Assembly (NCBI GenBank): GCA_902756345.1
Contig: CACVQR010000021.1
Coordinates: 1-43,790, forward strand
DNA: 43,790 nt
From: Fibrobacter succinogenes
GTDB lineage: Bacteria > Fibrobacterota > Fibrobacteria > Fibrobacterales > Fibrobacteraceae
Direction: 5' to 3'
Under the pieces are notes generated by a model that saw only the letters and a list, made by a program, of their open reading frames with translations, was not told where the DNA came from and made no database searches. The translations under genes were made by a program, and so were the position numbers. Below are positions 1 to 43,790 of this stretch, in pieces. The first letter of the stretch is position 1. The number at the start of each line of letters is the position of its first letter.

Positions 1-95
1 GCAAGCCAAGCAGATAAAGGCTTGCGGACGATTTCAGGTACCCAAATGTCATATAATCAAAAAGTACCTGTTTTCAGGTACCTTTTTGTCATATA
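1..95. repeat. Direct and inverted repeats at window edge
   Basis: Positions 32-55 and 72-95 are two 24-base direct repeats (20 of 24 identical) beginning TTTCAGGTACC and ending TGTCATATA. Between them, arms 58-70 and 75-88 form a hairpin (AAAAGTACCTG, loop TTTT) with A and T tracts on either side, so it could stop transcription in both directions. Positions 1-7 and 19-25 are a further perfect inverted repeat (GCAAGCC/GGCTTGC). No coding potential was seen here. The window edge hides whatever lies upstream, so more copies may follow outside. Confidence 0.5.
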
Positions 96-126
96 GACCA
101 TTTTTTTTGATTAAATGTGTACATAT

Positions 127-157
127 ATGAAAACACCGACCCCAAATGGGGCCGGTG
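127..157 (-). terminator. Intrinsic terminator after adhesin-tail remnant
   Basis: Arms 134-143 and 148-157 pair (CACCG-A-CCCC with GGGG-C-CGGTG, loop AAAT). On the minus strand the stem is followed by TTTTCAT. It lies about 40 bases beyond the stop of the adhesin-like gene remnant, as expected for that gene's original terminator. Confidence 0.7.
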
Positions 158-194
158 AATTTTCTTAGGGAAAAGGTTACTGGAAACACCTTTC

Positions 195-412
195 TCAGCC
201 TCCCCAATTTGTTATTCTACAAGAAACATCAGATGCCCCTGTAACGTTTACACAGGCTGCCTTATCTGGATCAAACGAATTTACTTGCAAGTCCCGTAGC
301 AGATATTCGACTCTTCTTCATATTTCACTGTAATATTACAAGTTCCCTTCAACTTAGAATCATCTTTATTAGTGACTGTTAACGTGTATTTCACACTATC
401 GGCTGCAGCCAC
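195..412 (-). pseudogene. 3' remnant of a giant pilus-adhesin paralogue
   Basis: Read on the minus strand from about 412, the sequence gives a segment starting ADSVKYTLTVTNKDD with Cys-Asn-Ile-Thr-Val. It resembles the ends of the C-terminal modules of the 2575-residue protein next door (GSYKYSLTMENSKG...CEINVTY). This frame stops at 281. Shifting frame near 284-290 continues as SFDPDKAACVNVTG... and ends at a stop at 195-197, just before a good terminator. I read this as the last ~70 codons of a second, related gene whose upstream part is lost and whose remaining part carries one frameshift. The similarity was judged by eye between the two translations, so the exact junction is uncertain. 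Confidence 0.6.
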
Positions 413-787
413 CCCGTAAAGCTCATGGATTTCATTGCCGAAATCGAAAACGCTTACGGCGAGCCTGCCAAGAAGAACTTCTTGCCCATGCAGCCCGGCG
501 ACGTGTACCAGACCAACGCCGATACCACCAAGCTCGAAACCGAGTGCGGCTACAAGCCCCACTGGAGCCTGCACGACGGCATCGCCGAATTCATGAAGTG
601 GTACAAGAGCGACAAAAACCCGCTGAGGAAACAGGCACAACAAAGCCTTCTTTCAATTAAATGCTTAAGTAAAAAAGGTCCTCATAGAGGGCCTTTTTCA
701 TTTTACCAACAATTTGTAATCTTAAGACTACCTGTATTCGGTATTTCAAAAATTAGTGGTGATTCTACAGCAATTTGTCCAGCATAA
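410..787 (+). pseudogene. 3' remnant of sugar-nucleotide epimerase gene
   Basis: The plus strand from about 410 encodes HPVKLMDFIAEIENAYGE, then KKNFLPMQPGDV and GYKPHWSLHDGIAEFMKWY, up to about 625. This is the characteristic C-terminal end of extended short-chain dehydrogenase/epimerases of the UDP-glucuronate 4-epimerase (CapI) type. Roughly 70 of the usual 330-350 residues remain; the Rossmann fold and the active site are gone. Past about 625 the frame runs on to 787 through a terminator hairpin, so the native stop also seems lost. The base composition is GC-rich, unlike the AT-rich adhesin genes on both sides. No start codon or ribosome site belongs to it, so it is a dead fragment. Family assignment is firm; the exact sugar specificity is not. 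Confidence 0.8.
671..698. terminator. Bidirectional intrinsic terminator
   Basis: Arms 672-683 and 687-698 pair almost perfectly (AAAAAGGTCCTC against GAGGGCCTTTTT) with loop ATA. Each strand ends in a T tract. It serves the minus-strand giant adhesin gene, whose stop is at 703, and probably the former epimerase gene on the plus strand. Confidence 0.85.
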
Positions 788-3700
788 ACGCCTTGATTCA
801 ACCATGAATTAAGGACGTCTCCTGTTTTAAGCCACTGCGTCGTCCAATCATTCGAATTTGCCTCCACCTGGCATGTTCCCGAGGTTGTTTCATAGCCTAT
901 TGTCTTCCCAGAATACGGCGTATTAAGCGTTGCGTTTTCATATACAATATTTTGATAGGTTACATTAATTTCACAAGCAGATGATGTACCTTTAGAATTT
1001 TCCATAGTCAGTGAATATTTATACGAACCAGAAGCTTCTCCCGGTATCAATAGATTTCCCTGATAATATGTCCCGGACATAGTAGTTGAGCCGCCAGAAA
1101 TAGTGTAGTGGCAGCCTTCCGGAACCAAACAATTTTCAGTCGTTAGAGAAAGTCTTACAGCTCTATTAGGCAATCTTGTAAACGACATAGGACAACCGGA
1201 GATTGAAGGTTTCGCAGTTGCAGCAGACACTGCTATACAACCATCCATATAAATTTCTTTAATATTGTCACAATCACTAATCGACAACTCATTATTAGTA
1301 CTCGGAGCAGGATTTTTACTAAACGTATAATCACTTACTTCATTATTATTTAACTGGAAAGCCACACCATTCCATGTTCCACTCTTACCCTTACATTTAT
1401 CCGTTTTGATTTGAACCTGTCCAGTACAAATTCTGTTACTCGAAATAGATACACACCCATTGTTCCAGGGATAATCAGGATTAGGTCTTGCTGAATTACT
1501 ATTATCGCCCGTCATATTCCACGTAATCTGTTTACAAGAATTACCCTTCACAAACGCCATAGTTCCAGGACAGTTTCCAGAATAATCATGATCAGCCGAA
1601 GCGTAAACGTAGAATGTATATTCAACCGAATCATTCTCTATAGTAGGCGTTAATTTTATCGCATCTGTAGCAGATTTGTAATTACCATTCTCTTCGTCAG
1701 CATAATGCGTTCCACTACCAGAACGAGGAACCAACGCATAATCACAACCAGCTTCGCAATTTGACAACGAGGACATAAACAGCGAGCCTTCTTTATTTAC
1801 CGAAAGTTGCGTTTTTGTAGTCGGGCATTCAACTTCCGGTTCAACCTTCATAGTACAACCAGAAACAGTTTCTCCATTTAACAACAAAGTATACGTTCCT
1901 ATGCCTTCAAAAGGAATCTTATATTCTCCGTTTGTCAAATCTGTACCAGATGACACAGTTTCAGTTACGTTATTAAATGTTTTCTGGACTACATAGGGAC
2001 AAGCGTTTCCTGTACAAGGATTCCCAACTTGTATACGGAATTTATCAACATTACTTTCTGTAATCTTAGAGCACGTAATATTAGGGGAACCAACTGACGT
2101 TGTGGCGGTACAAGCCGTTTGATAATTTCCATCATTGTCTTTTACTTCAAACGTAAAAGTTCTACTCTTATTCGTATTTATTCCACGAACATCTATAGTA
2201 AGCAATTCTGCACAACCTGTTGAATTACCAGAGGCAACCACCTCTTTAGCATCATTTAACAACCTATAGCCTCTATTACAGATACTATAGCCATGGCCAT
2301 TAATATATGCTTTAAAATCAGCATTATCGCCAGGTTGAGTTACAGGATTCCTATTGAAATAGCATTCCGTTTGAACGTCAGTATTCACTTCGTCCTTCTT
2401 CACAATAGTAAACTCTGCACTACAATCAGGGAACGGAGAGGCAGAACCGGCCGTACTCCTTATAGTATAGCGATACGTTCCTACCGGGTAATCAACAGCG
2501 GTATTGCCCGCAGGAGTTGTAATTATAGCTCCTGAGCCGTTTGTCGGATAACCATCCAAAATTTCACCACCAACGTAAAGTTCATAGGAGCATCCACCTT
2601 CTGGGCATCCCGACAGATTCGCTTTAAACGTCGGCAACCCTTCGCCCTGCTTCTTTGTCGCGGGCCCATCAATTCCACAGGTAGAAGATATTGAACCAAT
2701 AGGATCCGGCGAAACAGAACAAGTTGTCGAATACTCGGACCCGACTTTATTCTTTATCAAAACAGACACCTGGTAATGCTTACCTTGGTTACTTTCATAC
2801 GGATTATCAGCCTTATAGAAGGTAGCCTTTGTTCCATCGCCACTCCATACCGGAGTCGCTTCATCATCTTGGGTCGCAATAGTCCAGCCTGTTCCGCCGT
2901 CAACAACAGCTCTTATTTCGTAAGAATTAATCTTATCCTTATTGACCACATCTGCCGAAATCTCCCATTGCCCTTCACTATTTAAATAATTTGCACGGCA
3001 CTCAGAAATTCCAACAGCATTCTTACATGAAGCGGCAATCTGCTTTACTACAATATTGGTGGCCTCACCAAGATTTTTTATCACAATCTGTCGTACATTT
3101 TCAGGATCAAAGCCATCTGCACCAGCAGTCATTTCTGCATTAACATCAAAACTACCTGTATTAGAGCGCAACACAACCGATTGGCTATTGAATGAAGGAG
3201 CGTTCAAATCATCCGTCGGCTTGCTAATCAGCCACACTTCCACTTCACCAGAATAGTTGTTCTCTAAAAGCACATTTAACGTAGTGGCACGAAGATTCAT
3301 AGCACCATCAAACGTCACAGTCTGTGCAACATTAGGAGTCAAAACAACATCTTCTGTTACCAAGGAAACGTTATCACTACATTCCGTGAACTTTCCTGTC
3401 CAGAACGGGCCGCAATTTGCTCGTCCAGCATCACTTTCCTTGACCCAAGCATTATCTTCTTGGGTCAAATGACATTCTAGCCAAGCTTTAGCAGTTTTCA
3501 CATCTTCAGTACCTTCCATATAACCATGCGGTCCAGCACCCGATTCAGCAAACGTATAATTATCACCACATGACGTCACAGACGTTGCTGTCGCACCACA
3601 AGCGTCATTTCCATGATAATAATAATATGTTTTAGTACAGCTATACGTCTTACTATCAAACCAAGCAGAATGACCAACCCATGGTTCTACAGGCTCTCCC

Positions 3701-6700
3701 GTCGGAATAAAGCCATCAATAGCCTTTGCTGCAAACGAGCACTTTACTGAAGGATATTGATCATGACATTCCGAAGAATAGGATTCACTTGCCCAGCCGA
3801 TCCCATAAATCTTCATATTGGGATCTGCAAGACTAAACCCAACAAATTCATGCGTAATATCAGCATACTTATTCGCAAGTTCATTTAAATTAAATGTATA
3901 GACGTACTCTTCATACGAATTGGCTGTACTATAGTAATAATTTCCTGTAAACGCCTTTATTTCCAACTTACTATCTGTTTTCAAAGTGGCAGACATCATT
4001 ATCATGTTGGAACTTGATACCGATGCGGGATTACTATTAACATTAGTCAGAACACCCGTCATACAGCTACCTGTATTAGTGCAAATCTGCGCTTCCAGAT
4101 ACCCCGACATATTGACATACATATTGAGCATCAAGTATTCCGTTCCAATACTATTAGAATGCAACATAAATCCAGACTTTGCAATATTTGGAGCCGTATG
4201 CGGATAACTAGAGGTTTCTCTAGGCAACTGGAACAAAGCTTTCAATGTCCCATATATACCAGCATTCACTGTACTAAGGATTACTATAGGATTCTTCCCC
4301 TTATTGCTAGCCGTTTTATCAACGTATATATAACTAGAATTAGATTCTAGATTACCCAGTTCACCCGTAATCAAATGCCACTTAGCTCTAGTGAACGTAC
4401 CGTTGGCATCATCAACACCCAAACAATGAGCATTCGAGGCATCGCCACACTTATCTATGCAATATTCTGCATCATCGGCATAACAGCCATGATTCGGGGC
4501 ACTTGATTTAAACTCATCAAAGAAGCAATGTTTATCTGTTTCATTAAAATGAGCATAAATAGTCGTATTGTTATCCTGAACATAGAAGGGTTGGTAATTT
4601 TCACTTGATATCGTACCAGAAACAGGGCAGGTTCCCGCGCAGCTCCAATAATTGAACTTCGGATACAAGCTTCTATCAACTCTCAAAGAAACCTCCTCAC
4701 CACTAAACGCCGATATATAGCAGGATTTATCATCGCCCACAATGCTTCCGTATTCACAAGACGACGTTTTCCCATTGACATCAATTGCAATAACAGGATT
4801 ATCCGTTATTTCACCGACAAAAGAAACCTTCACTGTTCGCCTTAAAGCCTTAAGACTTGCTCGCAGTTCTTTAGACGAATTTGCATTAATCGTACCGACT
4901 TCAATTGAATTTTCATTTGTCGGAACAATCGTCACACAGTTAGGAACATTCTTACCAACAAGTCGAAGCGTCCCCGAACCACCAACAACAATCGTCCAAG
5001 AATTATTCTTAACTAACGGGCCATAACCAACACCCGTCGGTTCAACCCACGTTTCATTTGTAGTACAATTAGGCCAAGTGCTACGTTCTCCTTCAGGAGG
5101 ACACACTTCCGGATTATCATCACAGAAACTCTCGATATCATCAGACGTCACTTCTATACGATTAAGAGTTGCGCTAGTTGACATCTTAACCTGAGATGTA
5201 TAAGGACTTCCTATAGAATAATCCGTACTTTGCAACAATTGGAATGTAATTGAGCCATATGTCGCATCCGCATCAACACTCACTGTGAACAAATTCTCAA
5301 TTTTGCCCATAGACGGATCGCCTTGAACCGTAAACGTACAATTTGTTCCATCTTTTTGACCATTGAGATCCGTATTCAGTGTATAGCTCCAATGTTCATT
5401 TGCAGTCGGACATGCCACCTGCAAAGTCACCTGCGGCGTACCAGCAGGAATCACTACATTCACCTGTTTTGATCCACCAGCACTTATATCCTGGTCATTC
5501 TTTTCAAATGTTATCGGCGAAGCTCCTCGATGATTGTTTCCTACAACCACCCAGAACGGCACATCCGTATAACCACTCGCTTTCGCTTCACATTTATAAA
5601 TACCTTTTGCAAGATTTACCCCCTCATACAATTTGCCCGCCGTCGGGATAGCTCCACTTCCGCCGCTGCACGAAGACACATTTACATCCGCTTTCTTGAG
5701 AGAAGACCCATTTAATGGATGTACACTATAATAATCCGACAGTTCACCATAGGGATCCGACGGCAAATAAATAATTCTCGGCAACACAATAAAGGACGGA
5801 TCTAAATTAGTTTGGTTCGCACCAGACGGAATCGGTTCATTATTTTCGTATTGAGATTCCAAATGGACACTCAACTGCGGTGCCATAGAAATATAATACA
5901 CATCCTTTCCGCTCACGCTCGTAGTTGTTTCAGTCGAACCCGTTGATGCAGAAGATTCCGTCGTGGAAGCACTTGATGCAATTGCTCCAATTCCACCACA
6001 CACCGTGCCATCATTTTCGCAAATGACGCCAGCATTAAATAATTCGTCAACAAGTTCCTCACTATATTTAATTGAAGACGACTGCAATTTTCCAAGGCCC
6101 GAACATGATTCTGCCGTTGCATAAATCGTTCCCGTCAGGTTGAACTGGTTTCCTGAACCAATTTCACCTTCCGTGTAAATAAAGTAGTTCGATACAGTTG
6201 CATCATTCAATGTATTCGCGCCCTTTTCGAGATACAACATGACATATGTTCCCGGCGATGTCGGAGGAAGCGTCGTATACAAGGCATCATGAGCAATAAT
6301 GATAAATTTGCCATTTAACGTTCCGGTCGGATTCGTACTCGTCGACCCCCCAGAAACCTTCACCACAAGATATCCGTTGTAAAGATTATTTTCCCTCTTT
6401 GTAGCATCATTCTTATTTTCATCATAACATTTGTTCAACTTTTCAACCAAATCCGAACTATACGTAGTTATGTCGGCAGCGCAACCTTTTGATGCAAAAG
6501 GTTCGAACTTGGATTTTGCAGTCACCAAGACATCGTCAACCATGTATGAAGAGCCGTCACAGCCCGGTTTTTTCTCCCAAATCGCATCACATTTTTCTAC
6601 AACTTCATCAGAGCATTCCGGCTTATCAGCCGGAGCAGTACGAACAACAGTAGCATTTGACTTGAACCAAGGCGTCACACCACATTTGGGACGGAATTTA

Positions 6701-8430
6701 TTTCTTTCATTCCCAGGTCCTCCATTTTGACTTGTGCAATATGGAGACCCTGTTGCACGACCGCCACTATGGTTTAAGCGTCTACGAGGATGATATGCCT
6801 CCGGATCGAACCCATCCCAATACCGCCCGCCATCCACAAAGTAGGCCTTAACGGAAACCCCTTCTTGCGGATCAGAACAATATTTCGTACCATGTGCATT
6901 CTGCACCCATTTATCATGATCACACCAGATCCAATATTCATCCAAAAAATCACCAAAAGACACATCTGTTTGACCCGGCTCCAAGTAAAAAGAATAATAC
7001 AAATTATCTTTTTCCGCAACTTCCGGGTAAGGATAGTAGACATTCTCTATCCATTGTTCAGCTTCACCCACAGTACCTTCTGCATTCACATCGCAATAAG
7101 CATGACCTGCAGGGGCCCTAACACCAGGTTTCGGATTGCAGCGAATAATATCTCCAGCGTGCTCCTCAGCCATCGTTGCATTACGATGAGCCACATATTC
7201 GTTCCATGAGTATCCTGTCTTTATATAAGCAGTTTTTCCGGTACCGCCCAAAATTATACGGTCATAATTCCCATAATTATCACCACCTCCATTCAATGTA
7301 GTATCGGTACAGGAAATCATGGTGTAAGTCACTTCACCAGCCATTTCATACCTCTTGGAGTTGCCCGTACAATTAACAATAGTCTTTGGCATACAACCCA
7401 TCCAGTTGCAAACTTGTCTTTCACATTTACAACCACTATATTTCAATGTACCATACCAAATATTATTGATGCCAGGCATCCACACATGGCCCTTCGTTTC
7501 CAATTTATAATTCGTCCCGTCTGAGAGGATTTTAGCATCTTCGCTCAAACACACATTTCCGTCAACAGTTAAATCTTTTTCATTTTGAACTGTTTTTAAA
7601 ATGCCGTTCAACGTCATATTGCCATTGATTTTAAATTCGCCTGCAGGACTAGGAGAAACGTTGCCATTAAAATATGCGCTTCCCGACAACGTTCCCATAT
7701 TGCCATTAAAATTTTTCCCGACAAAGATGTCTTTTCCTGAAAAGCCATTGTTTTCAGGATTCATATTACCACCAACACAAGCTAGTTCACCTACTTTAAC
7801 ATCATTACCTGTCAAATCCGCATTACCAGTAACAACAAAGGTTTTTTCTACACCCTGAGGATTTCCATGCCAGTTACCATTTACTATAGCAGAGGTCATC
7901 GTAAGCGAACCTGCGCCATCATAGCTTCCGCCAAAATACGCATAATCAAACGGCATTTTTTTCTTCGTTTTCTTCTCAGGCAGGGACACCTGATACAGAC
8001 CATCAACATTAAGAATTGCAATTTCATTATGTTTCGTATTTTTGCGAGCTTCGCCAGAAGACAAGATTTTCAATTTATAGGTAGAACCAGCCGTATTCAC
8101 GCCCACAAGCCATACGTGATGATTTTGTCCAGCCTTCTGCAACGGTCGAAGTTGCGCATCTAAATTAATCGGAAGGTTATTGCCATCAATATACTGTTTA
8201 ATAAGCGCACCAACATCATTAGCGTGGAACGTCATCCACGCACGCGTATTTTCGATACCTGCGACAGCACTCTGATACGCCTCACGCTTAAGCATACGGC
8301 TTGAACTGGAAAAGCCTTCACTCGTGATCCATTTCCATGTGGCCGTGGCTGCGATGGTCGCAATCAGCATAAACAAAAGCACGACGATCAAAGACACGCC
8401 GGCTTTATTCATTTTTAAATTCATTCGCAT
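703..8430 (-). CDS. Giant PilX/GspK-like minor pilin with adhesin exterior
   Basis: The 2575-residue product starts with a pilin-type helix (AGVSLIVVLLFMLIATIAA, residues ~10-30) lacking Glu5, as in GspK and PilX_N proteins. The rest should lie outside the cell. In order one sees a Gly/Asn-rich solenoid-like stretch (~160-310), Cys-rich segments, a Ser/Thr linker (~825-850), an InlB-type repeat ending TIYAHF (~1260), a lectin-like beta region (~1360-1570), a possible jelly-roll (~1700-1810), and Ig-like modules of ~80-105 residues each with a Cys pair before a Tyr strand (near 1947, 2052, 2147, 2228, 2440). Ordinary PilX proteins have about 200 residues. AAGGAG six bases before ATG supports the start. 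It is the last gene of the minor-pilin operon, where PilX and PilY1 would be. I infer a pilus-tip adhesin, perhaps for plant fibre; the ligand is unknown. Domain names after residue 50 are by eye. Confidence 0.8.
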   Translation of the reverse strand: MRMNLKMNKAGVSLIVVLLFMLIATIAATATWKWITSEGFSSSSRMLKREAYQSAVAGIENTRAWMTFHANDVGALIKQYIDGNNLPINLDAQLRPLQKAGQNHHVWLVGVNTAGSTYKLKILSSGEARKNTKHNEIAILNVDGLYQVSLPEKKTKKKMPFDYAYFGGSYDGAGSLTMTSAIVNGNWHGNPQGVEKTFVVTGNADLTGNDVKVGELACVGGNMNPENNGFSGKDIFVGKNFNGNMGTLSGSAYFNGNVSPSPAGEFKINGNMTLNGILKTVQNEKDLTVDGNVCLSEDAKILSDGTNYKLETKGHVWMPGINNIWYGTLKYSGCKCERQVCNWMGCMPKTIVNCTGNSKRYEMAGEVTYTMISCTDTTLNGGGDNYGNYDRIILGGTGKTAYIKTGYSWNEYVAHRNATMAEEHAGDIIRCNPKPGVRAPAGHAYCDVNAEGTVGEAEQWIENVYYPYPEVAEKDNLYYSFYLEPGQTDVSFGDFLDEYWIWCDHDKWVQNAHGTKYCSDPQEGVSVKAYFVDGGRYWDGFDPEAYHPRRRLNHSGGRATGSPYCTSQNGGPGNERNKFRPKCGVTPWFKSNATVVRTAPADKPECSDEVVEKCDAIWEKKPGCDGSSYMVDDVLVTAKSKFEPFASKGCAADITTYSSDLVEKLNKCYDENKNDATKRENNLYNGYLVVKVSGGSTSTNPTGTLNGKFIIIAHDALYTTLPPTSPGTYVMLYLEKGANTLNDATVSNYFIYTEGEIGSGNQFNLTGTIYATAESCSGLGKLQSSSIKYSEELVDELFNAGVICENDGTVCGGIGAIASSASTTESSASTGSTETTTSVSGKDVYYISMAPQLSVHLESQYENNEPIPSGANQTNLDPSFIVLPRIIYLPSDPYGELSDYYSVHPLNGSSLKKADVNVSSCSGGSGAIPTAGKLYEGVNLAKGIYKCEAKASGYTDVPFWVVVGNNHRGASPITFEKNDQDISAGGSKQVNVVIPAGTPQVTLQVACPTANEHWSYTLNTDLNGQKDGTNCTFTVQGDPSMGKIENLFTVSVDADATYGSITFQLLQSTDYSIGSPYTSQVKMSTSATLNRIEVTSDDIESFCDDNPEVCPPEGERSTWPNCTTNETWVEPTGVGYGPLVKNNSWTIVVGGSGTLRLVGKNVPNCVTIVPTNENSIEVGTINANSSKELRASLKALRRTVKVSFVGEITDNPVIAIDVNGKTSSCEYGSIVGDDKSCYISAFSGEEVSLRVDRSLYPKFNYWSCAGTCPVSGTISSENYQPFYVQDNNTTIYAHFNETDKHCFFDEFKSSAPNHGCYADDAEYCIDKCGDASNAHCLGVDDANGTFTRAKWHLITGELGNLESNSSYIYVDKTASNKGKNPIVILSTVNAGIYGTLKALFQLPRETSSYPHTAPNIAKSGFMLHSNSIGTEYLMLNMYVNMSGYLEAQICTNTGSCMTGVLTNVNSNPASVSSSNMIMMSATLKTDSKLEIKAFTGNYYYSTANSYEEYVYTFNLNELANKYADITHEFVGFSLADPNMKIYGIGWASESYSSECHDQYPSVKCSFAAKAIDGFIPTGEPVEPWVGHSAWFDSKTYSCTKTYYYYHGNDACGATATSVTSCGDNYTFAESGAGPHGYMEGTEDVKTAKAWLECHLTQEDNAWVKESDAGRANCGPFWTGKFTECSDNVSLVTEDVVLTPNVAQTVTFDGAMNLRATTLNVLLENNYSGEVEVWLISKPTDDLNAPSFNSQSVVLRSNTGSFDVNAEMTAGADGFDPENVRQIVIKNLGEATNIVVKQIAASCKNAVGISECRANYLNSEGQWEISADVVNKDKINSYEIRAVVDGGTGWTIATQDDEATPVWSGDGTKATFYKADNPYESNQGKHYQVSVLIKNKVGSEYSTTCSVSPDPIGSISSTCGIDGPATKKQGEGLPTFKANLSGCPEGGCSYELYVGGEILDGYPTNGSGAIITTPAGNTAVDYPVGTYRYTIRSTAGSASPFPDCSAEFTIVKKDEVNTDVQTECYFNRNPVTQPGDNADFKAYINGHGYSICNRGYRLLNDAKEVVASGNSTGCAELLTIDVRGINTNKSRTFTFEVKDNDGNYQTACTATTSVGSPNITCSKITESNVDKFRIQVGNPCTGNACPYVVQKTFNNVTETVSSGTDLTNGEYKIPFEGIGTYTLLLNGETVSGCTMKVEPEVECPTTKTQLSVNKEGSLFMSSLSNCEAGCDYALVPRSGSGTHYADEENGNYKSATDAIKLTPTIENDSVEYTFYVYASADHDYSGNCPGTMAFVKGNSCKQITWNMTGDNSNSARPNPDYPWNNGCVSISSNRICTGQVQIKTDKCKGKSGTWNGVAFQLNNNEVSDYTFSKNPAPSTNNELSISDCDNIKEIYMDGCIAVSAATAKPSISGCPMSFTRLPNRAVRLSLTTENCLVPEGCHYTISGGSTTMSGTYYQGNLLIPGEASGSYKYSLTMENSKGTSSACEINVTYQNIVYENATLNTPYSGKTIGYETTSGTCQVEANSNDWTTQWLKTGDVLNSWLNQGVYAGQIAVESPLIFEIPNTGSLKITNCW

Positions 8431-8445
8431 AGGAAGCTCCTTGCC

Positions 8446-9903
8446 TTAATCACCCTCACCATTACTGGGAATTGGGATTACTAATGAAACCTTACCAGAT
8501 TCTCCAGGGCCATTGTTTTTGGACCCTCTACTGACCTGTAAAACAACCTTTAATGCTTTTACGTTTTTCTTTTCCGTCTTATTCGCTTCAGCATCAAAAA
8601 CCGGCACCTCTGGAGGGAATTTATAATTGGAACTGGCAACCTTCTTAACAGTTAAATTCCTTATCGTCACTTTTCCCTGCCATACTAACGGAGAGAAGCA
8701 AGCGAACGTAAACGCTAAACACACACCATTAATTTGCTGAGGGACAGTGAATCGCATAGAACGTTTTCCACCACCTTCAGTCGCATCCAATGGAGGAAAG
8801 AAAAAGAAATCATCCATCAACTTTTTCCCTTCTACCTTAGGAACATCTCCCGTAGCAATGCTTCTAAATCCAACAGCCATGTGATCTACCCCAGGTACAA
8901 AAGCAAGGCTTCTATTCGCAGCAGACGGCGCATACGGATCCGTCACACCAGGAGAAACAACTTCAAATGAAATTTCATATTCCTGACGAGCTTCCAAATC
9001 TATAGAACCCTTATCTGCACATAGAGAATTCCACGGCGTTCCACCAGGGAATGTTTCATTTTTTATCGCAAAGGCTTGATTAATTTTCTGATTAGATTCA
9101 ACCAGTACAGATTGAGTAACATTATCATAATTAGAGAAGAACTGCGACAAAGTGATACTTGTTCCGCCCACTCCTTCTACACCTGCAGAGTTTTCCGCTT
9201 TAAAGAACACATACTTACTATCACCTGTTCTAGGCACAAGATTAAACTCCGTAAATCCTGTCGGCGGGAAAACTTGCACATCAGCATCAGCAACACTCGG
9301 AGTTGCCGGAATCACCTGGAAAGAATCGACTTGCGTAGCCATTTCCATTGCAGAAGGCGTTTCTTCTACATCTACGCAAGGATCATTCAAAGGAAGCGTA
9401 TAGCCTGCTTTTTTATCTATTAACTTGCACGTGCGTTTCAGCACTCTATTTTCTACAAACCAATTAACTTCTTCCGTTGCTACATAATAACCATTATCGT
9501 CATACCGTAAGCGACGGAATGTCAAGTTACTAGTTCCATCACTTTCTTCAGTTATCAAGAACGACGATCTATCTCCATTAGCGGGATCCATATAAACACT
9601 GGTATGAACATCACTAAATTTGTCGCCATACATAGCGCCACTTGCCGCGACACCAGCTTCCTTGGAACTTTTTGTTCCCAATTGTTCCACATCCGTTTTA
9701 AATAACATGCCAACATTTTCGGCTTCTTGCGTAGCACGAATCATATTATCAGTGCGAACACGGAATTTGGTGGAATTACTAAACGCTTCACCAGCAATAA
9801 CAACGACGATGCCTACAATCGCCATGTAGACAAGCAGTTCCATGAGGGTAAAGCCCTGCTTATGGATTGCCGCGCTTCGATCGCTATGACGTTTGCAACT
9901 CAT
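8446..9903 (-). CDS. PilW-like minor pilin
   Basis: The 485-residue product has a type III signal: a basic leader, then KQG|FTLMELLVYMAIVG, with cleavage expected after Gly and Glu at mature position 5. The helix is followed by a long beta-rich exterior, which is larger than the 250-350 residues usual for PilW. A mature minor pilin of this kind would be processed by PilD and inserted near the pilus tip. The start overlaps the stop of the upstream PilV-like gene by four bases (ATGA), so translation is probably coupled. The giant PilX-like gene follows after 15 bases. The PilW assignment rests on the N-terminus and gene order; the exterior is not recognisable to me. Confidence 0.8.
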   Translation of the reverse strand: MSCKRHSDRSAAIHKQGFTLMELLVYMAIVGIVVVIAGEAFSNSTKFRVRTDNMIRATQEAENVGMLFKTDVEQLGTKSSKEAGVAASGAMYGDKFSDVHTSVYMDPANGDRSSFLITEESDGTSNLTFRRLRYDDNGYYVATEEVNWFVENRVLKRTCKLIDKKAGYTLPLNDPCVDVEETPSAMEMATQVDSFQVIPATPSVADADVQVFPPTGFTEFNLVPRTGDSKYVFFKAENSAGVEGVGGTSITLSQFFSNYDNVTQSVLVESNQKINQAFAIKNETFPGGTPWNSLCADKGSIDLEARQEYEISFEVVSPGVTDPYAPSAANRSLAFVPGVDHMAVGFRSIATGDVPKVEGKKLMDDFFFFPPLDATEGGGKRSMRFTVPQQINGVCLAFTFACFSPLVWQGKVTIRNLTVKKVASSNYKFPPEVPVFDAEANKTEKKNVKALKVVLQVSRGSKNNGPGESGKVSLVIPIPSNGEGD

Positions 9904-10433
9904 CGGATGACCCCCGAAACCGTAATAGACTGCGTAGAATTTTTGAACTGCCAGCTTACCTTAACGTCAAGCCGCTTTGCATATACATGTTCAATACTAT
10001 CTGCCCCCAACAACATTGATGAAGTCTTTGACATAAACTCCGCATCACGCGATACAGAAACCACAGCCTTGTAATTCACAGACATGGTATGTTCAACTAT
10101 CCCCGGTTGACCTTTCCATTCTCTTGTAACAGAAATCGTATCAGGAACAAGACCTCCAGATCCATTCGATTTCGCCAACATCAATCCACCAGCACCATCT
10201 CCAACTAAATTGTCATCAGACAATTCAGCAATACCCCTCGCCCCCAGATCTTCAATAATATTCTGAGCAACTTCAGTAGCTCCGTCGCGACCACGAATAC
10301 GCAGCAACGCATCACGATTGCCACTCTGCAAATTCATGACGGCCATATACAAAAAACCGAGTACAGCAGCGGCTATCAGCACTTCAACAATACCGAAGCC
10401 ACGCTTATTTCTAAAGAACTTTCCCATACGCAC
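9900..10433 (-). CDS. PilV-like minor pilin
   Basis: The 177-residue product begins with a short basic leader and KRG|FGIVEVLIAAAVLG, a standard prepilin peptidase site with Glu5. This is followed by a helix of about 25 residues and a small beta-rich globular part. The length and the second place in the operon fit PilV/GspI-type minor pilins. Such proteins help prime pilus assembly in the inner membrane and end up at the pilus tip. It lies nine bases after the GspH-like gene and overlaps the PilW-like gene by four bases. A GspI-type role in a type II secretion pseudopilus is the alternative, but no secretion ATPase or secretin is in view. Confidence 0.8.
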   Translation of the reverse strand: MRMGKFFRNKRGFGIVEVLIAAAVLGFLYMAVMNLQSGNRDALLRIRGRDGATEVAQNIIEDLGARGIAELSDDNLVGDGAGGLMLAKSNGSGGLVPDTISVTREWKGQPGIVEHTMSVNYKAVVSVSRDAEFMSKTSSMLLGADSIEHVYAKRLDVKVSWQFKNSTQSITVSGVIR

Positions 10434-10442
10434 CGCCTACAC

Positions 10443-11030
10443 CTACAATTCAACCCAATTACTCCAATTGGCATCCTGAGAGCCATCGTGGTTCACTTTC
10501 CACATCGGAATCACCCAATTTTTCCCAGGATCTTTTCGTACCGCTCCATAGACATCTCTGCTTCCATACTGAATGCAGACTCCTCCTTCAGGCGGCGCCG
10601 CCGAGATTCCTAAACGAGGTTTAAAGGCAACCTGTTTACTTTGACCAAACCAATCAAGAGTTACGGGCCCACAATGGCTCATTTCAACATACTGATTCGG
10701 CGGCTCTATTTCAAGATAATCAACAATTCCATCGCTTGGAGAAGAACAATCTTTTTTGCCATCATCTTTGACAACAATAACTTTTTGAGGGTTCCCCGGC
10801 TCTATTTTCAAGCACAACACAGCCGAAAGCCTGTTAGACTCATTCGCCACTCTTTCTACAAAAGCAGCCGTATTCACAGCGGCATCTTTAACACGAGCGT
10901 TTGCAATGGCCCCCTGCAGGCCGGCCACACCCATTGCCGAGAGAATGCCCATGATAGAGACAACTACCAGGACTTCGACTAGGGTATAACCCGCTTTAGC
11001 ACAACAAGCTGTTCGCTTTGCAAACACCAT
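10443..11030 (-). CDS. FimT/GspH-like minor pilin
   Basis: The 195-residue product has the prepilin signature KAG|YTLVEVLVVVSIMGILSA, with Glu5 and a typical amphipathic helix ending in ANARVKDAAVN. The exterior carries several Cys residues (ALCLK, KKDCSS, SHCGP, GVCIQYG), which may form disulphides. It is the first gene of the four-gene minor-pilin operon, the place held by FimT/FimU in type IV pilus clusters. FimT of some bacteria binds DNA during uptake, but nothing here proves that role. The start is supported by a basic leader (FAKRTACCAKAG) and by the lack of any better in-frame ATG. Confidence 0.8.
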   Translation of the reverse strand: MVFAKRTACCAKAGYTLVEVLVVVSIMGILSAMGVAGLQGAIANARVKDAAVNTAAFVERVANESNRLSAVLCLKIEPGNPQKVIVVKDDGKKDCSSPSDGIVDYLEIEPPNQYVEMSHCGPVTLDWFGQSKQVAFKPRLGISAAPPEGGVCIQYGSRDVYGAVRKDPGKNWVIPMWKVNHDGSQDANWSNWVEL

Positions 11031-11109
11031 ATACCTACCTTACACAACTTTCCATAAAAATAGAACAAAGTACTGTGGGCGTCCGACTGCAGGCGTTTCC
11101 GACAGGCAT

Positions 11110-11136
11110 ATTCTAAAATAACTTATTTTTTTACAA
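11110..11136 (-). promoter_or_regulatory. Possible promoter of minor-pilin operon
   Basis: On the minus strand TTGTAA (11131-11136) and TAGAAT (11110-11115) stand 15 bases apart, about 80 bases before the first pilin gene. The spacing is short and the region is AT-rich, so this is only a candidate. Confidence 0.3.
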
Positions 11137-11205
11137 AACGCTCAAAAATTTTACAAAATTGGCGAAATATTCAAAAAATCGCCGTTTTTTTGTAAATTTT
11201 CTAGC

Positions 11206-11232
11206 AAAAAGAGTGTTTTTCCGCACACCCTT
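11206..11232 (-). terminator. Terminator of lipoprotein gene
   Basis: Arms 11225-11232 and 11209-11216 pair with one G-U (AAGGGTGT with ACACTCTT, loop of eight) and are followed on the minus strand by TTTTT. The hairpin begins 25 bases after the stop at 11257. It separates the lipoprotein gene from the minor-pilin operon. Confidence 0.55.
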
Positions 11233-11256
11233 AAAAATTGCAAGTTTTTTGTAAGA

Positions 11257-12129
11257 TTACTTGGTGTAATAGCTGATGCCGCCCGTTGCACCCCAGTGCC
11301 AGCCGGGGAACTCGCCAACGATATTAGAGGCGCCCAAGCGGACTTCCCAATTTTCGTTTATGCGGTAGCCAGCAGTAATGTATTCCGTCACGACGAGCGG
11401 GAAGTCGAATTCAGATATTGTGCGTCCCAATTTGGAGGCACTGCCGTCATCGTCTGCAGGATATTCGGGGTCAGGTCGATAAATATTTACCGAGAAGTTC
11501 AATGAGAGGGGGCCATAATAGGCGCTGGCGTACCCACCATAGGTAACGACCACGCCCACGCCATTGCCGCGTTCAAAGGAGGATTTGTCAAAAGAACCAC
11601 CTGCGCCATAGAAGGGGTCGCAACTGTATGTTGTTCCCGAATAATCGAAATCGCGGAAGTGCATCCACATACCTAGCGAGCCACCCACTTCGAAGTACTT
11701 AGTGTTTACGCCTAAAAGAAAACTGCCGTACACGCCTTTATCGAGCGCGAAACTAATACCCCAAAGGAAGAGCTCTTTTTTGCTGATGTAATCTAAAGAG
11801 GCTTCTACGTACGGGTACTTCATTTTGTAGGTACCATCTACCGTCTCATTAACTTCTTCGGATTTATAGGCCTTGCACTGGGTAATATCATTACAGCCGT
11901 CCATTTTGTTCCTGAGGCCGCGAAGCTGTTCCTTGTCTTGCGAGCCCACGTGCACGTTTGCAGACATGCGAACGTTAGCGGTGTTGGGTTCTTTATAACC
12001 GCCCGCACCGCGGATTTCGGGAGCGGCGAACGTTTCCATTTCAAATTTTTCAACATGGGCATAATGGCGGGTATAACCACAGCCTACGAAAAGAAACGAA
12101 CTTAGCAAAAGGACGTATAAATATTTCAT
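11257..12129 (-). CDS. Outer-membrane lipoprotein of unknown function
   Basis: The 290-residue product has a short signal peptide ending in a lipobox-like FVGC near residue 17, so it is probably lipidated on Cys. The mature part is rich in alternating aromatic/glycine beta strands (GSFLLGVNTKYFEVGGSLG, YYGPLSLNFSVNIY, WEVRLGASNIV). The last third looks like a small barrel or a surface beta-sheet. I do not recognise the family. It is transcribed alone, with a terminator behind it, and diverges from the GH44 gene with under 100 bases between the starts, so the two may share control. The position between the pilin operon and a glucanase suggests a cell-surface role but does not show one. Confidence 0.65.
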   Translation of the reverse strand: MKYLYVLLLSSFLFVGCGYTRHYAHVEKFEMETFAAPEIRGAGGYKEPNTANVRMSANVHVGSQDKEQLRGLRNKMDGCNDITQCKAYKSEEVNETVDGTYKMKYPYVEASLDYISKKELFLWGISFALDKGVYGSFLLGVNTKYFEVGGSLGMWMHFRDFDYSGTTYSCDPFYGAGGSFDKSSFERGNGVGVVVTYGGYASAYYGPLSLNFSVNIYRPDPEYPADDDGSASKLGRTISEFDFPLVVTEYITAGYRINENWEVRLGASNIVGEFPGWHWGATGGISYYTK

Positions 12130-12223
12130 ACAACATTAAATATATATATTCGTTTTTAAGAAAGTAACTTTTTTTCAAAAAAGAGATTATTTTAAAGACA
12201 GGTTGTTTTTAAAAGGGTGTTTT

Positions 12224-14047
12224 ATGAAAAGTATTCTGACCGCGTTCTCCACGAAGGCAAGTCTCGCCACCGTGCTCATCGCAAGTGCTGCAACATTGTC
12301 CTTCGCCGCTATCGACATCACCGTCGACGCACAAAAAGGCATCAAGAAGATTTCGCCATACATTTACGGGCGAAACATCGACAAAATCAGCGATACGGAC
12401 GCCGCAAGCGACGCAGACGAAGAGGCTTTTATCGCCCAGATGCTTGACGCGGGCATCCACATGATGCGCGCGAACAACGGCAACAATTCTACGCGTTACA
12501 ACTGGAGCCACAAAATGACGGTTCACCCGGACTGGTTCAACAACGTGTATGCGCACGACTGGGATATCACCGCGAAAAAGGTGCTCGACAAGATGCCGGG
12601 TGTCGACGCGATGTACGCTTTCCAGCTCACAGGTTACGCGGCAAGCAGCACCGAGTATAATTTTCCCGACTGGAACTGGAAACAGGAACACGGCTCTTAT
12701 CCGTCACGAGCGTTCGACCTCGCGGGCGGCGGCGAAGTTTCCGACGATGGCGAAACACTCATCAAGGCGGGCGACGCCTCGCTCTACAACATGGAATGGC
12801 CAGCCGACTCGACCGTCGCGATTATCCCGCACTGGAAAGACGAACTCCAGTATGACATGAGCCGTTTCAAGTACTGGAGCATGGACAACGAAATGGAAAT
12901 CTGGCGCGGCACGCACAACGACTTGGACCTGCCCGTCACGGGAGACTTTCTCGTTGAACGCTACATCGATGTCGCCAAGAAGGCCCGCGCGCAGTGGAAG
13001 GACATCAAGCTCACCGGCCCAGTGGTCGCAAACGAATGGCAATGGTGCTCCGTGTCCTCGTACAATGAGCAGGACCGCCCCAAAGGAGCCGACCGCAACT
13101 ACTGCTGGCTAGAATACTTTATCATGAAAATCGCCGAAGCAGAAAAGGCTAGCGGCATGCGACTCCTCGACGTGTTCGACATTCACTGGTACCCGAGCGA
13201 AAAAGATTACGAATCGCGCGTGAATTGGCATCGTGTTTTGTTCGACACTACTTACAACTATCCCGGCGCAAACGGAATCAAGATGGTAGGTGGCAGCTGG
13301 GACAATAAAATTACCAAGGAGTACATCTTCGTACGCATCAACAACTGGCTGGAGCAATACTTCGGCAAAGGTCACGGAATCACGCTCGGCATCACCGAAA
13401 CAAGCCTGATTGACGAAGACGACCCGATGGTCACGGCGCTCACTTACGCGTCTTTCCTCGGAACCATGCAGGACAACGGGGTCGAGATTTTCACCCCGTG
13501 GACATGGGGCGACGGCATGTACGAAACGGTGCACCTGTTCAGCCGCTACGGCCACCCGAATCGTGTGCAGTCCACCTCCAGCAACGACTCGCTCGTGTCC
13601 GCCTACAGTTCCATCAGCAACAAGGGCGATTCACTTACGGTCATCTTCGTGAACCGCGCCGAAAAAGACGCACAGGACGTGAACCTTGATCTTGCGAACT
13701 TCGCCTCCGACGGAAAGGTCAAAACGCTCACCTTGCAAAATCTCCAAGGCGAAACGTTCGTTTCGCATACAAGCAATGCCTTGAAAGAAAATGCAGTTGA
13801 AGCAAATGCGCAGGGCGGAACAACCACTGCGACGAGCTACAGCATTAACAGTTTCAGGATGACGCTCCCCGCAAAGTCAATCACCGCAGTGCTACTCACT
13901 TCCAACAGCCCAACCGTCGTTGACGCCATCAAGCCCAAAGCCACGATTCGACCCGCGCCCCAATACGGAAACACGAGCCGCTTCGACACCAAGGGCCGAA
14001 ACGTCACGCACACCCGCACAAGCCCCGGGTTCTACATTCTGCGATAA
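12224..14047 (+). CDS. Secreted GH44 family glucanase
   Basis: The 607-residue protein begins with a signal peptide (MKSILTAF...TLSFA). It matches GH44 enzymes: ISPYIYGRN at the mature N-terminus, YWSMDNEMEIW with the likely acid/base Glu223, FDIHWYP, and GITETS with the likely nucleophile Glu392. GH44 enzymes cut beta-1,4-glucan and often xyloglucan or mannan with retention. After the barrel comes a beta-sandwich (~470-570), then a short tail ending FDTKGRNV...GFYILR that resembles a degenerate sorting signal. An upstream TTG at 12203 would add seven residues before the signal peptide. I chose ATG 12224 because AAGGG lies just before it and the signal peptide then starts normally. A GGCAGG/CCTGCC hairpin follows the stop but has no T tract. 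Confidence 0.85.
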   Translation: MKSILTAFSTKASLATVLIASAATLSFAAIDITVDAQKGIKKISPYIYGRNIDKISDTDAASDADEEAFIAQMLDAGIHMMRANNGNNSTRYNWSHKMTVHPDWFNNVYAHDWDITAKKVLDKMPGVDAMYAFQLTGYAASSTEYNFPDWNWKQEHGSYPSRAFDLAGGGEVSDDGETLIKAGDASLYNMEWPADSTVAIIPHWKDELQYDMSRFKYWSMDNEMEIWRGTHNDLDLPVTGDFLVERYIDVAKKARAQWKDIKLTGPVVANEWQWCSVSSYNEQDRPKGADRNYCWLEYFIMKIAEAEKASGMRLLDVFDIHWYPSEKDYESRVNWHRVLFDTTYNYPGANGIKMVGGSWDNKITKEYIFVRINNWLEQYFGKGHGITLGITETSLIDEDDPMVTALTYASFLGTMQDNGVEIFTPWTWGDGMYETVHLFSRYGHPNRVQSTSSNDSLVSAYSSISNKGDSLTVIFVNRAEKDAQDVNLDLANFASDGKVKTLTLQNLQGETFVSHTSNALKENAVEANAQGGTTTATSYSINSFRMTLPAKSITAVLLTSNSPTVVDAIKPKATIRPAPQYGNTSRFDTKGRNVTHTRTSPGFYILR

Positions 14048-14199
14048 AAAAACTCCTAATGGCAGGCATACACCTGCCCCCTCCGGGATTTGTGGAATAG
14101 CAAGAGAATTGATTTTAGGGGTCAAATAATCCAATTCTCGGAAGGGACAACGTGAAGTCCATAACCCTTCTGTTCCCTCGGGGCGCTCTTGTGAATAGA

Positions 14200-14397
14200 T
14201 TAAAGAAGATGAGAATGAACTTCCAAAAACGGACAATTCCTAAAATACTCCGCTTCTTCAGGGTATTCAGTATTGCGAGTCAGTTCTTCAAATACAGCAA
14301 AAGGGATGTGAACGGAATTATATAGTTTATTTAAAACGTCGATCCGTCCAATTTTGAACAGAGTCAATAATGGAGTCGTGTCAGAGACAACTATCAC
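14200..14397 (-). pseudogene. Truncated DUF3368 PIN-like toxin
   Basis: The 65-residue product starts MIVVSDTTPLLTLFKIGR and continues with HIPFAVFEELT and YPEEAEYF. This is the N-terminal half of DUF3368 proteins, which have a PIN-like nuclease fold and about 150-160 residues. The frame stops directly after FLEVHSHLL. The usual second half with its GE-S-EA segment and last acidic residues is not found in any frame before 14048. With only the first Asp of the PIN active site left, nuclease activity is unlikely. The start overlaps the stop of the upstream UPF0175 gene by four bases, so the pair was once a translationally coupled toxin-antitoxin-like unit. Confidence 0.7.
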
Positions 14398-14669
14398 TTA
14401 GACTCTCCGCAGGCAGCTAAAGCGTTTGCAATGTCACGCTCAAGTTCCGCTTCGTCCATGTCGATATACGGAATACCCATAGAACCATACAGCTGGATAA
14501 GAGACCACTTGTCCATTTCAAGGATCTCGGCAGCACGGCCATGCGAAATCGTCCCGTTCTGAATATAGGGGTACAGGAGCATCGCACGCTGCTTCAGCCA
14601 CATGTCACGCTTATTTACATAAGGTTCCATCGCATTCGTTATTTCAATTGTAGCGGTTTGCATATTCAT
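14394..14669 (-). CDS. UPF0175 family antitoxin-like protein
   Basis: The 91-residue product matches UPF0175: a short N-terminal strand (TATIEI), a helical centre with a helix-turn-helix-like stretch (YIQNGTISHGRAAEILEMDKW), and a C-terminal part (MGIPYIDMDEAELERDI). Such proteins are usually encoded directly before DUF3368 toxins and are thought to bind DNA and neutralise the toxin. Here the partner gene is cut short, so this looks like an orphaned antitoxin. The ribosome site AGGTGAG before ATG is good. ATG at the third codon is an alternative start. Whether it still represses its own promoter cannot be seen. Confidence 0.75.
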   Translation of the reverse strand: MNMQTATIEITNAMEPYVNKRDMWLKQRAMLLYPYIQNGTISHGRAAEILEMDKWSLIQLYGSMGIPYIDMDEAELERDIANALAACGESK

Positions 14670-14716
14670 ACCTCACCTATAAATATACACTTTTTCACAC
14701 AAAAGACCAAACAAAG

Positions 14717-14748
14717 AAAACGCCCTTCCGCAAAGAAAGGGCGTTTTT
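14717..14748 (-). terminator. Terminator of ileS
   Basis: Arms 14717-14727 and 14737-14747 pair (AAAACGCCCTT with AAGGGCGTTTT) with a nine-base loop and T runs on both sides. It lies 20 bases after the stop of the ileS 3' segment at 14768. Symmetric A/T flanks could also let it act on the other strand. Confidence 0.8.
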
Positions 14749-14767
14749 AGAATCTTTTTGAGAGTAT

Positions 14768-15013
14768 TTAGGCTTTTACTGTCGTAAACGAGAACGCTTC
14801 CCCATCAGCATCGTTAGCTTCGAGGCCATCGGCGGCAGCAGCCCACTTGATGGCGACCGCTTGCGTCTCTCCGGCAATGTAAGCTTCGTTCTCCGCGACA
14901 GCCTGCTTGAACACGTCGCTTGCAGAGAACAGCGTCACTTCGATCTTGTCGGTGATGGCGTAGTTCTGGTCCTTACGGCGGTTCTGGATGCGGTTCACGA
15001 GTTCGCGGGCCAC
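14768..15013 (-). CDS. ileS: Isoleucyl-tRNA synthetase C-terminus, out of frame
   Basis: The 81 residues MARELVNRIQNRRKD...ITDKIEV are the well-known C-terminal continuation of IleRS, normally written as E-LRAEG-LARELV-RIQ. It belongs to the same polypeptide as the 981-residue frame that ends at 14995, but sits in another reading frame. This part forms the end of the anticodon-binding region in the eukaryote-like IleRS group. The ATG at its start is simply an internal codon of the original gene (or GTG just before it), and no ribosome site is present. It probably is not made as a separate protein. Confidence 0.8.
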   Translation of the reverse strand: MARELVNRIQNRRKDQNYAITDKIEVTLFSASDVFKQAVAENEAYIAGETQAVAIKWAAAADGLEANDADGEAFSFTTVKA

Positions 15014-17940
15014 GGTTCGTCGGTAATCTTGAGGTCCAGAGCCACGGTGAAGTGCTGGTTGGCTTCCACTGCCATGCCGTCGGCCACGATGCGGTTGAGC
15101 ATCAGGCAGTCGGCACCGACTTCACCGAAATCAAACTTGATCGTCTCGCCATTCTGCAGGGCCTTGATTTCGTCAACCGTGAGACTGTTCAGCTTGGCAG
15201 AAATCACCTTCATGTTCTTCGCATAATCCGGGCCCTTCGCCTTGATGGCGAGGAAGTTCGGCTTGGCGGAGAGCTTCACGAGCTTCGTCTCATCTTCGAG
15301 GAACTTCATTTCGCGAACGTTGAGTTCTTCAAGGATCAAGTCCTTCATCGTTTCAGCAACATTCTTTTCTTCGGTGCCGTGAGCAACCACCGTCATGCTG
15401 GCAATCGGCATACGGTTCTTTACGTTGTTCGTAGCGCGAATCACACGGCCCATTTCGACCATGCCACGCACCATGGCGATGCGTTCCACGAGCTTTTCGT
15501 CCATCAGGGACTTGTCGGCGCTCGGGAATTCGCAGAGGTGCACGCTCACCGGGGCATTGGCATCCACTTCGCGAACGAGAATCTGGTAGATTTCTTCGGC
15601 GAGGAGCGGGAGGAACGGAGCAAGAATCTTGGAGAAGTCCACCAGCACCTTGTACATGGTGGCATAGGCGGCGTTCTTGTCGCCATCGTTTTCGCTCTTC
15701 CAGAAGCGGCGACGGCTGCGGCGCACGTACCAGTTCGTGAGGTCATCCACTGCGGCAATCACGGCGGGCACCACGTTGTACAGACGGTAAGCCTTCATTT
15801 CCACTTCGACCTTGGCAGCGAGATCCTGCAATGTTGCAAGCATCCAGCGGTCAAGTTCATTCTCGCTCTTGACTTCCTGACCGGGCTTCCAGTTCAACTG
15901 GCCCTTGGCGGCGTCGGCGTTGTGGTTAGACACAAAGAATGCAACAGCGTTCCAAAGCGGGAGCATCACCTGCTTCACGATGCCCTTCACGCCTTCTTCG
16001 CTGAAGCGCAGGTCTTCGGCCTTTAAAGCGGCGGAGTTGATCATGAACAAGCGAATGGCGTCGGCACCCGTGCGTTCGATGAGGTCGTTCGGGTCCGGGT
16101 AGTTGCGCTTGGACTTGCTCATCTTGGAACCGTCTTCGGCCAAGATGATACCGTTCACAATCACATTCTTGAAAGCGGGCTTCTGGAACAGAGCGTTAGA
16201 AAGCACGGTCAGCGTGTAGAACCAACCGCGGGTCTGGTCAAGGCCTTCGGCAATGAAGTCCGCCGGGAAGCTGCGTTCCACCAGCTCCTTGTTTTCGAAC
16301 GGGTAATGGCGGCTGGCATACGGCATAGAGCCGGATTCAAACCAGCAGTCGAAAACTTCCGGCGTACGACGGTAAACCTTGCCGTCCTTTTCGATGGTGA
16401 GCTTGTCCACAAAGTGCTTGTGCAAGTCGTCGAGCTTCACGCCAGTGAGCTGCTGCAATTCTTCGATGCTGCCCACGGCAATCATGTCGCCGTCGTCGCT
16501 GAGCCACACCGGAATCGGCGTACCCCAGAAACGGTTACGGGAAAGGTTCCAGTCGCGAGCGCCTTCGAGCCACTTGCCGAAACGACCGTTCTTGATGTGG
16601 TCCGGGACCCAGTTCACCGTCTGGTTGTTTTCGACCATCCATTCCTTCAAAGTCTTGGTCACGCCGTCCTTGCTCGTGACAGGGGCGTCAATCTTCAGGA
16701 ACCACGTCTTGAGGGCGCGGTAAATCAGAGGAACGCCGGTACGCCAGCAGTGCGGGTAGCTATGGACAATCACGTCCTGCTTGAACACGCGGCCCTGTTC
16801 CTTGAAGTAGCGGATAATTTCCTTGTCGGCTTCCTTCGCACCGAGACCCTTCCACATCGGGACCTTGTCGGTGAACTTGCCTTCGGTATCCAGCGGGTCG
16901 AAAAGACCGAGGTCGAGTTCGGCGCCCTTCTGGAAGTCTTCTTCACCGAAGGAAGGAGCAGTATGCACGGCACCGGTACCGTCTTCGGTACTCACGTAGT
17001 CGGCGGGGTAAATCTTGTAGTGGCGGGACAGCTGGTCCGGCGTCACGAACGCATCGGAAATGCGGGAGAGCGGCTCGTAGTCCTTGCCCACGAGTTCGGA
17101 ACCCTTGCAGGTATCAACGATGTTCGGGTTCTTGAAGTAGGCGGCGGTACGGCTTGCGGCAATCCAGTACTTCTTGCCGTCCTGTTCCACAAGGTTGTAG
17201 TCCATGTCCGGGCCCACAACGATGCAGAAGTTGGAGTACAGCGTCCACGGGGTCGTCGTCCACACGAGGATGCTTGTGTCCTTGAACTTGGGCTCGTTCG
17301 AGTTAATCGGGAAAATCAGCGTGAGGGACGGGTCCTGACGGTCCTTATAGCCCTGGTTCGTTTCGAAGTTCGAAAGCGGAGTGGCAAGAGCCGGGCTGTA
17401 CGGCTGGATGCGGTAGCCCTGGTAGATGAGGCCCTTGTCGAAGCACTGCTTGAACACCCACCACACAGATTCCATGAAGTTCTTGTCCATGGTCTTGTAG
17501 CCCTTGTCGAAGTCCACCCAGCGGCCCATGCGGCGCACGGTCTTCTTCCATTCGCTGGTGTACTTGAGCACCTTGCCGCGGCAAGTTTCGTTGAACTTGT
17601 CCACACCGAGCTTCTGAATTTCGGCAACGCCAGCGAGACCGAGTTCATTCTGCACGAGAGATTCAATCGGAAGGCCGTGGCAGTCCCAACCGAAACCGCG
17701 CGGAACCTTCTTGCCCTTCATGGTCCAGTAACGCGGAACGATATCCTTGATGGTACCGGCAAGCAAGTGACCGTAGTGCGGAAGACCCGTTGCAAACGGA
17801 GGGCCATCGTAGAAAGTGTACGGTTCAGTTTCCGGACGGGAGTCCAGCGACTTCTTGAACGATTCATCCTTATCCCACAGGGCGAGCACGCGCTCTTCTA
17901 TTTGTGGAAAGGTCTCTTCTTTCTTTACTTCACGAAACAT
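14995..17940 (-). CDS. ileS: Isoleucyl-tRNA synthetase, eukaryote-like type, frameshifted
   Basis: The enzyme charges tRNA-Ile with isoleucine. The product shows GPPFATGLPHYGH (HIGH-like motif, residues 55-58), a WDCHGLP segment, the editing domain, and KMSKSKRNYPDP near residue 606. The PPFATGLPHYGHLLAGTIKD form is typical of the type 2 (eukaryote-like) IleRS, a group often resistant to mupirocin. The complete enzyme should have about 1050 residues. Here the frame ends early with ITDEPWPANS. The expected continuation starts in another frame with VARELVNR, so about 13 bases (coding for LRAEG-like residues) appear to be missing near 15010. GAGGT before ATG 17940 supports the start. Either the gene is damaged or the sequence is faulty here. 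Confidence 0.9.
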   Translation of the reverse strand: MFREVKKEETFPQIEERVLALWDKDESFKKSLDSRPETEPYTFYDGPPFATGLPHYGHLLAGTIKDIVPRYWTMKGKKVPRGFGWDCHGLPIESLVQNELGLAGVAEIQKLGVDKFNETCRGKVLKYTSEWKKTVRRMGRWVDFDKGYKTMDKNFMESVWWVFKQCFDKGLIYQGYRIQPYSPALATPLSNFETNQGYKDRQDPSLTLIFPINSNEPKFKDTSILVWTTTPWTLYSNFCIVVGPDMDYNLVEQDGKKYWIAASRTAAYFKNPNIVDTCKGSELVGKDYEPLSRISDAFVTPDQLSRHYKIYPADYVSTEDGTGAVHTAPSFGEEDFQKGAELDLGLFDPLDTEGKFTDKVPMWKGLGAKEADKEIIRYFKEQGRVFKQDVIVHSYPHCWRTGVPLIYRALKTWFLKIDAPVTSKDGVTKTLKEWMVENNQTVNWVPDHIKNGRFGKWLEGARDWNLSRNRFWGTPIPVWLSDDGDMIAVGSIEELQQLTGVKLDDLHKHFVDKLTIEKDGKVYRRTPEVFDCWFESGSMPYASRHYPFENKELVERSFPADFIAEGLDQTRGWFYTLTVLSNALFQKPAFKNVIVNGIILAEDGSKMSKSKRNYPDPNDLIERTGADAIRLFMINSAALKAEDLRFSEEGVKGIVKQVMLPLWNAVAFFVSNHNADAAKGQLNWKPGQEVKSENELDRWMLATLQDLAAKVEVEMKAYRLYNVVPAVIAAVDDLTNWYVRRSRRRFWKSENDGDKNAAYATMYKVLVDFSKILAPFLPLLAEEIYQILVREVDANAPVSVHLCEFPSADKSLMDEKLVERIAMVRGMVEMGRVIRATNNVKNRMPIASMTVVAHGTEEKNVAETMKDLILEELNVREMKFLEDETKLVKLSAKPNFLAIKAKGPDYAKNMKVISAKLNSLTVDEIKALQNGETIKFDFGEVGADCLMLNRIVADGMAVEANQHFTVALDLKITDEPWPANS

Positions 17941-17954
17941 GGGTTACCTCAAAC

Positions 17955-18001
17955 CCCGCAGCACAGCGCTGCGGGCACTAAATTTTCGGCGGTAAATTTA
18001 G
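17955..18001 (-). promoter_or_regulatory. Inverted repeats in the ileS leader
   Basis: Two inverted repeats lie before ileS: 17955-17962 with 17968-17975 (CCCGCAGC/GCTGCGGG, five-base loop) and 17978-17985 with 17994-18001 (CTAAATTT/AAATTTAG). The first would form an RNA hairpin just upstream of the ribosome site. No T tract follows, so it is not a standard terminator. The second could be an operator. Confidence 0.4.
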
Positions 18002-18063
18002 AAAAATGATGATTGTTGCGGCAATACAGACCGTCAACGAAGCACCCCAAACCGCCCTAACGA

Positions 18064-18255
18064 CTAGCCTATCTTAAACTGCAGAATCTCTTCGGCGGTC
18101 AGTTCTTCAATTTTTTTCCCGACACGCCTTGCATATCGTCCAAGCTCCAAGAGATTCAATTTGCTCTTTGGAGGATTTTTATACGGATTCGGAGGAGCCA
18201 TATACTCTTCCATAGAATCCGCCAAAATAACAGCGGGTTTCCTAATTCCACTCAT
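18064..18255 (-). CDS. Small hypothetical protein, partner of GNAT-like gene
   Basis: The 63-residue product has a Pro/Lys-rich first half (PPNPYKNPPKSK) and a helical, charged second half (LLELGRYARRVGKKIEELTAEEIL). I do not recognise it. Its start overlaps the end of the GNAT-like gene by 14 bases, so the two are one transcription unit and translation may be coupled. Length, charge and coupling resemble an accessory or antitoxin partner, but antitoxins of GNAT toxins usually come first and carry a ribbon-helix-helix, which is not visible here. Confidence 0.6.
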   Translation of the reverse strand: MSGIRKPAVILADSMEEYMAPPNPYKNPPKSKLNLLELGRYARRVGKKIEELTAEEILQFKIG

Positions 18256-18799
18256 AAGTATAGACCTCCAAAAGTTTTAATGATGCCTCGCCATCAATGT
18301 AGAATTGATAGGGATGCAAGGCGCCCAAATAAGACGCTCCCAAAACTTCAATATAGTGATTTAAAAGCTTTTTGTTAAGGGCAAATCCATGAACAGTTCC
18401 TTCATACCCCCACGCAAGAGAACGATCCACAGCAACAGCAAAAAGATGCCCTCCAACACCGCTATATTTGGGACTTTCCGTAAGTGTTTTGTTGTTATGC
18501 GGAGCAGCACAAGCCCAATGCAAATAGGCAGCGTGAGCATCCACATCATTCCGCACTCCAACAAGCCCCTGAATTTCGTTATTCTCTTTCAAGGCGAGAG
18601 CATACACATCTACTTCTTTGGGGACATTGATCCAATTGATTCCCCACCCATCCTTTTCCTTGAATTTTCTTAGAAACGAGCGACTTTCAATTTTGAATAC
18701 CACAGTTTCTTTGATTTCGCCTGTTTGAATATCCTTGAGACAAGGAACAATTTCATCCAGCCAAATGTCAACACATCCGCTATTCAGCGTATCATTCAT
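18242..18799 (-). CDS. GNAT-fold acetyltransferase-like protein
   Basis: The 185-residue product has features of the GNAT fold: a central strand (DVYALALKENNEIQGLVGV), then YSGVGGHLFAVAVDRSLAWGYEG, which resembles the acetyl-CoA binding motif A, and a final FALNKKLLNHYIEVLGASY, resembling the C-terminal strand-helix-strand of the family. The substrate is unknown. The gene follows a strong promoter and a leader hairpin that overlaps the ribosome site. It is co-transcribed with the 63-residue gene. The setting beside restriction-modification genes and a toxin-antitoxin remnant marks it as accessory DNA. A toxin role is possible but unproven. Confidence 0.6.
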   Translation of the reverse strand: MNDTLNSGCVDIWLDEIVPCLKDIQTGEIKETVVFKIESRSFLRKFKEKDGWGINWINVPKEVDVYALALKENNEIQGLVGVRNDVDAHAAYLHWACAAPHNNKTLTESPKYSGVGGHLFAVAVDRSLAWGYEGTVHGFALNKKLLNHYIEVLGASYLGALHPYQFYIDGEASLKLLEVYTYEWN

Positions 18800-18807
18800 C
18801 TTTCACT

Positions 18808-18838
18808 CCTCCCCGCCTACAAGCTTAAAAAGGCAGGG
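18808..18838 (-). promoter_or_regulatory. Leader hairpin overlapping the ribosome site
   Basis: On the minus strand CCCTGCC (18832-18838) pairs with GGCGGGG (18811-18817, one G-U). The Shine-Dalgarno GGAGG (18808-18812) starts inside the second arm. ATG follows at 18797-18799. The hairpin could limit translation of the GNAT-like gene. The same shape is also common at right ends of IS200/IS605 elements. Confidence 0.45.
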
Positions 18839-18893
18839 CTTTAGATTGTTTTATGTCGTGCGTCGAAAACTATTTTCTACACACTTGTGCACT

Positions 18894-18922
18894 AATATAA
18901 ATTTCTAGAATCGGATTGTCAA
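18894..18922 (-). promoter_or_regulatory. Sigma-70-type promoter of GNAT-like operon
   Basis: On the minus strand TTGACA (18917-18922) and TATATT (18894-18899) are separated by exactly 17 bases. Transcription would begin near 18887 and give a leader of about 88 bases before ATG 18799. Confidence 0.75.
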
Positions 18923-18992
18923 GAGCGCTGCAACATTTTTCTAAAAAAAATATTGAACGAAAATTATCTGCACAGAAGGGAAATGGAAATGT

Positions 18993-20027
18993 CTACCGAG
19001 ACAGATCAAAATAGTCATAAGTATCTTCGCTTGCAAAGATACCATTATCAGATAAATTCTTTCTTACGGTTTCAATGGCCATTTCCGATTGATCAATTCC
19101 AATCCACTTTCGACCCAATTGACTAGCAGCAACAAGAGTTCCTCCAGAACCTGCGAAACAATCCATAACAATAGAGTCTGCATTAGAAGACGCCTTAATT
19201 ATCGTTTGAAGCATTTCATGATTCTTTTCTGTCGGATAAAGCGGATTTATCGGATCCTTAAATGTCCAAATATCCTGCATTTTCTTTGTAGAATGTTCAT
19301 CCGCATAATTAATTTTTCGAGGATTGCCTTTTGCAGACCATTCTATTAGGCCCTGTCGATCTAGTTCTTCTAATTCCTCTACACTACAACGCCAATGTCT
19401 ACCTGGAGGAGGCAACAAGCCCTTAAATTTTTGGGATGATTTTCCATCCTTCGTTTCTCCCGGTGCATGTATAGGAACAGTTGTGTAATGACGTCCCTCT
19501 TTATCGACTTTTGCATAGAGCTTAGCAATATCTTCTTCCGACATGGGTTCTCTTGGTTCGTGCCAAATCGGCTTCTTGCCCTTTGTGTAGAAGAGAATCA
19601 TGTCCTTAATATTGCCATAGCCGATTCTTGAAAAATTTTTCGGATTACATTTAATTCTCGTAATATCATTTCTGAAATTCTCTATTCCGAAAACTTCATC
19701 AAGCATACATTTCACATAATGACCAATTTTGTAGTCAATATGCAGATAAAACGAACCACGATCAGAAAGTAAATCGTAAATTATTTCTACGCGTTCTTGA
19801 AGAAACTGTATAAAATCTTTACCCTTTAATTTATCAGAGTAGGCGATTTTCCCAGAAGACGAATTACTTATTGTGGATACGCGACCCGTCAAGTCTTTCT
19901 TGAATTCACCACCTGTTGCGAACGGAGGATCAATATAGACAAGATCAACCTTGCCAGCAAGGTCCTTTTCATCTATAAGGTAATGTAAGGCTTTTTTATT
20001 GTCGCCCTTGATAAGTATATTTCTCAT
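18993..20027 (-). CDS. Type II DNA methyltransferase (beta class)
   Basis: The 344-residue enzyme has the catalytic DPPF motif near residue 33 (VDLVYIDPPFATGG). The S-adenosylmethionine-binding FAGSGG lies much later (VMDCFAGSGGTLVAASQLG, ~288-306). DPP-first order defines beta-class amino-methyltransferases; DPPF favours N6-adenine, but N4-cytosine is not excluded. The middle part, including PPPGRHWRCS, should read the target site. The start overlaps the end of the nuclease gene by four bases (ATGA). It protects host DNA from the neighbouring endonuclease. The recognition site cannot be read from the sequence. Confidence 0.9.
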   Translation of the reverse strand: MRNILIKGDNKKALHYLIDEKDLAGKVDLVYIDPPFATGGEFKKDLTGRVSTISNSSSGKIAYSDKLKGKDFIQFLQERVEIIYDLLSDRGSFYLHIDYKIGHYVKCMLDEVFGIENFRNDITRIKCNPKNFSRIGYGNIKDMILFYTKGKKPIWHEPREPMSEEDIAKLYAKVDKEGRHYTTVPIHAPGETKDGKSSQKFKGLLPPPGRHWRCSVEELEELDRQGLIEWSAKGNPRKINYADEHSTKKMQDIWTFKDPINPLYPTEKNHEMLQTIIKASSNADSIVMDCFAGSGGTLVAASQLGRKWIGIDQSEMAIETVRKNLSDNGIFASEDTYDYFDLSR

Positions 20028-20827
20028 AAGGACTCCAAAAATTCACGAAGAACCAAAGCCGACATGATGTTGTATTCAGTCTTCAACAAATTAAGGAATA
20101 GTTTCCCCGTATTTCGTATATAAGGAACGCCGTCAATAATACCGACTTTGACAACATCGGTTCTCGTCAAAGGAGCTTTAATGGTTTCAATGGCATCAAC
20201 GAATTGGTCGTTTTGATGACCGCCAAAATCTGATATAAACTTCGCTTCTCCGATTACATATGTTCCATTATAACGCGCAATAAAATCAAGTCCTTTTTCT
20301 CGCTTATACCCAAATTTTCGGCGAGCAAATTCCATCATTGAATTATCGGAGCCGTCTAAGACTGCATTACATGTTGTTCTTTCAAAGGTGTTTTCACCAA
20401 CAGGCGTTAAGCCAAGCGCACCAGACTTCAACCAGTTCCTAAACATAGGACCCATCTGGCGGTTCGCTTCTTTTGGTTCAGTGCATCGCTTAAAAAGTTC
20501 CTGATAGCCCATTTCATACAAGTCGCCACAAATTCGCTTGATGATATTAGGGTTTCGTCTTATCGCATCCTTTGATTTTCTAAGGTAAGGAATGTAGCTG
20601 TCTTTTACGGGGAACAGCGGTAACTCCAGCAACGAACTGATTAAGTTGTAATTATCCCGTTCGTTGAAATATCGTTCTACACGATGCATGACGGACACGT
20701 CAATTTTGCGAACATTTTCATGCACGACGGGATAAACCGAGTACAAATCGTCAAGGTACGATTGATTGGCCGCGTAATCAATGCTTTTCTGCGTCCATTG
20801 ATTTTTTGCTCTCTGTAAGCCCAGCAT
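20024..20827 (-). CDS. Type II restriction endonuclease, Tsp45I-like
   Basis: The 267-residue product has a PD-(D/E)XK nuclease core: GLDFIARYNGTYVIGEAKF, with Asp in GLDF and the Glu-x-Lys pair in GEAK, followed by DFGGHQNDQF. This segment and the length fit the Tsp45I restriction enzyme family, whose founder cuts GTSAC. Whether this enzyme shares that site is inference only. GGAG five bases before ATG supports the start. The methyltransferase gene follows with a four-base overlap. A nuclease gene placed first in the operon means entry into a new host needs control from elsewhere; tandem repeats about 90-130 bases upstream might be part of this. Confidence 0.8.
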   Translation of the reverse strand: MLGLQRAKNQWTQKSIDYAANQSYLDDLYSVYPVVHENVRKIDVSVMHRVERYFNERDNYNLISSLLELPLFPVKDSYIPYLRKSKDAIRRNPNIIKRICGDLYEMGYQELFKRCTEPKEANRQMGPMFRNWLKSGALGLTPVGENTFERTTCNAVLDGSDNSMMEFARRKFGYKREKGLDFIARYNGTYVIGEAKFISDFGGHQNDQFVDAIETIKAPLTRTDVVKVGIIDGVPYIRNTGKLFLNLLKTEYNIMSALVLREFLESL

Positions 20828-20919
20828 TTTTACTCCGTTCCGAGGTGAACGAGTTCACTCTCGTCGGAGCTTTGATCATGACATTTTCATAGAATCAACG
20901 ACACGCAAAACCCAGTGCA

Positions 20920-20961
20920 TACAATACGCACAGGATACAATACGCCCATATACAGTACGGA
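20920..20961. repeat. Iteron-like tandem repeats before restriction operon
   Basis: ATACAATACGC occurs exactly at 20920-20930 and 20936-20946. A third, weaker copy ATACAGTACGG lies at 20951-20961. The period is 15-16 bases, about one and a half helix turns. They lie about 90-130 bases upstream of the endonuclease start. A protein binding site array is possible. Confidence 0.5.
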
Positions 20962-20964
20962 CGT

Positions 20965-21305
20965 TGCGAGTTTCGTCTTATTCCTTGTATCTGAAAGTGT
21001 CGAGTTTTCTAGCCAAGAACAAGAGTTAAACTCTGGATGCGAGTTTAATCCCATTCAGGCATTGAATCACGGATTTTAAGAAAAAAGGCGTGAAGTTGAA
21101 TGCATTTACCAGCTAGAGGCTCTCGACTGCCCGATACAAATAAACACAAACAACTCACGCCCCATAAAGGCCGCAAAGCCAAAAAGACAAAAATAAATCT
21201 GCCTACAGCTAAACGATACGGTAGAGCCAATCTACCGCAGACGTGAGCGTTCGTCTTACTCTCTATATCTGGAAACTGTCGAGATTTCTAGCTGAGAATA
21301 AGAGA
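20965..21305. repeat. Cluster of stem-loop repeats in gene-free region
   Basis: No believable gene lies between 20828 and 21513. Two related ~60-base units sit at about 20968-21025 and 21247-21305 (both with TTCGTCTTA, TATCTG, TGTCGAG, TTTCTAGC, AAGAG), each able to fold on itself. Between them are perfect inverted repeats at 21027-21034/21042-21049 (TTAAACTC) and 21220-21226/21232-21238 (CGGTAGA), and a long stem 21088-21099/21152-21162. The density of structure suggests a mosaic repeat element, a decayed mobile element or an RNA gene. From 21306 to 21513 I see only GC-rich, repeat-like sequence. Confidence 0.55.
21081..21162 (-). ncRNA. Possible small structured RNA
   Basis: On the minus strand GGCGTGAGTTG (21162-21152) pairs with CAACTTCACGCC (21099-21088), one bulged base, and TTTTTTC follows directly (21087-21081). 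The enclosed ~52 bases contain a second imperfect stem (CAGTCGAGAG with CTCTAGCTG). This has the shape of a small RNA ending in its own terminator. No promoter or family was recognised, so it may equally be a repeat. Confidence 0.35.
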
Positions 21306-21513
21306 AAACCCTATTTTCAATGAGAAATATAGATTATTCTGCTGTCAAAAGGTGTCTTTGGGGGAAAACATTGCATTTTTGGGGCATTTGGGCGGGTGGG
21401 TGGGGTAAGCCGAACATTGCGAATATGGCGCCAGAGCACCCGCAGTAGAGGTTGCGGATGACCCGGTGGGCCCTATCGGTCGCGAAGCTCCCTCCAGGGT
21501 GCCATGAGAAAAG

Positions 21514-22005
21514 CTACCCTTTCTTCAGGATTTCTTCGATGTCGGCGCGGCTGAGGTAGGCTTTTTCGTTCAGGGCTGCGGCAATTTCGCAAAGGGGCTT
21601 GCGGCAAGCCATCAGAATGTTGAAGAGTTGTTCGACCACGTTCGCCTCGGACAATTGAAAATAGTAGCAAGCGGCCTGAAAGCGCTGGTAATCCGGATCG
21701 CTCTTGTAGAGTTCCGCAGGGAGATCCTTCATGACCGTATCCAAGTCGCAAGCAAAATCCTTACGCATCAGGAATTCGGCCAAATGACCCGCCATGGCAA
21801 TGTGGGCATCGCCTTCGAGCTCGGTTCCGGCGATGTGGGTAATGCCGGGGCGCTCCTTCGACATGTCCATTTTTACGTATTCGAGAGGGCGTTTAAACAA
21901 AAAGGCAATAAGTGCGTGACCCGCCTCATGGTTACACAACTTTTTGAATTCTTCTTCGCCGAAGAACTCCACCAACGATTCTCTTGTTAATGTTTGTTCT
22001 GACAT
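21514..22005 (-). CDS. Stand-alone M41-like zinc peptidase
   Basis: The 163-residue product contains CNHEAGHALIAFLF, where HEAGH supplies two zinc-binding His and the catalytic Glu, in the form seen in FtsH (peptidase family M41). AGHLAEFLM and the following CDLDTVMKDL resemble the FtsH segment AGRAAE...NDLE-A, which carries the third zinc ligand. FtsH has about 640 residues with two membrane helices and an AAA+ ATPase. Here all of that is absent, so the protein would be a soluble peptidase without its own unfoldase. It would need a partner ATPase, act on small or unfolded substrates, or have another use. It is transcribed alone, diverging from the sugar transporter gene. Confidence 0.7.
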   Translation of the reverse strand: MSEQTLTRESLVEFFGEEEFKKLCNHEAGHALIAFLFKRPLEYVKMDMSKERPGITHIAGTELEGDAHIAMAGHLAEFLMRKDFACDLDTVMKDLPAELYKSDPDYQRFQAACYYFQLSEANVVEQLFNILMACRKPLCEIAAALNEKAYLSRADIEEILKKG

Positions 22006-22070
22006 TGCGTAATCCAGCTATTAAAAAAACACTACAAAAATACAAATTTGAGCACTGATTTTCACCCCGA

Positions 22071-22089
22071 ATATTCCAACTTGGAATAT
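22071..22089. promoter_or_regulatory. Perfect palindrome, candidate operator
   Basis: ATATTCCAA-C-TTGGAATAT is a 19-base perfect palindrome with a single central base. It lies in the divergent region between the M41-like gene and the sugar transporter, about 30 bases upstream of the transporter's -35 box. Its shape is that of a dimeric repressor or activator site. Confidence 0.6.
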
Positions 22090-22117
22090 AATTTATCATA
22101 AAAAAAGGCGTCAAAAC

Positions 22118-22147
22118 TTGCTTTTGGGAGGACTGAACACTTATATT
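22118..22147 (+). promoter_or_regulatory. Promoter of sugar transporter gene
   Basis: TTGCTT (22118-22123) and TATATT (22142-22147) stand 18 bases apart. The start of transcription would be near 22154, giving a short leader with a strong AAGGGGG ribosome site before ATG 22183. Confidence 0.55.
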
Positions 22148-22182
22148 GTCTATAAATCCTTTAACCTAAAAAGGGGGCTTAA

Positions 22183-23574
22183 ATGTCCAATGCAAGGTCA
22201 AACATGAGACATATCGTTCTCATAACACTTTCTGCCGCGATTGGCGGATTTCTATTCGGCTTCGATTCGTCCGTGATTAACGGGGCGAACGGAGCCCTTA
22301 AAGCACACTTCCACGCGACCGATTATGAACTCGCCTGGGCTGTTTCACTTGCACTGATTAGCGCCGCTGTCGGTGCATTTTTTGCAGGCCGAATTGCCGA
22401 TGCCTTCGGACGCGTCAAGTGCATGCTTTTCGCTTCGGACTTGTTCCTGTTAAGCGCAATCGGTTCCGGTATTCCTTTTGGCATTTCTGACTTTATCTTG
22501 TGGCGCGTGATAGGCGGTTTCGGCATCGGCATGGCAAGTATTATTGCCCCGATTTACATTGCCGAAACAGCACCTGCCCACTTACGTGGACGACTAGGTT
22601 CGATGCAGCAGTTCGCCATCGTGATAGGCATTTTCGTGGCGTTTCTCTCGAACTACCTGATTGTGCGTATCGCAGGCTCTGCCAACAACCCGATGATCGG
22701 TAATGTCAAGGCATGGCAGGTGATGTTCTGGGTCGAAATCATTCCGGCAATCCTTTACGGATACGCCGCCTGGAAACTCCCCGAATCGCCACGTTACCTG
22801 ATTCACAAGGGATTTATCGAGCAAGCCCAAAAAGTACTAGCACAAATCAACCCTGAAGGCGTCGATAAAGAAGTGGAAACCATCCAGTCTTCTTTCAAGA
22901 ACAAGAAACAGCCCAAGTTTATTGACCTGATCGAGATTATTGACGGCAAGGAGCGCATTTCGCCGATTCTGTGGGCAGGCCTCGGACTCGCCATTTTGCA
23001 GCAGCTGGTGGGTATTAACGTGATTTTCTACTACGGCACCATGCTTTGGCAGAGTGTAGGCTTTGGCGAAAGCGACGCCTTCCTTACGAGCGTGATTTCG
23101 AGCGGAGTGAACCTGGTGATGACCGTGGTTGCCATTTTGCTTATCGATAAAATCGGCCGTAAGCCGCTCCTGTTGATCGGTAGCATTGGCATGGCGATTA
23201 CCTTGAGCACACTTACCGTATGCTTTATGAGCGCAGGTGCCGACGGCACACTCCCGGGAATGGCCGCTATTATCGCCTTGATTGCAGCAAACCTCTACAT
23301 TACCTTCTTCGCGGCAACGTGGGGCCCGGTCATGTGGGTGATGCTTGGCGAAATGTTCAACAACCGCATCCGCACCATCGCAATCGCTATTTGCGGACTC
23401 GCCCAGTGGTTTGCGAACTTCGTGGTCACCTGGACGTTCCCGGTGCTTACCGGCAAAGACGGCATTGGCGTCGGCCCGACTTACGCCCTGTATTCATTCT
23501 TTGCAATCTTCAGTATCTTCTTCGTGGCCAAGTTCATCAAGGAAACGAAGGGCAAGGAACTGGAAGAAATGTAG
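22183..23574 (+). CDS. MFS sugar porter (sugar/H+ symporter)
   Basis: The 463-residue membrane protein has about 12 helices and the full set of sugar-porter signatures: GGFLFGFDSSVINGA in helix 1, GRIADAFGR after helix 2, PIYIAETAPAHLRG, PESPRYL at the central loop, QQLVGINVIFYYG in helix 7, GPVMWVMLGEMF in helix 10, and KETKGKELEEM at the end. It belongs with XylE, GalP and glucose symporters and should import a hexose or pentose across the inner membrane. The exact sugar cannot be read. The gene has its own promoter, a palindromic site upstream and a terminator behind, so it is a single-gene unit. The neighbouring GH8 gene converges on it. A role in uptake of glucan-derived sugars is inference. 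Confidence 0.92.
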   Translation: MSNARSNMRHIVLITLSAAIGGFLFGFDSSVINGANGALKAHFHATDYELAWAVSLALISAAVGAFFAGRIADAFGRVKCMLFASDLFLLSAIGSGIPFGISDFILWRVIGGFGIGMASIIAPIYIAETAPAHLRGRLGSMQQFAIVIGIFVAFLSNYLIVRIAGSANNPMIGNVKAWQVMFWVEIIPAILYGYAAWKLPESPRYLIHKGFIEQAQKVLAQINPEGVDKEVETIQSSFKNKKQPKFIDLIEIIDGKERISPILWAGLGLAILQQLVGINVIFYYGTMLWQSVGFGESDAFLTSVISSGVNLVMTVVAILLIDKIGRKPLLLIGSIGMAITLSTLTVCFMSAGADGTLPGMAAIIALIAANLYITFFAATWGPVMWVMLGEMFNNRIRTIAIAICGLAQWFANFVVTWTFPVLTGKDGIGVGPTYALYSFFAIFSIFFVAKFIKETKGKELEEM

Positions 23575-23582
23575 GTATGAGG

Positions 23583-23600
23583 TATGAGTTGTGACTCATA
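23583..23600. repeat. Small repeat hairpin after transporter gene
   Basis: Just after the transporter stop, GTATGAG appears twice in tandem. TATGAGT (23583-23589) then pairs with ACTCATA (23594-23600). No T tract follows, so it is not the terminator, which lies 20 bases further on. Confidence 0.4.
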
Positions 23601-23621
23601 ACTCAACTGATTATTGATAGT

Positions 23622-23650
23622 AGAGCGGCGTTTAACGCTGCTCTTTTTAT
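23622..23650 (+). terminator. Terminator of sugar transporter gene
   Basis: AGAGCGGCG (23622-23630) pairs with CGCTGCTCT (23636-23644, one G-U) and runs into TTTTTATTT. It ends the transporter transcript. Confidence 0.8.
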
Positions 23651-23659
23651 TTAGATTGA

Positions 23660-23698
23660 AATAAAAAGCAAAGGGTCCTCGGCATTGCCGAGGACCTT
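23660..23698 (-). terminator. Terminator of GH8 gene
   Basis: GGTCCTCGGC (23674-23683) pairs perfectly with GCCGAGGACC (23687-23696). On the minus strand a T-rich tract follows after a few bases (CTTTGCTTTTTATTT). It lies 30 bases after the GH8 stop at 23728. Confidence 0.8.
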
Positions 23699-23727
23699 CG
23701 CTTATAATCTTTCGCTATTCAGCAGAG

Positions 23728-25884
23728 TTACTTGACAGAGACCTTGCTGAGCTTGTTGCCAACGCGAACCATGTAGAGTCCCTTGCTCGGGACAGACACG
23801 GCAGCGTTGCCGAAGAGAGCCTTGCCAGAAGCAACCAGCTTACCCTGCATGTTGAACACGGCGATGTTGGAGCCAGCCTTGGCGCCTTCAACAGAGATGT
23901 TCATGCCGGCAACGGTAATCTTTGCTGCGGCCGGAGCTGCAACAGCCTGGATGCCAGTCTTCGGCGTGTCAGAAATCTTGATGCCAGTAATCTTTTCCGG
24001 ATCAACGACGTTGCCGCTAGCATCGAGGAATTCGATGGACTTGATGGAGAGTTCGCCAACGCCGCCCTTAGCGTCCTTGACTTCCCACTTGAGGCCAGTA
24101 ACAGCCTTGAGAATTTCGCTACCTTCCGGTGCCTTGGCCTGGTCAACCCAAGAAAGGATGTTGATCAAGCTGTCCGGATCCGGAGACATGCAGTTCTTGG
24201 CTCTGCCGAGGAAGCCCATGTCGCATGCGGTCAGGTCGTAGGTCGTCGTGACATAGTCACCGGTTGCCGGAACATAGATACCCGGTTCAGCACCAGCTTC
24301 TGCAGTCTTTTCGTTGAGGATAGCCATACGGATCGGGCCAGAAGCCTTCATCGTCACGCGGAGAGACTTGATTTCGAGCTTGGTAAAGTCTACACCCTTC
24401 TTGTCGTTAGAAAGGAAGGACATGGCGATACCGGCAGACGGATACTTGAGGAGGCCTGCATCAGCAGCTTCCTGAGTCCATTTCGGTTCCGGGCCAATTT
24501 CCATAGAAGCTTCGGCGTAGATGACGCCATCCTTCAAATAGAGCGGAGAAGAACCAGAATCCGGAACCATCTTGGTACCGATACCGAGCTTGTCGTGGTA
24601 GGCGCCCCAGTTCCAGAAGCCGGAGAGACCAACAGTAGAATCGCGAGAAGCCATCTGCTGACCTTCGATGTCGGAAACAGACGGAGCCTTGGTCGGATCC
24701 GGGGTGAAAGGCGTAAAGCCAGTCAGGTCATAAAGGTTGGGCATGTTACCAGTCATGAGGAGGAGGTAAAGGAGGTTCAAGGTAGCCGGATAGTACTTTT
24801 CACCGGCAACACCTTCACCACAACCCTGAGCAGTTTCGCAGCTCGTGAGTTCGGAAAGAGCCTTATAAACCGTGTTGAGGTAGGACTTAGCAGCATCGGA
24901 ATCTACAGAAGAAGTAGCAAGGCCGAGACCACCAGAGAAGGTGGAGGACACAAAGTTACGCTTCTTGGAAAGTTCCGGCGTACCATCAACATAGTAACCG
25001 GAGTTCACGCCACTAGCAGAGTGAGTAGTCGGGATGAGCCAATCAGAAACCTTCTTGTTGAAGGTCTTTGCATCGGAATTACCATACCAGTAGTAAGCCC
25101 AAGCCATACGCCACGGGGTACGGGCTGCGTCATCAAAGAAACCGGCATCTTCGCTCTGTGCCACAGAAGCAGAAGTCTTAGTCGGCTTGTGAGAGTTCCA
25201 ATCGCACCAGTCCGGAACAAGACCCGTAGAGGAGTTCTGGCAAGCCTTCAAGTCGGAAGCGGTGGTCGAAAGCACATTGGACCACGGACCAGAAGCATCG
25301 ACTGACTTGAAGAGTTCAAAGTTAGCGAGCGTACCATAGCTCGGGTTGAAAGCATCATTCCACTGGTTACCCGGCTTAACGTGGCCACCGTTAATATCGT
25401 TTTGGCCAATCCAAGAGATAATCTTCTTGGCGTCGCTCAAATAGGAATCCTTGTTCCACTGCTTAGAAGCCATCACGAGAGCAAGAGCAGCGTCAACGTC
25501 TGCGTCAGTTGCAGAACCGGTACCGCCACCTTCACCGATACGCCAGTTCATACCACCGCCGTTACCGCCGTTGGACGTCCAAACGCCATAAACCTTATCG
25601 AACATGGTCTGATCGTCCATATAGACGGCGATCAACATACCGTAAGCAATAGCTTCGGAAACGGTAGAGCCCGTTCCTTCCGGTGCATAAATCCAACCGT
25701 TGCTGGAGTTGTACCAAGCCTTTTTCCACGTCTGGTAGTGGGACTTGATCATATCCGTATTGGCATATTCAATAATATTGCCGTGCGGATGTTTCATGTT
25801 CTGCGGGAACGGATACTGTCCCGCAAAAGCGGTGGCGGCCGTAAGGGCAAGCGCACCAGCAGCGATTTTGAAAGTGTTCTTCAT
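23728..25884 (-). CDS. Secreted GH8 endoglucanase with sorting-like tail
   Basis: The 718-residue protein has a signal peptide ending TAFA|GQYPF. The GH8 catalytic domain (~22-385) shows STVSEAIAYGM with the likely acid Glu77, ATDADVDAALALVMA with conserved Asp127/Asp129, and DDAARTPWRMAW with the likely base near Asp252. GH8 enzymes hydrolyse beta-1,4-glucan by an inverting mechanism. Residues ~405-640 form a beta-rich domain of carbohydrate-binding type (GLSGFWNWGAYHD...), family not certain. The last ~60 residues (VEGAKAGSNIAVFNMQGK... GLYMVRVGNKLSKVSVK) look like the C-terminal sorting domain of type IX secretion cargo. GGAA precedes the ATG. The gene is alone, with its own terminator. 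Confidence 0.9.
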   Translation of the reverse strand: MKNTFKIAAGALALTAATAFAGQYPFPQNMKHPHGNIIEYANTDMIKSHYQTWKKAWYNSSNGWIYAPEGTGSTVSEAIAYGMLIAVYMDDQTMFDKVYGVWTSNGGNGGGMNWRIGEGGGTGSATDADVDAALALVMASKQWNKDSYLSDAKKIISWIGQNDINGGHVKPGNQWNDAFNPSYGTLANFELFKSVDASGPWSNVLSTTASDLKACQNSSTGLVPDWCDWNSHKPTKTSASVAQSEDAGFFDDAARTPWRMAWAYYWYGNSDAKTFNKKVSDWLIPTTHSASGVNSGYYVDGTPELSKKRNFVSSTFSGGLGLATSSVDSDAAKSYLNTVYKALSELTSCETAQGCGEGVAGEKYYPATLNLLYLLLMTGNMPNLYDLTGFTPFTPDPTKAPSVSDIEGQQMASRDSTVGLSGFWNWGAYHDKLGIGTKMVPDSGSSPLYLKDGVIYAEASMEIGPEPKWTQEAADAGLLKYPSAGIAMSFLSNDKKGVDFTKLEIKSLRVTMKASGPIRMAILNEKTAEAGAEPGIYVPATGDYVTTTYDLTACDMGFLGRAKNCMSPDPDSLINILSWVDQAKAPEGSEILKAVTGLKWEVKDAKGGVGELSIKSIEFLDASGNVVDPEKITGIKISDTPKTGIQAVAAPAAAKITVAGMNISVEGAKAGSNIAVFNMQGKLVASGKALFGNAAVSVPSKGLYMVRVGNKLSKVSVK

Positions 25885-26107
25885 AATTATTCCTTATTGA
25901 TGACTTTTACACCCACTCTTAAATATAAAATAGAGACCTTTTTTGGGAAAGGTTTCAATTGTAATAATTCAGTTGCAAAAGTGGCGTTTTTACGTAAATT
26001 TCTAGGAATCTAGTGATTTTGTTCACACCCCGAATTTCACTTTTTGTTCGCAAAACGTTCTCAAAAAATTGTGGGAATTTACGTCCCGACAAAATGTTAA
26101 CAGCAAG

Positions 26108-27277
26108 TTACTTTGCAGAATTCTGAGCCAACTTGGCTTTTGCCCGTTTGCGACGCCAAACTTTGAACTCGCTATACAGCGTACTGACCGTATAGATGAA
26201 AATCAAGAGCAGGATTGTATTCTTGGGCTGGTTCAAGTTGCAAATGCCCCATGCAATCGTAATGATCGGCAAATGAATCAAATACGGGTAGAACGAAGCA
26301 CGGCCGATTTTGCGGACAATGCCAATGCAGAAGAACTTCGCGACAAAACCCTTGCCGGTCAGAAGCGAAACCAGGAAAAGGCCGTACAATAAAATCGGGA
26401 GCGAATGATGGAAGAAATAATTGAAGCCTGGATTCAGTTCCGGACGCATCAGGAAGAGACTGCCGTAAATAGCGGCGAGCATGGCAAATTGCGCAATACC
26501 GCTTGCAAAGTTTCGCTTGAGAAAGTCGAAATGGCCTTCTTTGAAGAGCCTGAAGAGCACCATGCCGAACAGGTATTCAAAAATACGGACAGGAGCAAAG
26601 ATATGGAAGAAACGGTACTTGGCATCGTAGCTTTCGAACCAAAGGTTGTCGGAAAGGCCAAAGAAGGCAGCCCAGAGAATGCCCGGAATAAAGAGCGTTC
26701 CGAAAAGCACCCAGAGCGTGCGATCGCTCTGTTTGAAAAGCCAGCGGCTAAACCAGGGCGTTACGGCGTAGCACACAAAGAAACTGGTAAGTGACCAGGA
26801 AGGTTCGTTCAGTTTCATACCAAGATCTGGCACAATGGACCAAGTAAGCGTGATATGCAAAAGGAGGCTTCGCCACGGGTGGGTCATTTTTGCAAGGCCT
26901 GCGGCAAAGCAGTCGCCCATTTCGTTTAAAGCGGGCAGGTGCGTGTAACCGCTAAACTTGAAGACGAGTACCACGAACATGAGGAGCGTCATGAAGAAGT
27001 GCAGGCGGTACAGTTTGGAGATGCGGGCGAACATGAAGGGGATTACAGGAATACGGCGTTCCGGATCGCTAAACTTGCTCGCGAAAAGAAAACCGGCGAG
27101 CACGTAGAAGATGCCGGCGGCAAAGGCGGGAGCATTAATGATAGGCATGATCCACTTGTAGTCGGACATGTAATTGAGGGCCGAAGAAGAGCCCAAGTGC
27201 AGCATCACGATGTTAATGCTTGCGAGGAGTCGAAGGCCGTCAAGAGCCGGGAAGTAGTTAGGCTTATTTACTGTCAT
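26108..27277 (-). CDS. Membrane acyltransferase (acyltransferase 3 family)
   Basis: The 389-residue protein has about ten hydrophobic helices and the family start YFPALDGLRLLASINIVMLHLG, with the conserved His in the first helix. A further segment (YVLAGFLFASKF) fits the acyltransferase 3/OafA/NodX group. Members move acetyl or other acyl groups onto sugars of lipopolysaccharide, capsule or secreted glycans across the inner membrane. The substrate is unknown. The gene stands apart from the polysaccharide locus by about 5 kb and is followed by 223 bases before the GH8 gene in the same direction. The basic C-terminus (KVWRRKRAKAKLAQ) is probably cytoplasmic. Confidence 0.85.
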   Translation of the reverse strand: MTVNKPNYFPALDGLRLLASINIVMLHLGSSSALNYMSDYKWIMPIINAPAFAAGIFYVLAGFLFASKFSDPERRIPVIPFMFARISKLYRLHFFMTLLMFVVLVFKFSGYTHLPALNEMGDCFAAGLAKMTHPWRSLLLHITLTWSIVPDLGMKLNEPSWSLTSFFVCYAVTPWFSRWLFKQSDRTLWVLFGTLFIPGILWAAFFGLSDNLWFESYDAKYRFFHIFAPVRIFEYLFGMVLFRLFKEGHFDFLKRNFASGIAQFAMLAAIYGSLFLMRPELNPGFNYFFHHSLPILLYGLFLVSLLTGKGFVAKFFCIGIVRKIGRASFYPYLIHLPIITIAWGICNLNQPKNTILLLIFIYTVSTLYSEFKVWRRKRAKAKLAQNSAK

Positions 27278-27282
27278 AATAT

Positions 27283-27366
27283 AATTCGGAGTTCAGAATT
27301 CGGAGTTCAGAGTTGAAATTAATTCGGAGTTAGTAATAATTAATTCTGAAATCTGAATTCCGAATT
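27283..27366. repeat. Short direct and inverted repeats between genes
   Basis: AATTCGGAGTTCAG occurs in tandem at 27283-27296 and 27297-27310. A partial third copy is at 27321-27333, and a near-exact inverted copy (CTGAATTCCGAATT) at 27353-27366. The unit fills the whole gap between the CBS-domain gene and the acyltransferase gene. It can fold into a hairpin and may be an intergenic repeat family. Confidence 0.6.
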
Positions 27367-27368
27367 CA

Positions 27369-28430
27369 TCATTTTTTTCCTTTATCTTGTTGGCGGATGC
27401 GGGCAAGGGCTTTGGAGCGGCGGCGGGCGGTTTCCTGGAGGTCGATGGCTTCGTCATATTCATCGACGATTTCACGGCCGAGAATTTCCTCGAGGACGTC
27501 TTCGAGACTGACAATGCCTGCAATGGCGCCCCACTCATCGACCACGCCCACGATATGTCCGCGTTGCTTTAGGAATCGGAGCAAAAGCTTGTCAAGCGTA
27601 AGGCTGTCGGGAATGAGTTGCAACGGGCGCATCATCTGGCGGAGTTTTACATCGCGCATGCCCTCGGCAAGCTTGTTGTAGGCGTCGCGGCGAAGTACGA
27701 TACCGACCCAGTTGTCCTTTTCTTTTTCGTAAAGCGGTACGCGCGAAAACGGCCAGTTTCCGCGTTCATCGAGAGTCTCGCCGATAGAGGCGTCAGCCTG
27801 AAGCGAGAAAACCACTTGACGCGGTGTCATGACCTTACGCACCGGCACCGACTTTAGAGCCAAAATGTTCTTGATAACCAGGGACTGTTGGCGGTCAATG
27901 ACATCTTCGCGGAGTCCGAGACTCACCAGGCTGTTGATGTCATCGATACTCACGTCTTTCTTGTCTTCTTTTTCGCGGGTCCAGTGTTTGGTGAGCGTGA
28001 GGCAAAGCCAGATAATACCTGTCCATGAAAGGACAATCGTAATGTAGTAGAACGGTACTGCGACCAAGGGGGCTACAATTTTCGCCTGCTTGACGCCGAG
28101 CGTTTTCGGCGTGATTTCGCCAAACAAAAGAATCAGCACGGTAAGAATTATCGGGAGCGATACCTGTCCAATCGGTGGCAAATTTTTGACAGCCAGCGCC
28201 GTCGCAAGTGATGCGCCCACGGTGTTTGCAATCGTGTTCACCACCAGCACCGAAGCTATGTAACGGTCAATATTCTCTTTGACATGCACGATATAGCGGG
28301 CGGTGAATTTCTTTTGTTTTTGCAGTTGCTCAATGGTTGCAGGCGGCATGCTGTAAAATGACGCTTCTGTCACCGAACAGAACGCCGAAATGGCAAGGCA
28401 ACCTAGAACCGTAAGGACGATATAAAACAT
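27369..28430 (-). CDS. CNNM/CorC-type membrane protein with CBS pair
   Basis: The 353-residue protein begins with a DUF21 membrane domain (~1-140, VTEASFYSMPPATIEQL, then LLFGEITPKTLGVKQA). It is followed by a pair of CBS domains (~190-315: VRKVMTPRQVVFSLQ..., HIVGVVDEWGAIAGIVSLEDVLEEILG). The CorC transporter-associated domain at the end is lacking; a basic tail takes its place. Such proteins are linked to magnesium or cobalt efflux and to metal tolerance. The start overlaps the stop of the SppA-like gene by one base (TAATG), so translation is coupled. The hemolysin label often given to this family is historical. Confidence 0.85.
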   Translation of the reverse strand: MFYIVLTVLGCLAISAFCSVTEASFYSMPPATIEQLQKQKKFTARYIVHVKENIDRYIASVLVVNTIANTVGASLATALAVKNLPPIGQVSLPIILTVLILLFGEITPKTLGVKQAKIVAPLVAVPFYYITIVLSWTGIIWLCLTLTKHWTREKEDKKDVSIDDINSLVSLGLREDVIDRQQSLVIKNILALKSVPVRKVMTPRQVVFSLQADASIGETLDERGNWPFSRVPLYEKEKDNWVGIVLRRDAYNKLAEGMRDVKLRQMMRPLQLIPDSLTLDKLLLRFLKQRGHIVGVVDEWGAIAGIVSLEDVLEEILGREIVDEYDEAIDLQETARRRSKALARIRQQDKGKK

Positions 28431-30775
28431 TATTCAATACCTAACAAAGCCGGCTCAAAAAGCGCGGGCTCGACAGCCCAAAGTTGCGGGCGGCTCAAGT
28501 CATAAATGTATTCGGTCCAGTCGGAAAGCTGGTAAAGCATCTTGGAGCCCGGCGTCGGGAGCGTGAGCGAATGGCCGGAGCCGAGCACTTGCAAATCGAC
28601 GTCGGTGTTTTCGCCGATGTCGGCAAGTTGCTTGGCGACGGCGATCGCGTCGTCGATTCCGCCGAGGCCGTGCACGAGTCCTGCGGCAAGGGCCTTGATG
28701 CCGATCATGACGCGGCCGCCACCGTAGGCGGTATCGACGGTCGCCTGCGGGATTCCCGTAGCCTTAGAAACGACTCCAGTAAAGCGATCGTAGAATTCAT
28801 CCATGTACGCTTGCAAGGCGGCCTTTTCGCGGTCCGTCCAGGAGCGCGTAAAGGTCGTCGCGTCGGCATATTCGTGCGTCTTGACGGTTTCGGCCTTGAG
28901 CCCGATTTTTTCCATAAGGCCCGAGGCGTCGACTTTACCGCCATAGATACCGATGCTACCTACAATGGCCATCGGTTCTGCAAGGATCTTGTCGCCGGCA
29001 CAAGCGATATAGTAACCGCCCGAGGCGCCCATGTAACCGATGCTAGAAACCACAGGAATGCCAATTTCGCTGATATTGCGAAGCGCAGCCCAAATCTTGT
29101 CGGAAGCGATTGCGGAGCCGCCCGGCGAAGAAACGCGCACTATCAAGGCTTCTGCACCGGTGCCGGGCAATTTGCGGATTGATTCGAGTACCGAGCGTTC
29201 CATGCGGGAATCGATAGTGCCGTCAATATTCAAGAGGGCGATCTTTGCTCGCGGAGCCCAACTTTCGTTGAAAATCTTCTTGCCTGTCGGCGTCCAAGTG
29301 CGGTACGCCGCATTCGGGTAGTCGATATCAAAGAACGTCTTCAATGCGTAAGATGGCACTTGATCCAGGTAAAGCAAGGTGTCTACAAGGCCCGCGCGCT
29401 TTGCAGCAGACGCCGTTACCAGCGGTTCGCCCGCCAAGGAATCCAAATGTTTGTAGGCATTTGCGGAAGACATTTGCGAGCCTACGCCACGCATCGAGAT
29501 GTAGGTTTGCAGAGCGGTCCACAAATCATGATACAGGGTATCGAAATTGTCACGAGCTTCTTTTGACATAGAATCCGCGACGTACGGTTCTACTGCTGAC
29601 TTATAAGCCCCATGACGCAGGAATTCCGCCTTCACGCCTAGTTTGTCGAACAGACCCTTATAGAAAAGAATGTTTCCGCCGAGACCGCGCCAGTTCATGT
29701 GAGCGGAGGGTTCCACTGCAATACGGTCTACATGCGCAGACGCCAGCAACACCGCAGGGCGGATGTCATCCATGTAGGCGACCACCTTGCTTCCGCGGGC
29801 CTTGAGTTTTTTGACGTAGCGGTCAATTTCGCTCGAGACGCCGATGTTACCCTTGTAGCCCGAGAAGTCCAGAATCACGAGGCCGCAGGCCGGGTCGCGC
29901 AGCATGTGTTCAAACAGATTACGCACATGCCAGATGCTAATGGAACTCTTGCGGAAGAACGAGAATTCGTCTTCAGTTTCCGCAACTTGCATGTCGAGCG
30001 GCACGCGAATAATCTGCGCACTCAAAGAAGCGTTCGGGTTGCGGGCACTGTGATAGCCCCAGGCGCCGCCCTTGGGCAAGAGGTCGTCGTATACATGCAA
30101 GGCGACATTGTTGTAAGCACCGAAACTGGTGGAGAAGGTAAGGCGGTATTCGTCATCGCCATAGAGCGGCATGCGGAAGCCCCAGCGCACACCGTAAAGG
30201 CCGAGTTCAAAAAGCAAACGGTGGTCTTCAAAATCTTCGACGTCGTAACTCACACTGAAGAGAGGGCCGAGGCGCAAAGTTGCACCCAAGTTCTGCACAC
30301 GTTCAGGAGCCTGCGGGCCGGCATAAAGCACATTGTCGCAGGAGTAGCCAAGCGACACGAACGAAAGAGGGCGAATCATAACACCCAAATCCATGCTCCA
30401 TTCCGTGCCCGTAAATTCTGCAGTACGGATAGCGTTAACGCGCTCGCCTACAAAAATCGTGCGGTTCCAGAGAGCGTTTCCGTGAATGAGGCTCCAGCGG
30501 GAAAAATCGAGGTGATGCGGGCCCTGGGTATATTCAAAGCCTGCAGCCCAGTGTTCTAAATTACCGCCAACACGAAAATCCTTGATGGAATTGTCGTAAT
30601 CGTAACTAATGAGCGCGCCCTTGGAATCAAAGGCGGCAACGCCGGCCGGGTTACCCCAAATGCCATGTTCATTTTCAAGCGATACAAAACCCGACTCGCC
30701 CGGAATATAGGCGAGGGCATACGTAGCGCAGAACAAAAAAAGCGCGGATACAACCTTATTTTGCATCAAATTCAT
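28430..30775 (-). CDS. sppA: SppA-type S49 peptidase fused to barrel-like domain
   Basis: The protein (about 781 residues from ATG 30775) has a signal peptide (MNLMQNKVVSALFLFCATYALA). A beta-rich region of ~230 residues follows, starting GIWGNPAGVAAFD as in PorV/FadL-like outer-membrane proteins. Then come two S49 domains as in the 67-kDa SppA: GAYKSAVEPYV holds the likely catalytic Lys, and GYMGASGGYYIACAGDK the catalytic Ser. SppA degrades leftover signal peptides at the inner membrane. The added domain could place this one at the outer membrane. An upstream ATG at 30805 would add ten residues, but AAGGGGAG lies before 30775. The start overlaps the oxidoreductase stop by 20 bases. Catalytic residues look intact. 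Confidence 0.85.
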   Translation of the reverse strand: MNLMQNKVVSALFLFCATYALAYIPGESGFVSLENEHGIWGNPAGVAAFDSKGALISYDYDNSIKDFRVGGNLEHWAAGFEYTQGPHHLDFSRWSLIHGNALWNRTIFVGERVNAIRTAEFTGTEWSMDLGVMIRPLSFVSLGYSCDNVLYAGPQAPERVQNLGATLRLGPLFSVSYDVEDFEDHRLLFELGLYGVRWGFRMPLYGDDEYRLTFSTSFGAYNNVALHVYDDLLPKGGAWGYHSARNPNASLSAQIIRVPLDMQVAETEDEFSFFRKSSISIWHVRNLFEHMLRDPACGLVILDFSGYKGNIGVSSEIDRYVKKLKARGSKVVAYMDDIRPAVLLASAHVDRIAVEPSAHMNWRGLGGNILFYKGLFDKLGVKAEFLRHGAYKSAVEPYVADSMSKEARDNFDTLYHDLWTALQTYISMRGVGSQMSSANAYKHLDSLAGEPLVTASAAKRAGLVDTLLYLDQVPSYALKTFFDIDYPNAAYRTWTPTGKKIFNESWAPRAKIALLNIDGTIDSRMERSVLESIRKLPGTGAEALIVRVSSPGGSAIASDKIWAALRNISEIGIPVVSSIGYMGASGGYYIACAGDKILAEPMAIVGSIGIYGGKVDASGLMEKIGLKAETVKTHEYADATTFTRSWTDREKAALQAYMDEFYDRFTGVVSKATGIPQATVDTAYGGGRVMIGIKALAAGLVHGLGGIDDAIAVAKQLADIGENTDVDLQVLGSGHSLTLPTPGSKMLYQLSDWTEYIYDLSRPQLWAVEPALFEPALLGIE

Positions 30776-31703
30776 TCGCACTCCCCTTCTTGCATACTTC
30801 ACCAACCAAAGAAACCATGATCACTGCAGCACAGGCGTCGTATAGGCCTCCATACCAACTGTAATCGGGTTCCTCATCTTGCGCCGTTTTTTTATAACTT
30901 CTTAAATAATTTAGAAAAGCCTGATGTTCCTTTTGTAAGGCATACGCCGGATTGCCGTTGCGATAGGCGCCCAAATCCAGCTTGACCGAGCGAGCGCCCA
31001 TCGAAATTTCTACCGTACGCGAATCAGAGGCGGAATTTCGGTCTGCTATAAATTCAGCATTTAACGTTTTCAAGTCATAGAAGGCGTGCACCCGGTCGTC
31101 CGACAGTTCTTCGCAGCGAAACGACTTGTACATCATCGCTTCCTTGCCGGCAAAGAAATGAAGCAGGTCCATGTCGTGGATCATCAGGTCATATTCCACG
31201 GAGACATCGCGGTTGCGCGGAGAGAATCCGTGCGTTCGCGTAAACTTGAAGCTGACCGGGGAGGCATCTTGTTTCTGGAGAAACCAGAATTTGAAGTAAT
31301 CCTGCATTTCCTTGAAAAAATCGGACTTCACAAATTCTTCGATGGCCGGGTTGTAGCGTTCCGAATGGCCGACAAAGACAAATGCATTACGCTCCGAGGC
31401 AATGCGCCGAAATTTTTCTGCATTTTCAAAAGAGATGGATACCGGCTTTTCGACAAGCACCGGGAGCATGATTTCGATAGATTTTTTGACGTATTCGTCG
31501 TGCGTTACTGCAGGCGATGCGACCACGGCAAAGTCCGGCGAAAGTTTGCCGACTGCGATTTGTTCGAACAGGGCGGTCGCCTCGGCCGTGGTATCCGCCA
31601 CTCCGATAAATTCAATGCCATCGGCTTCGAACAACCGCTTGTGCCGCTGCCCCATAGTTCCGTTGCCGATCAGGACTGCTTTATAAGAACATGAATTTTG
31701 CAT
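30756..31703 (-). CDS. Gfo/Idh/MocA family oxidoreductase
   Basis: The 315-residue product has an N-terminal Rossmann fold with AVLIGNGTMGQRH, the VVASPAVTHDEYV loop and the conserved LVEKPVS, which carries the family's Lys. The C-terminal half is the usual substrate and dimer domain (EYDLMIHDMDLLHFF). Family members oxidise or reduce sugars and cyclitols with NAD(P), often sugar nucleotides in surface-glycan pathways. The substrate here is unknown. It overlaps the upstream outer-membrane protein gene by about 23 bases and the SppA-like gene behind by 20 bases, so all are one operon. Confidence 0.85.
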   Translation of the reverse strand: MQNSCSYKAVLIGNGTMGQRHKRLFEADGIEFIGVADTTAEATALFEQIAVGKLSPDFAVVASPAVTHDEYVKKSIEIMLPVLVEKPVSISFENAEKFRRIASERNAFVFVGHSERYNPAIEEFVKSDFFKEMQDYFKFWFLQKQDASPVSFKFTRTHGFSPRNRDVSVEYDLMIHDMDLLHFFAGKEAMMYKSFRCEELSDDRVHAFYDLKTLNAEFIADRNSASDSRTVEISMGARSVKLDLGAYRNGNPAYALQKEHQAFLNYLRSYKKTAQDEEPDYSWYGGLYDACAAVIMVSLVGEVCKKGSANEFDAK

Positions 31704-32511
31704 AAAGTCCTAACGTATGGCCGGTTTCCATTCCAAACAAGTAGCCGCGATTTATTTCGTAAAAAAGGGCGATTCCTAAAGAATTCTTGAGCACGGCAAA
31801 ATAGCGGGCGGCGTCAACGCGCATTCTAAAGCCTTGGTCTAGATCATCCATTTTACGGTACGACTTTTGCATGTTCAGGTTTTCGGATTCCTGAATGCGC
31901 CAACGGTACAGGAAAACGTAATCGAACTTCCAGCCGGAATAATCGTCACGGTCCCAGAGGAACTTCCACGAAATGGAGCCCTTTACGCCCAGTTCATCGC
32001 CCGGTTGATAATTCTGCTTTTCAAGGAACGTGTAGTATTCAACCGCGGCCCCAAGCGTCATATTCCGGGAGAATTCATAAAGGCCGAAGGGCGAAACGCC
32101 CAAGCGGTAGAATCGATTGACTTGCGAGCCCTCGCGCGGCGGAAGGGTCCAGTTTAAATCTACCCCGAAAAACGGGAAGGGGCGCATTTTTACACCCAGG
32201 TACGATTCATTCAATCCGTTGACATGCAAGTTCAGCGCCTCGTGACGCTGATCGTGAAGTTCCGTATCCCACAGGTAGCTTACAAAACGGTATGAGAAGT
32301 CACCGTAAACGCTAAAGCAATGGCAAGGAGCGAACTCCCCCGACACATTCATGTCTGCACTGTAAACGTCGTCTCGAAGTTCCGCCAAACCTCCAAACAG
32401 GGCATAGCTTTCGGGGGCTCGCACCGGCAAAATAGATTCGCGGGCATGGCCCAAAAGCGCCAAGACAACAACACAAAAGGGAATTATTCTTAAAGAAAGA
32501 TATCGTTTCAC
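31681..32511 (-). CDS. Outer-membrane beta-barrel protein, unknown function
   Basis: The mature protein of about 255 residues is dominated by amphipathic strands with aromatic ends (FSVYGDFSYRFVSYLW, YLGVKMRPFPFFGVDLNW, LGVKGSISWKFLWDR) and ends in AKFMFL, a typical outer-membrane signature. I do not recognise the family. The frame can begin at GTG 32556 or GTG 32511. I chose the second because it gives a normal signal peptide (VKRYLSLRIIPFCVVVLALLGHA), though no clear ribosome site is seen for either. It is first in an operon with an oxidoreductase, an SppA-like peptidase and a CBS protein, and diverges from the polysaccharide locus. Confidence 0.65.
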   Translation of the reverse strand: MKRYLSLRIIPFCVVVLALLGHARESILPVRAPESYALFGGLAELRDDVYSADMNVSGEFAPCHCFSVYGDFSYRFVSYLWDTELHDQRHEALNLHVNGLNESYLGVKMRPFPFFGVDLNWTLPPREGSQVNRFYRLGVSPFGLYEFSRNMTLGAAVEYYTFLEKQNYQPGDELGVKGSISWKFLWDRDDYSGWKFDYVFLYRWRIQESENLNMQKSYRKMDDLDQGFRMRVDAARYFAVLKNSLGIALFYEINRGYLFGMETGHTLGLYAKFMFL

Positions 32512-32562
32512 AGCTAGATGACTACAATTTAACAAAAAAGACAATCCTGCAGGCACGGTTGG

Positions 32563-32591
32563 TTGGAAATCCCATAACGATTATCTATATT
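32563..32591 (+). promoter_or_regulatory. Promoter of polysaccharide operon
   Basis: TTGGAA (32563-32568) and TATATT (32586-32591) are 17 bases apart. Transcription would start near 32598, only about four bases before ATG 32602, so the first gene may be made from a nearly leaderless message. Confidence 0.5.
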
Positions 32592-32601
32592 AGGGTTCAT
32601 C

Positions 32602-33000
32602 ATGAAGAAGATAATCACATACGGTACTTTTGATCTTTTACATTACGGCCATATTAACCTTCTGAAGCGTGCCAAGGCTTTAGGCGATTATCTTATTGTA
32701 GCCCTTTCCACTGACGAATTCAACTGGAACCAAAAACAGAAAAAATGCTACTTCAGCTACGAGAAGCGTAAGCAGCTCCTGGAAGCCGTGCGCTACGTGG
32801 ACCTCGTGATTCCCGAAGAAAGCTGGGACCAGAAGAAAACGGACGTCAAGGAATACCACGTAGATACTTTTGTGATGGGCGATGACTGGAAAGGAAAATT
32901 CGATTTCCTTAAAGATTCCTGCGAGGTGGTTTATTTGCCCCGCACGCCGGAAATCAGCACGACCCAAATCAAAAAAGATCTGGAAACTTTAAAGAAATAG
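32602..33000 (+). CDS. tagD: Glycerol-3-phosphate cytidylyltransferase
   Basis: The 132-residue product is a compact TagD-type enzyme: [18 protein letters not shown] with the nucleotide-binding HxGH near residues 16-19, [14 protein letters not shown], and [12 protein letters not shown], the signature that binds the CTP phosphates. It joins CTP and glycerol-3-phosphate to CDP-glycerol in the cytoplasm. In Gram-positive cells this feeds teichoic acid. In a Gram-negative setting it feeds glycerol-phosphate groups on capsule or O-antigen. A related choline- or ethanolamine-phosphate cytidylyltransferase is less likely given the small size. It heads the plus-strand operon of the locus. Confidence 0.9.
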
Positions 33001-33010
33001 TAGACTTACA

Positions 33011-34267
33011 ATGAAGCGTCCATCCCCGAAGCTTCTATTGTTTTTCGTTCTTCTTTTTTTAGCATTTATTGTCAATTCTTGCGGTACCTGGGGCGAAAAT
33101 TCATCGCAGGCCGCCGATTCGGCGTATTTACCGCTGGACGATTCAGAACATCCTTACGCAGGATTGCCGCGCCTGGTGATTGAAACAGAGAATTTTAGGC
33201 AAATTAACAACAAAGAGACGAAAGTCCCGGCACGACTGCAGTTCTATGGCGAGAACAAGCCTTCTAGCGAAATTCTGGACCTCACGATTAAGGGGCGGGG
33301 CAATTCCAGTTTTGTCATGACCAAATACGGCTACAAGATCAAACTTGCCGAAAAAGAGTCCATGCTCGGAATGCCCAAGGACAAGGAATGGGACTTGATT
33401 TCCAACTTTCGAGACAGATCCATATTGCGCAACTACATCACCTACCAGCTTGCGGGAATCCTCGGCGACGAATACTTTCCGAAGGGCAAGTTCATAGAGC
33501 TATACCTGAACCGGCAATACCTGGGAATCTACCTTCTGGTCGAACACGTCAAGGTTTCCAAGAGCCGCGTCGACATTCCCAAAAGCGATTCCAGCTTTCT
33601 TTTCGAAAAGACCTCGGCCACCACGACAGACGGAGCCCTGTTCACATCCGGTCTCGGCTACATTTTCAAGTTCCGCCAGCCCAAGGAACCAAGCGAAGAA
33701 TCCAGGGCCCTTCTCGAAAACCACATTGACGATTTCGAGAATTTTCTGCAATCCAAAAACATTTATAAACTTGACCTCATCGGGAATTGGATTGACATCG
33801 ATGACTTTGTAAGGTATTACTGGATTCAGGAATTCACGAAGAATATCGATGGACACAGGCGAAGCATTTTTATTACCTGGGAAACGGACAGCGTCCTGAA
33901 AATGGGCCCCGTATGGGACTTTGACCTAGGCTACGGAAATTCATTAGACGTTAAAAGCGGACCCGAGGGGTGGCTGATTCGCAAGTACGGATGGAACCGC
34001 TATTTGTTCAAGAACAAGGATTACGAATCGCGGGTAAGGGAATACTGGAAAAAGAACCGCTCCGCATTTGTCGCGACCCTGGATTCCATTGATTCCATGT
34101 CCGAAAAACTGGAGAGAGCATCGGCAAACGAATTCAAAAAATGGCCCATTCTGGAAAACGACTCCAGGTGGCCCTTCCATGAAAAATTCGACAGCTACCA
34201 GGACGCCGTAGACGATCTAAAATCCTGGATAGAAGCGCGAATCCAGTGGGTTGACGAGAACATATAA
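33011..34267 (+). CDS. CotH-like lipoprotein
   Basis: The 418-residue product has a signal peptide ending in VNSC, a lipobox that predicts a lipidated Cys. It continues with the CotH fold: LTIKGRGNSSF, YGYKIKLAEKESMLGMPKDKEWDL, RDRSILRNYITYQLA, FIELYLNRQYLGIYLLVEHV, and WDFDLGYGN near the end. CotH of Bacillus spores is an atypical protein kinase, and many bacterial homologues are exported with unknown targets. An envelope CotH inside a polysaccharide operon is unusual. It might phosphorylate or otherwise modify an envelope protein or glycan. It follows tagD by ten bases. Confidence 0.85.
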   Translation: MKRPSPKLLLFFVLLFLAFIVNSCGTWGENSSQAADSAYLPLDDSEHPYAGLPRLVIETENFRQINNKETKVPARLQFYGENKPSSEILDLTIKGRGNSSFVMTKYGYKIKLAEKESMLGMPKDKEWDLISNFRDRSILRNYITYQLAGILGDEYFPKGKFIELYLNRQYLGIYLLVEHVKVSKSRVDIPKSDSSFLFEKTSATTTDGALFTSGLGYIFKFRQPKEPSEESRALLENHIDDFENFLQSKNIYKLDLIGNWIDIDDFVRYYWIQEFTKNIDGHRRSIFITWETDSVLKMGPVWDFDLGYGNSLDVKSGPEGWLIRKYGWNRYLFKNKDYESRVREYWKKNRSAFVATLDSIDSMSEKLERASANEFKKWPILENDSRWPFHEKFDSYQDAVDDLKSWIEARIQWVDENI

Positions 34268-34287
34268 TTCTATATTATGCCCCGAAA

Positions 34288-35733
34288 ATGTCTTTGAAGC
34301 AAAAAACTTTCAAAGGCGTCATTTGGAGTGCTGTAGAAAGATTTTCTACCCAGGGCGTTCAGTTCCTGTTCGGTATTCTTTTAGCTAGACTTCTGACGCC
34401 TAACGATTACGGCATGATTGCCATGCTCACCATCTTTATGGCGGTGAGCCAAACTTTCATTGATAGCGGTTTTGGAAACGCACTCATTCGAAAGCCGGAT
34501 CGCAACGAAGCCGACAAGGCCACCGTATTCTTCTTCAATATCTTTATGGCGGCGGCCTGCTATGGCATAATCTTCTTGGGAGCGCCCTTTGTAGCCCAGT
34601 TCTACAAGATGCCGCAGCTTTCGGATATTCTCCGGATTCTCGCCATCAACCTGATTATTCAGGCCTTCGGATCAATTCAGCGATTGAATCTGACCATTGA
34701 CCTGAATTTTAAAACGCTGGCAAAGGTTTCCCTGATTGGAGCCATCGTGGGCGGCACGGCAGGCCTTATCAGCGCCTACAATGGACTTGGGGTATGGTCC
34801 CTTGTAGTCCAGCAAATGGTTACCACTTCTACGAGAGTGGTCCTGTTCTGGACTCTTGTTCACTGGCGTCCCAAGACATTTTTCAACAAGAAGTCTTTCA
34901 AGAACATGTTCGGCTTCGGTTCGAAGCTTCTCATTTCAAGCCTGATAAACACCCTGTACGAAAACATCTACGATCTAATCATCGGCAAGGTCTTTTCTGC
35001 AGGCACCCTTGGTAACTACAGCAGGGCATCCCATTTCGCCAATTTCCCGTCAAGCAACATTAACGGTATTTTCCAGAGAGTCACGTTCCCCGTTCTAAGC
35101 AAAATCCAGAACGACCATGACAAACTGAGAGTCGGATACCTGAAGTTCCTCAACATGGCCACCCTGGTCGTATTCCCGCTGATGATCGGTCTTTCGGCTG
35201 TGGCAAAGCCATTCATTCTCTTGGTTCTTACAGACAAGTGGGTCGACGCCATCCTGATTTTGCAAATCATCTGCTTTGCCCAAATGTGGTACCCGGTACA
35301 TTCTATCAACCTGAACATGCTTCAGGTTTTGGGACGATCCGACTTATTTCTGAAGCTGGAAATTATCAAGAAAATTGTAGGAATCATTATTCTTTGCGTA
35401 GCTATCCCTCATGGAATCATCGCCATCTGCTATAGCCAATGGGTCAGCACATGCTTTGGGCTTGTGATAAACACCTACTATTCCGGAAAATTGCTAAAAG
35501 CCGGCCTTTTGACCCAATTGAAGATGTATATTCCCACGCTTTTGAATTCCCTGGTCATGGGTGCAATTTGCATAGGCGTAACCAAGCTTCTCCCTGAACA
35601 GGAATATGCCCTGCAACTAGCACTCGGAATTACCGCAGGAGCCGTTTACTATATCGCAAGCAATTGTATATTTAACAGGGCAACAGTCAAGGAACTGCTG
35701 GAACTTTTGAATAAAAAGAAAAACAAGTCGTAG
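34288..35733 (+). CDS. Wzx-type polysaccharide flippase
   Basis: The 481-residue membrane protein has about 12-14 helices and starts KTFKGVIWSAVERFSTQGVQFLFGILLARLL, the typical start of WzxC/MOP-superfamily exporters. LARLLTPNDYGMIAML and the DSGFGNALIRKPD segment are characteristic. It should flip lipid-linked glycan units across the inner membrane for capsule, O-antigen or exopolysaccharide. It lies between the CotH-like gene and the aminotransferase gene, with spacings of 20 and 6 bases. The matching polymerase is not in the window. Confidence 0.9.
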   Translation: MSLKQKTFKGVIWSAVERFSTQGVQFLFGILLARLLTPNDYGMIAMLTIFMAVSQTFIDSGFGNALIRKPDRNEADKATVFFFNIFMAAACYGIIFLGAPFVAQFYKMPQLSDILRILAINLIIQAFGSIQRLNLTIDLNFKTLAKVSLIGAIVGGTAGLISAYNGLGVWSLVVQQMVTTSTRVVLFWTLVHWRPKTFFNKKSFKNMFGFGSKLLISSLINTLYENIYDLIIGKVFSAGTLGNYSRASHFANFPSSNINGIFQRVTFPVLSKIQNDHDKLRVGYLKFLNMATLVVFPLMIGLSAVAKPFILLVLTDKWVDAILILQIICFAQMWYPVHSINLNMLQVLGRSDLFLKLEIIKKIVGIIILCVAIPHGIIAICYSQWVSTCFGLVINTYYSGKLLKAGLLTQLKMYIPTLLNSLVMGAICIGVTKLLPEQEYALQLALGITAGAVYYIASNCIFNRATVKELLELLNKKKNKS

Positions 35734-35739
35734 ATTATT

Positions 35740-36855
35740 ATGAGCGAAAATAAAACGATTACAGTCACGTCCCCCCTTCTTCCAAAATTGGAAGATTTCA
35801 TCCCGATGCTTCAGGATATTTGGGATAGAAAATGGCTGACAAACAACGGCCATTACCACAAGGAACTCGAAAAAGCTCTTGCCGATTACCTTGGTGTCCA
35901 ATACATCAGCCTTTTCACCAACGGAACGCTCCCCCTGATTACGGCCCTGCAGGCACTGCGCATTTCGGGCGAGGTAATCACGACTCCTTACAGCTTTGTG
36001 GCGACCACCCATTCCATTTGGTGGAACGGACTGAAGCCCGTGTTCGTCGACGTAGACGAAGAAACCGGAAACATCGATCCCGAAAAGATCGAGGCGGCCA
36101 TCACGCCGCACACCACGGCTATCATGCCCGTGCACGTCTACGGCACCCCCTGCAACATGAAGCGGATCCAGGAAATCGCAGACATCTACGGGCTAAAAAT
36201 TATCTACGACGCGGCCCACGCCTTCGGCGTCAGGAAGGACGGCGAGTCGGTCCTGCAGGCAGGCGACATGAGTACGCTCAGTTTCCACGCCACCAAGGTC
36301 TACAACACGGTCGAAGGCGGCGCCCTCGTCTGTCATGACGAAGCGACCAAAAAGCGTATCGACTATCTCAAGAACTTCGGCTTTGCAGGCGAAACAACGG
36401 TCGTCGCCCCGGGCATCAACAGCAAGATGGACGAAATCCGAGCCGCCTACGGTCTCTTGAACCTGAAACAAGTCGATGACGCTATCGCCAAGCGCAAGGC
36501 CACCGCCGAAAAATATCGCGCCGCCCTTAAGGACATCCCCGGCATCCGCTGCCTAAAGGATGTCGAAGGCGTTCGCCACAACTATGCGTACTTCCCGATT
36601 TTCATCAGCGATGAATACGGAATCAGCCGCGACGCCCTTTACGCCAAGCTGCAGGAACACAACATCTACGGCCGCCGCTATTTCTACCCGCTGATCAGCA
36701 CGTTCAGCGCCTACAAGGGGCTGGAATCGGCCGACCCAAAGAACTTGCCCATCGCCCATAAATTGGCCGACCAGGTGCTTTGCCTGCCCATGTTCGCAGG
36801 ACTCGACAACGAAAGCACCGACAAGATTATAGACATCGTAATCCACAAGAAATAA
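35740..36855 (+). CDS. DegT/DnrJ/EryC1 sugar aminotransferase
   Basis: The 371-residue product is a PLP enzyme of the DegT family. FTNGTLPLITAL binds the cofactor phosphate, YDAAHAFGV holds the Asp that pairs with the pyridine nitrogen, and FHATKVYNTVEGG carries the Schiff-base Lys. The segment VITTPYSFVATTHSIWWNG fits enzymes acting on dTDP-4-keto-6-deoxy-hexoses, making an amino-deoxy sugar from glutamate or glutamine. The exact sugar is uncertain. No dTDP-glucose dehydratase is in view, so the substrate must be made elsewhere. It follows the flippase gene by six bases. Confidence 0.9.
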   Translation: MSENKTITVTSPLLPKLEDFIPMLQDIWDRKWLTNNGHYHKELEKALADYLGVQYISLFTNGTLPLITALQALRISGEVITTPYSFVATTHSIWWNGLKPVFVDVDEETGNIDPEKIEAAITPHTTAIMPVHVYGTPCNMKRIQEIADIYGLKIIYDAAHAFGVRKDGESVLQAGDMSTLSFHATKVYNTVEGGALVCHDEATKKRIDYLKNFGFAGETTVVAPGINSKMDEIRAAYGLLNLKQVDDAIAKRKATAEKYRAALKDIPGIRCLKDVEGVRHNYAYFPIFISDEYGISRDALYAKLQEHNIYGRRYFYPLISTFSAYKGLESADPKNLPIAHKLADQVLCLPMFAGLDNESTDKIIDIVIHKK

Positions 36856-36872
36856 TACGGTCCTATTCACTC

Positions 36873-38171
36873 ATGGCAAAAAAGAACATACTCGTCTTCC
36901 CGTGCGGTTCCGAAATAGCCCTTGAAGTCTACAGAGCCGTAAATAACTCGACTCACTTCAATTTGATTGGAGCAAGTTCCGTCAACGATCACGGGAAATT
37001 CGTCTTCGAAAATTACGTAGACGGGATTCCCTTTATTACTTCGCCAGATTTTATTGCAAGCATCAAGAAAACGGTAAAAGACTATAGCATTGACGCAATC
37101 TACCCCGCCATGGACGCCGTTATCGAGATTCTGAAAAAAAACGAAGCGGAACTTGGCTGCAAGGTTATCGCCCCCGATGTAGAAACCACACAGATTTGCC
37201 TTTCCAAGTCAAGAACATATAAAGCTTTAGACGGGATCGTCAAAATTCCGCAGGTGTTTGCCGCGGATGAATTACTGCAAGCAGACGAAAGCGCATTCCC
37301 TGTATTTGCAAAACCCGATATCGGTTACGGAAGCCGCGGTGCAAAGAAAATTTCAAACGCAGAAGATCTCAAGGCTCACTTGGAGCAATTCCCGTCCTGC
37401 ATCCTTTCGGAATTCCTGCCGGGCAAGGAATATACGGTCGACTGTTTCACCTCAAGTAACGGGGAAATGATTTTCGCCGCAGCACGCGAACGCAGCCGCA
37501 TCATGAACGGAATCAGCGTCAACACGAAACCCGTCACGGAAAACGCAGACGAGTTCATTGAATTCGCAAAGAAAATCAATTCTGCAATCAAGTTCAACGG
37601 CGCTTGGTTTTACCAGGTCAAGCGCGACACGCACGGAGAGCTTACGCTCATGGAAATAGCAAGCCGCTTCGGCGGTTCATCTTCGCTGTTCCGCGCCCAG
37701 GGAATCAATTTCGCGCTTATGTCGCTGTTCAACGCCTTCGGAATCCCAGTTTCCATTCTCCGCAACACCTACGATGTGGAAATGGACCGCGCGCTCGACA
37801 ACAAGTACAAGCTCGGTTTAAAATACAGCGAGGTCTTTGTCGATTTCGACGACTGCATCTATCTGGAAAAGCAGTTCGTGAACGACGCACTAATGGCATA
37901 CCTATACCGTTGCGTCAACAAGGGCATTAAGATTACGATGCTTTCCAGACACGACGACGTGAAATTAGGCAAGTTGGACGACCTCCTGGACAAGCTCCGC
38001 ATTCGCCAGGTTTTCGACAGGATAATCCACTTGGATCCATCGCAAAAAAAGATCGACTACATCGACAACACCGATTCTATTTTCATCGACGACTCTTTTG
38101 CCGAACGCAAGGCCATCGCCGACAAGTTCCACATTCCCGTTTTCAGCCTAGACATGGTGGAGGCATTGTAA
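36873..38171 (+). CDS. ATP-grasp ligase fused to HAD-like domain
   Basis: The 432-residue protein begins with a pre-ATP-grasp fold (NILVFPCGSEIALEVYRAV) and an ATP-grasp region resembling carbamoyl-phosphate synthase large subunit (SKSRTYKALDG, FAKPDIGYGSRGAKKI, LSEFLPGKEYTVDCF, LMEIASRFGGSSSL). From about residue 320 a second domain carries all four HAD motifs: VFVDFDDCIY, ITMLSRHDD, SQKKIDYI and SIFIDDSFAE. The first half should form an amide or ester with ATP, perhaps adding an amino acid to an amino sugar. The second would be a phosphatase or a regulator. The start at 36873 is the first ATG after the aminotransferase gene; a longer frame would overlap that gene. The stop overlaps the next ATG (TAATG). 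Confidence 0.8.
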   Translation: MAKKNILVFPCGSEIALEVYRAVNNSTHFNLIGASSVNDHGKFVFENYVDGIPFITSPDFIASIKKTVKDYSIDAIYPAMDAVIEILKKNEAELGCKVIAPDVETTQICLSKSRTYKALDGIVKIPQVFAADELLQADESAFPVFAKPDIGYGSRGAKKISNAEDLKAHLEQFPSCILSEFLPGKEYTVDCFTSSNGEMIFAAARERSRIMNGISVNTKPVTENADEFIEFAKKINSAIKFNGAWFYQVKRDTHGELTLMEIASRFGGSSSLFRAQGINFALMSLFNAFGIPVSILRNTYDVEMDRALDNKYKLGLKYSEVFVDFDDCIYLEKQFVNDALMAYLYRCVNKGIKITMLSRHDDVKLGKLDDLLDKLRIRQVFDRIIHLDPSQKKIDYIDNTDSIFIDDSFAERKAIADKFHIPVFSLDMVEAL

Positions 38172-38935
38172 TGGAAGTTAATTTCGATATTAAACGTGTA
38201 CAGGACCGTCTTCTGGAAATGGCCAAGGCGACGGCAGCCATCCTGGAAAAGCACGATATTCCTTACCAAATTGCATTCGGGACTCTTCTCGGCGCCGTTC
38301 GCCATGGCGGCTTTATTCCTTGGGATGACGATTTCGATTTTCTGCTGTTTGACGACAGCTACGACAAGGCTACGGAAATTCTCGCTAAAGAACTCCCCTC
38401 CGACATGTTTCTTGAAGATGAAAAGACTGAACCGAAATATTTCCACGCCTGGGCTCACGTCAAGGATTTGAAAAGCGAATGCGACTGTGCGCTTTTCCCG
38501 CAGGACAACGTTTACAAGAATCACGGATTGAGCGTTGACTTGTATAAGCTCACAAAAATCAAAGCAAAGGATTTTGCCGCCTACCGTCTGGAGCAGGCCA
38601 TGTCTTATATCGATAGACGTAAGAAACTCGGATTTATCACCGAAGAAGATTACGAGAAGAAGAAGGAAGTCTTCTTGAGCGAATTTAAGGAACGTGAAGC
38701 CAAGGAAAAGATGTTAGACTCTCCGGAAAAAGAGATTCTCGCTTACCCGTTCACCTACGGCAAGCAAGAAATCAATGAAGTTTTCCCTCTAAAAAAATAC
38801 AAGTTCGAAAGCGTAGAATTCCTTGGACCGAACAATTACCACCCGCTATTAGTCTCGGAATATGGGGACTACATGCAGCTTCCCCCCGAAGAAGACAGAC
38901 ACCCACATTTCAGCAAAGTAGAATTCAACAGCTAA
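38171..38935 (+). CDS. LicD family phosphotransferase (first copy)
   Basis: The 254-residue product has the LicD core: IPYQIAFGTLLGAVRHGG then FIPWDDDFDFLLFDDSY, where GTLLG and the Asp cluster form the nucleotidyltransferase-like metal site, and HGLSVDLYKL with a further Asp. LicD of Haemophilus moves phosphocholine from CDP-choline to a sugar. Other members move ribitol-, glycerol- or phosphonate-containing groups. The donor here could be CDP-glycerol from the TagD-like enzyme or a CMP-activated phosphonate. It overlaps the ATP-grasp/HAD gene by one base, so the two are coupled. Confidence 0.9.
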   Translation: MEVNFDIKRVQDRLLEMAKATAAILEKHDIPYQIAFGTLLGAVRHGGFIPWDDDFDFLLFDDSYDKATEILAKELPSDMFLEDEKTEPKYFHAWAHVKDLKSECDCALFPQDNVYKNHGLSVDLYKLTKIKAKDFAAYRLEQAMSYIDRRKKLGFITEEDYEKKKEVFLSEFKEREAKEKMLDSPEKEILAYPFTYGKQEINEVFPLKKYKFESVEFLGPNNYHPLLVSEYGDYMQLPPEEDRHPHFSKVEFNS

Positions 38936-38944
38936 AAGAAAAAA

Positions 38945-39856
38945 ATGACGGAAGTGCAGCGAATCATAAAAAGCGGACTGCTCCCGAGCAACTTCCTAGA
39001 CGAGGAAGTCCGCTGCGAATACCTTGTCACGACCCAAATAAAAAAGATCTGGGCGATTGAGCTCGATATACTCGTGGAATTCGACCGTATATGCAAGAAA
39101 CACGGCCTTAAATATTTTCTGATGTGCGGGACGCTCCTCGGCGCCATTCGCCACAAGGGTTTCATCCCGTGGGATGACGATATCGATGTCGCAATGCCGC
39201 GCGACGATTTCAACAAGTTGAACACGCTGCAAGATGAATTCAAACACCCGTTTTTCTTGCAGACGCCGCTCACCGACAAAGAATTCGCCGGTTCACACAC
39301 TTGTATCCGCAATACGAATACAAGCGCCATCAGCCCTATCATCCGGTTCCAAAAGATGAACCACGGGCTTTTCATTGACGTTTTCGCGCTGGACCATTTT
39401 GTACCGGAAGGCGCCGAAGAGCGCTTTGCCGAAATAAACCAGCTGAATATCGAGAACGGGACGTTCATGCGGTTGACCAACCCGGAACTGAACGAGAAAA
39501 ACCGCGAGCGCGTAAAAAACTACCACAGGGACCATATCGCGGACTACAAGAGAATCCATGAAATCGCGAGCATGTTCAACGACCGCGAAACCGAAAAGCT
39601 GGCCATCCTGACATGGACCGCCGAGCCCCTAGAACAAAACGTGTGGGACGCAAAGGACTTTGACGAATCGGTGGATGTGGAATTCGAAGGTTATCGTTTC
39701 CCGGCACCCGCAGGATATCGCAACATTCTCACGCAGTTGTTCGGGAACTACATGGAATTCCCGCCTGTAGAAAAAAGAGGAGCCCAGCACAGTCAATACG
39801 TGCTGGACCCCGATACGCCCTATGCGGAATTCCTGCGCACGTTCAAGCCGCGCTAA
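38945..39856 (+). CDS. LicD family phosphotransferase (second copy)
   Basis: The 303-residue product carries the same core as its neighbour, in a more classical form: LKYFLMCGTLLGAIRHKG, FIPWDDDIDVAMPRDDF, and HGLFIDVFALDH with the distal Asp. The leading ~40 residues (KKIWAIELDILVEFDRICKKHG) form the usual N-terminal helix. It is only distantly similar to the first copy, so the two are probably not recent duplicates and may use different donors or acceptors. It is the last gene of the plus-strand operon, and its stop lies 18 bases from the end of the converging minus operon. No clear terminator separates them. Confidence 0.92.
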   Translation: MTEVQRIIKSGLLPSNFLDEEVRCEYLVTTQIKKIWAIELDILVEFDRICKKHGLKYFLMCGTLLGAIRHKGFIPWDDDIDVAMPRDDFNKLNTLQDEFKHPFFLQTPLTDKEFAGSHTCIRNTNTSAISPIIRFQKMNHGLFIDVFALDHFVPEGAEERFAEINQLNIENGTFMRLTNPELNEKNRERVKNYHRDHIADYKRIHEIASMFNDRETEKLAILTWTAEPLEQNVWDAKDFDESVDVEFEGYRFPAPAGYRNILTQLFGNYMEFPPVEKRGAQHSQYVLDPDTPYAEFLRTFKPR

Positions 39857-39874
39857 CAGGATCCGCTACAGCAA

Positions 39875-40123
39875 TTACTTTTTCGGTGCAAACGGTTCGA
39901 TGATGTTCTTGATGATAAAGTCGGCCGTCTTCTCGATATCCTCGAACGCGACGCGCTTCGGCAAGTCAACATTGAAAGCCTTCTTCACCTTCGCGACGAG
40001 TTCGTCGGTATAGACGAGCGTACCGTTCCATACTGAAGAGCGACGTATCGAACGAGACTTCCGCCTTCGCGCCATCGATGAGCACCGGGTAGCCACCGAT
40101 TTCGCCATCGACGCCGGGCGCAT
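39875..40123 (-). pseudogene. Rossmann-fold protein C-terminus, out of frame
   Basis: In this frame the last ~55 residues (WNGTLVYTDELVAKVKKAF...TADFIIKNIIEPFAPKK) read as natural protein with a helix-rich end and a stop at 39875. The residues before about 40035 are out-of-frame sequence full of Arg/Ser. It is the true end of the Rossmann-fold protein encoded by the next upstream frame. It has no ribosome site of its own. Confidence 0.65.
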
Positions 40124-40997
40124 GCACCTTGGTCACCGTCTTTTCGCGGAGAGCGGTCAAGATGGAATCGATGATGTTGAAGTTGCTCGAAGCGTTCATC
40201 ATGTTGCGCTTCTGGTCCACGGGCATCGGGATGGAACAGGCTGCAAGCACTTCGGCCTGGTCAAACGGCAAATCCTTGCCATCCTTCTTGAAATTCAAAA
40301 GCAGCGTCTGGCCTTCGGCGTGGCCTTCCTTGGAAATCACCACGTCGTGGAAATGGCTCACCGCAAGAGTCACATCGATATCGTTCAGGTTGTCGATGTT
40401 GTACTTTTCGGCCATGAAGAACTTCATGCGCGGAATCAGGTGGTTCAGGTTACCGCTACCGAAATCAAAGTAAGTCTTGCCCGCAGACTTGAGCCAGGGA
40501 ATCACGGCGTCGGAATACGAGGTATTGATGGTCACCGCATTGGAGCCAGTCTTCTCGTAAGCGGCCATGATGTTCTTCGCGTAACGGATTGAAAGCGGAG
40601 ACCAGATACCGTAAGCGCGCAGGTTGCTCCACGAGATGCTTCCGTACTTGAGGCCCGAATACACGCGGCTGCTGTTCACGATAAAGTCGGGGTTCGCCTT
40701 CTTGATGGTTGCGGCGATGCTATCGACATCGTTCAGGTCGCAGTCACCGAGAATTTCAATCTGGCTGCGCAATTCGCGACGGATTGTCGCTGCCGTGCGG
40801 ACAATGTTCACATCCATCTGCATCTTGGCGGCATTGCGGCCCGCAACCACGATTTTCAGCTGCGGGTCACGGAGGCTTACCAAAAAGTCGAGCAGGAACG
40901 TACCGACGCTCCCGAGCCCGATAATCATGATCGTAATCGTCTCGTTCTTTTCGACCTTGGACTTGAGCAAGGCAATTTTCTTGTTCAGGATATCCAT
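39966..40997 (-). CDS. Rossmann-fold dehydrogenase-like protein, frameshifted
   Basis: The product begins with a nucleotide-binding fold (TITIMIIGLGSVGTFLLDFL, then IVVAGRNAAKM). It continues in a way that recalls saccharopine-dehydrogenase-like NAD(P) proteins (ANPDFIVNSSRVYSG, FDFGSGNLNHLIPRMKFF). The natural protein runs to about residue 320 (EVSFDTSLFS). After that the frame degenerates into RYARLYRRTRREGEE, while another frame gives a sensible end, so a frame break near 40030-40045 is clear. The start lies three bases after the cytidylyltransferase gene, in the same operon. The reaction is unknown. Placement beside LicC- and LicD-like genes suggests a step in making the transferred group or its sugar acceptor. 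Confidence 0.75.
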   Translation of the reverse strand: MDILNKKIALLKSKVEKNETITIMIIGLGSVGTFLLDFLVSLRDPQLKIVVAGRNAAKMQMDVNIVRTAATIRRELRSQIEILGDCDLNDVDSIAATIKKANPDFIVNSSRVYSGLKYGSISWSNLRAYGIWSPLSIRYAKNIMAAYEKTGSNAVTINTSYSDAVIPWLKSAGKTYFDFGSGNLNHLIPRMKFFMAEKYNIDNLNDIDVTLAVSHFHDVVISKEGHAEGQTLLLNFKKDGKDLPFDQAEVLAACSIPMPVDQKRNMMNASSNFNIIDSILTALREKTVTKVHAPGVDGEIGGYPVLIDGAKAEVSFDTSLFSMERYARLYRRTRREGEEGFQC

Positions 40998-41000
40998 ATC

Positions 41001-41744
41001 TTACTCCATAAGTTCGCGGACAATGTTGTAGTCCGCAACGGTGTTACAGTTGTACCAGGCATCGAACGTGACCACGTCATATTCTTCGCGGGAGAGCCTG
41101 TTGAAATACGCCTGGATAATCTCGAGGTTCGTGCCCTGAAGCTGTTTTTCGGTAAGGGATACGACGGCCTCGTGCAGCTTTTCTGCCGACTGGAACTTCC
41201 ACATCTGCGCAGAATTGAATACCGCGAGGAACGGTTCCGGAATCGTGAGCGAAGAATGGTTCGTGTCGTACAGGTAATGCGGGCGGCCATCCGTCGATAC
41301 GTAAAGCGCCACAGCCTTGTTCGAATAGATTGGTTCACGGTTTATCGTGAGCACGCTCTTCTCGCTATCGTAGACCTTCTTGAAATTTTCTTTCAAGAAA
41401 AACAGGTCGCCTTCGACGAAGGTGACATCGCCCAGTTCCTTCACGGCCTCGATGCCCTTGTACAAGCTGTAGCCCGAGCCGTAGTCCTTGAAGTGCTCGT
41501 TGTAGACAAGTTCAATCTTGTCGCCGTAGGCTTGGAGGTTTTCTTTCACATATTCTTCGAGTGCGGAATAGAGGTAGCCGCCCACGATGATGTACTTGTC
41601 GTATTCGCCGCAGTTTTTGATAAGCTGGTTCAGCAGCGCAAACTTCGGGGAATCCTTGTAATAAAGGCACTTCAGGGTTTCCTTTTCCGTGTCCCTGTTA
41701 AAGCGGGTCGCCGTACCGGCAACAGTAATTATCAGGTATTTCAT
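41001..41744 (-). CDS. LicC/PntC-like cytidylyltransferase
   Basis: The 247-residue product has a sugar-phosphate-nucleotidyltransferase-like fold: MKYLIITVAGTATRFN at the start in place of the usual AAGxGTR, then KETLKCLYYKD with the Lys that follows in the family, NEHFKDYGSGYSLYKGIEAV, and VEGDLFFLKEN with the metal-binding Asp. Such short enzymes near licD genes make CDP-choline (LicC) or CMP-aminoethylphosphonate (PntC). Because a phosphonopyruvate decarboxylase gene is in the same operon, activation of a phosphonate is the better guess. ATG 41744 overlaps the stop of the epimerase gene by four bases (ATGA). A start seven codons earlier is possible but less likely. Confidence 0.75.
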   Translation of the reverse strand: MKYLIITVAGTATRFNRDTEKETLKCLYYKDSPKFALLNQLIKNCGEYDKYIIVGGYLYSALEEYVKENLQAYGDKIELVYNEHFKDYGSGYSLYKGIEAVKELGDVTFVEGDLFFLKENFKKVYDSEKSVLTINREPIYSNKAVALYVSTDGRPHYLYDTNHSSLTIPEPFLAVFNSAQMWKFQSAEKLHEAVVSLTEKQLQGTNLEIIQAYFNRLSREEYDVVTFDAWYNCNTVADYNIVRELME

Positions 41745-42739
41745 CTTTCGATACTCTTCACGCACATTTCGAGGCCCTCGTCAAGCGAAACGACCGGTTT
41801 CCAGTGGGTACGCGTACGGATCTTGTCTGTATTGAGCAGGCGGCGTTCCGGGTCGGACTTGCGGAAACCTTCAAACTTGATTTTCACATCGTCCATGCCC
41901 ATCTTCTTCGCGATCAGTTTCACCAAATCCACAATGGAGATTTCTTCTTCGGTCGCGACGTTATAGACGGTACCGTCGAGAGCCTCGGGCGATTCTATGA
42001 GTTCCATCACGGCGCGGCAGCTGTCGATGTTGTGCAGGAACGTGCGCTTGTTGACCTTCGAATTCTCAAGCAGCGTAACTTCGGGCTTTTCGAGAAGGTT
42101 GTTGATGATGTGCGGGATAATGTGGTCCGCAAAGCGTTCATGCTTGCTGTACACGTTCGCGAAGCGGATGGAGCAGCCCTTGATCTTGCCCTTGTCCACG
42201 GCATCCTTCATGAAGAATTCCGTAAGCAACTTGCCCACCGCATAGCTTGTGCGCTGGCTGTGTTCCGCCGTCGCCATGACCAAGAAATCGTCTTCGCGGA
42301 CGCCGCCGTTCGCATTCCACGACTGCATGGAATACACTTCGGAGGTGGAGCAGTTGACGTAGGTGTCGGCACCGAGGGCGATTGCCATTTCGAGGAAGGT
42401 CTTCATCGAGATGACGTTCGTCTGGAACGTATGTTCCACTTCGTAGAAATGCTTGGTGTGGACAACCGCAGCACAGTTGATGAAAATCAGGCGGCCAGAG
42501 TACGAACCCTTGAGGCTCTTTACCTTGTCGGCAACAGCGGCCATGTGTTCGGCATTGTTGATGTCGTATTCAAAAAAGATAAAGTCATCGCGACCGACCA
42601 GGTCCTTCACCGTGTCGATGGAGCTGGCAAAGAAATTGTCGAAACCGACCACGATGTTTTCGTCTTTCAACAGCTGGTGCGATAGTTCGCTGCCGGTCAT
42701 GCCGGTGGCACCACTTATGACATACAGATTTTTCTTCAT
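41741..42739 (-). CDS. NAD-dependent epimerase/dehydratase
   Basis: The 332-residue enzyme is an extended short-chain dehydrogenase: SGATGMTGSELSHQLL holds the NAD-binding GxxGxxG, VNCSTSEVY the catalytic Ser/Thr, and TSYAVGKLLTEFF the YxxxK pair. It probably changes a nucleotide-activated sugar used for the glycan. The exact reaction is uncertain. It is not the family member represented by the remnant at 410-787: the C-terminal sequence here (HWKPVVSLDEGLEMCVKSIER) differs. It lies 13 bases after the phosphoesterase gene and is coupled to the cytidylyltransferase gene. Confidence 0.88.
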   Translation of the reverse strand: MKKNLYVISGATGMTGSELSHQLLKDENIVVGFDNFFASSIDTVKDLVGRDDFIFFEYDINNAEHMAAVADKVKSLKGSYSGRLIFINCAAVVHTKHFYEVEHTFQTNVISMKTFLEMAIALGADTYVNCSTSEVYSMQSWNANGGVREDDFLVMATAEHSQRTSYAVGKLLTEFFMKDAVDKGKIKGCSIRFANVYSKHERFADHIIPHIINNLLEKPEVTLLENSKVNKRTFLHNIDSCRAVMELIESPEALDGTVYNVATEEEISIVDLVKLIAKKMGMDDVKIKFEGFRKSDPERRLLNTDKIRTRTHWKPVVSLDEGLEMCVKSIER

Positions 42740-42752
42740 GTTAAGCCTCTGT

Positions 42753-43481
42753 TTAAATTCCTAAAGTCAGACGATCCTTGTAGAACATATCTACCTCGTC
42801 CGTATAAAGTTCCTGTTCCGCAACGACATCGTATGGGACACAAACATGCTCGTATTCCGTCGTCTCGGTGTCGAGAATCCCGAACTGCGCGCAGGGATTG
42901 ATGTTGCGCGGCTGCCCCACGGAACCGGGATTGATAAAAACGGTCTTCTTCTTGTTGCGGGTCGCAGGGGAATCCGCCTTGAAAAGCACCTCGAAGTAGT
43001 GGCACACATGGGAATGCGCCGTCAGCACGAAATCGAATTCCGCATATTCCTCGCGGGAAAGTTCTGCCGGCGTAAATTTACCCCAGTACGGGTCGCCCAG
43101 GATGCCGTGCACCAGCAGGAACTTTTTGCCGTCGATTTTCAGGGAACAGGTGCCATTGCGGTTCATCTTGTTATTGATGAAGTCGATGGATTCCTGCGAC
43201 AAATGTTTTTGCGTGTAATGGAGGATGGCTCGCCCGCGGTCTGTGGCAAAGCGGGTCGTATCGTTGTCCATCACTGCCTTTTCGTGGTTGCCCCAAATCT
43301 TCGCGACAAACTTATCGTCCATGTCGCGGACCATTTCTACAATCTCGTTCGGGCGCATGCCGTAATTGACAAGGTCACCCAGCAACACAAACTTGTCGAC
43401 ATGGCGGTGTCCAACTTCTTCGAGCACCGCATTCAATGCAGTCACGTTCGCATGGATGTCCGACAACAGGGCAAGTCGCAT
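42753..43481 (-). CDS. Calcineurin-like metallophosphoesterase
   Basis: The 242-residue product shows the YfcE/MJ0936-type motifs in order: LLSDIHAN, LLGDLVNYG, WGNHEKAV, LLVHGI, and TAHSHVCHYFE, with the later FINPGSVGQPR. All metal ligands (Asp, His, Asp, Asn, His, His) look present, so it should be an active phosphodiesterase or phosphatase. The substrate is unknown. It stands directly between the phosphonopyruvate decarboxylase gene and the epimerase gene, with gaps of two and 13 bases, so a role in the same glycan or phosphonate pathway is plausible, for example recycling of a nucleotide by-product. Confidence 0.88.
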   Translation of the reverse strand: MRLALLSDIHANVTALNAVLEEVGHRHVDKFVLLGDLVNYGMRPNEIVEMVRDMDDKFVAKIWGNHEKAVMDNDTTRFATDRGRAILHYTQKHLSQESIDFINNKMNRNGTCSLKIDGKKFLLVHGILGDPYWGKFTPAELSREEYAEFDFVLTAHSHVCHYFEVLFKADSPATRNKKKTVFINPGSVGQPRNINPCAQFGILDTETTEYEHVCVPYDVVAEQELYTDEVDMFYKDRLTLGI

Positions 43482-43483
43482 TT

Positions 43484-43790
43484 TTACTTCCTCAGAAATT
43501 CCATCAATGCATTCTTGTTTTCGATAGGCGTGGTGGTCGGGCGTCCCAGATCCTTGCGGTTGCCCTTTTTCACCTTGACTTCCAGGAGCACGGGGCCTTC
43601 GATACTGCGCAACTTGCCCAGCGCATCAGCAAGCGATTCCTTGCTGTCGGCCGTCAGGGCATCCTTGTAACCCACGGCCTTTGCGACGGCGGGCAGGTCA
43701 ATCTTCAGACCTACCGTCGGCTGGCCGCCCACGGAGTCGTGTGCGCCGTTGTTGAATACTACGTGTACGTAATTTGCGGGAGACTTGCTC
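43484..43790 (-). CDS. aepY: Phosphonopyruvate decarboxylase, C-terminal part
   Basis: The frame runs off the window edge, and only the last ~100 residues are seen: VVFNNGAHDSVGGQPTVG, then GKLRSIEGPVLLEVKVKKG and RKDLGRPTTTPIENK. These segments are typical of the thiamine-diphosphate enzyme phosphonopyruvate decarboxylase, which turns phosphonopyruvate into phosphonoacetaldehyde and makes phosphonate synthesis irreversible. An ATG exists inside the visible part (43730-43732), but it is internal: the coding frame and conserved residues continue upstream. The gene for phosphoenolpyruvate mutase is expected just beyond the edge. Confidence 0.88.
   Translation of the reverse strand, partial: SKSPANYVHVVFNNGAHDSVGGQPTVGLKIDLPAVAKAVGYKDALTADSKESLADALGKLRSIEGPVLLEVKVKKGNRKDLGRPTTTPIENKNALMEFLRK

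Follow-up and report, generated by a model that had tools for sequence, protein, structure and literature searches.

A recurring ATP-grasp/HAD fusion protein encoded beside a DegT sugar aminotransferase, a candidate enzyme of surface-glycan decoration

An ATP-grasp gene has been linked to the decoration of an amino sugar in C. difficile. According to the available text of two reports, the Fuc3N of the type B flagellin bears an acyl chain of glycine followed by alanine and taurine, mutation of the ATP-grasp gene CDR20291_0245 leaves only the core trisaccharide, with the terminal sugar gone, and a gene for an FdtB-like aminotransferase lies in the same locus (PMC5207246, PMC5207245). As far as that text goes, the mutant shows genetically that this gene has a part in adding an amino-acid cap to an amino sugar. 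Compared by description and not by sequence, CDR20291_0245-0247 shares with the locus studied here an ATP-grasp gene (PF13535) and a sugar aminotransferase. It differs in its FemAB-like and cyclodeaminase-like partners, in an aminotransferase of the FdtB-like (C3) kind and in that the available text names no HAD domain.

Other relatives are known from profiles and structures. The ATP-grasp part of our protein is related by profile and fold to PF15632, PRK12767 and the structure 2pn1; we know of no assigned function for PRK12767 proteins or 2pn1. The latter (331 aa) differs from the fusion in having no HAD part and an EIN at the metal site, where the fusion has EIA or EIS. Profile similarity extends to the amino-acid ligases PylC and BL00235, whose gene neighbours we take to be unlike those of the fusion and which presumably have no HAD part. 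A HAD domain fused to another enzyme is found, as here, in MtlD (mannitol-1-phosphate dehydrogenase/phosphatase) and in drimenol synthase, where it removes a phosphate from the product of its partner; there the HAD domain is joined to a dehydrogenase and to a terpene cyclase, respectively, in contrast to the ligase described here.

Here, we analyse a gene of Fibrobacter succinogenes that joins an ATP-grasp domain to a HAD domain. It lies on a stretch of 43,790 nucleotides (the window), which is one whole contig of a 3.36-Mb genome. We found no description of such a fusion in the literature searched (most subscription journals, the 2009 amidoligase paper and the 2012 Ter paper lay outside it, and a prior mention is possible there), nor is it described in the available portions of PMC5207246, PMC5207245, PMC2824669, PMC7824862 and PMC11237513. 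To this extent the first-pass annotation, made from the sequence alone, was right in knowing no described enzyme of exactly this form, and the recurring gene order around the fusion is the new point.

We propose, with a probability of about one half, that the protein is a bifunctional enzyme of surface-glycan synthesis, in which the ligase would acylate an amine installed by the DegT aminotransferase, the HAD part would remove a phosphate and the product of the next gene would cap a hydroxyl. If true, a widespread cassette becomes readable as aminotransferase, ligase-phosphatase and swap-in tailoring enzyme, and N-acylated amino sugars are predicted in the surface glycans of rumen bacteria, bacilli, candidate-phyla bacteria and large phages. 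The proposal would also give a test for a HAD subfamily that stands outside Pfam and was met in our searches only in fusion-sized frames, and it offers a concrete route to the role of many "carbamoyl phosphate synthase-like" ATP-grasp genes in glycan loci.

Architecture of the fusion protein

The frame opens with an ATG at 36873 and closes with a TAA at 38169-38171. An alternative TTG start would give 463 aa and runs into the aminotransferase gene; since the ATG of relatives lies one to three residues ahead of a shared KKN, the start at 36873 is supported. The product is a single chain made of an ATP-grasp part and a HAD part that appears to be capless (Table 1). Conservation was assessed in an alignment of 66 members, the others being 35-81% identical to the window protein, and the structure model of the whole fusion built from these members reached a mean pLDDT of 96.4 and a pTM of 0.93. 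Frame, profiles, fold and motifs thus agree with the earlier claim that one protein carries an ATP-grasp domain and a HAD domain with all four motifs.

Table 1. Positions of the fusion gene, its parts and its neighbours in the window.
Feature	Position	Strand	Evidence
Glycerol-3-phosphate cytidylyltransferase	32602..33000	+	TIGR01518 215.6 bits, cut-off 165.4
CotH-kinase-family protein, same gene run	33011..34267	+	PF08757 1.8e-36
Wzx-type flippase	34288..35733	+	PF13440 6.5e-99
DegT/DnrJ sugar aminotransferase, DesI-like, directly upstream of fusion	35740..36855	+	PF01041 4.3e-101
ATP-grasp/HAD fusion gene, 432 aa	36873..38171	+	open frame; similar start position in relatives
ATP-grasp part with its N-terminal region, aa 1-315	36873..37817	+	PF15632, PF13535, PF02655; structure match 2pn1
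HAD part, read as capless, aa 316-432 (117 residues)	37818..38168	+	fold match of lone model; four motifs conserved
HAD motif I, D324-F-D-D-C (nucleophile D324, D326)	37842..37856	+	D324 66/66, D326 65/66
HAD motif II, S358	37944..37946	+	T 43, S 23 of 66
HAD motif III, K393	38049..38051	+	K 66/66
HAD motif IV, D406-D407	38088..38093	+	D406 65/66; 407 is D in 62, N in 4
LicD phosphotransferase 1	38171..38935	+	PF04991 4.9e-27; one-base overlap with fusion stop codon
LicD phosphotransferase 2	38945..39856	+	PF04991 1.8e-43
DUF6564 nucleotidyltransferase	41001..41765	-	PF20202 3.7e-93; weakly like LicC (1jyk 2.2e-4)

In Pfam searches, the window protein matched PF15632 (ATPgrasp_Ter) at 1.4e-17 together with PF13535 and PF02655, all three above cut-off, and PF15632 was matched by 66 of 66 members at 0.001. 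The match to NCBIfam PRK12767 ("carbamoyl phosphate synthase-like", 8.5e-32) lies far below every curated cut-off of that model, with 110.4 bits at best against the 390 set for equivalogs; PylC (TIGR03909) likewise stays under its equivalog cut-off (43.1 vs 248.3 bits). Structurally, the model of residues 1-309 fitted best to 2pn1, which bears the title "carbamoylphosphate synthase large subunit" (Z 30.1, rmsd 2.2, 280 residues). The first-pass annotation had assigned the domain to the carbamoyl-phosphate-synthase type of ATP-grasp, and this holds in the sense of ATP-grasp families over cut-off, a PRK12767 match below its cut-offs and the fold of 2pn1.

Biotin carboxylases follow at 29.6, within 1 Z of 2pn1, and PurK at 28.5; PylC is also listed. 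The first two matches, as well as an EIAPR motif like that of PurK, speak for a PurK/CPS-type carboxylation or carbamoylation, in which activated bicarbonate would yield a carbamate or carbamoyl group on the sugar amine and the HAD part would dephosphorylate carboxyphosphate or a downstream intermediate. We regard this as very unlikely: the PDB sequences found with the family profile below 1e-5 were 2pn1, the L-amino acid ligase BL00235, PylC and two VanA chains, with no carboxylase among them, and carbamates are unstable without a further step.

Part of the case for the preferred amide-forming reaction is the ATP-grasp active site, where nine residues (K112, K147, E186, D190, R205, R207, Q248, E261 and R265) show no variation across the 66 members. 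They include both the pair of nucleotide-binding lysines and the acidic/polar metal site of an ATP-grasp enzyme, which we take to be K112 and K147, and Q248 and E261, respectively. The Asn of the ExN motif, two residues after E261 and present in 2pn1, is replaced by Ala in 59 and by Ser in 7 of the 66 members, a change that, judging from the residues, could alter metal binding. Since PurK and PurT, both active, are likewise without this Asn, we read the change as a mark of the clade and not as proof of inactivity.

The HAD part was recognised by its fold. Pfam gave no HAD match in the window protein (0 families for the domain), and the HAD parts of 32 members returned 17 weak, mostly unrelated families, with PF08282 in one member (0.0033) and PF03767 in another (0.093). 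As the HAD profile found nothing significant among PDB sequences either (best 0.24), a fold search was needed. Modelled alone (pLDDT 96.8), the domain matched HAD structures with a Z of up to 13.8 (VIA; rmsd 2.3 over 112 residues), MtlD and drimenol synthase being among the matches, and the best Foldseek hit was MDP-1 (1.7e-5). We infer a capless domain because the secondary structure of the model shows no room for a cap. All four motifs, strictly read, are present in 64 of 66 members, the window protein included; the exceptions are L068 and L012. A chance HAD call, which we had considered, is ruled out by the structure and by this conservation. The motifs suggest that the domain is catalytically competent and conserved as a catalyst; that it removes a phosphate from an intermediate, as claimed earlier, is conjecture.

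Distribution and gene order

In the window, the fusion belongs to a same-strand run encoding a glycerol-3-phosphate cytidylyltransferase, a CotH protein, a flippase, the DegT aminotransferase, the fusion itself and two LicD proteins. It indeed follows a sugar aminotransferase, as had been noted, with 17 bases between the DegT stop and the fusion start. The best NCBIfam match of this DegT is DesI (TIGR04427, 1.1e-90), below cut-off (304.6 vs 650 bits), and its best PDB sequence is 2po3 (1.3e-64), which we take to be DesI; given the score under the cut-off, action at C4 of a dTDP sugar is likely rather than shown. A dTDP-glucose 4,6-dehydratase above cut-off is encoded in the same genome. The DUF6564 protein, weakly similar to the phosphocholine cytidylyltransferase LicC, is a possible source of the donor for LicD, and this similarity, together with the two LicD genes, suggests a CDP-activated decoration. 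Ter genes were not found among the ten window genes scanned with Pfam. Phosphonate decoration was considered because PEP mutase and phosphonopyruvate decarboxylase occur in the loci of some relatives (clusters c11 and c15; tested copies over cut-off); it is not part of the window case, as no PEP mutase was found in the window's own genome at 1e-10. The window epimerase (41741-42739) has relatives elsewhere in this genome, one of them (G000:C24:448-1413) scoring similarly and having a frame of equal length (339 aa).

Among 100 relatives of the window's genome, 18 match at 1e-10. Judged by identity and frame, the fusion is present in 12 of the 61 genomes of the genus (its own included, many incomplete) and absent from 39 relative genomes outside the genus, in a set in which many genomes are incomplete. 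A scan of species genomes yielded 149 relatives, of which the best 80 by similarity to the two-domain query were kept; the other 69 may be HAD-less. The HAD part is found by tblastn in 80 of the 80 kept loci, which is partly a matter of selection because the query contained it. By their titles, these loci span Fibrobacter, Treponema, Bacteroidota, bacilli, Clostridia, Pseudomonadota, candidate phyla, archaea and others. The closest among the best 80 of 149 are Fibrobacter MAGs, whose protein is 88% identical; outside that genus, the highest identities (67-71%) are those of MAGs of Treponema, Salinivirgaceae and Bacteroidales, some of them from rumen. Two Cupriavidus metallidurans replicons, among 37 plasmid records with any match, carry a relative of 34.5% identity over the whole length, and a collection of phage records gave one weak partial match. 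The ATP-grasp/HAD fusion is a family that recurs across many bacteria, and the search for the same fusion and its neighbours, named as a check by the first-pass annotation, has thus returned it well beyond the window.

The HAD domain was also searched for by itself with its profile in 308 distinct genomes, made up of 13 known carriers and 296 genomes of one phylum, one being common to both. It was found in 14 of the 308, always in fusion-sized frames (423-452 aa), with at most 15 candidates scored per genome, so that a few weak copies could be missed. Its presence in 2 of the 296 genomes of the one phylum indicates that the fusion gene is accessory there. These results bear on a simpler idea, in which a plain amino-acid ligase joins an ordinary amino acid to the amino sugar and the HAD part only disposes of phosphorylated compounds that are inhibitory or misdirected, or drives the reaction forward by dephosphorylating a by-product. 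Amino-acid ligases are among the closest profile matches, and glycine and alanine are the acyl groups of the C. difficile precedent, as far as its available text tells. However, such a repair role fails to predict a HAD domain that stands in fusion-sized frames alone, as in 14 of 14 carrier genomes, and we consider this idea unlikely.

The steadiest neighbour of the fusion is DegT, on which the proposed amino-sugar acylation builds. By tblastn, DegT is present in 69 of the 80 loci; in 41 of 80 it is on the same strand and no more than 160 bases away, against about one expected under uniform placement with random strand, a null that ignores operon structure. Six of the 11 loci that miss it are on pieces below 13 kb, and the remaining five (L039, L044, L053, L074 and L094) are longer. 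When the loci were grouped into 39 clusters at 60% identity, an adjacent DegT was the commonest state in 16 clusters, and 5 clusters were without DegT. Neighbour genes were called by a longest-ORF picker that misses some (among them the DegT of L019 and L020 and the fusion of L021); DegT totals are therefore taken from tblastn and positions from the picker, which placed DegT at -1 in 16 of 37 dereplicated loci (one per cluster). Loci without a gene at a given offset drop out of these counts, leaving 77 of 80 at +1 and at -1.

Directly downstream, three tailoring classes prevail. Over all loci, the +1 gene encodes a LicD in 20, a methyltransferase in 10 and a pyruvyltransferase in 8, plus 2 more pyruvyltransferases by Pfam, which makes 40 of 77. 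Elsewhere the same classes, which were picked after the +1 genes had been viewed, account for 30 of 603 genes, a number to which the second and third LicD of Fibrobacter add. After dereplication, the figures are 21 of 38 at +1 versus 6 of 314 for the remaining eleven positions between -6 and +6. The two single pyruvyltransferases were added by Pfam on +1 genes only, and without them +1 falls to 38 of 77 and 19 of 38. The whole set of DegT (-1), fusion and tailoring gene (+1) is complete in 24 of the 80 loci (13 of the 39 clusters); the order is recurring, not universal. LicD is one of several exchangeable downstream genes and hence not a fixed part: the coupling to LicD reported earlier is right for the window, where the two genes overlap by one base, and does not carry over to the family, with LicD at +1 in only 20 of 80 loci.

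Methyltransferases among the downstream neighbours are compatible with an anthrose-like pathway, anthrose combining a C4 amide with a ring O-methyl group. The tailoring would then take place on ring hydroxyls of the amino sugar, the acyl group would be a simple one and the HAD part would act on a sugar phosphate. By itself, however, such a pathway leaves three chemically different tailoring genes right after the fusion unexplained, and we judge it quite unlikely.

The cassette of aminotransferase, fusion and tailoring gene that we favour was also examined by similarity-matrix tests between the fusion and its partners, all of which ignore shared ancestry. The result is supportive for LicD (rho 0.84, p 0.005, n=9) and weak for DegT (rho 0.28, permutation p 0.021, n=34); the values were 0.23 for the GT2 cluster c2 (p 0.104, n=23), 0.01 for the flippase (p 0.452, n=9) and a negative rho of 0.14 for the RfbB-like protein (p 0.668, n=11). 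Bacillus-type loci differ, with the order RfbA, RfbB, glycerophosphotransferase, fusion, DegT, glycosyltransferase. The two Rfb genes of these bacilli lie next to the fusion and a DesI-like DegT, the RfbB of L076 and the RfbA of L096 scoring above cut-off. The best PDB sequence for the Bacillus DegT partner is 2po3 (4.5e-59); for that of a Saccharibacteria MAG it is 7b0d (1.9e-50), followed by 2po3 (1.2e-49).

Some loci show further particularities. L084 and L074 were considered as loci resembling that of C. difficile type B and were dropped, the gene after the L074 fusion being NeuB (over cut-off). Two MAGs of Moranbacteria type encode a nucleotidyltransferase-HAD fusion directly upstream of the ATP-grasp/HAD fusion (L069:5188-6723, with Hydrolase_6, and L070:7450-8988). 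At L182:7075-8034 and L098:8052-9014, a protein of about 320 aa encoded immediately ahead of the fusion reads like an atypical PLP aminotransferase; neither copy gave a Pfam match at the limits used. A class-II aldolase is encoded near the fusion at L041:7999-12162 and from L044:5068 (by Pfam in L044), and L041 also has a xylulokinase-type sugar kinase (under cut-off) and a nucleotidyltransferase there. The same neighbourhood includes a gene of the iron alcohol dehydrogenase cluster, assigned by Pfam in another member, L088. From their annotation, these genes perhaps make an unusual polyol phosphate.

A second fusion was found in another genome of the genus (L181:6382-7968, minus strand, identical with L013 and L127). 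It comprises 528 aa with a PylC-like N-terminus, ATPgrasp_Ter and HAD_2, adjoins a bacterial sugar transferase and lies near a LegC-like aminotransferase and a gene read as LicD. It differs from the window fusion in a Pfam-recognised HAD (HAD_2) and an intact ExN site. That a related ligase is here combined with another kind of HAD suggests that such a pairing arose twice.

Proposed function

Amino-sugar acylation is the likeliest job of the fusion, with putative substrates as follows. Judging from its position next to the fusion, DegT would put an amine on a keto-sugar nucleotide, most likely at C4 of dTDP-4-keto-6-deoxyglucose. The ATP-grasp part would then use ATP to convert a carboxylic acid to an acyl phosphate and pass it to the amine as an amide, as fold, residues and context suggest. 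Third, the HAD part would cut a phosphate ester, most plausibly one on the acyl group of the ligation product or on the donor. Finally, going by the gene order, the next gene product (LicD here, a methyltransferase or pyruvyltransferase elsewhere) would cap a hydroxyl of the product, and the flippase would move the finished glycan unit out.

We infer amide formation on the DegT-installed amine because the ligase is of the carboxylate-amine type and DegT is its steadiest neighbour. The first-pass annotation had proposed ligation of an amino acid to an amino sugar; its acylated amine gains support from the DegT context (69 of 80 loci, 41 adjacent vs about one) and from the profile matches to amino-acid ligases, and the amino acid as donor stays a conjecture. 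Two observations suggest that the phosphate is carried by the ligase's product or donor: the two domains are kept in one chain, as in MtlD and drimenol synthase, and the unrelated downstream genes could all modify hydroxyls that a phosphatase might expose. LicD proteins, pyruvyltransferases and O-methyltransferases can modify hydroxyls. By analogy with anthrose, the tailoring enzymes could equally act on the sugar ring.

More tentatively, and with low confidence, the three activities may be thought of as ligating, unmasking and decorating. The acid joined to the sugar amine would be a hydroxy acid in phosphorylated form, for instance 3-phosphoglycerate or phosphoserine, the HAD part would remove the phosphate and so free the hydroxyls of the acyl group, and an interchangeable LicD, methyltransferase or pyruvyltransferase would cap them. 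Such a cassette would move among bacteria, archaea and giant phages, and the phages would employ it to alter their own glycans or those of the host.

Fusion genes on viral contigs

Scanning viral contigs with the whole protein gave 11 loci, of which 5 have the HAD part, 1 is cut at the contig end and 5 are ATP-grasp only. The HAD part as query gave 21 loci on contigs of up to 527 kb; 19 were read, L170 and L171 being left out because they lie on contigs already met with the relatives of L169. Sixteen viral frames run the full length of the fusion and comprise 14 distinct sequences; some of them are on contigs of the first scan. L161, at a contig edge, lacks its start; L177 is a fragment, likewise at an edge; and L180 is a partial frame of 78 residues.

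A DegT of half size (about 210 residues) lies directly upstream of the fusion at L162, L165 and L168/L178 and, with one to several genes between, at L163, L169, L172 and L179; two tested copies matched PF01041 at 3.7e-16 and 4.9e-16. L160 has a DegT of 328 residues beside the fusion on the opposite strand (8.8e-13). A methyltransferase of the bacterial clusters is found at most two genes from the fusion at L160, L161, L162, L165, L166, L168/L178, L175 and L179. DegT is missing from several viral loci, and L164 (which ends just past the fusion), L167, L174 and L176 have neither DegT nor methyltransferase. At L174, a terminase-domain match (5.7e-7) in the gene that follows the fusion speaks for a phage origin. 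In its available part, a survey of jumbo phages mentions other ATP-grasp families and not DegT (PMC7824862). Several viral contigs carry the set of DegT, fusion and tailoring gene, with the DegT at half size. This short form (L165:6413-7051, L162:6447-7073, L168:5752-6411, L179:6242-6874 and others) apparently lacks the C-terminal part of sugar aminotransferases.
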